A stretch of 64,000 nt of DNA from Plasmodium relictum. Its lineage: Eukaryota > Apicomplexa > Aconoidasida > Haemosporida > Plasmodiidae. Below the pieces are notes generated by a model. That model saw only the letters and a program-made list of their open reading frames with translations, was not told the DNA's origin and made no database searches. This document shows, one piece after another, positions 1 through 64,000 of the stretch. Each line of letters begins with the position of its first letter. Position 1 is the stretch's first letter. The stretch lies in the NCBI RefSeq assembly GCF_900005765.1, contig NC_041688.1, forward strand, positions 124,001-188,000, in the 5' to 3' direction. The position numbers and the translations under genes are program-made.

Positions 1-459
1 GAAAATTCAAATAGTTTGGGTAACGAAATAGTTTATAAAAAAGGAGATGAAGTAAAATCAAAAGAAAATAATAACTATAATAAACAATTTTATAAGAAAA
101 AAATAGTTTTTAATATTTATGAAGTAGAATTCCGATTGTCTAATAAAGAAGACTGTATAGTAATAACGATTGGTTCTGATTTACAAAAATCATTCAGACA
201 TGTGAAATATAAAATGATAAATATTAAATCTTATGAAAAAAATACTTCTATAAATGAATTGTGGCTGATATTGTTAGCTTTTAAATCTGCTTATTCATAT
301 AAAAATATCTTTAAAAAACATTCCAAAATAATTTACAGAAATACTAATATCTCTTTTATACAAAATATGTTAAATAAATATTTGATTAAGTCAGCGACAA
401 AAAATGTAAATGAAAAATTACCTTTTCATAAAATAAATACAATATTTAATGAAACTTGA
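1..459 (+). CDS. 3' end of an unrecognised protein gene (5' truncated by window edge)
   Basis: The reading frame is open from base 1, so the true start lies to the left of the window; 152 codons plus a TGA stop are visible. No ATG is needed inside the window and the first Met-like codon near base 16 is only a TTG. The visible C-terminal part is Lys/Asn-rich, with a hydrophobic stretch (WLILLAFKSAYSY, around codons 83-95) and no motif I recognise. It is followed by more than 1 kb of non-coding DNA and then eIF3E on the same strand. The long open frame with mixed codon use argues for a real exon. Function unknown. Confidence 0.6.
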   Translation, partial: ENSNSLGNEIVYKKGDEVKSKENNNYNKQFYKKKIVFNIYEVEFRLSNKEDCIVITIGSDLQKSFRHVKYKMINIKSYEKNTSINELWLILLAFKSAYSYKNIFKKHSKIIYRNTNISFIQNMLNKYLIKSATKNVNEKLPFHKINTIFNET

Positions 460-1626
460 TATGTATTTAAGAAAAAAAAAAAATATATATAAATTTTTAT
501 ATGAATTTATCTTATAAATTATATGCAATTTGGATCTTTTTTTTATTAAATATATTTTAATAATATATATATATATTTCAAATAATTGATATTATTTTTA
601 CACTTTATTTAATGTCTTTAAATCATTTAAAATTTTCTATTAATCTCATCTATTTCTGTCATTAAAATGCTTAATTTAAAAAAAAATAAATAAATATTTA
701 TTTCTTTAAAAAGTAAATATATTTATTCCTAAAATAATGACTATTTTTATTAATTTTAAAAATCTTTATTTTATCCCTTTTGTCATTATTCTTTTTTTTT
801 TTTTTGTATTATGCTGCTTTTTAATTTCAAAATCTTTGATATTTATGAAAATTGTTGTTATTTATATTTTTAAACAAGGTTACATTTGATTATTATTAAT
901 AATAAAAAAAAAAAAAAGATAATTTTATTATAGAAAAAAACTTTAATATTTTTATAAAACAATTTTCTTTGACACAATTTTTTTTTACAAAAATAAAATT
1001 TATAAAACAATATTTAATCAAAAAAGATAAGGAAATATGATTAATGAATTATATAGTGAAATAAAAGAAAAAGAAAAAGAAAAAGAAAAAAAACCAATTT
1101 AAATATTATTCTTAATTATTTATACATTTTTTTTTAAAATTAAATAGAAAAATTATTTTTAAATGTAAAAAAAATTTTGAAATAATCCATGCATTGAAGA
1201 ATAAAAAGAAATATATCTTTGTATGAGTAAAAAAAATATTTATGCTATTTTGCAATTTGTTTTCATTAAAAAAAAAAAATAGAATATTTAAGTTAATAAA
1301 AATGTATATATATTTATGCTATAAAAAATAGAATATTTATCAAAAAATCTTAAGTAGATCTCAAAAAAAAATTTATCAGTAGAATATTCTTGAAAAAACA
1401 ACTACATAATTTATTTATTTTTTTATAAAATAAAATTTGAAAATAATAAAATATAAATAATTTACAAGATGAAATTTTTTTTTTGAATTATGTAATTTTC
1501 ATGTAATTTAAAATATAATAAAATAAAATTTTGTTATTTTTTAAAGACTATTATTTTTTTTTAAAGGTTTTATATATATTTATATAAAAAAAGAATAAAA
1601 AAAAAAAAAATTATATAATAATTAAT
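460..1626. other. Intergenic, no gene seen
   Basis: AT-rich spacer with many A and T homopolymers and a purine run of GAAAAA units at about 1065-1091. No open frame of note, tRNA or repeat array. It would carry the 3' UTR of the upstream gene and the promoter of eIF3E. Confidence 0.7.
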
Positions 1627-3435
1627 ATGGAAAATTTTGATAAAAGCCAATTTGATTTAACAAGTAAGTTATGTTCTTACTTAGATCCTCATATGATTCA
1701 GATTATATTATTGTGGTTAAAGGAAAATAAAGTATTCAAAAAAAAAAAAAAAAAAAAAAAAGTGTGAAATGTTTTTATAATAAGAAAAAGAAAGTTTTTT
1801 ACATAATATTTTAATATATTTTGTATCATTTTAAAGTTATATTTTATATATTTCATTTTTTAATCTCTTTATATATATAAGTTTGTATATGTTTTTTAGT
1901 ATATATTTTCTTAGATTTATGTTTATGTTTTTTTTATATATTTTCTATATCATTTATATTTATTTTTAATATTTCTATCTTTTTTTTTTTAGATACATGA
2001 TGAAGCAGAAATAGATAGTAGTTTAAATTTACTAAATGACAATTGTGAAAAAGAAGTTATAAGTATTGAAAATGAATTCACTAATGGTAATAGAGGAGTA
2101 ATTTCTAATTGTTTAGATAGCTTAGAAGTAGAAATAGAAGAGTTTCAACAAGTAATGAATGATTACAGGAATGATCAAATGAATAAAATAGGAGGAAACG
2201 TTGAAAAGAAAAGTATAGCTAGTTTACGTGAATGGAGTAATTTAAATGTCTCAGACAAAAATAAAACATACACCTTTTCAGATAATATTGATGATAAAAT
2301 TTTAAAATTAAGTAGATATTATTATCAAAAAAAAGATTATCAAAAGAGTAAACAACACTTATTGTTATATATTTTAAATATATCTGAAATAGTTATAAAT
2401 ATTTCAGATTCTCCTAAAATGCGTACTTGCTACTGGGGTATAATTAGCAACATTATAAATAGTTTTTTTCAGCATATAAACAATGATGAATATTTATTTT
2501 GTAAAAATGAAGAAGATAAAGTAATTCTTAATGAAGAAATTGTGAATGAAATAAATGTGTGTGTAGAAACTATAATAAAATTAAGTCATTTACTAAATAA
2601 AGAAAAAGTAACAAAAAATGAGATTATTTTACAAAGAAGTTGGTTAATTCATTGGTCATTAATTTTAGTTTTTCATTTTTTCATGTATGTTACTTATGTG
2701 AAAAATATATACCCAAAAAATAATTCTTTTTCAATGTTGCAAGACTGGTTTATTGATGAAAAAAATTTATCTATTTTGAATTTAATATGTCCCCATATTA
2801 TTAGATATTATTGTGTTTATGCAATATTTAATAGAAATAGAAAGGATCATTTTGAACTTATTTTGAATACTTTAAATTTCTTAAAGTCAAAGTATACAGA
2901 TGCTTTTACTTCTTTATTGATATCTATATTTATTGATTATGATTTTAATATGGCTCAAAAATGTATATCTGAAATTGGATCTTTATGTGATAGAGATGTT
3001 TTCTTATTCAAATTAAAACCTTATATTGAAGAACAAAGCCGTTTTATAATATTTGAAACATACTGCCGTATACATAAGTCTATCAATATTGATATGATAG
3101 CTAATAAAGTGAACTTGTCAAGAGATGATGCCGAAAAGTGGATAGTAAATCTTATAAGAAACGCAAAATTAGATGCAAAAATTGATAGCGAAAAAAATTG
3201 CATAGAAATATCTACAACACCACCAAATTTATATCAGCAGGTTATTGATAAAACACAAAACTTGATCATGAGATCAAATTTTCTTGTTCAGCTTTTAAAT
3301 AGGTCATCTTCAGATGAACATTTTCAAAAAAATATTAGATTTAAAAATAAGAATGAAAAAAATAAAAATAATAAAAGAAACAAACAATTTAATCCAATGT
3401 ATAATATGAATAACCTTGTATCAACCGACATATAG
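1627..3435 (+). CDS. EIF3E: Eukaryotic translation initiation factor 3 subunit E (2 exons)
   Basis: eIF3e is a PCI-domain subunit of the cytosolic eIF3 complex that supports 43S assembly and mRNA recruitment. Proposed exons are 1627-1731 and 1993-3435, giving 515 aa (human about 445). Exon 1 starts at ATG 1627 and ends ENK; the GTATTC donor at 1732 and the T-rich AG at 1991-1992 keep phase 0, so the protein reads ENK then IHDEAEI, as the family's N-terminal helix requires. The family segment RSWLIHWSL falls at about residues 250-258. The PCI winged-helix signature is clear at 385-433 (RFIIFETYCRIH, then EKWIVNLIRNAKLDAKID). The C-terminal 40 residues are a Lys/Asn-rich tail. The poly-A run at 1738-1760 lies in the intron, so a model starting at the ATG at 2155 would lose about 89 residues. 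Confidence 0.93.
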
Positions 3436-4858
3436 AAATATATATATATATATATGTGTTTTTAGAAGTCTTTTTTCATATTATTATTCCTAATTTTTTT
3501 AATTTATATAAAAATATAAAAAATATTAAAAAAAAAAAAAAAGAAAAGAAAAAATTGTATGCTTCTATAATTTTAATTTAGTTGTCTGATATAAAATAAT
3601 TTTTTATTTGCTTATATATATATGTATGCATATAAATAAATTTATTATTAATTTTAATTTTTTTTTTTTTTTTTTACTATTTTTTATATATTTTATTTTA
3701 TTTATACTATTTATGTGAAAAAATAAAAACAATTTAAATAATTAAGTGTAAATTTTACAATATATAAAGTTTAAATTTTTATAATAAACATTTAAGTATT
3801 TATCGTTTAACAGTATATAATAGAAAAATTCAATATTAAATAAATAAATAATTAAAAAATTAATAAAATTCGTAATTTAAAAAATAATTTTTTTTTTTTT
3901 TTTTACTTTAATATACATTGTTCATTATGTAATAGTAAGTGTAAATTAACTAAATTTAAGTATATTTACTTGCATATATATATAATGCATATTTTTTATA
4001 AAAAAATTAATAATAATAAAATACTTCATTTAAAAGACGTCTAAGATAGGGAATAAAAAAAAAAATTTTAAATAAATGAATAAAGGTTAATAATAAAAAA
4101 AAAAAAAATTTAACTGAAGATTCCAAGTTAAAAAATTAAATAAAATTAAAAGATATAAATGAAAATTTTATAAAAAAAAAATATAATTAAAAATATATAT
4201 ATATATATATAAATTATTAAATGCTTAATTTTTTAGAATTTTAACAATATTAGGATAAAAAAAAGAAAAAAAATATAATAATGTGAAAATTTCCTTTTCC
4301 TTTTTTTGTTTGCATATTTATGTCACAAATTGTCAATATAATATATTTTTTTTATGCTCCCATAGTTCAATTAAAGTTTATGTATATAAACATATATATT
4401 GATAAAAAGTTATAGCAATATTTTGATAATAAAAATAATTTAAAAAAGGAAAAAATTAATATAATTAAAGTTGTTGAAATATATATATATATATATTTTT
4501 TTTCTACATTAAATTTATTTGTTTTACAAGTATATGTAATAGTAAAATGTAATACTTATTTTAAATATTAAGTAATTTAGAAAAAAAAAATAAAAACAAA
4601 AAAAAAATTAGGAAATATATATGAGTTAATATACTAAATGAAATAATGGAAAAATAAGAAAATGAAGGAAGTGAAGAACAAAAATAATAAAGAAATAATA
4701 AAATAAAAAGAATTACAAATAATTCATAAAAATATATATATATATATATATATTTATAAATTTGTATATATAAATGTAATTTTTTTTTTTTTTTTATATA
4801 TATCTTAATATTTACATTATATATATATATATTTTTTTCATACAATATATATTACAAA
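3436..4858. other. Intergenic, no gene seen
   Basis: 1.4-kb spacer between two plus-strand genes, with poly-T runs near 3658-3676 and 3889-3904 and short (AT)n tracts near 4194-4211, 4481-4496 and 4735-4752. The one long minus-strand frame here (4561-4845) is low-complexity Tyr/Ile/Lys and looks spurious. It presumably carries the AP-1 beta promoter. Confidence 0.7.
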
Positions 4859-7621
4859 ATGTCTGATTTACGTTATTTTCAAACTACGAAGAAAGGGGAA
4901 ATTCACGAGTTGAAAGAAGAATTACATTCTTCACATAAAGAAAAGAAGAAAGAGGCAATAAAAAAAATAATAGCTGCTATGACAGTAGGAAAAGATGTTT
5001 CGACTTTATTTTCTGATGTTGTAAATTGCATGCAAACATCTAATATAGAATTAAAAAAATTGGTTTATTTATATGTAATAAATTATGCAAAAGTACAACC
5101 AGAACTTGCTATTTTAGCTGTTAATACATTTAGAAAAGATTCATCTGATCCAAACCCTCTTATCAGGGCACTTGCCATACGAACAATGGGATGTATTAGA
5201 TTAGAACAAATAACTGAATACTTAATTGAACCATTGAGAAGATGTTTAAAAGATGAGGATCCTTATGTTAGAAAAACAGCTGTTATATGTATTGCTAAAC
5301 TATACGACATTTCTCCAAAACTGGTAGAAGAAGAGGGATTTATTGATACTCTTCTAAATATTTTAGATGATAATAATGCCATGGTTGTAGCTAATGCAAT
5401 AATTTCATTAACTGATATATGCGAAAATTCAAATAAAAGTATTTTAAAAGATGTTATTAATAAAGATGAAAGTAATGTTAACAAACTTCTTAATGCCATT
5501 AATGAATGTGTAGAATGGGGACAGGTTTTTATTTTAGATGCTTTAGTTTTATATGAACCAAAAACTAGTAAAGATGCTGAAAGAGTTTTAGAAAGAATTT
5601 TACCTAGATTATCTCATGCAAATTCAGCTGTTGTTCTTTCTTCTATTAAAGTTATTTTAAGTTTATTAGACAAAATTACTGATAAAGAATTTATAAAGAA
5701 TGTTCACAAAAAATTAAGTCCATCTTTAGTTACATTATTATCAGCAGAACCAGAAATACAGTATATAGCTTTACGGAATATTAATTTAATCACACAAAAA
5801 CTACCTAATATGCTTGCAGATAAAATCAATATGTTTTTTTGTAAATACAATGAACCTGCCTATGTTAAAATGGAAAAGTTAGATATCATTATTAGACTTG
5901 TTTCTGATAAAAATGTAGATTTAGTTTTATATGAACTGAAAGAATATTCAACAGAAGTAGATGTGGAGTTTGTAAAGAAGAGTGTCAGAGCTATTGGAAG
6001 TTGTGCTATTAAGTTACCACAATCTAGTGAAAAATGTATTAATATTTTATTAGATTTAATAGACACAAAAATTAATTATGTTATTCAAGAATGTATTGTA
6101 GTTATAAAAGATATATTTAGAAAGTATCCAAATAAATATGAAAGCATCATTACCATTTTATGTGAAAACTTGGAATCGTTGGATGAATCTAATGCCAAAG
6201 CATCTCTAATATGGATCATCGGAGAATATGTAGAAAGAATAGATAATGCTGATGAATTAATTGATTCATTCTTAGAAAATTTTAATGATGAACCATATAA
6301 TGTTCAGTTACAAATACTAACAGCTAGTGTAAAGTTATTTTTAAAGTGTTCTAAAAATACCAAAGATATTATTATAAAAGTGCTGAAATTATCTACTGAA
6401 GAAAGTGATAATCCTGATTTAAGAGATAGGGCATATATATATTGGAGGTTACTATCAAAAAATATTGAAGTAGCAAAAAAAGTTGTTTTAGCAGAAAAAC
6501 CACCTATACAAGATGAGAATAAAATAACAGACACAAAAGTTTTAAATAAGTTGATTAAAAATATTTCTATGCTTTCTTCTGTTTATCATAAATTACCTGA
6601 AACCTTTATCTCAAAAAAAAGTAATTTTTCTCTAACAACTGATAACAATGAAGATCATTTAGAAAATGCAGAAAATAATGTACAGAAAATTAAAAAACAA
6701 ATGGAAAAGCAAAAATATGAAAGTTCTTCTAGTGAAAATAGAAAATCTAATCATTCTAGATCTTCCATTGAATCGGATAATAATTCATCTGATAATGGTA
6801 ATGATGAAAAAGATGAGGATGAAGAAGATAAGAAATCAATAGATCTAATAGGATTAAATGAAGAAGTTCATAAACCCAAAAAAAATATTCCTCCTGTAAA
6901 ATTAGTTCAAGTTTTAGTTTCAGAGGATACTGGTTTAAGAGGAAATAAAGGATTATCTATTTTATCATCACTAAATCGCATTGATGGGAAAATTCAATTA
7001 AAAATAGTTGTAACTAATAAAACATCTAATACTTTAGTTATATCAGGAATTCAAATAAATAAAAATTCTTTTGGTTTATCCTCTCCTAATAATTTAGATA
7101 TACAAAATATTCCTATAGAAGAAACAAAAGAAATCAACATTTTTTTGATACCAAATATTTTAAATTCTAATACACCACCAACAACTCCATTATTTTTACA
7201 AGTTGCAATAAGAACAAATGTAGATATTTTTTATTTTAATGTTCCTTATGATATTTTTGTTGTTTTTGTTGAAAACTTCAATATGGAAAAAGAAGTTTTT
7301 AAAAAAAAATGGCAAATTATAGAAGATTCAAAAGAAAGTATACTGATAGCAACGAGCCCAATGGTTATAACATCAGATATGTTAATAAAAAGAATGAAAA
7401 TTTTCAATATTTCATTAATAGCTCGTAGAAATGTAAATAATATGGAATTATATTACTTTGCTTGTTTAACAACAAATAATTTAGTTATATTAAGTGAAGT
7501 TACTATTCAATCTGAAAAGAAAGCAGTTAAATTGTGCATTAGGACAGATTCTTTGTCAGTGATACCACTTTATAAGTTACTTTTTGCCAAAGCATTTTCA
7601 TTAAGTGTAACCCAATCATAA
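4859..7621 (+). CDS. AP1B1: AP-1/AP-2-type clathrin adaptor beta subunit (beta adaptin)
   Basis: Large subunit of the heterotetrameric clathrin adaptor acting at the trans-Golgi/endosomes. Single exon, 920 aa, usual family length. The N-terminal trunk of alpha-helical (HEAT-like) repeats spans about residues 10-560 and contains the strongly conserved beta1/beta2 block DPNPLIRALAIRTMGCIR followed by CLKDEDPYVRKTAVICIAKL. A hinge of about 600-690 is rich in Ser, Asn and acidic residues and includes IDLIGLNEE, a near match to a clathrin box. The C-terminal 230 residues form the appendage (ear), beginning PPVKLVQVLVSEDTGLRG. Whether it serves AP-1 only or is shared with AP-2 cannot be told from sequence; apicomplexans often have one beta1/2 chain. 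Start ATG 4859 gives the expected MSDLRYFQTTKKGEI terminus. Confidence 0.95.
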   Translation: MSDLRYFQTTKKGEIHELKEELHSSHKEKKKEAIKKIIAAMTVGKDVSTLFSDVVNCMQTSNIELKKLVYLYVINYAKVQPELAILAVNTFRKDSSDPNPLIRALAIRTMGCIRLEQITEYLIEPLRRCLKDEDPYVRKTAVICIAKLYDISPKLVEEEGFIDTLLNILDDNNAMVVANAIISLTDICENSNKSILKDVINKDESNVNKLLNAINECVEWGQVFILDALVLYEPKTSKDAERVLERILPRLSHANSAVVLSSIKVILSLLDKITDKEFIKNVHKKLSPSLVTLLSAEPEIQYIALRNINLITQKLPNMLADKINMFFCKYNEPAYVKMEKLDIIIRLVSDKNVDLVLYELKEYSTEVDVEFVKKSVRAIGSCAIKLPQSSEKCINILLDLIDTKINYVIQECIVVIKDIFRKYPNKYESIITILCENLESLDESNAKASLIWIIGEYVERIDNADELIDSFLENFNDEPYNVQLQILTASVKLFLKCSKNTKDIIIKVLKLSTEESDNPDLRDRAYIYWRLLSKNIEVAKKVVLAEKPPIQDENKITDTKVLNKLIKNISMLSSVYHKLPETFISKKSNFSLTTDNNEDHLENAENNVQKIKKQMEKQKYESSSSENRKSNHSRSSIESDNNSSDNGNDEKDEDEEDKKSIDLIGLNEEVHKPKKNIPPVKLVQVLVSEDTGLRGNKGLSILSSLNRIDGKIQLKIVVTNKTSNTLVISGIQINKNSFGLSSPNNLDIQNIPIEETKEINIFLIPNILNSNTPPTTPLFLQVAIRTNVDIFYFNVPYDIFVVFVENFNMEKEVFKKKWQIIEDSKESILIATSPMVITSDMLIKRMKIFNISLIARRNVNNMELYYFACLTTNNLVILSEVTIQSEKKAVKLCIRTDSLSVIPLYKLLFAKAFSLSVTQS

Positions 7622-7691
7622 AAGATAATTTTATGAAAAAAAAATTTTATATATTAAATTATATTATATTCTATTATATTGTGTATATATA

Positions 7692-7727
<36 letters not shown>

Positions 7728-8715
7728 TGTATGTATGTATGTATGTATGTATGTATGTATGTATGTATGTATGTATGTTTTATATGCTCAACAACATTAA
7801 AATTTTTTTTTTTTTCATTTTCAAATAATATTTCTAAAGATATATGTAAAAATTTACCCTTTTTTTTTTTTTTTTTTTTTTTAATTCTTTTATATGAATA
7901 ACTTAAAAATTTTTAGTACACTTGATTTTTTTCATATATATTTTAATTATCAAATTTTTAAATATTAATCCTCAATTTTTAGTTATTTTATATATAAAAG
8001 GCACATTTAAAAAAAAAAATTAATTTCACATATTGATATGCATTTAAAATATCTATAAAACTCATTTTATAGATTATGACTTTCTTAAAAGTAAAAAAAG
8101 GAATTGCTTTTTTACTTCAATAAAACTGTAATTTCCATGTTAACTAAAAAAAAAAAAAATAAAATGATTGGATTAAAAATTTATAAAAAAACTAATAATA
8201 TGGAATGGGGTTTTTATGCATATGTGCTCAAATCGAATGGTATTAAAATAGAATAAATTATCAAAAAAAATATTTGTTTACATATTTTTCTTATTTTAAG
8301 AATAAAAAAAGAAAACATACTATACAAATTTTTTTTATTGAAAATATATAATGCTATTAAATTAAAATTTTTTTTCCAATTATTTGAGATATAATTTTTT
8401 TTTCTTTTTTAAAGCAAATATTAAGTATATTTTTAATTTTATTTAAAGAGAAAAAGCTTAAATTTAAAATTATTTATTAAATTTAAAAGAGTAAACTATT
8501 TATTGTATGCACATTATACATATTTTAAAATATATATATATATATACATATTTAAATTTTTTTTTTCTTTTTTAATTCCATAATTTTTTTAGTTCTTTTT
8601 AAAGGATAAAAAAAAATATAAATATATTAATACTAAAAAAAAAATAATAAAATAAAATAATAAATTATATATATATATATATACCTATATTTTAAAATAA
8701 TAAAAGAATTTTAAA
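7622..8715. other. Intergenic, with GTAT microsatellite
   Basis: Spacer between AP-1 beta and UMP1. Apart from the tetranucleotide array at 7701-7778 and a poly-T run at 7860-7882 it has no recognisable structure. Confidence 0.65.
7701..7778. repeat. (GTAT)n tetranucleotide microsatellite
   Basis: About 19 uninterrupted GTAT units, preceded by a short (AT)n run, 80 bp after the AP-1 beta stop codon, so probably inside its 3' UTR. Likely to vary in length between isolates. The Met-Tyr-Val-Cys open frame across it is a repeat artefact. Confidence 0.95.
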
Positions 8716-9090
8716 ATGGGTAATAATTACTTGGATAGATTGGATTACGATTTTAAAATAAAAGATGTTGCAAACATAAGAGATATAAATTTGCAAGCTA
8801 AAGAAAACAATATTGAAAATTTTCATGATAATATAATATTAAATGAAGAAAAAAATTATTTAAAAAGAACTGGATTAATATATGGTACTCAAGAGGTATT
8901 TAAAAATATAATGGATAGAGAAATAGTTGCAATGTCAAGAAGATTACCTGGGATAAAAAGTAGCTTATTATCTTTAGATATTTTAAGAAATACTATTGAT
9001 AGAATAGATTCACATGAATATATGGAAAAGTTATCTGATAATACAACAGAACCACTATGTGAAATCATAGAAAAGAAAATGAATATATAA
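8716..9090 (+). CDS. UMP1: Proteasome maturation factor UMP1/POMP
   Basis: Small chaperone that joins half-proteasome precursors, checkpoints 20S dimerisation and is then degraded as the first substrate. Single exon, 124 aa (human POMP 141 aa). The diagnostic family region is near the C-terminal half: [18 protein letters not shown] (about 74-91), matching the RLP-x-LxSSxLSLDxLRG core of POMP/UMP1, followed by an acidic segment and an [13 protein letters not shown] terminus in place of the usual EPH-x-MVEYKLGLL. The N-terminal half is divergent, as in most species. Convergent with DDX41 downstream. The short length and weak N-terminus are the only doubts. Confidence 0.85.
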
Positions 9091-9535
9091 AATATTTTTA
9101 TACTTTTTAATTTTTTTTCACTTATGTAATCTATATTAATAATAAAAAAAAAAAAAAATACTATTATATGTAGAATAAGAGAAAATAAAGTAAAATAAAA
9201 ATCACTTTAAAAAAATATTTTTAGTTCATAAAAAGAATTTTTTTTTTTTTTCATTAAAGCTGCAATTAACAAAAAAAGAATTTTTTCATCTTTTGATTTT
9301 TTAAGTATTAATAAAAAATTTATAAAATAGCATAAGGTGATATATCCACACAAAAAAAAGCATACTTATAAATGTTTACATTAAAAAAAAACTTTAACAG
9401 TTAATAAAATTAAAAAAAAAAATTAATAATTGAGTGTATGAAAAAAATTATACATTTCATTAAAAAACAAAAAATAAAACAAATACTTTAAGTTTTTAAA
9501 GAATAATACTATAAATTAAATTTTTGGTGAAGTAT
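9091..9535. other. Convergent intergenic region
   Basis: 444 bp between the stop codons of UMP1 (plus) and DDX41 (minus). Only A/T runs; it must hold both 3' UTRs, which may overlap. Confidence 0.6.
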
Positions 9536-13803
<4,268 letters not shown>

Positions 13804-13886
13804 GCACGGGTGCCCGAGTGGTTAAGGGGGTGGACTTAAGATCCTCTGGTCACTAGACCGCGTGGGTTCGAACCCCACCTCGTGCA
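13804..13886 (+). tRNA. tRNA-Leu (anticodon UAA)
   Basis: Full 83-nt cloverleaf with long variable arm. Acceptor stem GCACGGG pairs with CTCGTGC (one G-T), discriminator A. A box TGCCCGAGTGG and B box GGTTCGAACCC are canonical for RNA polymerase III. The anticodon loop CTTAAGA gives UAA, reading the UUA codon, which is by far the most used Leu codon in this AT-rich genome. No intron. Followed by a T5 terminator at 13892-13896. Confidence 0.97.
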
Positions 13887-13891
13887 ATAAC

Positions 13892-13896
13892 TTTTT
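13892..13896 (+). terminator. RNA polymerase III terminator of tRNA-Leu
   Basis: Run of five T, 5 bases after the discriminator base; the usual T4-T6 Pol III stop signal. Confidence 0.7.
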
Positions 13897-14401
13897 CTAT
13901 TATATTATTACAAAATTTTTAATTTGATTATAAAAAGTACATTGTTATTATAAAAGGATAATAAAGGTTCTTATTTAATAACAAAAAATAATTGTTTCTT
14001 TTATATTTTATTGTAATAATTTGTATTTTTTATTATAGTATTATATATATTTTTCTATATATAAACTTTCCATTGTATAATGACTCAGCAAATTTTTAAT
14101 ATAACTCATTAGTTTAACAAATTAGTTTTAGAAATAAAAAATATATATAATCTAAGAAAATTTTATTTAATATTTATAAAATCAAGCTTAATGGTATATA
14201 AATCTTTTATTATTATATAGATATATAAGTAAAAAAAAAAAAAAAAAATTTTCTATTTTTCTTTTTATTTTCAAATGCTTTAAAGAAATGAGATGGATAT
14301 TTTTACATACAATTCTTGTTTTTACAAAAATTTTTTTTTTTTAATGCATAAAATTACTTTTATAAATTTTTATCTTAAAAATATTCTATAATAAAAATTC
14401 C

Positions 14402-14408
14402 AAAAAAA
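14402..14408 (-). terminator. RNA polymerase III terminator of tRNA-Glu
   Basis: Seven A on plus (seven T on the transcribed sense) 11 bases beyond the tRNA 3' end. Confidence 0.65.
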
Positions 14409-14419
14409 GAAATTGTATA

Positions 14420-14492
14420 TTCCCACGCCGGGACTCGAACCCGGGTCGTTCGGGTGAAAGCCGAATATCCTAACCGTCTAGACTACGTGGGA
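14420..14492 (-). tRNA. tRNA-Glu (anticodon UUC)
   Basis: 73-nt cloverleaf on the minus strand. Acceptor stem TCCCACG/CGTGGGA, discriminator A, anticodon loop CTTTCAC with UUC, TPsiC arm CCGGGTTCGAGTCCCGG. No intron. A and B boxes are intact. Confidence 0.97.
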
Positions 14493-15238
14493 TACATCAA
14501 TATAGGCTCAGAAGTCTTTCATATTATTTATTATTATAATAAAATATATATTATAAATTAAAAAAAGTGCTTATTTTTATTATTTTTTTAGACATAATTT
14601 TTAAATAATTTGAATTTATATATAAAAATTTCTATTTTATTATTACTTTTCTTTTTTTTTTATATCATACAACAAATGTTATAAATAATATATAAAGTAT
14701 TAATAGATAAACAAAATTTTTCAAATGTGCTGTATTTTACAATTATGTCTTTGTATAAGAAAAAATTAAAAATAAATATATATTTTATTTTCTTAGATGT
14801 ATGAATATATATATATATATAAGAGAAAAAAAATTTATTTAATAAAACTATATTAAAATTACATATTTATGACTAAATTTTTTTTTATATTTTTCATTTG
14901 CATGATGTGGAAGAATATTTATATTTGAAATATAAAGAAAAAAAAAGTAAATTAACATAAAAATTTTCATATTATATTTTATAAAATATTTTAAATTTTC
15001 ATTTATTTAAAACTTTTGTGTTTTCCCTTTGATTATTAAAAAATATTTAAAGTATATATATATATATATTTTTTTTTAAACATAACAATTATATGATCGG
15101 CTTGCATTATAATTGTAAATTAATACTTTATTTGGCTTTTTAATTGTTCCAGTTAGTGATTATATGCAATTTTTTTTATATTGTTTTTGATTCGAAACTA
15201 TATTATATTTTACTATATATAACTTTAAATATACATAA

Positions 15239-15322
<84 letters not shown>

Positions 15323-15445
15323 TTAAAAATGTCCATTTATTATCTAATATTTTAATGCTACATTAAAATATATTTTGAATATATAAAAAAACAATATATG
15401 TTTTTTAATTTCCTTTTTAACTAAAACTAAAAATATTTGTTACCG
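14493..15445. other. Intergenic upstream of POLD3
   Basis: 953 bp, diverging between tRNA-Glu (minus) and POLD3 (plus). Contains the (AT)n tract at 15243-15316; the Tyr-Ile open frame across it is a repeat artefact. Confidence 0.6.
15243..15316. repeat. (AT)n microsatellite
   Basis: About 37 perfect AT units, 130 bp before the POLD3 start codon. Confidence 0.95.
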
Positions 15446-18229
15446 ATGAATACGCAAGATGTTAAGAATATTACTAACATAGAAGAGTTACTTTTTTTTT
15501 ATGATTCCTTAATAAATGATGGATATGTTGTAAATATAATAGAAAATAAAATTTAGAATAACAATACATAATGTTTAATATAAAAATAAAATGAGAAATT
15601 TATTATAAGTAAAATATTATTAATATATAGTATAAAAAAAAAAATATATCGTGAATCCAATATAGAATTACTAAAATATTGAAGAATTAATAAATATATA
15701 ATAAAATGAAAAAAATTAAAAAAAAAAACAATAATGATAAATTAAAAATATGACATATTCCAATTAAAATAACTAATTATACATATATTATAATAATTTT
15801 ATTTATTAATGCGATATATTTTTTAAAATACATTTTGTTCTAAGAGTGAAAAATACTTTATATAGTATTCTCTTAAAATATTTCTTTATATATATTTTTA
15901 ATTTCTTATAGATTACAATCGTGGGAGTCAAAAATGCATTAAAATTGCCTTCTGATTTATCGCAAAAGTATATTTTTACTATATATATATATAAATATAA
16001 TGAAATTTTAAAAAAATATATTTTTATATATTTTAAAATTCTTTTGCTTATTATTTTATTTTTTGTGTTTCTTTATTTTGTTATATCTTATTCATATACA
16101 TTTTATTACTATTATTTTATTTACTTTTTTTTTTTTTTTTTATAAGATTTATGCACTATTATTTTGAACATAGAAAAGATCAATTAGCTGTTACATATTT
16201 AGTTGAGGGATATAAAAAAGACAATAATGAATATGTTTGTTCCATTTTGAATGATAAGGAAGTTTTAGGTAATTATAATTTTTACAATAATTTTTCCTTT
16301 TAGCCCATTCTATAAACATAAATTTTTACAAATTTTGTAGAAATGCAAAAAGAACAAAATAATTATTCTATTAAAATTTATAGCATACAATCAAATAAAA
16401 ACAGAGTAGATTTATCAATATTGTGGAAACAAGTAACATTAAAAATAGTTTTAAGAATTATATATAAGTTAATAAAAACTTTTGAAAAAAAGTTAATTCT
16501 CCCTTTTTTTTTAAATTAATTTTAGGAATTAAATGAATTAAATAAACTATTTGAAAAGATTGATTTAAAAAGTCAATTATTAATTCCCCAGTAATTTTTT
16601 TTTATATTTATAAAAATATAAAAATTATATAAAAAAAAAAAAAAAAATGAATCTATATCATATTTATGAATAAGTATATAATATTGAAGCAAAGATATAT
16701 ATTCAGTTATTTTTCTAGATTTTCTGATATTATATTAGATGATTTAAAAGTAAAGAATCGAGAACATAATTTAGATTCACAACAAAGTTTTTTTCAAAAT
16801 GGTAAAGTCAAAGATGACAGAAAAATACTAATTAAAGAAATAAATCATAATGAAAATAAAGACGTTAATGGTGTAAATAAGAATATGCACATTATAGAAA
16901 AAAATCATAGAGAAGATAGAATTGATGATAGAAACATAGCAATGTGTATTAAAAAGGATCCTATGGAAGATAAAGAAGATCATAATGAAAATGAACAAAT
17001 AAAAACATGTTCTAAAAATAACAATTCAGAATTTATAAATTCGTTTAATACTGAAAATATAAATTTAAATAATGATGCTAAAAAGTTTAAACATATTTCA
17101 AATATATTTCACAAAAGCAAGTTTGATGATGATAATACCATTAAAATAAAAAGAGAAAACCTAATAATTGATTCAGAGAATAATGAAATAGATAAATCTA
17201 TAAATGAAGATAATAAAAAATCTATAAATAAACTTAAACGTAATAAAAGTAAAAATGAAGCAGTTTCTAAAGATATTTCAATTAAAAAAGGTATAAGAAT
17301 TATAGATTTTTTATATCTCTTTTAATAGACTATTTTTTAATTATTTTATATATATATATTTTTTTTAATAAGCAGAAAAAAAAATAGATGAACCAAACAA
17401 AAATAAAATTGAAAAGAAATTAAAGCAAACAAAGTTGGAAAGTAAGAATCCATATTAACAAAATTAAAAAAAAAAAAAAAAATTAAATAATGAAATTTCA
17501 TTTATATTGATTAAATGAATAAAAAAAAAAAAAATATAACTTTGAAATGAATATACTATCTATATGTAAAGTAAAAATAAAGTCTCATTCCATATATTTA
17601 ATTTTAGTTCATTTATACATTTTTTTTTTTTTCTTTTTCAGTTGTAAAAAATGATTCTAAATCAAAATTGTTTCAATCTGGTAATATTTTTAAGGGAAAA
17701 AAATTAAAAATTTTTATAAATTATGATTATTTTTCAATAATAAATTTTTTTTTTTAGATTCTAGTGATGATGATACTGGAAATAAAGATTCAGAAGAAAA
17801 TGAAGAACCTTTGAAAACATTTCCAAAAATTAAATCGGTATTTTTATTAATCTTAACTATTTATGTATACATATGGCTTTATAATTTTATATAATTTGAG
17901 CATCATTTATATTTTTATATTTCTATATAATTTTGAAATTTCTTAATAGATAAAAGAAACGCAAATGTTTTACGAAAATGGATATTTGGTAACAGTCGAC
18001 AAAGATTCTTATATTCATGTAGATAACCCAGAATCAAATGAAAATGAATCTGAAAAAGTTATCAAAGGCACTACACCATCAAATACTAAAAAGAGAAAAA
18101 ATCTTCATCAAACATTATTGACGTAAATATAAAATAATTAAAAAAGAAAACAAAAAATTGTTTCATACAAATAATAACTTATATATATATATATTTATGT
18201 GTAGGAATTTTTTTAAAAAGAAAAAGTAA
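15446..18229 (+). CDS. POLD3: DNA polymerase delta subunit 3 (POLD3/Cdc27/p66), 11 exons
   Basis: Accessory subunit that ties the replicative polymerase delta to PCNA in the nucleus. Exons, all in consistent phase with GT/AG: 15446-15529, 15912-15967, 16147-16268, 16341-16432, 16526-16590, 16719-17290, 17376-17441, 17642-17680, 17758-17837, 17950-18122, 18205-18229; 457 aa (human 466). Residues 1-140 match the POLD3 N-terminal region, including HRKDQLAVTYLVEGY and IKIYSIQ. The middle is an Asn/Lys/Asp-rich linker (exon 6). Near the C-terminus MFYENGYLVT corresponds to the family's conserved segment before the PCNA site. The protein ends QTLLTNFF (446-453) plus KKKK, a textbook PIP box (Q-x-x-L-x-x-F-F). 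The last intron splits the Thr codon of the PIP box, so single-exon models lose it. Exon ends are by eye; exons 2-5 are best supported by homology. Convergent with HIP. Confidence 0.8.
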
Positions 18230-18544
18230 AATGAATATAGAGGCCAGAAAGTTTTCTAAATTTTTAATATATATTTTTTTTTTTTTATGTTTTAGTTTAT
18301 TCATGTTTTTCTATTAAAGAAGAAAAAAAAATTATTAAAACGAATAAATTAAAAAAAAAAATAAAAAATTATTCTTTGCATATTAATATTTATATATATA
18401 TTTCTTTATATTATATAATAAAAAAGGAATTATTAATACAGTGAAAAGACTTTTCAATTGTTTTAATTTTATAATTTAACTTTAAAAAGAAAAAATTTAT
18501 GAAAACTTTTATATTAAAAATATGTAAAAAGAATTTTGTGAAAT
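18230..18544. other. Convergent intergenic region
   Basis: 314 bp between the POLD3 and HIP stop codons; only A/T tracts, carrying both 3' UTRs. Confidence 0.6.
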
Positions 18545-19891
18545 TTAATTTTTTCCATTGGGGCTTGATTTTCCCATCATTTTTTCGAAATCAGAGTTTT
18601 TAAAATTTTCAAATAAAGCCTTATATTTTGGATCATTTGCATATTTAGACAATAATTGAGGGTTACTCATCATGCTTTGCATCATTTGAAAAAATTGAGG
18701 ATTGTTAAAGAGTTCTTTCATCTCCGGAGAATTTAAATCTGGCATTCCACCTGGCATTCCACCTGGCATTCCACCTGGCATTCCTCCTGGCATTCCACCT
18801 GGCATTCCTCCTGGCATTCCACCTGGCATTCCACCTGGCATTCCTCCTGGCATTCCACCTGGCATTCCTCCTGGCATTCCACCCGGCATTCCTCCTGGCA
18901 TTCCTCCTGGCATTCCTCCTGGAAATCCACCTGGAAAGCCCCCTGGAAAGCCACCTGGCATTCCTCCTGGCATTCCACCAGGAAAATCACCAGAAAAGTC
19001 CGGTTGACTATATGAAGAATCAGACGAATCTGAATCATAATTTTCTCTTTTATTATTTTCTTTGTAAGCTTTTTCTGCCGCTTCTTTAGCTGCAAGTCTT
19101 TTTTTCAACTCTTTTTCTCTTTTTTTTCTTTTTTTTTCTTCTTCTTTATTTATTTTGTATCTCCTTTTTTCATAAATTTTTTTATATTTTTCTTCTATCA
19201 ATTTTTGCATTTCCCATAAGTCTTCATCATAATCGATTTTCTGTCCTTGCTCAATATCTGCATGTGCATCTTCCCATTTTCCTAAGTATCTGTAAGCCTT
19301 TGCTCTAGTTTTATAAGCATTAGCACTATCTACATTTAAATTTAAAGCTTCTGTACAATCTCTTATGCAAGCTTTTGGTCTTTTTAAACTTAATAAAACG
19401 GAAGCACGTTTAGTGTATATCATAGCAGAGGGATTTCCATATGATATTATTTTATTATACTTTTCTAAAGCTTCCTCTAATTTATTTTCCTGAACTAAAT
19501 TGGCTGCCTCAATTTTTAAATTATTAATTTCTTCTATTTTTTCTTCTGAAAAATCTTCTTCTACACTTGGAGCTAAGGGAGGACATTCAATAGATTCTTC
19601 TTCCATTAAATCTGTGGAGTTTTCTTCTTCCTCTTCTTCTGTATCTTCCTTTTCTTCATCATCTGATTTCTCTTCAGTACTTTCATCACTTGGAACTCTT
19701 TCATAGAATTCTTTATCCTTCGAAACTTTTCCTCCAAAACTTTCAATAAATTCCTTAAAAAATGATAACTCTGGTTTTAATAAAATAGATGGATCTTGTT
19801 CACAAGCAGAAACAAATTCTTTTAATTCTTCAACTAAAAATGAAAAAAAAATAATAAAATAAAATTATATAAGCAGATATATATTAATGTA

Positions 19892-19931
<40 letters not shown>

Positions 19932-20283
19932 TTATATAAATAAATATATATCTTAAATTTTCTAAATCAAATCCAAATTTTTATTGTGTTTAAATTTACT
20001 TTTTATATATCTAGGAAAAAAAAAAAAAAGGACAAGTATTTATAAAATTAAAGAAGGTAAACAAAAAATTGTTTTTAAAAGCTTTTTTCCCTTTTTTCTT
20101 TTATTAGATACCAAGTAAATTTAAACAAAATAAAAATTTGGATTTTATTTGAAAATTTTTAAGAAATATATTTATAATAATATTACTAATAAAAACTTTA
20201 ACTATATAAATGTTTTATTAAAGTGATTAATATTTCATAATTAAATATTATATTTATATAACTTTACTTTTTTTATCATCCAT
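18545..20283 (-). CDS. HIP: Hsc70-interacting protein HIP/ST13 (2 exons)
   Basis: Cytosolic TPR co-chaperone that binds the Hsp70 ATPase domain and slows ADP release. Exon 2 is 19833-18545; the frame runs well upstream of the ATG at 19606. A 16-nt exon 1 at 20283-20268 (ATG, Asp, Asp, Lys, Lys, A) with donor GTAAAG joins the acceptor at 19834-19835 in phase, giving an N-terminus [16 protein letters not shown], as in other HIPs; total 434 aa. Domains: N-terminal dimerisation region 1-45, acidic linker 55-85, three TPRs about 111-211, charged helix 212-270, a run of about 20 GGMP/GGFP tetrapeptides (286-371), and a C-terminal STI1/DP2-like domain ([19 protein letters not shown] onward). GGMP repeats are a HIP hallmark. 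Length differences in the repeat are expected. Confidence 0.93.
18741..18988 (-). repeat. 12-bp coding minisatellite (GGMP/GGFP repeat of HIP)
   Basis: About 20 tandem 12-bp units, plus-strand core CCWCCTGGCATT, in frame with HIP. Third-base C/T and A/T variants recur in blocks, pointing to recent unit duplication. It is by far the most GC-rich stretch of this half of the window. Open frames on the other strand and in another frame (Ile-Pro-Pro-Gly, Gln-Glu-Glu-Cys) are shadows. Confidence 0.95.
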
Positions 20284-21815
20284 CATTTTTTATAACAAGA
20301 TTCTTGGAAAATAATTCTTGAATATTTTTTTTAACGAAATAAAATTAAGAATTTTGAAGTTTTATCAAAATAAACTTTTATATAAAGAAATATCTTACAT
20401 ATAAATTAGAAATTTAGTATGCTAAAAAATATGAAATAGTTTAAATAATTTTAAATAAATATAAAAAAAAAAAAAAAATTCTTTATTTCAATATTTAAGT
20501 GCTTAAATTTATATATTTGAAAATTTATATTTTTTTAAATATATACATATATATATATACAAGAATATTTATTTTTTTTTTTAAATTCTTGCATGAACAA
20601 TAGAAATTTTTTATTATTTTTGGATGAATGAATATAAAAAATAAAAAGAATAAATACTCTTTGCATTTCAATTACAAAACAAAAAGAAACTAAAATCATT
20701 TTCTACTAAACAAAGAATTACGCTATAATTTTTTATAAAAGTTTTAATTACATTATAAAATTGATTTATGAAGAAAGTAAAATTATTAAATAGAAGAGTA
20801 ATTAAATTTATCAAGTTTTAAAAATAAAATGAAAAATAAGAAAATTTAATATAAATTATGTTTTTAATTGTAAGGTTATCCACGTAGTTTCAAGATACAA
20901 AATAAGAAATGCATTTATTTGATGATTTCCACTATTTTGCAAATATCACTTCATTTTATAAATATATATATATATAAGCAAAATTTTAGTTTTACCTTTT
21001 TCTAGTATATATATATAATCATAAATATTATTTTATAATGGAGAAAATTATTTTGTATTAGTATTAAAAAAGTGTATTCTTTTAGTATGAAAATTACTTT
21101 AGAACATAGTAAAATATTTATGTCATTGACTTTTTTATTTTTAATTGATGTTATTTTTAGGTAATCCTCAAAGTAGTAAATTATATAAACTAAATTTTAC
21201 TAATGTTTTTTATGTATTTTAAATTGAAAACTTTTTGATAAAATAATATTTTTTTTTTTCCTTCTATTATATTTTCCTTTATTTATGTGGCATTATTGCC
21301 ATTAAATATTTCATAAGTAATAAAAGGTATTAATAATATTTTTCTTTTAATTTTTACATAAAAATTAGTGGTATGAGATTATTTCTTCTCCAATAAAATA
21401 TCAAATTTTATTTAAATTTTTCTAAACTTATTTTTTTATTTTTTATTTTTTTTAATATTCTATTTCTAATTATTAGAATTAATAATTATAAAAAATATTT
21501 TGTAAAAATAAAAAATTAACTTTTTTAAATTTTATTTTATTTATTTGTTTTTTTGTTTTTTGTGTTTTAAATAAACAACAAGCAATTAATTAATTTTTGC
21601 TAATATTCACTGAACATATTTATTGATTCACTGTATAAGTATATAATAAATGTGATCTTATTTAATAAACATTTAAGAATATAAGAAATAAATGGGGGAA
21701 AAAAAAAAAAAATTATAAAATAATCAAAAATAAAATTATATTTTATTTTTTTATATTTCAATTATATAAATATATTAAAAGAATATTAAAATATTATAAC
21801 AATAAAATTAACAAT
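20284..21815. other. Intergenic, no gene seen
   Basis: 1.5 kb upstream of HIP and downstream of the two-TM gene, both minus. A slightly GC-richer patch at 20874-20950 (TTATCCACGTAGTTTCAAG, then TTGATGATTTCC) has no partner I can name. Otherwise homopolymers. Confidence 0.6.
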
Positions 21816-22340
21816 TTATACTTTGCTTTCAACATCATCATATATAAAATTATTTTTACTTGCACATTTTGAAAAATAAAAATTAAATGAACATGTTATA
21901 GTTGCAAAAATAACAGTAAAAATTAAATAATAATAAAGTTTAGCATGAATATTATCTTTTGCCATTAAAATAAAAATATCATCTAAAATCCCCCATATGC
22001 ATACTGCACATATAAATGAAAAGCAATCGGCAAAAAAACGAAGAACACATTTTATGCTCAATTTATTAATATTACAAAAACAATTATATATAAATTCTTC
22101 ATTTGTACATTGTGATTCACCACTTATATCCTTTAATTCTTTTAAATTGTTTTCACTTAAATAGTTCGTATCTCCATCCTTTTTTTCAATTTCTACATTA
22201 ATGATTACGGTGCCATCATCATTACACAATTCTTCTTGAAAACATGTCTCTGTTGATTCATTTGATCCATTAAATTCTCTACTGTTTCTCCTAAAATATA
22301 TTTTTTTATCATTTTTATTGAATTCACAAGTTTTATTCAT
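21816..22340 (-). CDS. Small two-TM membrane protein, function unknown
   Basis: 174 aa, single exon, ATG at 22340. Residues 1-95 are polar and acidic, with several Cys. Two hydrophobic segments follow: about 100-128 (FFADCFSFICAVCIWGILDD) and 136-155 (YYYLIFTVIFATITCSFNF), with a short polar C-terminus ending DDVESKV. The Trp-Gly-x-x-Asp pattern inside the first helix is notable, but I cannot place it in a family. No signal peptide at the N-terminus. Normal complexity and codon use argue it is real. It is divergent from MetAP1, 1.5 kb away. Confidence 0.7.
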   Translation of the reverse strand: MNKTCEFNKNDKKIYFRRNSREFNGSNESTETCFQEELCNDDGTVIINVEIEKKDGDTNYLSENNLKELKDISGESQCTNEEFIYNCFCNINKLSIKCVLRFFADCFSFICAVCIWGILDDIFILMAKDNIHAKLYYYLIFTVIFATITCSFNFYFSKCASKNNFIYDDVESKV

Positions 22341-23889
22341 TTAATTAAGAAAAAAGAAAAATAGAAATAAAATAAAATGGTGTGTTACCCTTTTTCAACC
22401 CCCCAGCTTCTATTTTTTTCAAACACGTATATATATCAATTCCAAATAAATAAGAAAATTTAAAAATTTAAATTATATATACTTCTTAAAATATATATCA
22501 ATACATATAATTTATTTGCATATGCTTATTTAAAAGACTTAAAGTAATAATGTAGTAAAACAAAATAAATAAATCAAGAAAAAAAAATTATATATATATA
22601 TTATATTTTTAAATTCCAAATAAGTATAATTAATTAAATAGATATAAAATATAAAGAAAAAAAAACAAAAAAACAAAACAAAAAAACAAATAAGATGTAA
22701 AAAAGAAACAAATATATATATATATATATATATGTTTATATATGTATATATGTTTAATTTATATTTATTCTGGGTATTTATAAATGTACTAAATTATCAA
22801 AAAATTTTCTTAGTATTTTTATTATTATCAGTTAAAACAGTATTTTTTTTTTAAAGTATTTTTTTATTTTCACAACTTTTAGAAATGAATCAACAGAAAA
22901 TGAAAAAAGAAATTAAATGATTTTAGTCTTCTATCAGATTTTTGTATTCTGATTCCATATAAATAAATAAAACAGCGAGAGAACTAATAATTTTGTTGGT
23001 GTCAGAACATTTTTTCTTTCTTTTTTTGTTTGAAAAAAAATCTGTGTTTTAAAGACATATTAAAAAATCGTTTATCTCTGTATAAAAAACAATTATTTAA
23101 ATAAATTTGTAATCCCTTAGGCATTCCTGATTTTTTTTAAATATATTATTCATAAGGTTTTTTAATTATTCAAATTATTTTATTTTGTATTTTTAAAAAA
23201 AATTCTTAAAAGTCATTCAAATGTTTTTTCTCATATATATATATATATATATGAAAACTCAATACACCTATGTTCTTAATATAAAGAAAAAAAAAAAAAA
23301 TAATACAAATAATGTTACGAAATTCTGATGTCACAATGTTTATTTTGTAATATCCTACAAAAGTTTGTAAAATTATTTTTACCTCAATTTAATTTTAAAT
23401 TTTGCTGTTTAAAATTTTTTTAATTTTTAAAATTCTAAGTTATTATTTATATTGTAAATAAAAAATCATTTCTTTTATTAATTAATTTTATAATAATAAA
23501 AAAAATTAAAAATTACGTAAATTTATTAAAAATTTTATGTAAAATGCATGAACTTTAAAAAAAAAAAAATAATAAATAATTTAAAAATTGCTTGTCAATG
23601 CATTTTTTTTTTTTTTTTCATGCATGATTTTTTTAGGCATTTAAAATTTTATTTGAATTATCATTTTATTAAAAGGAAAAATAAAAAAATTGAGTAAAAA
23701 TATCTTTAAAGATTTTACGTTAATATTTAAATTATTGTTTTATCTTTTTATATACAATTTATTTTATATATATATTTTTTATAAAATAAGAACATTTTTA
23801 TACAGATTTCTAAAAGTAAATTTCATTGTATTGGATACAATGAACAAAAAAAAAAAAGAGAATAAATTCAAAAGTTAATTTACTGTAAA
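22341..23889. other. Divergent intergenic region
   Basis: 1.5 kb between the two-TM gene (minus) and MetAP1 (plus). It contains (AT)n near 22713-22732 and 23235-23253 and poly-T at 23605-23619. The 62-aa frame at 23690-23878 is low-complexity and just upstream of the MetAP1 ATG, more likely 5' UTR. Confidence 0.6.
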
Positions 23890-25926
23890 ATGTCTTATTT
23901 AAATAAAAATTTTAGATTTATGTTCCTAAATAAAATTAAAAATAAACGAAATATTTATACACATGTTTTAACTCCAAAAATAAATAAAGTAAAAGTTAAC
24001 GAATTGAGTTCATTTAAACCAACTTTAGAAGATGGTAACTGAAGAAAAAAAAAAAACTTTATATTAAAATTTAATTGCTAATACTACATTAATAATATTG
24101 TTTTAAAAGATAATATATATCAATCTTTTACTTTTAAAATTTGAGTAATTAAAATGAATATTAAAAATAAATCACAACTGTTAAAAGTAAATATTTTATA
24201 ATTCTATGTATATCATATTTTTATACAATTGCATATATAGAATTCTTAAAAACTTTAAATTTCTAAAAGATTTTAAGCTACTATAGAAAATGAATTTAAA
24301 ATATAAAAAATAATGTAATATTTTTTGTATTTTTAAAAAAAATTATAGAGTTCTAAAGTTGATGAAAAAAAATATATAACATATAAAATAAATTTTTAAT
24401 AAATCCTTGATTATTTTAAATATGCTAATTCTATCTGAGGTTAATATACATTAAAGTTTCTTTTGAAAATGTATATTAACAAAAAATTTTAAAAGTATAT
24501 AACATATAATATGCAGATATATATTTGCAAATAAAAAAAAAAATAATAGAAGTGACAATTTTATAATAATATTAATTGTATATTTTAATTTTCTTATAAT
24601 AGAATAAAAATATCATATCACAAATTAGTATATTGAAAAAAATTAACAAATTTAAATTATTATATAAAATATTTTTTTTAATTAAATTTTTTATCTACAA
24701 TATAGTATTTTTCTATTTTTTTAAAGGTAAGTATGGAATAACAGAAATCCAAAAGGTTCCCGAATATATTAAGGGCCCTAGTTATTCCAAAACAGGAATT
24801 GTTGAAAACTGTAGCATTTCTTATGAAATAAAGGATGAAGAAAGTATTAAAAAAATGAAAAAGGCAGCAAAGTTAGCAGCTCAATGCTTGAAGTTATGTT
24901 TAGAAAATTCAAAAGAAGGAGTAGCTACTGATGATATTGATAAGATGGCTTTCAATTTTTTTATAAAAAATAATGCATATCCAGCTGGAATTAATTTTCA
25001 TGGATTTCCTAAAACTCTTTGTGCATCACCAAATGAAGGTTATTTTACTTATTTTTTTAATATTCTTTTTTTTTTTTTTTTTTAATTATTTATAAAATTA
25101 TATGTTATAAATTGTAATTTAAGCTATATTTATGAAATTATTATGAATATAATATATCGTTTTGATTATTATTATACACATATAATAAAATTTTTTTAAA
25201 TGAATATTTATATATTTTTAAATTTTATTTATTCACCTTTTTTTTATTATTTTATTATGCATATTATAAATATTTCATATTATACAATTGCATTTTATCA
25301 TTATGATGTTATATTTCATTTTACATAATTTGGTTTACTCTTACAAATATAATTTGAGTTATATTTTCTCATATTTTTTTTTTTTAATTTTAGTGGTGTG
25401 CCATGGAATACCTAATTTAAGAAAATTAAAATGTGGAGATATTGTAACTTATGATTGTACTGTCTTTGTAGATGGTGTATTTGGAGATTGTGCAGGAACA
25501 GTAGGGATAGGAAATGTATCAGAAAGTCATAAAAAATTAATTGATGTAAGTAAAGAGTGTCTATATAAAGCTATTTCAATATGTAAAGATGGTCAGAAAT
25601 TTTCTGAAATTGGAAGAGTAATAACTGAACATGCACAGAAAAATGGATTTAATGTAATAAGAGATTTCTGTGGGCATTTTATAGGAAGAAATATGCATAT
25701 GTATCCACTAATTGAACATCATTATCCAAATAGTCATAATAATAATCGTATGAAAAAAGGACAAATATTTACAATTGAACCAATATTATCTGAAGGAAGT
25801 ATAAACATACATACATGGAAAGATCAATGGACAGTTTGTACTAATGATAATTCTTTTTGTTCTCAATGGGAACATACTATTTTAGTTTTGCAAGATAGTG
25901 CAGAAATATTAACATTATGTGAATAA
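23890..25926 (+). CDS. METAP1a: Methionine aminopeptidase type 1 (3 exons)
   Basis: Metalloprotease that removes the initiator Met from nascent chains. Exons 23890-24034, 24727-25038 and 25394-25926; both introns are phase 1 and the joined protein is 329 aa. The catalytic pita-bread fold spans about 80-325. Conserved residues are all present: His156 (VVCHGIP), metal ligands Asp173 (TYDCT), Asp184 (FGDCAG), His254 (NMHMYP), Glu281 (FTIEP) and Glu312 (QWEHT). The second exon junction falls inside the VVCHG motif. Unlike most type 1 enzymes the usual GHGIGRxFHEEP reads GHFIGRNMHMYP. Residues 1-30 are basic, Asn/Lys-rich with few acids (MSYLNKNFRFMFLNKIKNKR) and could be an organelle-targeting leader; localisation is unproven. 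The name 1a follows from P. falciparum synteny remembered, not checked. Confidence 0.88.
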
Positions 25927-27141
25927 TCAAAAATTAATATGCATTATTTATATAATCATATCTAAAAAAAAAATGTATAAATTTTAAATCCTTTCTTTTA
26001 AATTATTTACAGAAATTTCAATGTATTATCTTTTTATTTTATAGATTCTTTTTTTTTTTTTTTTTTACTCTTATCATTTTTATCTTTTCCTTTTTCTTTA
26101 AGAAATATATATTTTTACTTCTTTTGTATCCTATTTAAATTTTAAATTATTTTATTTCATTTTTTTGTTGCCTTCCCACTTTTTATCATACTTCTTCAAA
26201 AGTATTCATTTTTTAATTAACTTTTTTTTCATATGCAAATTTATGCTTCCTCTAAAACATTTATTAAAATGCTAATTTTTCTTTCAATAAAATTTTTTTT
26301 TTAAATTAATTTGGATTTACTGTCTATTTTTTTAATTAAATATCTTAATCTTTAATAAGTATTTCTTATAAACTCAAGTTTTTAATATATTAAATTTAAT
26401 CCTTTATGTTTCTATTTATTTTATTTTTTTTAAATAATACTTAAAAAAAATCTTATTGAATTTTCATTTCGTTTCTTTGCTAATTTTTCCTTTTTTCCAT
26501 TATTAGTTTTAATCTATTATAGAATTACTGTTTTTTGTAATATTTATATTTTTCATTATTTCATCATTTCCATTATAATTATAAAAGTAATTATGAAAGA
26601 ACATTTATTTAACTTTTTAAAAAAACTCTTTAAATTCTTTCCTTATTTTCAAAACTTTTTGTGTTTGAAGAAATTATAATTTTTTTTTTTTTTAAATATA
26701 CAATAATGTGGCCAAAAATATATTTAGAAAATCATATAAAATTAAAAAAAATTTCATTAGTATTTCTAATATTTTCAATAATTTTTTTTTTTTTCTTAAT
26801 TAATTTATTTAAAATATATGTTTTTATAAAAAAATTTTTATAAAACTTTTTTTCCATATAATTTTTTATTCAAAATTTTTTTTTTTCATTATCTCGTAAA
26901 TTATGCAAAAAAGTTTTCAGTTCAATTAATGAATTCTTGTATTTTTATTTTTTGATACATTGTATTTTAATAATATAATAAAAATGGATATTTATTTTTT
27001 TTAAATTATTTTTAAAAATATTAATATCTATATTATATATTGATTAATTAATCCACTAAAATTTACTTTTCTTTTTTTTAATATACTTTGAGTCATATAA
27101 ATATATGAAATTTTCATACTTAAAAAAAAAAAAAAAAAAGA
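25927..27141. other. Intergenic, no gene seen
   Basis: 1.2 kb, unusually T-rich on the plus strand throughout (T-runs near 26048-26066, 26681-26693 and 26877-26886), with a poly-A tract at 27122-27139 immediately before the USP14 ATG. The 60-aa frame at 26661-26843 is low-complexity Phe/Ile and not supported. Confidence 0.65.
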
Positions 27142-29547
27142 ATGACAGTAGTTAATGTAACAGTAAAATGGAAAAATCATGTTTTCAATGACGTTGAATT
27201 GAATGTATGTGAACCACTTATTTTATTTAAAACACAATTATGGTAAAAAAAAAAAAAAAATTAACAAAAAATTATATGTAATATATATAATTATTAAATA
27301 ATAACGAAGTGTAACTGCAATCACACTTGTAGCAAAAATAAGGGCAAAAACTAACAAATATAAAAAAGTTTAAATTAAAAAAAAAATTTTATTTCTTATT
27401 TTCTCTTTTATTATATATATATATATATGAGAATATTTAGATTTTTACTTATCTGAAATAATATATATTTCAGATACTATATAAATTCTTATTGATGTAT
27501 GTCTTATTTTATAGTAATAACTATTTATTTACCTAAAAATTTTTACTACATTTTTTCACCGTATTTATTTCAAAGAAATTGAAACTATTTTATTAAAAAA
27601 AAAATTTCCTTTAATAATGAACATATAAAATACATATATTCATTAATAGAAGTAATAATTTATATTCAAATAAAATGAAATTTTTCTATGACTTTATTTT
27701 TAAACATTTAAAAGAATATTATTATTAGAACAATTTTTAAGATTCATATTTGTTTATGATTTTTATAATTAATATTATATTTGTTCTTACAATGTTATTG
27801 CTTAAACTATGTTTCATCATTACTATTGTAATTTTTTTTTTTTTTTTTTTTATTTAGGCAATTAACCAATGTTCCACCAGAAAAACAAAAGTTAATGTAC
27901 AAAGGACTACTAAAAGACGATGTAGATTTATCCAATTTGAACATAAAAGAAAATGACAAAATTATGCTAGTAGGTTCAGCTGAAACCTTAGTGGAAAATC
28001 CAAAAAATACAGTTTTTGTTGAAGATTTATCAAAAGAAGAAAAAGAAAAATTACATACAAAAGAAAATATAACGTTTGAAGAACAGGGTATAGTAAATTT
28101 AGGGAATACATGTTACTTTAATGCTATATTACAATTTTTAACTTCATTTGATGATTTAGGAGAATTTCTTAGAAATGTAAAAAGAAAAGATTCTTTAGCT
28201 AAATCTAATAAAGATATTTTGTTTGATTCTTTTATACATTTTTCTCAAACATTTGGGAAATCATCAGAACCTTATGTGCCACTTGCTTTATTAAAATCTT
28301 TTAGAGAAGTTTTTCCAAAATTTAAAGGAGTTAATTTAAGAACAAAACAGTATGCTCAGCAAGATGCAGAGGAGTGCATGAATGCTATGTTTACTGCTTT
28401 AAATGAACAGACAGAATGTAAAATAATTGATAAAATATTTTCTTTTAAAATTGTTAGTAAAACAAAATGTATAGAAACAAATATCAATGAAGAAAAACTC
28501 AATGAAAATAAAGAACAAAATTTAGATGACGAATATGAAATAACTGAAGAATTTCATAATAAATTAATATGCTATATGGGAACACATAATGTTCCAGTTA
28601 ATCATATGCATGAAGGAATACGGTTATCATTAAATGAAAAAATTAAAAAAATTAGATCAAAAGATGAAAAAGATGCTTTATATGAAAAGAAATCAGAAAT
28701 TGATTCATTACCACCGTATTTAATCGTTCATTTTTTAAGATTTGAATCAAAAAGAATAGTTGAATCAAATAACGATGTTTCAGTAGTTACAGCCAAGATA
28801 TGCAGAAAAGTTAGTTTTCCAGAAATTTTTGATATATATGATTTTTGTTCAGAAAGATTAAAAAATGAATTAAAAACATCTAGAGATATAATTATGAAAA
28901 GAAAAGAAAAGGAAACATGTTCGGATGATAAAGAATCAAGTAACTTAAAGGAGAATATTTATAAAAAAAAAAATGAACAAACAAAAATAAATAATGAAAC
29001 ATGTGATGTGAAATATAATAAGAATGAGGACAAAGAAAAAGAAAAAAATGATGAAAAAAATGATGAGAAAAATAATGAAAAAAATGATGAAAAAAATAAT
29101 GAAAAAAATGATGAAAAAAATAATGAGAATAAAAATGAAAAAAGTGACGAACAAAAATATGAGAAAAATAATGAAGAAAGTGATGAAAAAAATAATAATG
29201 AAAAAGAAGAAATAATAGAGCTTTTCACAGGAGAATATGAATTAATTTCAGTTGTAACACATAAAGGCAGAAATGAAGAAAGTGGACATTATATTGCTTG
29301 GAAAAAAATGAGAAATTATATAAGTGAAAATTCTAGGGTTGATGAAAATGATGAAATAAAAAAAAAAATCAGAAAAGTAAATGATTCTATGTGGTTAAAA
29401 ATGGACGATGATAAAGTAACAACCCACAAATTTTCTTCACTTGATTTAAGTGGAGGATGTAGTGATTATCACATAGCTGTTTTATTATTGTATAAAAGAA
29501 AAAGTATTTCCTGTACACAAAATGAAATAAATAAATATTCAAAATAG
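27142..29547 (+). CDS. USP14: Ubiquitin carboxyl-terminal hydrolase 14 (USP14/Ubp6), 2 exons
   Basis: Proteasome-associated deubiquitinase that trims chains from substrates at the 26S proteasome. Exons 27142-27242 and 27858-29547 (phase 2 junction within Trp34), 596 aa. The N-terminal ubiquitin-like domain (1-75) is split by the intron: MTVVNVTVKWKNHVFN plus QLTNVPPEKQKLMYKG. The USP domain has the Cys box GIVNLGNTCYFNA (catalytic Cys119), QQDAEECMNAM, the Tyr-Leu-Ile-Val-His-Phe-Leu-Arg-Phe segment, the His box GHYIAWK (His511), and DDDKV with DYHIAVLLLY at the end. Between the last two core blocks is a lineage insertion of about 100 residues made of NDEK/NNEK repeats (about 431-461) and other charged sequence. 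The model starting at 27895 would lack half the UBL domain. Confidence 0.93.
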
Positions 29548-32203
29548 TGTGTAATTATTTAACAATATTATTTAACAAAAAGTAAATAATTTCACAATCA
29601 CCGAGAACCTTATAGACATAAGGCATGATTTTCAATTTGTAGAAAAATAGATTTTTAATATATATATTGCATTATTATAGGTGTAATCTATTTATGGATA
29701 ATTAATTTTAATATCATAAAAAAATGAACTTTTTATGCTAAATTCTCTTTATTTAAGTTCATTAGAAGAAAATAACATACTTTTTCTTTACGTTTTTTTT
29801 TTTTTTTTTAAACTTATAAAGACATGTTTCTATTTACATATACTTTTTTATGTATTGGAAACAAAATTAAAAGAAATGTTCTATTAATTATAACTTTTTT
29901 TCCATGATACTTTAAATTTTTTATATGCATATGTAAAAATAATAATAATAAAATATAGCAATAATAATATTGTAATAAATACCAATATTTTTATAAACTG
30001 ATTTTTCACATTTTATTTAACCTTTATTAATGAAAATAAAAAAATTAGATATAGATAATTTTTAAATGTAAAGATTTATTTTTTTATTTTTTTTATTGAA
30101 AAAAATATTTAAAGATCTTAATAAAAAATTAACAAAATTGATATTTTCATGAAAAGTTCAGATTTTTTCATAAAACTAAAATTGTTATTATAAAGAAATT
30201 TACATAAATGTATGTTAATTAATATTAAATTATAATGATGGATATTATAAATTAAAAATTTCACATTGTGATAGTAAATATTTTTTAATAAATATCAATG
30301 TGAAATTATTAAAAATAAGAACAAAACATTTTTATTATTATATAAAGTTAAATATATTTTGTGATATTTTTTGTTAAATTATTGCAAATTTAAGTACCTT
30401 GGATTATTTATTATTTGAAGAAAATAGAAAAAATTATATATATATTATATATAGATGATAGGGTATTGTAAATAAATATAAATATTAGTAAAATAAAAAA
30501 TTAAACTTTTATAACAGGAATTAAATCAGGAAGTTTTACAAAGAATAATATAATTCTCAGAAAAGAGAACTACTTTTAAAAAGAATTAACAAAAATTTAA
30601 TATTAACAAAAGCAATAAAAGTATTAATCTAATAGTAATAATTTTATTTATATATTCATTTCAATATTAATAATATTTAAATAATTTCAACATTCCTTTA
30701 ATTATTCAAAATTATATGAAGTAAATGTTCTCTATAATTTAAAAAAAAAAAAAAAGAACATTATAATTAAGCTTAAAACTTTGTTGTAGTTTTTATTTTA
30801 TAATAATTACATCATAAATAATAAAGTAGTGTGTATCTTTTAGTTAATCACAAATGAATTATTTTTAAAGAATTCATATAGTTTTTTATTTTTACATTTA
30901 TAAAATTATTGGAATAATTAAGTACAAACAATTTGAGGATACATTTAAAATATATATATATATATATGAATTGTTTTTTCTACAATATATTTTTTTTAGA
31001 ATACTAACATTTTTATAATTTTTTCTTTTTTTGTTTGCGTAACTTTAAGTAGATTATTAATTTTTGTCTCTTGACTATATAAAATGAAAAAAAATAATGT
31101 TTTAAAGCATTTATAGTTTTTTAAATTTATAATGTTAAGTACTCGTAAGACTACCAAAATAAAATGTCTATAATAAAAATATAAAGGATCAGCCAGAAAA
31201 AATATCTAAATATATATATGTATATATATAATTTCCTTGTTTAATTTTCTTCTTAAATATATTATAATAATTGTGTGAATATTTTGCTCTGTATATCTTT
31301 CTGATATAATTACACATTGAATTTTTTTTCCTTGTTTATTTTATTTTATTTTATTTAGCTTTTTAAAATAATTACTACTTTTAGCTAAAATTATTAAAAA
31401 TTGTTAAATAAAAAATGATGCCTATATTTAAATACAAATTGAAGTTTATTAGTCTGTTAAAAAAAAGAAATTATTGAACAGTCTTTTATATTAAAATATG
31501 TAGCAACAATAGAAAAGGAAGTATTCATTTAGTTTTCAGAAAAAATGATTTAAATTATTTTCAAAATATAATTAAGCTTTTTTTTTTTTAATGTAACAAT
31601 GAATCGAAAATTTAATGTAAAAGCATAAGAAAATATATCTTCTAAAAAAAAAATAAAAAGAGAAATGTAAAAATACAGAAAAATAACAAAAAATAAAAAA
31701 ATAAAATAAATATAAAAACAATGAAATATGATAATAGAAAGAATAAATTATCTTTATACAAATAAATTATATTTTATTCTAATATCAATTTTTTTTTAAA
31801 TTCTAAAAAAAAAATATATGAAGTGTATAAAAGTAGTTAAAAAAATTTGCTTGTTAAATTTATAAAAATAATCAAAAAAAAAAAAAAAAAATTATATTAG
31901 TGCTATTATAATTTTTAACTGATTAAAAAAAAAAAATAAAAAGAATATATATTGAAGTGAAAACATAAAAAACAAATAGCGTAAAAATTCGTAGCAAGTA
32001 TATTACAAAAAAATTAAAAAATAATATTTTCTTATAATCTATGTAATAATAATAGCGTAGTCGTATTAATCAAAATAAAAAATAAAATTTAATTTTTTTT
32101 TTTTATATTTCACAAAATTTACTGATATATATCATTTATAAATTAATTATATAACTTTCTTCTTTTCTTTTTTTTTTTTCATTTTATATTTAACCTATAG
32201 AAT
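29548..32203. other. Long intergenic region
   Basis: 2.65 kb between USP14 and UBC13, both plus. A perfect hairpin lies at 29596-29630, 50 bases after the USP14 stop. Otherwise A/T tracts (poly-A at 30740-30754 and 31874-31891, (AT)n near 30951-30966) and no frame of note. Confidence 0.6.
29596..29630. other. Perfect hairpin in the USP14 3' region
   Basis: Inner stem CCTTAT-AGAC-ATAAGG (29608-29623) flanked by AATCA/TGATT (29596-29600, 29626-29630) separated by short internal loops. Clearly less AT-biased than its surroundings; could be a 3' UTR structure. No known RNA recognised. Confidence 0.3.
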
Positions 32204-33689
32204 ATGTCAATACCCAGAAGAATAACAAAAGAAACACAAAACCTAGCTAATGAACCACGTAAATAAAAATAATTATTCATTTTTGTTTTCCTCTTTTCCT
32301 TTTATGATATATAAAAATTATTTTTTATTATTTTAAACGTATATATATATTATATATGAGTATATATTTACTTTCATATGAGAAAATTTATACTTATAAT
32401 TTTTTTTTTATAAGATGTTAAAATCATAATTTCCATTGATTTTTTATATGAAAAAATATATTTTTTTTGATACTTTATTATGTATTCTCCATCATTTATT
32501 AATTTTCATGCTTGTCTAAAATTATTTCATTTCCATTTTCATTTTTGTTTTTTTGATAAAATTGTTTTCTATTTTTAAAATTAAAACTATTCAAAAAGAA
32601 AGATATACATATATATGTATAGTAATTATGGTTACCTTATTTTATTTAGAAAAAAATAGAGAAGCTTTTTTTTTTTTTATATTATTATTTCCATAATCAT
32701 GTTTTTTATAAATTAAAAAACATAAATGTTTATTTTAAATTTATTAAAATGTAAATTATCCATATCTTAATTATATATCTTTATTTTAATTCTATATAAA
32801 TTTATATATTAAAGTTTCATTATTGAATATTTTTTTTGTAGAAATATTTTTTTTATTTATTAATATATATACATAAATTACACCAAAAAATAGTCATATT
32901 TTATGATGATTATTTTTAAATCTTTTTATAATTTATATTAAAAAGACATATTATTTGAAAAAATTATCTTTATCAAATATCCATAAAAAAATATAACCTT
33001 AATTATACACATATATATATTTTTTTTTTTTATAAATATAGCACCAGGAATAATTGCAGTTCCAGTTCCTGAAAATTATAGGCACTTTAAAATTTTAATA
33101 AACGGCCCAGAAGGAACACCTTATGAAGGTTTAAAAACTTTGGAATTTTCTTTTTTCTTTATACATATGCAAATATATTTTATTTTTCTTTATATTTTTA
33201 TAATAATACATTTATAAATAGGTGGTACATATAAATTAGAACTTTTTTTACCTGAACAATATCCCATGGAACCCCCAAAAGTTCGTTTTTTGACAAAAAT
33301 ATATCACCCAAATATTGTAATAAAAAAAAAAATAAAATAAAATAAAATAAAATAAATAAATAAATAAATAAATAAAATAATTATAATATATATATTAGTA
33401 ATTTTTAGTTTTATATTTTTAATTGTCAAATATAACTCTATTTTTATAAAATGTTTTTTATTAATAGGATAAATTAGGAAGAATATGTTTAGATATATTA
33501 AAAGATAAATGGAGTCCTGCACTACAAATAAGAACGGTATTACTGAGTGTTCAGGCATTGTTATCTTCTCCTGAACCTGATGATCCATTAGATTCAAAAG
33601 TAGCTGAACATTTCAAGCAAGACAAAAACGATGCAGAAAATGTAGCTAGGCAATGGAATAAAATATATGCAAATAATACTGTTTTGTAA
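32204..33689 (+). CDS. UBC13: Ubiquitin-conjugating enzyme E2 N (UBC13), 4 exons
   Basis: E2 that builds Lys63-linked ubiquitin chains, normally with a UEV partner (Mms2/UEV1), acting in DNA-damage tolerance and signalling. Exons 32204-32258, 33042-33128, 33222-33316 and 33468-33689 keep phase and give 152 aa, exactly the length of human UBE2N. The match is very high: [49 protein letters not shown]. Catalytic Cys is Cys86, oxyanion Asn is Asn78 (HPN), and [18 protein letters not shown] follows. No C-terminal extension. Intron 1 (783 bp) is long for this locus; intron 3 carries an AAAT/AAAAT microsatellite. Confidence 0.97.
33331..33380. repeat. (AAAAT)n/(AAAT)n microsatellite in UBC13 intron 3
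   Basis: Mixed penta- and tetranucleotide A-rich units directly after the splice donor region of exon 3; intronic and unlikely to affect the protein. Confidence 0.85.
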
Positions 33690-35254
33690 AAACAAAAAAA
33701 AAAATTGTTAATAGGCAAATTTTTGCATAATATATTACTATATATAAATATATAATTATATTTTTTTTTTTTTTACATGATATTTATAAAAATTTTATAT
33801 ATATATACATTGCTTCGTTTTTTTTTTTTTTCTTCTATTTTTCCCTTTTATATATCTCAAAAATTATATTTTTAATAAAATGGAAGCAAATAAAAAAAAG
33901 GAATAATTAAAATATGAACACACTTTTATAAAAATCTAAAAAGATAAATATATAATTTTTTATTATTATAAAAGGCATAATTTTTTAACATAATAGATAA
34001 ATACGTTTTTCAGAAACTGATAATATACTTAAGTAAAAACATTTATTTGTCTAGAAATAAAAACAATACTTTTGTAAAAAAAAAAAATTTTTTTTTTAAT
34101 ATTAACTTATAAAACAATCATATCTATGAATTATTAAATTATCACAAAAAATATAATGGCTTTTTAATATCCATTAAAGGTTTAAACATATCTTAAGACT
34201 TTTTATAACTGTGTAAATATAACAGAAAAGAAAAAAATAATTTTTTTTTTCGATATACTTATAAATAATAATTTATTATTCTATAAAAAATATATTTAAT
34301 AAAAAAGAAGACAAAGTTCTTTTTAATTTTATTTTATATATTCTTAGGTTTTTTTTTTTTTAAGACATTTTAATGTAAATTTAAAGCATATGTATATATA
34401 TTTTTTTTTCACAACAAAAAAAAAATTCAATTAAAATTCCACAAAAAAATATATTTAGATGTTTTTCGATTCAAAAATATATATTTATATTTTTTAATAG
34501 TATTGTTATTCTCAATTTTTTTTTTCTTTTTTTTTTTTTTTCCTTTTTTTTCCTTTTTTTTTCTTTTTTTTTTTTTTTTGACTATCTAAAAATAACAATG
34601 AATTACCATTTTCTTATATTTATTTTCTTTGTTTAAAAAAAATGTGAACTTTTTCTTTTTCTTTTAAATATTTTAAAAAATTGAAATTAATTTATTCATA
34701 AGGAGAATAATAAAATATTACAGAAATATATATAATATTAACAGGGAAGAAATAAAAAAAAAAGAAGAAAAAAAGACATAAGTTAATATTCATATTTGTA
34801 CTAAATTTCTTTTTTTTTTTTTATATAATATTTCTTGAATATTTATTTGCATACTTATATAAAAATAAAAAAAATAATATTTTTTTTCTTAATATTTTTA
34901 ATATTTTTAGAATACATCATAAAAGTTTAAATAATGTTATGAAAATTAATTTTAAAAAAATATATGTATATGTATATAAGAATAAGCATAAATAAAAAGA
35001 AGCAATTGCATATTTCATATAAATATGCATAAATAATTTTATATGATAGGAAAAAATAAATATTAATAAATTTTATAAAAAATAATATGATTTTATTTTC
35101 TTAATTTTATTTTATTTTATTTTATTTTTTATTTTATTTTATTTTATTTTTTATTTTATTTTATTTTATTTTATTTTTTGTATATTAATTAAAATAGTTT
35201 ATATGTATAATATACTGTGTAAATAAATTTATAAATATAAGAACTTTTTTTAAA
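33690..35254. other. Intergenic, homopolymer-rich
   Basis: 1.56 kb between UBC13 and MCM3. It contains a C-interrupted poly-T block at 34517-34580 and the (TTTTA)n array just before MCM3; no gene seen. Confidence 0.65.
35105..35178. repeat. (TTTTA)n pentanucleotide repeat
   Basis: About 14 TTTTA units with two extra-T interruptions, 76 bp before the MCM3 ATG, so within its promoter or 5' UTR. Confidence 0.85.
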
Positions 35255-37630
35255 ATGGAAAGCATGAGCATAGAAAAAAATAGCACTCCTTTAGGGAGGC
35301 CTGATTATAGAACAATGAACTCCGAATTAAATTATACTTTAATGGATTCATCAATTAATCATTCTTCTATTTTAGATAATTCTATGAGAGTTGAAAAAGA
35401 CAATAGAGAAAGAAGATTACAAAAAATAAGCGAAAATATAGTTAGTGAATATGAATCAGGTAGGCAAAGTGTCGTTTTTACACAACAAAAATATAAACAA
35501 TTATTGGAAGGATTCCTATTATTTGTTCAAACAAATAAATATATTCATCAAAAAATTACTGAATTAAGAGAAGAAGCAACAGATGAATATAATAGAATGT
35601 TAAATAAAAATATACCAAATATAATAATACATCAAAGGCTAATATGTAATATTAATAACTTTCAAACAGGTAATGAGCAATTTGAATTGTTAGCTAAATG
35701 TTTAATTAAAGAACCTTATTTAGCATTACCAGCTTATCAAGCAGCAATTAAAGAATTATGGAAATCTCAAGAAGGTAAAATAGAAATTGATCCTCCTAAA
35801 ATAGGAATCTGCGGTTGGCTAGGTAGGCATCATGTAACACCAAGAGGATTGCAAAGTTCCATGTTAAACAAATTAGTAGCAGTTGAAGGAGTTGTGAATA
35901 AGTGTTCTACAGTTCAACCAAAATTAGTACAATCTGTTTATATAGGAGAAGCAATTCAAGATATTAATGCAGATATTAGAAGTGATGAAAAAACAGTCCA
36001 TTTAAGACCACATTATGATATTACTGATTTTGATAAAACAGCCAAGGATTCAGGTAGACCCCCTGCATCAGATCCTGAAGGAAGAATTATGCATAGACAC
36101 GAAATAGGATTATGTAAATATAAAAATCATCAAAAATTTGTTATTCAAGAAACACCTGAAGATGCACCAACGGGGCAGATGCCTAGATGGGTAGAAGTAA
36201 TAGTAGAAGATGATTTATGCGATATAGTGAAATGTGGTGATAGAGTAAGAGTATGGGGAGTCTATAGAGCAAGCTGTGGTCAAGCCAATAGTTCTAATAG
36301 TGGTTTAGGGAGATCTTTTTTAATAGCAAATAACATATTAGTAAAAAATAAAGAAACTTATGACTCTAACTTATTTATATCAGAAGCAGATAAGAAAAAC
36401 TTTCATGCATTTGCAAAAAAAGAAAATACAATTGATATTTTAGGTTACTCCTTTGCCCCTTCTATATGTGGACAGGATATAGTAAAAAAGGCTATCATTC
36501 TAATGTTAGCGGGTGGAACAGAGCGTGCATTACCTTCTCATCATATTAGAGGGGATATACATATAATGTTAGTAGGAGATCCTAGTTGCGGTAAATCTCA
36601 ACTATTACGTTATGTTATGAGCATAATGCCTGGTACAGTTTCTGCTACTGGAAGAGGATCTTCAGGAGTTGGTTTAACTGCAGCAATAGTTACTGATCAA
36701 GATACAGGAGAAAGAATAGTAGAAGGGGGTGCTATGGTTATGGGAGATAGAAGAGTAGTGTGCATTGACGAATTTGATAAAATGCAACAAACAGATAGGG
36801 TAGCCATTCATGAAGTTATGGAACAGCAAACTGTTACAGTCGCAAAAGCAGGTATACATACTACTTTAAATGCTAGATGCACGGTACTAGCTGCTGCTAA
36901 CCCTTTATATGGATGTTGGAATGATGCTCTTGATATGGGACAGCAGCTACAGTTTGAGCCATCTCTTCTTTCTCGTTTTGATTTAATTTTTTTGGTGAGA
37001 GATAGTGCTACTGAAGAAGATGATGAAAGAATTGCAGAATCTGTCCTTCGAAATGTTACTGAAAAAGCTAAACCAATTATGAACGAAAGCAGAAATAACC
37101 AAAAGAATTTTGTTATTCAAGCTGATAGTTATGATATAAACCCTAAAGCACAACACATAAGTGTTTTTAATGAAAGAGATGTAAACAAAAATAATGACAG
37201 TAATCAAGAAAATGAAGAATTTGAAACTCCAATTTTTGCTAATAGAGATGAAATGATTTATTTTGATAAAAATGGTGTAGAACATGAAATTTTAACAGTT
37301 CCCTTTTTTAAAAAATACCTACATTACGTTAAAAACATTTTTTATCTTGAAAAACAAAGAAGTGATGGATGGAAACCTTATCCAGAAGTCAGTGATGAAG
37401 CATGTGAAGTTATTATTGAGTTATATGCAGATTTAAGAGAAAGAGCTTCTAAATACTCACACAACAAACTTATACAGGGAGTTACTCCAAGAACTTTAGA
37501 GGCCATTATTCGAATAGCGTCTGCTCACGCAAAGCTAAAATTAAATAGATATGTTACTAGTGTTGATGTAAATTATGCGAAAAAATTATTATTGTATACC
37601 CTGTTTGGAGAAGAAATTGTTGAATCAGAT

Positions 37631-37674
<44 letters not shown>

Positions 37675-38092
37675 AGAAGAGGAGGAAATGATAAAAAAAA
37701 AGAAAAGACAAAAAGCAAAAAGGGCATCGAAAAAAAGAGCCAATGAAAAAAAAGATGTAATAAATAAAAAGAAAAAAAGAAAAGGTGAAGCAGAATCAAA
37801 AGATATGGAGAATTATATGATAAATGATGAACAAAAAAAAAAGAATACGCCATCATTAGATGTTAAAGAAATAGAAAGATTAATTGTTGAAAATGTAACA
37901 TTAAACGATCCTGGCGATGGACTAAAAGATGTGGAACTTTTAGATTTGATTATATTAGGAAATAAAGATAAAATGCCAGAATTAGCAAATCTTGATATTA
38001 ATCAATTACGTAAAATAATAAATTCATTAAATGAAATGGATGGAGCACCTATTTATTATGTAAAAAAAGATAAAATAGTATATAGATGTTAA
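35255..38092 (+). CDS. MCM3: DNA replication licensing factor MCM3
   Basis: Subunit of the nuclear MCM2-7 replicative helicase. Single exon, 945 aa (human 808). The N-terminal domain runs about 70-370 (HHVTPRGLQSSMLNKLVAVEG, the family's DNA-binding OB region, with two insertions). The AAA+ core spans 395-600: Walker A GDPSCGKS (441-448), TGRGSSGVGLTAA, Walker B CIDEFDKM (503-510), sensor region LAAANP and arginine finger SRFD (573-576). HVTPR, AKAGIHTTLNAR and the absence of a full Zn-finger Cys set fit MCM3 rather than other paralogues. MCM3-specific elements are followed by a run of about 21 Glu (nt 37629-37688) and a Lys-rich NLS-like block, then a C-terminal winged-helix region. The first 50 residues are low-complexity and divergent. 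Confidence 0.96.
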
Positions 38093-38416
38093 ACCACTCA
38101 ACTTTATTTGATTTTATTTTAATTTTTTTTAATAATTTTTTTAAAATATTCTTATAATCCTTTTTTTTTTTTTTTAAATTATTCTTTTCAAACTATCTTT
38201 ATGAGCTTTTTTAAATTGTTAAAAATTCTATTTTTTTTTTTTTTTTTACATTTTTTTTGAATTATTAAAAATTCTATTTTTTTTTTATCATTTTTAATTT
38301 AATTTTTTAAAAAAATTATGGTATTTAATGTATATTTTCATAATTAAATAAAAGAATATTAAAAATGGGCATTTAAAATAAAAAAAAAATAAAAAAAAAT
38401 TTTATAGAAATTTATA
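38093..38416. other. Convergent intergenic region
   Basis: 324 bp between MCM3 (plus) and the p24 gene (minus); T-runs only. The sequence TTAAAAATTCTATTTTTTTT appears twice (38218-38237 and 38266-38284), a short local duplication. Confidence 0.6.
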
Positions 38417-39384
38417 TTACATTAATTTTTGTGATTTAAAATAATTTTTTAAGTGAACAATTGAATATATAGTTATTAGTATAAGCAAAATTATTTCTGT
38501 TATATAACAATAGAACATTTTTTTATGAACTGATTCATTATATTCATATAAATTAGTTGCCTATATAAAAAAAAAAGAAAATAAAAAATAATAAATGGCA
38601 TAAATATAAGGATTAATAATTATATAAATTTTTTTAAGTATAATATAAATAAATGTTTATATGTCTACCATTTGTTTTTGATATCCCTGTTGTAATTTCA
38701 TGGAATTAAACTTTTTTTTTAAAGTTTTTAAAACAGTTAATGTTTCACTTAATTCTGACTTTTTTGCCAAATTTTCTAAGTCGATATCTGAACCACCAAC
38801 TTCAATTGATAAACTCCATTTTAATGAAGTACTTTTAAACCATTTAGTGGATGGGCAAGAAATACATATATAATATAACCCATCCTTCTTTGTTAAATAT
38901 GATATTTTACCTATTAAAGTATTTTAATTTAAAAAATAATAATAATAATTTTATAAATTAAAATTAAAATATATATTCTTACCTTTACTAATTTTAGAAG
39001 TTTCATGTGAATACAATATTCTTCCACTTTCGTCTTTTATATTAATAAGACATTTCACATCTATGAACAATTTTTTTATTTTTGAATAAATTAAAATATT
39101 TAAATAATGATACAAATTTGTAAATGTTAAATTATATAATAAAATTTAATAAAAATTTCCCTTCTTTATATTTTATTTTATTTTTTTATGTAAAAAACTT
39201 TCCTACCTTTAAGTCCATAATTATCATAAGAAGAAGTTATAACTATACTGCCTGCTACACTTTCTACGAAGCATTTATCCACACCCTCATTTACATAAAA
39301 ATAGGCAGATTTAACATTTGAACAATTTAGAAACATAAAAAAAAATAAAAAGAATAGAATATCACCCGTTTTTATTACTTTCAT
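38417..39384 (-). CDS. p24/emp24 family transmembrane cargo receptor (4 exons)
   Basis: Type I membrane protein of the early secretory pathway that sorts cargo between ER and Golgi. Minus-strand exons 39384-39207, 39060-38983, 38910-38669 and 38560-38417 join in phase to 213 aa, the usual p24 size. There is a cleavable signal peptide (about 1-26, hydrophobic ILFFLFFFMFL); a GOLD domain with the paired Cys of the family (EGVDKCFVES, later VKCLINI and YICISC); a coiled coil (about 130-180); and a single TM near the C-terminus (about 183-201) with a short cytosolic tail HLKNYFKSQKLM. The tail has an aromatic Phe but not the dilysine of many p24s. Splice sites are by eye but each junction falls in consistent phase with good homology. 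The subfamily (alpha to delta) cannot be assigned. Divergent from the gene at 40546. Confidence 0.82.
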
Positions 39385-40545
39385 TATTTGTAAAAAAAAA
39401 AGTAAAATATTACATAATTTTATTTTAATTCAATTATAAATTTATCTTCATTATTAAGCAAATACCACCACATAAAATATAATAAAATATATATAATATT
39501 TAAAAAAAATTTCGATTAAATTTTTATTATCTATATCTACTTTGTAGTATAATTTACTTATGCTTAATAGTTTAATTTATAATTTATGATTTGTACTCAT
39601 TTGAAATACATTTACATGTATAATATAAATATTGTTAAAATAGCATATATAATTTATGTAAAATTAAACATTTTTTTATTATATATATAAATATAATCAA
39701 ATAAATAAAAATAAAAAATAATATTTTGTTTGTAATTGAAGTAAATAATATTAAATATACTTCTCATATATGAATATTATTATTATTTTATTTTTTTTTT
39801 TTTTTTATTCGGAAGATATATATTTATTCTCAATAAATATTTTTGTCATAATATAAAAAATAAAAATATATTGTGACTAAGTTGCAAAGGAAAAGAAATT
39901 ATTAATTTTATAATTAAATGTGCTATAATTTTAAAGAAACAACTTGATAAAATACTCTCATATAATTAAAAAAATATATTTATAGAAACAACACAATATA
40001 AAAATAAAAGATCATTATGAAAAAGGGAAACATAAATTGTGAAACTTCAAATAAACTGTAATTATATATATATATAATTTTTTTTTTTTTTCATATGATT
40101 TTACAAATTTTATATATATTTTTATTAAAAAGACATTATATAAAAAATAAAAAACTAAAAGAAGATAAAGAAAGTCAATAAAAATTAAGAAAAGTTAATG
40201 AAAAATTAAAATATATAAATATATATTTGAGAATTGTGGAAGTACATATATAGTTCTGTAAGATAAATATTAAAATAAAAAATTCGTAAGTTGTTAAAGT
40301 AAAATCCATATATTTTTAACAAATTAAAATATACATGTTACACATAAGACAAATTGTAATAAATTGTGTTACTATAAAATAAAAAATTTAAGTAAATAAA
40401 GAATCAAATAATACTCAAAAATTTTAATTATATATATATATTTTTAAAGTATTTATAGAAAACTTTCTGTTTTAATGAAAATTTTATGAATATAAAGATT
40501 TTTATTTGATGTAAAAATGAAAATATAAATTTATATTATAATAAA
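39385..40545. other. Divergent intergenic region
   Basis: 1.16 kb promoter region shared by the p24 gene (minus) and the gene at 40546 (plus). Poly-T near 39789-39806 and (AT)n near 40063-40076; nothing else. Confidence 0.6.
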
Positions 40546-41394
40546 ATGGATGAAAAATTTTGTAAAAATGAAGTAAGTGTCTCTCATTTAGATAATAATA
40601 TGAAGCATCATGATAGTCAAGAAAAAGGGATAAATCACAATGATGAAAATAAAAATGACTTTAAAAATTATTGCCCATTTATATTTCCAGAAGATCGTAA
40701 TATAAGTGCAATAGATGATATTCTTAGTGCAAAAGAAAGTATAATAGAATTTAAAAATATAATTTTTCGTAATCTTGAGATAGATAAAATAGACTATGAT
40801 ATAAACAAAATTGAATACAAAAAAAGTTTATTGAATAATGAAGAGTTTAAAAATAAAAAATGGTATTTAAATTTTCAACCATTAAATAACATTTCAATTG
40901 AGCAATATTGGAAATATGAAAAAGTTACTTTAAAAGATATTTTAAGCTCAAATATTAATCTAACAAATAACATAGAATTAAAAAAAAATAAAAAATATCT
41001 GAAGCATATTGCTAAGTGTATTTTAAAGGGAAAACCTCATGAATCAATAATAAAAAATTGCTATAAATTTTCTGCAAATTATTTAAATAATTCTGATAAA
41101 CATTCTAAAAATTCATTTAATAATATAAACTCTTCGTTCTTAAGTTTAAATTCTAGGACAATAAAAAATTCTCAAAATTTATTAAATTGGAAATTAAAGT
41201 ATTCAAAACATTTGTCAAATTTCCAAAACTCAAAATCGGAAGAAACCGAAAATTCTTCCGCAATTAATTCTATTAATATGGTAAATAAAAAATGTAATAT
41301 TCATTATAGTCAAGGTAATAGTGATATTGTCTCAAATAAGCATAAAAAAGTTTTAAAAGATAATAAGAAAAAAAGTAAAAAAAGGAACTCATAG
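40546..41394 (+). CDS. Unrecognised basic protein
   Basis: 282 aa, single exon, ATG 40546. No recognisable domain. Residues 1-45 are polar with many His and Asn; 46-170 are of normal complexity with a short hydrophobic-aromatic pattern (NYCPFIFPEDRNISAIDD; WYLNFQPLNNISIEQYWKYE); the C-terminal 110 residues are Ser/Asn/Lys-rich, ending in a strongly basic, NLS-like tail KDNKKKSKKRNS. No TM segment or signal peptide. The conserved-looking central part suggests a Plasmodium-specific nuclear or cytosolic protein, which is inference only. Confidence 0.65.
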   Translation: MDEKFCKNEVSVSHLDNNMKHHDSQEKGINHNDENKNDFKNYCPFIFPEDRNISAIDDILSAKESIIEFKNIIFRNLEIDKIDYDINKIEYKKSLLNNEEFKNKKWYLNFQPLNNISIEQYWKYEKVTLKDILSSNINLTNNIELKKNKKYLKHIAKCILKGKPHESIIKNCYKFSANYLNNSDKHSKNSFNNINSSFLSLNSRTIKNSQNLLNWKLKYSKHLSNFQNSKSEETENSSAINSINMVNKKCNIHYSQGNSDIVSNKHKKVLKDNKKKSKKRNS

Positions 41395-41710
41395 ATAAAG
41401 CATATAAAAAAAAAAATACCTATCTTTCTGTAGTTTTTACACATTTTCGTAAAAATAATTTTTTCATCACATTTATCAATTTTTTTAAAAAGAACACCTT
41501 TTTATATTAACATTTACAATTTATATTTACAAATTTAGCATTTATATTTAAATTTTTTTTTATTTTTTTATTTTTAGTAATTTTTTCTTATATGAATACT
41601 ATTTCAGCAAGAGATGTTATGTATCTTTAATTTTTTTTTTTTTATATTTATTTTAAAAATAAAATTTATTTTTAAAGTGCATACTCTTTTAAAAAATATA
41701 TTTTTTTGTC

Positions 41711-41751
<41 letters not shown>

Positions 41752-42102
41752 TTTCTTCTTTTTAAACAGATAGATATACATATGATATTTCTTTTAAAAT
41801 ATTTTTATATCTGCTGCCATTATTTTTTTTCTTTCTTTTATATAATATCCAATGTGATAAATAAATTATTACTTTTGTATGAATTTTTATTGTTTAAATA
41901 TATGCATTTTTACTAGATTTATTTTTAATTTAAAACAAGATAAAAAATAAGAATTGTGAGATTTTATATCCAAAAAAAATTATTTTTAACAATTTATAGA
42001 ATAATTTTATTATAAAAACTCAAAAAAAAAAAAAAATAATTTTAATTATGTTTGTGTTTAACTATATTAAGCTTTTCTATTTAACATAAAATAAAATATA
42101 TA
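41395..42102. other. Intergenic with poly-T run
   Basis: 708 bp between two plus-strand genes. It contains 37 consecutive T at 41713-41749; the Phe-rich open frame across it is an artefact. It would hold the 3' UTR of the 40546 gene and the promoter of the DUF760 gene. Confidence 0.65.
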
Positions 42103-43839
42103 ATGCTAAGATTGATTTATATATTTCTTATTGATTTTTTTATTGGTATATCAGTTAATTATTTTTTTGAATTTAATTATGTAAAATGCAAAAAAAATAT
42201 ATTTCACATTGATAAAATATTTCCAAAAATAAATAATAAAAAAATTAAATTTAAAAACCAAAAGAAATATTTTTTTTTATCAAAAAATTACTATACAAAA
42301 AAAAAATATATTCCTAAAAGTAAAAATTTTAAATATCACATAGGAAATAATATAATACACGGAATAAATAACTATGATTTATTAAATTTTAGTCATTTGT
42401 CTTTTTTTAAACTAAGAAAGTTTAAAATTTATAATAATTTTGAAAATGATAATTATTCAGAGAATAATAAAGAGGATGAACAAGAAAAAAATAAAGATTT
42501 AAATGAGAAAAATGAAAAATGGAAGAAATTTTTAGAGGATAAGAGGAGGAAGGAAATACTAAAGGATTTAGAAAATAAAATACTTAAACATCGTAAAAAA
42601 GAAGAAAAATGCAATGAGAAAAACGATATTTGTAATGACAAAGAAGATTTTTATTTTAAAGATGATGATGATGATGAAAATGAAGATGAGGAGGAGGATG
42701 AAAGTGAGGAAGATAATAATTTAGATTATTTTCATAACGATAACGAAGAAAATAATAAGGATTTTAGTAGCAACAAAAAAGATGAAAATATAGATAAAAA
42801 TAAATTTTTTGAAGATAAAAAAAACAATTCTTCAATTAATGAAAATATAAATAATTTTTTCACATCAAAAAAAAAAAATGATTTCCCTTTGTTTTTTTCA
42901 CTAAATAATAAATCATTTGAAAATAGCAATAACAAGTATTTTGATAAAATTTGTAGCATATCACCAAATGAATTAATTAACAGATTTTTTGAAAACACAT
43001 CTGAAAGAGTTAAGGAAGCAGTAAAAACTACCATATTTAATATAATAGGAAATATTCAAAAATACACAATAGAAACATCAATTTTAATTACTTATGATAA
43101 AATATATAATTTTCTTTTGCAAATTATTTTAACTGGATATATGATAAAAAATGCTGATTATAGGCTAAGTTTAAATGAGTCACTATATGATCAAAATAAT
43201 ACAATCAATAAAAAAGGAGAGGATTTTTTAAATTTAAAAAAATCTTTTTACAGTCTATTTGCTGATAGTGACAAAATGGAAAATGAAACGTTAAACTCAA
43301 ATGAATTAAATAATAATATTAATTACAATAATCTAAAAAACAAAGATATAGATATAAAGGAAATTAATGAATTTAATCATAATTATGATAAAAATGAAAA
43401 GAAAACCAATTTAATTGGTCAATCTTTTGCACAATATAAGGAAATACAAAATGATGATTTCCCCATAATTAATACAAAAAACTATATAATATTTTTAAGA
43501 AAAAAAATAAACTATTTAGAAAATCAATTGAAAATATTAAAAGAAAATAAGACTTTTCTAAATGATGATTTACTTTCTTATATTAAATCATTAACAGATG
43601 TTCAATTACGTTCCTTAACTGATAATATAGGTGCATTAGTTTTAGATGCAACAAAAAAAATAGTAGAATTAGTAATTCAAGGAATGACCCTAAATATAAA
43701 TAAAAACCTATCAAATGAATTAATATACGTAAGTGGTTCAGTTTTAACATACATTTGTTTTTGGCAGTTAATTATTGGTTATACATTGAGAGAAATGGAA
43801 ATAAGAGATGAACTATCAGATTATTTAAAAGAAAATTAA
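42103..43839 (+). CDS. DUF760-family protein with a likely apicoplast-targeting leader
   Basis: 578 aa, single exon. The N-terminus is a hydrophobic signal-like segment (LRLIYIFLIDFFIGISVNYFF region, about 2-22) followed by a 90-residue Lys/Asn-rich stretch poor in acids, the layout of a bipartite apicoplast presequence. A charged low-complexity region (about 120-280) follows. Two copies of a helical domain resembling plant and cyanobacterial DUF760 come next: residues 300-361, with KEAVKTTIFNIIG and GYMIKNADYRLSL, and 490-578, with SYIKSLTDVQLRSL and IIGYTLREMEIRDEL. In plants such proteins are chloroplast-located and of unknown biochemical role, so a plastid function here is a reasonable inference. 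No other family fits. It is the last gene before the desert. Confidence 0.75.
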   Translation: MLRLIYIFLIDFFIGISVNYFFEFNYVKCKKNIFHIDKIFPKINNKKIKFKNQKKYFFLSKNYYTKKKYIPKSKNFKYHIGNNIIHGINNYDLLNFSHLSFFKLRKFKIYNNFENDNYSENNKEDEQEKNKDLNEKNEKWKKFLEDKRRKEILKDLENKILKHRKKEEKCNEKNDICNDKEDFYFKDDDDDENEDEEEDESEEDNNLDYFHNDNEENNKDFSSNKKDENIDKNKFFEDKKNNSSINENINNFFTSKKKNDFPLFFSLNNKSFENSNNKYFDKICSISPNELINRFFENTSERVKEAVKTTIFNIIGNIQKYTIETSILITYDKIYNFLLQIILTGYMIKNADYRLSLNESLYDQNNTINKKGEDFLNLKKSFYSLFADSDKMENETLNSNELNNNINYNNLKNKDIDIKEINEFNHNYDKNEKKTNLIGQSFAQYKEIQNDDFPIINTKNYIIFLRKKINYLENQLKILKENKTFLNDDLLSYIKSLTDVQLRSLTDNIGALVLDATKKIVELVIQGMTLNINKNLSNELIYVSGSVLTYICFWQLIIGYTLREMEIRDELSDYLKEN

Positions 43840-44824
43840 AGCTGTATTATTTTTGTTTTATGAAGATCTTACTCAAATTTTTAAATATATTATCCCTTTT
43901 ATGTATTTTTTTTTTTTTTTAATATTATGCTTTTAATTAAATTATTAAAAAATTATTATGAATTATTAATAAATATATTCCATTCATTTTCTTTTAATAT
44001 ATTTAAATTTTATTTGTATTTTTTTAAATATTTTTTTTTTGGATCTTTTAAAGTTTTTTTTAATAAATTATGGAATTTTCCTTCAAATTTTTTTTATTGG
44101 TACATTCATCATTTAATTATTTAAAGATTTTCAATTCATTTAAATTTTTAAATGCACAATTATTAAATAGATCATCATAATTTCTTTTTAAACATAATAT
44201 TTAATTATAAAATTAACTAAATTAAAAAATAATGCATTCACTCAATGACTTTTTTATGTATTTGAAATCACATTTGCTAACAAAATTCTATGAAATATAT
44301 AATTTTTTTGTGAAATAAATAATACGAAAACAGTACCTCATGAACCTGATTTTAGCTTACAGATTTTAATTTTTATGTACATATAAAAAAAGACAAAATT
44401 TCCTTATCACTTTTTTTTATAATTTTAATTAATCCTTACATACTTCATAATACATAATTATTTTACATTTTTATGAAAAAACTCAAAAAAAAAAAAAAAG
44501 AATCTATAAGCCATGTTTAAGATCACATGATACGTATGCTGATATATTCTTTAATATTTAAAAAAAAAATCAAATAAAATAATTTACAGAAAATAATAGT
44601 AAACTATGTTTATTCCAAAATTAAACATTATAAAAAAATATTTTTCCTATTATTAACTTTTTATTTCTATTTAAAAATATTATGATTATAATGCTCAAGA
44701 CTTTTTTTTTTTTTTTAACTGTTAAACTTATTACCTTTAAAGTATTAAAAAAAATTTCATAAAAGTAAAATTTAAGAACTTATATTATCTAAAATATATC
44801 ATAAAAAAAAAAATATGGTAAAAG

Positions 44825-44890
<66 letters not shown>

Positions 44891-45899
44891 TTCGCAAAAA
44901 CAAAAAAAAAAAAAATAAAGGGGAAAAAAAAGTAATAAAATAGAATATAAAAAGATACTATAAAACAGAAAGAAAAAATGTATTCTTACATTTTTGTCTT
45001 TTTGTTCATTATTTTGTTATATATGTTAATAATTTTTCTTTTTTTATTTGCTTTCCTTTATCTCTTTGTTTAAGTTTTCTACATTTTTTTATATTATTTA
45101 TTAAGAAAACATATAATTTTTTTTTTATTTTAGTTAATTTCTTATGTGTTATAATTATTCTTTTTTCAATAATGTTCTATGCCTAACTTCTATGTATTTT
45201 CTTAATTATTCATTTGTATGATATATATATCACGTAGGTATTTTTTTATATTTTTGATTGAAGTTCTTTTATAATTTATACAATTTTATTTTTCTCTTTT
45301 TTGTATTTTTTTCACATATCTTGAGGTACTGTGTTTATTATTTGTAATAAGATGATAAAGTATTATTCTATTTTTCTATTATTTTATTATTAATTTTATT
45401 AGAATGTGCCTCATGAATTAATTATTCTATTTTTCTTTCCTTTTTATGTTCTCTTTTTTTTTTTTTAATGTTTATAGGATGTAGGTTGATTAATGAATAA
45501 ATTAATCTGTTCGTACTGTTATAGAATAATTAGTAATTAAATCTTGAATTATGATAGAACTATTATCATATGATTTTCGCAAATAGCTTTTTTTATTATG
45601 AGGAATTGGTATTGATATGACTTTGTACTACCATTATTAAGTGAAAATTTATGTTGTGATATTATTTATTGGTTATTTGATTTACTATTTTCTATAAGTA
45701 TAATATTTTTTGTTAGTTATATTTATTTAGTTTACGTTTCAAGTTTCTAAGAACTCCAGAAAAAATATATATAAATTATATTTATTAAAAACCTTTTTCA
45801 TAAATCAGTCACTTTTTTTTATAATATTGAATATTATTATCTAGTACTTTACACATTTTGTAATATACATATCAGTTTTGTATAGATAAATACAAGAGA
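43840..45899. other. Left part of the gene desert
   Basis: No gene seen. The (AT)n tract at 44828-44887 marks a change in texture: to its right, homopolymers thin out and base composition becomes more mixed, which is consistent with transposon-derived DNA. The small Phe/Leu-rich frame at 43927-44124 is not credible. Confidence 0.6.
44828..44887. repeat. (AT)n microsatellite
   Basis: About 30 perfect AT units beside the boundary of the transposon-like region. Confidence 0.95.
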
Positions 45900-48760
45900 A
45901 TTTTCCATATTCTTTAAAAGAAAATATTAAGATGAGGTCTATATGAACCATTATCAGCAGTAATCTTATGTTTCAATATTTCACTTAATGTTTGTTCGGT
46001 AATTGGAATTTTTTTCTTACATTTATAGCTTATTATAGTGTAATTGCAACTTATTTCAGGTAAAATGCTCTAATTTTATTTTGCTCTTGTACATAATTTT
46101 GCGAATTATAAGGATAATGATTTAAACTTTCATAACAATAATTTATTTCATATGAATACTTCTAAAGATTTTATCATAATCATAATAAGTCGTTGTAACA
46201 GAGTACCTTTTTATTTTATCTAAATTCACATATAATTTAAGCAAAATACATATGAAAGGATACCTCATTGCATTAATAGTATTTTCTTTTTCATACGTAT
46301 CAATAATTTAGCATGTATGTAATAATTATACTTCTTCAATAATCTCATATATATCCATTGTGTTTCTTTTTAAATCTAACCTTACTATATTTTGTATATT
46401 CCTCTCTCTATAATTATTAATTTTTCATGGTTAAACTATAATATATGATCTTGGTAATTCATAAATAAGATTTTCATTAAATATTTCAAAAGCAACTATT
46501 TTTATACATCCTGAAAAAATATATTCATGAAATAAATTCTTAATTTTTTAACATAATAGAGATATTTAGAAATGTTTTTAGATATATGAGAATTCTCTGT
46601 GTATATATATTCAAATTTATTTTAGGATTTATTTTTATATCTTTGAAATCTATGAAAAAATGTGTTTTAAATTCATTATAATATTGAAAATTATCTGATT
46701 TTAAAAAAACACATTTGTCTCTTTTAATGAAGTTTTATTCTTTATTTAACTTTTATCGATATAACTTAAATTTAGTACGTGGGAAATCTGAATTTTTTCT
46801 TATACTATTTATATAAAATTTTTTTTTTCATTCTTATGTAATTTTGAACTAAAATAAAATTTTTCATTATAATTTTATTATTAATTATGGAAATTGGAAA
46901 ACTTATTTCATAGTAACTAATGGATTTATATGTTAATTTGCCTTCTATTTTATTCATTATATTCCTATTTTTTTGTAAGATATCTTCGGATGTTATTATT
47001 TCTATTTGGGTATTTTCATTCACAGTATTTTGTTTCGTATCTTCATATAATAATAAGGAAATTTTACTACATTAAGATTCTATTTTGCTTATTGAATATA
47101 TTATTACATTTTAATAGTTTTTATTTAAATTATTATGGATTATCATTTGTTTCACTGGAAGCATAGTAACATAACCCTTAAATTTTGTTTCCGATTTTAT
47201 ATACTGTTTTATTAAATTAGATGTTTAAATGATTTTATAATATTTTAAACAGTCAAAATAATAAAGGGCATGTAGGGAAATAATTACCAATATTAATAAA
47301 ATATATTCTTATCATTTCCTTACAATTAGTCCTAATTAATTCCTTGGGCCCTTTAATATAATAGTCAAGTGTTTCACAAGCTATAACTATTGAAAATAAT
47401 TTCTTTTTCTATTGTATTCCATTTCCACTTAATATCATTCAGTTATCTTTATGTATAATAGATAAATCTTGTCTGATCAATATCGTTATCTATTTGAGTT
47501 AACACAGCTTCCATAGCATAATATGATGCGTCTATATAGATGATACAAGGTTTTCCAAGTAGATAATAATATAATTAATTTGGAAGTTCATTTTGACAAG
47601 TTCTTTATATAATTTCTATAATAATTAGTATCTCCTAAAAGTTATCTCAATAGTTTCCTAGATTTATATCTGCCTATTTCAATAATGATTTTTATTTTAT
47701 CTAATGAGGATTTAATTTCTCTTTGATTTATTATTTTTCCTATATAAGTTATAGATGTTTTAATAATCAGCATTTTTCCACATTTATTCGTAAATTATTA
47801 TTAATAAGAAGTCTACATACTTTTCTTAATACTTTAAAATGTTCAATTATTGTTTTTAGAAGATGATGACAACATATAGAACCATGTAATTTCCTCAAAT
47901 TTATTTCTACAAAAATATTTTTCATTATTCTTTGAAAATGTACATGACTAATTTTTAATCCAAATGGCAATACATTAAATACAAAAGTTCTATGATTATG
48001 TACTATCAATCTAGAACACTACTTACTATTTTTTTCAAATGCATTATTTCAAAATATATTTTTAAGGTCTATCTTTGAAAACCATTTAGTATCATGAAAT
48101 TCTTGAAATATATATTTCATATGTGTAATGATATATATTTATAACATATAATAATTTTCCATTGATCATTCTTTTTTCTAACTAATATTACAGTTGAAGT
48201 CCATTCTGCGTTAATGACTTATCACTTTTTATACTAATATTTTGTTTACTTTCCGATATAATACAGATAAACTTTCTTCATTAAGGTGCCTAGGTTTATA
48301 TCGTCGTGTTCTTCCTTATATCTTAATAAAAACTTTATGTTTATATATAGTTTTCCTAATTTTTTTAGAGAATACAATTAGCTTCTAATTTCTTCTTTTC
48401 GTCTTTATTTTTTTGAGAAGTTAACTCTGTTTTATCAAAAAAAAATTTAATAATCACTTGATTAGATATTTCTTTATTTTCTTCTTTTATTTATTTGAAT
48501 TTCATAATATATATATATGTAATTTTTATCGTGATTTTTAAAAATATCCTAATTGATTCATAATAGCTCAAACAATCAGTATAAGTTGTTTTATTGTGTT
48601 TAATATAGAAAGATTTGTATACTAATTTATCATTGAGCTTCATGCTCATTACAACCTTTTTAAGAATTATAACTTGATCTCTATTGAATATTCCTCAGAT
48701 TTTAATTGACGAAAATTCTATGTAAGATTATATTTCTTCAGAAAAATATGATATAGTACA
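45900..48760 (-). mobile_element. Decayed Ty3/gypsy LTR retrotransposon (pol fragment)
   Basis: On the minus strand the order is: linker (48.7-48.35 kb), reverse transcriptase, connection, RNase H, then downstream unassigned sequence, as in a gypsy pol. The frame is broken many times by stops and frameshifts, so it is a dead copy. I could not find two matching LTRs, a primer-binding site, a gag zinc knuckle or a confident integrase HHCC or DD35E set. One weak integrase-like spot (ITADNG) lies around 45.9 kb. Boundaries are approximate: the right end meets the 72-bp satellite, the left is set by where recognisable sequence fades. Ty3/gypsy elements are known from avian Plasmodium. Confidence 0.75.
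47400..48345 (-). pseudogene. Broken reverse transcriptase-RNase H of the retrotransposon
   Basis: Readable family motifs in three interleaved frames, in order: RRYKPRHLNEESLSVL, then NAEWTSTVILVRKKNDQW (like SSPVVLVKKKDGSW), DTKWFSKIDLK (the WFSKIDLKSGY motif with first catalytic Asp), then the 80-codon open piece with VFNVLPFGLKISHVHFQRIM (like VLPFGLTNAPATFQRLM) and the KC end. After that come TNYYRNYIKNLSK (NYYRRFI) and GKPCIIYIDASYYAMEAVL (RNase H TDAS). At the YVDD catalytic site I read YVVI, so the catalytic Asp pair is lost. Several stops lie between blocks. The element is inactive as written. Confidence 0.85.
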
Positions 48761-48789
48761 TAATTATACTCTTATACTTAATAAAATAT

Positions 48790-50040
48790 ACATTGACAAA
48801 CTCAATATATGTAATAATAATAATGAAATGATATGTATGAATATATAATGAATTATTACTAAATGTTATAAACTAAAAATATGTAATAGTAATAATGAAG
48901 TGATATGTATAAATATGTAATGAACTATTACCGTAAGTTATAAACTTAATATATGTAATAATAATAATGAAATGATATGTATAAATGTGTAATGGATTAT
49001 TAATATATGTGACAAACTCAATATATGTAATAATAATAATGAAACGATATGTATGAATATATAATGAATTATTACTAAATGTTATAAACTCAATATATAT
49101 AATAATAATAATGAAATGATATGTATAAATGTGTAATGGATTGTTACTATATGTGATAAACTAAATATATGTAATAATAATAAATAAAAGGTATGTGTAA
49201 ATATGTAATGAATTATTAATAAATGTTATAAACTCAAAATACGTAATAATAATAATGAAACGATATGTATGAATATATAATGAATTATTACTAAATGTTA
49301 TAAACTCAATATATGTAATAATAATAATGAAATGATATGTATAAATGTGTAATGGATTATTAATATATGTGACAAACTCAATATATGTAATAATAATAAT
49401 GAAATGATATGTATGAATATATAATGAATTATTACTAAATGTTATAAACTCAAAATAAGTAATAATAATAATGAAATGATATGTATAAACATGTAATGGA
49501 TTATTAATATATGTGACAAACTCAATATATGTAATAATAATAATGAAATAATATGTATAAATATATAATGAATTATTACTAAATGTTATAAACCAAGTAT
49601 ATGTAATAATAATAATGAAATGATATGCATAAATGTGTAATGGATTATTAATATATGTGACAAACTAAATATATGTAATAATAATAATGATATGATATGT
49701 ATGAATATATAATGAATTATTATCAGAACTTATATAATAATAACGAAATGATATGTATAGATATATAATAAATTATTACTAAATGTTATAAGCTCAAAAT
49801 ATGTAATAATAATAATGAAATAATATGTATAAATATGTAATGAATTATTACTAAATGTTATAAACTCAATATATGTAATAATAATAATGAAATGATATGT
49901 ATGAATATATAATGAATTATTACTAAATGTTATAAACTCAAAATAAGTAATAATAATAATGAAATGATATGTATAAATGTGTAATGGATTATTAATATAT
50001 GTGACAAACTCAATATATGTAATAATAATAATGAAACGAT
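48790..50040. repeat. 72-bp satellite array, about 17 copies
   Basis: The core ATGTAATAATAATAATGAAA recurs exactly every 72 bp from about 48801 (48873, 48945, 49017 and on), with little drift. Two unit types alternate for much of the array: type A (ATAATGAATTATTACTAAAT) and type B (GTAATGGATTATTAATATAT), so the higher-order period is often 144 bp. One unit near 49715-49735 is shortened. The array runs straight into the assembly gap, so its real length is unknown. Confidence 0.95.
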
Positions 50041-50340
50041 NNNNNNNNNNNNNNNNNNNNNNNNNNNNNNNNNNNNNNNNNNNNNNNNNNNNNNNNNNNN
50101 NNNNNNNNNNNNNNNNNNNNNNNNNNNNNNNNNNNNNNNNNNNNNNNNNNNNNNNNNNNNNNNNNNNNNNNNNNNNNNNNNNNNNNNNNNNNNNNNNNNN
50201 NNNNNNNNNNNNNNNNNNNNNNNNNNNNNNNNNNNNNNNNNNNNNNNNNNNNNNNNNNNNNNNNNNNNNNNNNNNNNNNNNNNNNNNNNNNNNNNNNNNN
50301 NNNNNNNNNNNNNNNNNNNNNNNNNNNNNNNNNNNNNNNN
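50041..50340. other. Assembly gap (300 N)
   Basis: Exactly 300 unresolved bases between the 72-bp satellite and a poly-T run; both flanks are hard to assemble. True size is not known from the sequence. Confidence 1.

Positions 50341-50430
<90 letters not shown>
50341..50430. repeat. 90-T homopolymer
   Basis: Longest homopolymer of the window, directly at the gap edge, so it may be a sequencing or gap-filling artefact. Confidence 0.9.
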
Positions 50431-50860
50431 CTTTATTATTATTATTATTAAATATGTAAAATAATTTTAGACAAAATCTAAAATATAAATGTATAATAAT
50501 AGTATATATATGTTATTCTTTTTATAATAAAAAGAAATAACACAAAATAATATTAATAAAAAAAATATATGTATTATAAAGAATACATATAATTTTTTTT
50601 ATTATATATCATATATTCTCTTGTACTATAAAGTACAGTTGCATATTCATAATTTTTATATGCAACAAATCTTCTACCAAAGAATTTCTAAACTGCAGAA
50701 GGATAAACAGTATTTGTCCATATATTAATAAACCCTATTCTAGAGTAAGATTATAAAAGAGAAACAATTGATAAAATACCTACCTGTAAAAAATAAAGGT
50801 ATATTTTAAAAAAAAATTTTTATATATAAATAAATAAAAATATTTAGTTATAAAAATGAG
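50431..50860. other. Gene desert, no feature seen
   Basis: Non-coding AT-rich sequence with one somewhat more balanced patch at 50672-50745. Nothing recognised. Confidence 0.6.
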
Positions 50861-51310
50861 TTTACACTTACTATATTTTAGTCACTTTTTTTTTGTTATA
50901 TATTAACAGTGTTTTCTCATAAAAAATATACTTATTCTAAAAGTTTATTGTTATTTTATTGATTTTTTTTTTTTAGTTTATACACATATTAAACTTAATT
51001 GAAAAAAAAAATTAGTTATACATAAGAAAAACTTTGTTCTTATTCCACCATTTTATGTAATTATTTATTAAGCATATACAAATCTATAAATGTACACTTA
51101 CTATATTTCATTATTTTCTTTTTTTGTTATATATTAACAGTGTTTTCTCATAAAAAATATACTTATTCTAAAAATTTAATATTATTTGATTTTTTTTTTT
51201 TTAGTTTATACAAATATACTATACTTAATTAAAAAAAAAAAAATTGATTATATATAAGAAAAACTTTGTTCTTATTACACCACTTTATGTAATTATGTAT
51301 TATGCATATA
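50861..51310. repeat. Tandem duplication of a 230-bp segment
   Basis: Two adjacent diverged copies, starting at about 50861 and 51091. Both have TACACTTACTATATTT, then TTATATATTAACAGTGTTTT, CTCATAAAAAATATACTTAT and AAGAAAAACTTTGTTCTTAT in the same order and spacing. Confidence 0.85.
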
Positions 51311-51469
51311 CAGGTTTATTAGTTCTTTTTCTTTTAATACTTTATATTATATACTTATTTTTTTAAATAAATATTCAATTTCATAATCATGCATATATTT
51401 AATTCTATAAACTTATCTATGTAATTTTTTTTATGTATTTATACTTTAATGTGTTTCAATATGCTAAAA

Positions 51470-51925
51470 GGCTTCTTAATTATTAATGATAAAAAAAATA
51501 AAAAATACTGTTATGCTTTTATATAATTAATGATAAAAAAAATAAAAAATACTGTTATGCTTTTATATAATTATTGATACAAAAAATAAAAAATACTGTT
51601 ATGCTTTTATATAATTATTGATACAAAAAATAAAAAATACTGTTATGCTTTTATATAATTATTGATAAAAAAAATAAAAAATACTGTTATGCTTTTATAT
51701 AATTATTAATGATACAAAAAATAAAAAATACTGTTATGCTTTTATATAATTATTGATAAAAAAAATAAAAAATACTGTTATGCTTTTATATAATTATTGA
51801 TACAAAAAATAAAAAATACTGTTATGCTTTTATATAATTATTAATGATACAAAAAGCAAATAATATTATACTTTTATATAATTATTAATGATACAAAAAA
51901 CATTATACTTTTATATATATTTAAA
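51470..51925. repeat. 44-bp tandem repeat, about 8 full copies plus degenerate ends
   Basis: The word TACTGTTATGCTTTTATATA recurs at 51506, 51550, 51594, 51638, 51682, 51729, 51773 and 51817: period 44, once 47. The last units (from 51861) decay. No coding potential. Confidence 0.93.
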
Positions 51926-54522
51926 AAAAAAAATTCAATACAAAAATACACTTTATAAAAAATGAATTTTCTTCTCTAAAAAAAATTAATTTAACCCGTG
52001 ATACATTAAATAGTATTTTAAGGATTCTAAAAAAATAAAAAAATAAAAAATAAAAAAAATAATATTATTTTTTTAAGAAAATATTTTTTTTAAATTATAA
52101 AATTTAAGTATTTCAACTTTAAATTTTATTCCGCTATTTTTTTTTTTAGATGGGGCCTTTTTTGGCATGTGTATAAAATTAAAAAAAAAAATCTGCATTT
52201 ACTCTCATTTTGAAACAATCAATATTCAATAAATAAAAATAAGTTAATTTTTAAGGTTTTTCTAAGTATAATTTTTTATATATTCATATATTTTTAAAAA
52301 GAAAAAAATTTTCTTAATAAGAAAAAAGTGAAAAAAAGGAAAATTCAAAATATGGATTCTACATTTTCCTTATTCTTTCTTTTGAAATCGATCAGATGAT
52401 ACATGCACAAACTTTGATGCATACCTGAAAAAGAACCCCTTTGAACAGATGATTCTATTAATTATCAATAAAAAAAAAATTGTTGCTCATATCTTAATTA
52501 TTCATGTATTTTCTTAGAAAAAGTAAAGTATAACTTAACGCTTATAAAAATGTGTATGCAAAATTATTTGATGTATTATAATTTCTTTTTTAATTCATTA
52601 AATAAATTTTTATTATGCAATCATGGGATAAAAAATATATAATAGTATTCTTATATGTATTAATTTTACGATTATATTATTTTTATTTTTTTTTTTTTTT
52701 AAGTAATAAATTTAAAAAAATTTTACTTTATAAGGGCATTAGGAGAGTGTAATTTTAGCCACCACTTTTAATACATATACTGTTCATATTAAACAATATA
52801 AATATAATTTATTATAAATATGCTATCATTAACAAAATAATATATTTTTGTTTTATTTTTGTTTTTTTTTTTTAAAACCAAATTAAATAAATACAAAAAA
52901 AAAGAAAATTTCTTATTTCATAAGATATATCCCCTTAAAAAATGAAATATAAACATCAAAGATTTATTTTTAAAGTATCCTTCAACAAACATTCGAAATA
53001 CATCCTAAAAAATAGAGCATATATAGATCGAAACAAAATTCATCATGTATTTTTTTGCTTATCTTTTTTAATATGTAGTTATTTAAATATAATGGTAATT
53101 TTATGTTTTTTATATAAAATTTGACTTAAAAATTTTTATGTTAAGCATGATATGTAATATTTTTTAAATTTATTATAATTTTTAATTATTATAATACTAT
53201 ACAATTTGATTTTTTTCAAATTTTTTTTAAAGAAAGTAATTTTTTTTAATTTCTTTGTTTTTTATTTATTTCCTTTTGTTCCCTCTGAATTTTTCATAAT
53301 TAAAAAAAAATTTATGTATATTTTTTTTTATAATTCAAGAACTTATAAAAGTATTTTAAATTAACTATCCACAGAAAGAAGGATTTTTTGTTTTTTTTTT
53401 TTTCTTTGATATATGCCTTAAAAAAAAATACAAAAAGAACCTTTTATTACCTTTAATACATATATACTTCGTTTAAAAGAAAACAATGTAAAAAAAAGAT
53501 ACATATTATCATTATTTTTTTTAATATAAATGATGGTTGTAATATTTTGAGATTCTTATTTTTTTATTTAAGGAATAGTGAAAGTTTTCTGTTGTTGTTA
53601 AAATTAAAAGTGACAAAGCAAAAAAGATTTAATGATTTTCCTTGTAACAAAAAAAAAAAAATTTCAATTTATCATTCTATTTTAATGAATAAGAAAATAA
53701 CGTAATTAAAAAAAATGTTATTTTATAAAATATAAAAATATATAAATTTAAATATATAATAATTATATTAAAATAAAGTTCATTAAATGTTTAAAAAAAA
53801 TAAAATAAAATAAAGTTTACATTTTAAAGCACTTATGATGAATTTGTAAAATTGTAACTAATATAATAAAGAAGATTTATATATAAATGGTAATACAATT
53901 AAAAAACTTTTTTTTCTTTTTGTGCATTAATAATAAGATTATTATTCCTGTTATTTTTGTAAATAATATTTATATTAATGTATTATTTTAACATATATAG
54001 TAAAAAAATTGGATAACAGACAATATTTAAAATTTACTATTATAAGAAAAAAAAAGAGTTATTTTTATTCTTTAAATTGTAAATAATAAATATTCTATTT
54101 TTTTTTTTTTTTTTTCTTATTTCATTTCTTTATTTATTTAAAATTATCTAGTTTTGAAAAAATTTATTATTATCCACTAGGATGTTACATTAATTAAAAA
54201 TAGTATTTTTAGTATATCTATATATTAAATGAAGATTTATTGTATTTTAAGATGAATAATAATTTATTTTTATACTTATATAAATTTATTCTATATGTTT
54301 CAATGTAACTTAAATTTTTTTTATATGCTTATTAAAAAAAAATATAATTTCTCAATTTATGCAAAAACTCAAATTATTCTACTAAATTATACTTTTAATG
54401 GTATCTTTTTGTAATATAGTTATTATACTTTTTAATAACACTAGTTCTTTATTTATTTTCATTATTACTTTATTACATATACTGTATTGGATCTAATATT
54501 TTTTTATTCATTTACTCATTAA

Positions 54523-54569
<47 letters not shown>

Positions 54570-57500
54570 TCAATTAAATTATATACATTCTCTAATTGCT
54601 TTAAGATAACTATAAAAAATTTATACATGCAATGATTATACGCATGCTGGAAGAATTATTCCTTATTGCAAAAAATTCTTATTTTAATCTTTGCATCTTA
54701 TTAGATCCAAGAAAAGATATAAGAGAAAAAAAAAAAGAAAAAAGGATAACGATAAAAAAAATAACATTTCTAATATAATATTTTTATTTTTTTTTAATGT
54801 TTATTATATTAGAATATAGAATATAATGTATTAAATACTAAATTATAACGATTTCATTCTTTTCTTTTTGAAATATTCTTAATGTTTTTGATTTCGAAAT
54901 AATCTCAAATCTCAGTCTTTAGTGTACTTAACATTTATTTTAAAAGTATATAAGTATATATTTAAATAAAAAATTATACAAAGGAAAATTATAACTAATA
55001 TAATACTTTATAATAAATTGACAAAAAAGTTATCATCAGTTTATGGAAATTTATTAGATACTTTTATTTTTCAACTATAAAAGTAGTATTTTTCATATTT
55101 TTATTATATTTCATAATTTTTACTAAAATAATCTCCTTTTTTAATATTGTATTTAATAGAGATATTATATGAGGGTATTCTCCTCCTCTTCCATTAACTC
55201 CTTTTAAACACTAATTATTATAGTAAAAAAAAAATATATTCTTTTGTTATTTAAAAATATAACCCAATTTAAAACAAATAAAAAGTAACAATAAACGAAT
55301 GCTTCTGTATTATATATACATGATTTAATATTATGTTTTATATCTATAATTTTTTTTTGATTTATGTTCTTATAAAAAACATATTTGAAATGTATATAAT
55401 CAAATAAAAAAGTTAAAAATTCATTAAAAGATAAAAAACTACATAGTTCTCTTTATCTACTAATTAGCATGTTTTTTTTTTTTTTTTTGTATGTATTAAT
55501 GCATTAATTTAATAAATTATTCACTTGTAAATAAAAAAAAAATTAAGAGAAAAAATGAAAAATAAATTCACAATAAGTTGTTCCCTTTTTGGGGATTATA
55601 AAATCAAAAAATTTATTAAATGTAAAAAAGAAGTAAAAGATTAAATATAGAAAAATATATTCATTTAAACAAGCCTATTTATAAATTTCCTTAAATTTGT
55701 TTTATATATGAAAATTTAAAATACCATATTGATACTTTTTTATTATAAGAATAAAAAAAAAAAATGTACTTATTTATTTTGAAATATTGTAATATGTAAA
55801 ATTTGTATCTTCTTTTTTTATTAAAAAAAATTTATTTTAAATACTTTATGAATATTCAGAAAATGAAATTAAGTTTTTAAAAAGCAAAATTTTTATTTTT
55901 CCTTCATAAAGGAAATTAGTGTTTATAAGGATAAGTTTAAAAGTACTAATAATATAAATTAACATTTTAAGCTATTTTTATAGTCTTAATATTCTATATA
56001 TATATATGTAAAAAGAAAAAAGATAATTATATAATTACAAAATAATTTATATAAGAAATAACAGACATATATATATTATCAAAGTTTAAATTTATTTCTA
56101 AACACCACCAACATTCTTTTTCTTTATGAAGATAAAACATTATACAAATACTAGAGAAGAAAAATGATCTTGTTATTTATTATGTATTAATCAAATGTGA
56201 AAAAAAAAAAAAAATATATATATTGATTTATCTTTTCTTACATTTTAAAAATTTCTGAGTTTTTTTTTAATGATTATGTATCTTTACAAAATGTTATTAA
56301 TTTTTTTTTTTTTTTTTTGAATTCTCAATAAAAAGGGGGAAAAAAAGCAATATATATTAGTGATAAAATATATTTAAGAAAAACTTAATATTAGTTGATT
56401 TAGTTCTTTATGTTCAAATACAAATTACAGATTCTCATTAGCTTTATTTAACTTATTTTTTCTTATTTTTTAGTTATTTTAAAATATTAAAATGTTGTAT
56501 ATTTTTTTTATTTTTTAAATTTTATTCTCAAATGACATTTCACCTTTTTTTATTTCTGTAAATATTTCAACCATTTAGAAATAAGAAACACATACCTAAA
56601 ATTATTTTATCTCCTTTTAATATATCATTTTTTATCTTATGTTTTAAAAGTGTATTTATAATAATAAACTTTTTTCCTTTTTTATTGCACTTTAAAATGC
56701 CAATTATCTAGTAATTAATAGAGATAAAATTATTTGATAATATATTGCTTTTTAAATTTCCATACAATTGTTTTTTATGATATATTTTATATAGATAATC
56801 ATTTATAATTTTTTATTTCTATTATTTACAGAGCTAACCAGAGTACTTACTCTAAATGAAAGTAAAGTTTAACTTTTTTTTTCCCATTTTTTTTTTTTTT
56901 TTTTTTTTTGTATAGTAAATATCATAATTTATCTTTAACAATTAAAAATAATTTACTTAATTGATCTATGTTTCTTTTGAGATAGTTTAATTTTTAATCT
57001 TTCTCACTAAATATATAAATATTTCATGGGTATCATTTGTTGAACTAAAATTATGATAAAATTTTAATTTTTATATATTTAGAATACAAATGCTAGAAAA
57101 TATATAGGTCTATAATTTAAAGAATTAAAAAGAAGTACTTTTTTGTAATGAAAAAATTATATTTAAAAAGAAATGAAAAGGGAAATTAAAAAACAAAAAT
57201 TTATAAAAAAAACCTAGTAATATAAACTAAAAAATTCTTAATGTTTCAAATAATGTTTTTTATGCATTTCTTAAATACACACATGCTTAACACTAAGCAG
57301 TAATTATTTATTTTAATAAGAAAATTGAAATATATTATTATTATATTTTTCATTGAATATTTCTTAAAATTTCTTTATATTTCTTTTTTTTTTATTTTAT
57401 ATTCATATATATATGATTCCTCAATATATATCTTTTTTTTTTTATTCTACATATTGAAATTACAAATATTAAAATATATTTTTTAAATTAATGATTTGTA

Positions 57501-58187
57501 ATATAAAAAAAACATAAGTTTCTTTTTTTTTTGTTCATATTGAATGAAAATATATCAAGTAAATTTTGTCGAAAATTTCTTTATTTTAAAAATTAACTTA
57601 TTTTTGGACCATTTTTTTTTTTTGAAGTACCAAAAATTTAAAGGAAATATATATAAAAAAAAAAAAAAAATTGTTTCTATTCATTATAAGAACATTTAAA
57701 TATCACACATTTTACAAATTTTAACTTGTAAAAATTTATCTTATTTCAACTCTGTTTAATTTTGTTACTATTTTTTCCAGGAAATTACTTATAACCTATT
57801 TTTATTTTTAAAAGGTAATGTGTATATGCACTTATTTAATAAAAGATAGAAAAAAAAATATATATTATAATTAATTTTTGCTAATTTATAAGATATATGT
57901 TTTTATATAACTTATTTAAAAAAAAAAAAAATATAAATATAAAAATTTAAATAAATGAATATAAAAATTACTTAAATAAATTGAAAATATCAAATAAAAA
58001 AATAAATATATGTATTATCATTTATTAAAAAATATTATATATATAATGTTATATGGATTAATTTCCCTTTAAGACTACTAACAATCATTACAATATTTTT
58101 TCATTTTCTTTAAATTTCTATTTTTGTTATATTTATGTTTTTTAAAAGTAATAATTAATATTTTTAAGTAATATACTAAAATTTGTT
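51926..58187. other. Right part of the gene desert
   Basis: 6.3 kb with no gene I can support. Contents: a less AT-rich patch at 52383-52455; a 60-codon frame at 52942-53124 with a hydrophobic C-terminal half followed by a splice-donor-like ATGGTAATT; (AT)n at 54526-54565; a poly-T at 56889-56908. It carries the 3' UTR of CSTF3 near the right end. Confidence 0.55.
54526..54565. repeat. (AT)n microsatellite
   Basis: About 20 AT units within the desert. Confidence 0.9.
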
Positions 58188-59917
58188 TTAATTATTTAAC
58201 TCATTTTTAATTTGTATAATTTCTTTAACTGGTATTGGTTCGTATGGAAATTTTTTTAGTTTTGGTATTTTCAAATTTTGCAGTGACGTTATTAAATAAT
58301 CAATTGAATTATCCGATAATTTTATGCATGGATTTTCTTGAGGTAATAAACTTAAAAAATCGCTTATTATATTAGGCATATTAAAGTATTCTCTTTTTAA
58401 AATATATTCTTTTTTATCATTTTTATCTTTTTTATTGTATTTATTGTTTTTATTTATATCATCAATATATTCTATGTTATTATTTAACAAACTATCTATT
58501 TCACTGTTCTTTTTTTTTTTCTCTTTTTGCGCATATTGGTAACTTTCAAAAGGTCTATATATAGACATCATCTTTAAATCAGGTCTAATAATGTAATTAA
58601 CAGAGTCAGTTATATCTATTTTCCCCTTTTTTTTTTTTTTACTATTACTGTCATTATTTACTTTCTTTTTTTTCATGTAACTTTTTGAGTCATAAAAATT
58701 GAAAGAATCATAAGTGGAGCTAATTAATCCATTTTTGTATTCACTCATTTTTTTTTTCATATAACTATTATCAAGTTCATTTTCAACTACGTTATTATCG
58801 ATGAAATTGTTTTCATTTGCATCATTTTCATTCATAAAATTTTTATTTATATTACTTTCATTTATATCCTCATTTACTTGATCATTTATAATTAGTGTCG
58901 ATTCTTTTCCTTCTTTTCTTCTTTTTTTTCTTTCCATGCTATCACAGTAAGCTAACAATGAAAATGGATTAATACTTTTAATTTGAAAAAAAGAAAATGT
59001 CTTTTTTAAAGATGTACCAGCAAATAATTGAGAATTAATTAAATTTATTTTAAATTGTAAGCTATCAATGTCATTTTTTTTTAAGTTTTCAAGATATCCT
59101 TTACATAATATGTCAGTAATAGTATTATCATCTAATAGAGCATTTTCATTATTATCAGATATATTCGTGAAATCAAATAAAACATTTTTATTTTCCTCTA
59201 AATTATAACCTGATTCATATTTTAATTTGACTTCAAATATTTTATTCAGATTTCTTATATCACCATAAAATATTTCCAGTTGTATTAGAAAATTCCATAT
59301 TCTATCACATGATTTATTTTTATTTTTTAATAATTTTAAGTAACCTGATTCAAACAAATTGAATTCATTTTGTCCAGTTTTAGATTTTACATCTTTTTTA
59401 TCAAATGAATAATTTACTTCATATTCTTTATAAAATTTTGCATAATAATCATGAATATATTTATAAATTAAAGTTCTTATATGATTTAAGTTTCCTTTCT
59501 CTAATAAAAAATGTATGTAATAAAAAAGATATTTTTTCTTTGATGAAAATTTCTTATAACCTTCACTCATAATATATATAGCTCTTTTTTCGTTATTTAA
59601 AATTCTTCTTTCTATGTTTGCACAATAATAATATATTTCTTCTGAGCATTTTTCTTGATTCAATATTATACTTACATAATATCTCCATATAGTTTCATCA
59701 TAATTTCTTTTAATAAAGTTTAAAAAGTGTGTAAATACAAAATGCCTTCTTTTTTTCTTGTTTATATTAATATACTTTATAAAATACTTTTTTCTTTCTT
59801 CTAGCTTTTCATAATCACTTTGATAAAATTTTCTTCTTATTTCATCATCACTAGTATCTGATAAGCTTTTAGAAGGATTATTTAAAAATTTCACTTCATT
59901 TTTATCACTATTTTCGA

Positions 59918-59968
<51 letters not shown>

Positions 59969-61739
59969 TACTATTACTTTCTATCTTTTCTGTTTCATCT
60001 ATTTCTATGTTTTCTCTTTTAATCCTTTTAAATTCTCTTTGACTTTCTTCATTATTTTCATTTTGTTCTAATTTTCTTCCTTTTTTTTTCCCTTTTCCTT
60101 TTTCATTTTTATCTTTTTTTTCATTTTCATCTTCTTTTCCTTTTTCATTTTTATCTTTTTTTTCATTTTCATTTTCTTTTCCTTTCTCTTTTTTTTTTTT
60201 TTTTTTCTTTTTTAAATGACAATACGGTAACTTTTTAAATTTTTCTTTTGAATATAAAAAAGATAAAGAAAATTTCTTCTTTTTTTTTGATACTTCATTA
60301 AGCATTAGTTGATAAATATAATGAGCTTGATTTATCAAAGAATATTTTTCAAAAAAATAAGCAAAATTTAATTTTAATAGTTCATCAAATGGTAAATATA
60401 TTTCTATTGCTTCTCTCATAATTCTAATAGCATAATTAAATTTTTTATTTAATAATAAAAATTGGAAATAAGAAAACCACATATCTGCGTTAAACTGTAA
60501 GTGTATCAATGCTTGCTCATAGATATACATAATTCTTTTACAAACTAAAGATAATTTTAATTTAAGAGGATTAGATTTTTCAAAATTAATAATTTTCATC
60601 CATTTTAAATATAACAAGTTATTTTCAATTTTAGACTTTTTATTAATAGGTATTATTATTTTAAATTTCTTATCCAAATTCATTTCTTTATATAAATTAG
60701 ATAATTCTTTATATGCATTTTTTGAATTTAAGTATTGAGTATTAAATGTTGATAAGTAAATGTTTGTAGAATTATCATTACTCTTTTCAAAGGAGCAAAA
60801 GCATTTCCAAACTTTATCTAAATATTTTGTAGTATTATTAAGCCAACATTGATAAAAATTTCTTAATTTCCCATCATTTGCATAATGTTCAATATATGTT
60901 ACTTTAGAATTATTATTAGGAATGGGAGATTTAAATATTATTTGTTCTTGCTCTGAAGGTAATAATGGGGTTTCTATCCTATTCCCATTACTGTTATTTT
61001 TAAATGGATCATATAATAAATTCTGTATATTATTATTTAATAATAAATTGGTATTATGTATTTTTATTAATATATAAAGTAATTCAACCCATATATTACC
61101 TGATTTAATATCTGTTCCTACACACTTTAATGATTCAAATAAGAAACTTATGTATTCATGAATCGAAGAGGTATGATATGCAAAATATAAGAATGATAGA
61201 AATAATTTCAAATCATAAATATTTGAATCAATACATTTACGATAAATATTATATGCATTTTTATATTCTTTTTTTTTTATTTTTAATTCAGCATATTTTA
61301 TCCAATACCAAGTACACCTTGGAAAAATCAACAAAAACTGTTCATATACTTCTTCTGTTTCATATAATTCTAAAAGTTTATACCACCTATTTAAATGTAA
61401 TGGATTGCACCTTAAAAAATGTAATTCTTCTTTGTAAGAATTTATATTTGTTCTTATATCATTTGTATTCTCTATTTTTTTCTCTAAATTATTTAAATCA
61501 GCAAAATTATTATCTTCATTTACTGTTACATTTTCTTTATTGTGTTCTTCATAATTTATATTTGAGTTTACTTTATTTCCTGTTATCTCAGATACATATT
61601 CTTCTACATTAAAATTTTTATAAATTTCTTTCGTTTTTTCATCTATTTTTAAACAAGTAGAAAAAAGTTGTTTTGCTATAATTAATTCATTATTATTAAC
61701 ATCAAAATTTAAATTATTTAAATTGGAATATTTAATCAT
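58188..61739 (-). CDS. CSTF3: Cleavage stimulation factor subunit 3 (CSTF3/Rna14), HAT-repeat protein
   Basis: Scaffold of the nuclear mRNA 3'-end cleavage and polyadenylation machinery. Single exon, 1183 aa against about 717 in human; the excess is low-complexity insertion. HAT repeats start at about 106 (NPLHLNRWYKLLELYE; FPRCTWYWIKYAELKIKKKEY) and continue with NADMWFSYFQFLL (about 420), then NYDETIWRYYVS and IERRILNNEKRAIYIMSEGY after the insertions. The block IWNFLIQLEIFYGDIRNL corresponds to the family's IWxRFLxFExxxGDLxSI. YIIRPDLKMMSIYRP (about 1048-1062) matches the conserved IVRPDTKQMIPFQP near the C-terminus, which separates CSTF3 from other HAT proteins such as Prp39. Insertions include a KEKGKENENEKKD tract (about 515-560) and an Asn run (about 593-608). 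ATG 61739 fits the expected start. Confidence 0.88.
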
Positions 61740-63110
61740 ATTCTTGTCATTATTTTAAGTAGATTAACAAAAAAAAAAAGAAAAAAAGAAAAAAAAATAG
61801 AATCAGAAAAAAGAAAGAATAAAAAAAAAGAAATAAAAGATAAAAGGAAAAAAGAAAAAGGAAAAGGAAAAGGAAAAAGAAAGAAAAAAAAAAAAAAAAA
61901 AGTTAAAATTGAAATTGAAATTAAAAATTATGAAAAAAAATATACTGAAAAATAAAATGAAAAATACATATATAAAGAAATTTTAGTTTAAACAAAAGAA
62001 ACAAGAATTAAAATAATCTATATATATTTATATGGAAAACAATTTTTCAATTTTTAAAATTAAAATAATTGACAAAAAAATAAATGTCAAATAAATGCTT
62101 TTCACTTAAAAAAAAAATTTGTAAAAAATTTAGAAATAAAAAATGCAGCTATAATATTAAATTTAATGGTATAATAATATTACCAAAAAAATCAATAATG
62201 ATAAAAAGATGAATATACATATTTTATATCTAATTTGAAATAATGTAATTTCCCTTAAATATATTGTAATATTTTTAAAAAATAGAGGAAAAAAAGGAAA
62301 TCTTCAAATGACAAAAATTAAAATAAAAAATAAGTGTAAAAAGTAATGTTACAAAATGTAATATTTATATATGAACAATTTATAAAATTAGAAAATTGGA
62401 TTTTACATATTTATTTAATTATTTATTTGTATATTATTCATTTTTTTTTTTTTTTTTTTAATAAAACTTTAATAATAACATTTAAATTAATTTAAACGAA
62501 AAGAAAAAAAAAACTATCCAAATTTATGGAAAATTACTAATATGTAATACACCTATATATTTTTTATACTACATTTAATTTTTATTCGGAAGATAAAGAC
62601 AAAATTTAATATGATATCTATGAAAATATTACTAATTATTGTAATTTTTTATAATAAAATATAAGAAAAATTTTAAGAGTTATATTTCAAATATAATATA
62701 TTGGGCAAATCAGCAGCACGAAAAGAAAAACGGATATATATATATATATATAGAAAAATTAGCATTTTTATATAAAATTAAAAAAAAAAAAGAAAAAAAA
62801 ATTTATACAAAAAAACAATGTTCTCATTTATTATATTGCATTATTGTTATTATGCTAATCTATCCAATTAGTTAAAAAAAAAGTATATTAAAAAGGAAAC
62901 AATATACATCAAATGATTTCTATTTAGAAGCATAAAAAAAAAAAAATAATAAAATTATAAAATTTATTTAAAAATCTTATATTGAAAAATATAAAAAATT
63001 TATTCATATATTACAAAAAAAAACATAAGGAAAATCAAAAAAGTTATTATTTTTAATATTATATATATATAATGAAAAGTATATAATTTCTTTTTTTTTT
63101 TTTCAAATAT
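61740..63110. other. Intergenic, no gene seen
   Basis: 1.37 kb between two minus-strand genes, promoter side of CSTF3. A strongly strand-biased purine tract covers about 61768-61920 (AAAGGAAAAGGAAAAGG units near 61851-61877); this is pyrimidine-rich on the CSTF3 sense strand and close upstream of its ATG. Confidence 0.65.
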
Positions 63111-64000
63111 TTAATTAATAAAAAAATTGATATTCTTAATAGATGACTTTTGAATTTTATAATTTTTAATAACATTTAAACGAAATTCATTGTTTTTTGT
63201 TATTACGTTTCTTTGAATTTTACATGGAATACTAAATGGTAAAAAAGTTCCTGTTTGAGGTTTAAAACGAAATATAATAGTTTTAATTTGGTTATTTCCA
63301 ATATGTAATTGTATATATATTCTTCCTTTTTTGCAATCATTCAATAATTTATCTAAAACACTTTTATCATTAATGGTGTGATTAATACTAATTAAAGCAT
63401 TAATTGAGTTAACACCTTGCATAATGCCAGGTGAAATAGTAATATCTGATCCACCAATTGGATAAGCAAATAAATTTTCAAATAATAAATCATTTATATA
63501 AGTTATTTTTACATTGTTATCCATCTTAATGGAATAATTTAAAAAAATTAATGATTCTTCTTCTATAAATTTTTTAAAAATTTCGATATTTTCAGTTGAT
63601 TTCGTAAGTGAGGTTTTCTGAGGAGAAATTTTTGGTTTTTCTTTTTTTCTTTTTTTAAAATTATAACAAAATTCATCTGCAGTCAATCCTATATCATTAG
63701 ACGGATAGTAATACAGCAAAACATTACTAATTAGAGTACCCATAAATAAATTATAATAATCAAAATTAAAATTAATCATTATGTCTAGTCTTAAAATATT
63801 ACTCTCACTATTCATATATAATTCTGCACTTTTTTCATCAGATAAATAAAAATTATAATTTATAGAATTAATTAAAGATGATTTAGAAGAAATATGATTT
63901 CCTATTAAGAATCCAATGCAAAATATTACTAAGCATACTGCCAATATACTTGTTATCTGTGTAAATATATAAAACACAAAACTTTTTAAAAGGGATACAT
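63111..64000 (-). CDS. Membrane-anchored unknown protein, 5' end off the window
   Basis: The frame is open to the window edge on the minus strand. No in-frame ATG occurs after position 64000; the first start-like codon is a GTG at 63977. Either the exon continues to the right, or a 3' splice site (TTTATATATTTACACAG, ending about 63957) begins this exon. Visible product: a TM segment (ITSILAVCLVIFCIGFLIG), then about 265 residues likely outside the membrane, with beta-type alternation (ILRLDIMINFNFDYYNLFMG, KKGRIYIQLHIG). The layout of one TM plus a LEA2-like beta domain is only suggestive; I would not name a family. A basic insert (KKRKKEKPK) interrupts it. Confidence 0.6.
   Translation of the reverse strand, partial: VSLLKSFVFYIFTQITSILAVCLVIFCIGFLIGNHISSKSSLINSINYNFYLSDEKSAELYMNSESNILRLDIMINFNFDYYNLFMGTLISNVLLYYYPSNDIGLTADEFCYNFKKRKKEKPKISPQKTSLTKSTENIEIFKKFIEEESLIFLNYSIKMDNNVKITYINDLLFENLFAYPIGGSDITISPGIMQGVNSINALISINHTINDKSVLDKLLNDCKKGRIYIQLHIGNNQIKTIIFRFKPQTGTFLPFSIPCKIQRNVITKNNEFRLNVIKNYKIQKSSIKNINFFIN

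Follow-up and report, generated by a model that had tools for sequence, protein, structure and literature searches.

We conclude, with a probability of roughly 85%, that a dead, twice-truncated copy of an avian-malaria Ty3/gypsy LTR element lies in a chromosome core of Plasmodium relictum. The window, the whole stretch of 64,000 nucleotides that was analysed, is C10:124001-188000 of P. relictum, where C-numbers are contigs of the same assembly, C10 has 1,164,052 bases, and the relic is 171 kb from the contig end. The genome searched comprised 22.60 Mb in 514 contigs, and the published genome is given as 22.6 Mb in 498 scaffolds (PMC5880244). The same account, published in 2018, counts 344 Ty3/gypsy fragments in P. 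relictum and 1,244 in P. gallinaceum, the vast majority of them subtelomeric, and it describes a near-complete element of P. relictum situated in the chromosome core, on chromosome 6 (PMC5880244). The remark of a first-pass annotation that mammalian Plasmodium genomes lack retrotransposons agrees with that source, in which the elements of bird species were already known. The evidence supports a real Ty3/gypsy relic within the interval 45900-48760, as predicted from the letters alone, but only part of that interval belongs to the element.

Reverse transcriptase and RNase H

Minus-strand reverse transcriptase (RT) followed by RNase H, the gypsy order that had been proposed, was borne out both by profiles and by a collinear match to P. 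gallinaceum pol. In a genome-wide profile search, both domains scored above their Pfam cut-offs on the minus strand, RVT_1 at 47761-48270 (41.8 bits versus a cut-off of 29.6) and RT_RNaseH_2 at 47395-47580 (38.7 bits versus 29.8, in a match that includes three TAA). Lone stop-to-stop pieces fell slightly below the cut-offs in hmmscan, with 28.7 bits for RT and 25.5 bits for RNase H. A piece of the intact pol of the P. gallinaceum element PGAL8A_00410600 (PMC5880244), which we took by name and size to be the 1,485-residue protein P0004, matched the window in order at 48375-47770, 47776-47561, 47556-47395, and 47408-47277, with 153, 78.6, 60.5, and 54.7 bits, respectively. Chance resemblance might be suspected, as loose settings return many false alignments in this AT-rich DNA, but the highest score in 200 first-order shuffles was 22.7 bits against the 153 observed, and curated cut-offs were passed genome-wide; we give chance next to no credence. 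Moreover, open reading frame pieces of other copies gave collinear minus-strand matches from 48787 to 47277 with a changing frame (tblastn).

The relic comprises a Ty3-type RT with RNase H after it, all on the minus strand. The fingers and palm of RT occupy 47770-48375, the part detected by RVT_1, where a single frame holds eight stops and amino acid identity is 43.7% to the P. gallinaceum element and 44.7% to the P. relictum copy on C266. The thumb and connection follow at 47561-47776 in another frame with two stops (55.6% amino acid identity over 72 residues). RNase H, at 47277-47556, is split over two frames and is about 52 to 61% identical to the proteins of C266, C360, and P. gallinaceum, while its tail (47349-47277) is weak at the DNA level. 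Upstream of RT, a weak match to the protease-RT linker part of pol covers 48386-48787 (26.8% over 138 amino acids to a C360 open reading frame piece by tblastn), and it was accepted solely as a member of the collinear set.

The four stretches that match P. gallinaceum pol contain 8, 2, 2, and 0 stops, 12 altogether, in frames -2, -1, -2, and -3. Moreover, other residues stand in the relic where its relatives have YIDD, as judged by eye from the alignment. An autonomous element would have an open pol frame and an RT active site, and the relic has neither. Judged from its reading frames, the relic is dead and without present coding function.

Ends of the relic and missing parts

Where the element stops downstream is marked by an LTR. 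The 3' end of an LTR, at 47205-47300 on the minus strand, aligns with 10 LTR-end pieces from elsewhere and is joined directly to RNase H near 47290. The element ends in CA-3', read as TG on the plus strand at 47205, and TG stands in the same column in 11 of 11 aligned LTR-end rows, the window counted. The 10 other rows were picked from 16 printed LTR-end pieces, some of them paired from one element or contig, of which 15 have TG and one (L022:1535) has TT. The LTR end of the relic recurs at no fewer than nine places in the genome with 78 to 83% identity. Moreover, an LTR scan gave two matches at 47202-47295 of 68 and 72.5 bits, where five shuffled windows peaked at 41.0 to 47.3. AT-rich LTR interiors match elsewhere too, as six further matches of 49 to 63 bits occur in the window, all below 33.4 kb. 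Thus, the RT and RNase H part of the originally proposed interval stands, and its lower part does not, as the element stops at the LTR terminus at 47205.

The region between RNase H and the LTR end appears to have been lost. The segment 47277-47193 has its best DNA match 1.0 to 2.7 kb beyond the RNase H match in 4 of 10 copies (C266, C346, C172, and C63), in each case at an LTR position, and the remaining six copies have their best match elsewhere; C172 and C63 score above the best of 40 shuffles, and C266 and C346 tie with it. Together with the LTR alignment, the displaced matches suggest that integrase and the greater part of the LTR were lost here. On C266, RT (43426-43914), RNase H (42940-43239), and integrase (42079-42360) follow in that order on the minus strand. 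A search with the rve profile, suggested as a check of the original claim, gave at least 45 matches among those listed for the genome and none in the window, and no integrase was found in the window with a profile built from 13 pieces or with P. gallinaceum residues 1011-1485. As integrase was not found here and is present in relatives such as C266, the relic is a fragmentary descendant of the family rather than a complete element. A candidate integrase between 45900 and 47277 was rejected, as between 2 and 164 of 200 shuffles attained the Smith-Waterman scores of 11 integrase pieces. For four of the 11 pieces only 2 to 7 of 200 shuffles scored as high, the 13-piece profile was unsupportive, and the strongest-scoring piece maps onto the neighboring pseudogene described below.

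At the upstream end, pol homology ends at 48787, and a 72-base tandem array begins at 48794. Residues 1-520 of the P. gallinaceum protein, searched for gag and protease, had no match in the window at an E value of 0.01, and no second LTR match of at least 48 bits was found between 43.8 and 58.2 kb. Loose blastn and full LTR scans were flooded by AT-rich matches and gave way to log-odds scores with shuffles and to a minimum bit score set beside five shuffled windows. Neither a target-site duplication nor a second LTR is visible, the upstream end being missing, so insertion at this site by integrase is presumed.

Genes and repeats around the relic

The relic lies in a row of conserved genes. Profile matches identified adaptin, DEAD helicase, HIP, UCH, MCM, DUF760, and Suf genes around it, and we take it that genes of these kinds adjoin one another on P. 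falciparum chromosome 5. The flanks named in the first-pass annotation were confirmed as a DUF760 gene at 42085-43836 on the plus strand (PF05542, 119 bits) and a Suf (CSTF3-like) gene at 58191-61754 on the minus strand (PF05843, 124 bits), 14.35 kb apart. Neither an Rfam match at the gathering score nor a tRNA was found in that interval. The description of the interval as a desert did not hold, however, because a pseudogene, the relic, the 72-base array, and further tandem repeats lie inside it. The insertion may, as first proposed, have expanded a compact interval; recognisable sequence of the element fills only some 1.6 kb of the 14.35 kb. The 72-base array, detected by a tandem-repeat scan, spans 48794-50040 and abuts the upstream end of the relic; its best match outside C10 is 67% identical and lies on C259. 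An assembly gap of 300 N follows at 50041-50340. We note that tandem repeats with 232- and 44-base units occur in the same gene-poor interval at 50863-51312 and 51482-51900.

The lower part of the interval first ascribed to the element, 45772-46588 on the minus strand, is instead a degraded copy of PRELSG_1260400, covering residues about 490-765. At the DNA level, 45778-46588 matches C12:2319013-2319870 with 222 bits and 67% identity, and the target lies within a 913-codon open reading frame. The protein encoded there and P. relictum PRELSG_1260400 are identical, in keeping with the avian-lineage Plasmodium host that had been deduced. By tblastn, residues 492-765 align at 46547-45772 (E value of 6e-20), with a weaker and unsure run to 45347. 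The genome search scored 73.8 bits over a stretch that contains 16 stops, and it placed residues 398-636 at 46844-46155. The pseudogene may therefore reach 46844; between 46590 and 47204, no DNA match was found past 46588 and no protein match at an E value of 1e-3.

The parent gene sits on C12 (2,613,071 bases), 294 kb from the contig end, and has other relatives in the genome on C287 (35%), C259 (33%), and C11 (28%). Among the 7,994 database candidates scored, chosen for the most shared words, two records came up, one its own in P. relictum and the other PGAL8A_00248500 of P. gallinaceum, 75% identical. The two are hypothetical proteins of 909 and 893 amino acids and form the parent family of the pseudogene, from which the window copy differs by its 16 stops. 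PRELSG_1260400 had no Pfam match up to an E value of 1, its sole solved-structure match was a rotavirus-type capsid protein (E value of 0.0068), and no mention of either protein was found in the literature searched. An origin from a reticulocyte-binding protein was considered and dropped, given the lack of a Pfam match, the hypothetical names of the records, and the lone rotavirus-type structure match. We note that C259 carries, besides its relative of the parent gene, an array of 69-base units resembling the 72-base units of the window (L026 1-855).

A tract shared with C392

A deletion of about 95 bases, at 47559-47561 on the minus strand, is common to the relic and the copy on C392 only, appearing as a gap in 2 of 19 aligned rows; the same 95 columns are missing in none of the 17 other rows. 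From 47681 to 47349, a tract of about 350 bases, the relic and C392 are about 94% identical (0.88 to 1.00 per 40-column block). Outside the tract, C392 identity is 0.59 and 0.80 before and 0.56 and 0.61 after, and the full 450-base match is 88%. The best other copy in the blocks of the tract reaches 0.72 to 0.90 and exceeds C392 in one block (C63, 0.90 versus 0.88). Beyond 47349, the best other copies also drop, to 0.62 to 0.67, and the edge of the tract on the RNase H side is unsure and may reflect poor alignment because all copies align badly there. Moreover, the relic and C392 each have three TAA across the same RNase H profile span, and C392 is dense in LTR pieces.

The surroundings raise the question of whether the relic arrived alone. 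The relic, satellite, and dead gene could have entered the core together as one subtelomere-like block by ectopic recombination. Consistent with such a move, about 350 bases are shared so closely with transposon-dense C392, the paralogues of the dead gene lie on small contigs (C287 and C259), and C259 carries a satellite whose 69-base unit is similar. The window satellite has no close copy elsewhere, however, the parent of the pseudogene is 294 kb inside the end of C12, satellite and gene stand in reverse order on C259, and the subtelomeric place of C392 is only presumed. We consider a block move unlikely. A repeat-rich piece misplaced into the core by the assembly is very improbable: the 300-N gap on the right side would allow for it, but the sequence runs without an N from the DUF760 gene across the relic and up to 50040, and C392 is several per cent different within the shared tract.

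We favor instead a sequence of events in which a single copy would have inserted next to, or in, a PRELSG_1260400 paralogue that is itself now dead. Stops and frameshifts then accumulated in the copy, and one deletion would have brought RNase H up against what is left of the 3' LTR, its last ~95 bases, with integrase and most of the LTR lost. The upstream half (5' LTR, gag, and protease) is missing at the edge of the 72-base satellite, and the ~350-base part of pol spanning thumb and RNase H has its sister, with the same deletion, on C392.

The C392 tract, which hints at exchange with DNA rich in repeats, may be either scarred sequence of common descent or the product of exchange. Rather tentatively, and as something we think less probable than not by some way, sequence may still pass between the dead core element and DNA dense in transposons, perhaps subtelomeric, and the relic, the satellite, and the dead avian-malaria gene may together mark a point of entry of non-core sequence into the conserved core. 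Gene conversion or remobilisation of dead RNA would be the routes of such an exchange. A tract of this kind could be a route for change in otherwise stable Plasmodium cores.

Relation to other copies and species

The family to which the relic belongs is already known. In PGAL8A_00410600 of P. gallinaceum, RT and RNase H homologous to those of the relic follow one another in the same way, the P. relictum copy on C266 is 82% identical to P0004 over RT to RNase H, and the relic has its LTR end in common with other P. relictum copies. Unlike the P. gallinaceum element, the relic is dead and lacks a recognisable integrase, gag, protease, and second LTR, and it lies in a chromosome core whereas published fragments are mostly subtelomeric (PMC5880244). 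A P. relictum retrotransposon transcript that matches the element of P. gallinaceum has been reported (PMC8093664). No description of the relic copy was found in the published accounts, supplements aside (PMC5880244, PMC9141347, and PMC8093664). Its anatomy, the adjoining dead gene, and the C392 tract are possibly new.

Genome-wide, there were at least 90 RVT_1 and at least 97 RT_RNaseH_2 matches. Four of the 90 listed RVT_1 matches are separated by over 100 kb from either end of their contig: C6:520026, C10:171761 (the relic), C14:1689478, and C14:467083. The last, at C14:467083-467412, is a weak match (24.6 bits) in a 2,169-codon open frame and is perhaps, at a guess, telomerase reverse transcriptase. 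The published chromosome 6 core copy (PMC5880244) is probably C6:518696-520514 and surroundings. It lies in the core of the same genome as the relic, has RT, RNase H, integrase, and two LTRs, and differs from C266 in RT subfamily. We also note LTR ends like that of the relic at C8:657499, C11:896966, and C13:1956762. Those on C8 and C11 are far inside large contigs, the 5 kb inspected gave no match to a pol piece, and they may be solo LTRs left behind in the core; the C13 one is close to the end of its contig, with one element piece beside it.

Whether the insertion is old bears on the history of the family. The elements of the two species have been described as independent acquisitions (PMC5880244) and as the result of colonisation of a common ancestor (PMC9141347). 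Our RT tree, from which 3 of 19 sources with stretches shorter than 150 residues were dropped, decides for neither. Without four long rows, the tree sets the P. relictum copies on C6, C122, C172, and C276 apart from the rest (support of 100/100) and puts ten others on one side of a branch (83/86), and it gives no settled place to the P. gallinaceum element; a single clade of P. relictum copies was not rejected (p-AU of 0.138). The tree that includes the relic, which has an odd composition, gives it no settled place either. The DNA of the relic is 0.63 to 0.74 identical to 20 copies, 3 of 23 having been dropped as shorter than 800 bases and some rows containing inserts. Its GC content is 0.219, versus 0.151 in neighboring intergenic DNA and 0.206 to 0.284 in the 23 copies. 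The insertion could be old and already have been present in the common ancestor of P. relictum and P. gallinaceum, though we lean against it: the RT is about equally distant from the P. gallinaceum and C266 proteins and the GC content of the relic is low, but the same distances are expected from fast decay. The relic marks a site among conserved genes that can be inspected in other bird malaria genomes, and such a comparison would tell whether insertions are older than the separation of species.

Finally, the core C6 element offers an observation on priming. The inner flank of its 5' LTR (L028 6934-6953) resembles a primer site and agrees in all of 20 bases with the 3' end of a tRNA-His(GTG) gene on C1, and the same 20 bases also occur at C276 (further coordinates of the comparison, L061 1500-1573 and L040 5645-5668). 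The C7 element has a flank unlike that of the C6 element. The primer site of the P. gallinaceum element is given as tRNA-Ser (PMC5880244), and a pattern search for a tRNA-Ser-like primer site returned one place, with 3 mismatches, which was set aside. Judging from these flanks, the primer may differ between two P. relictum subfamilies.
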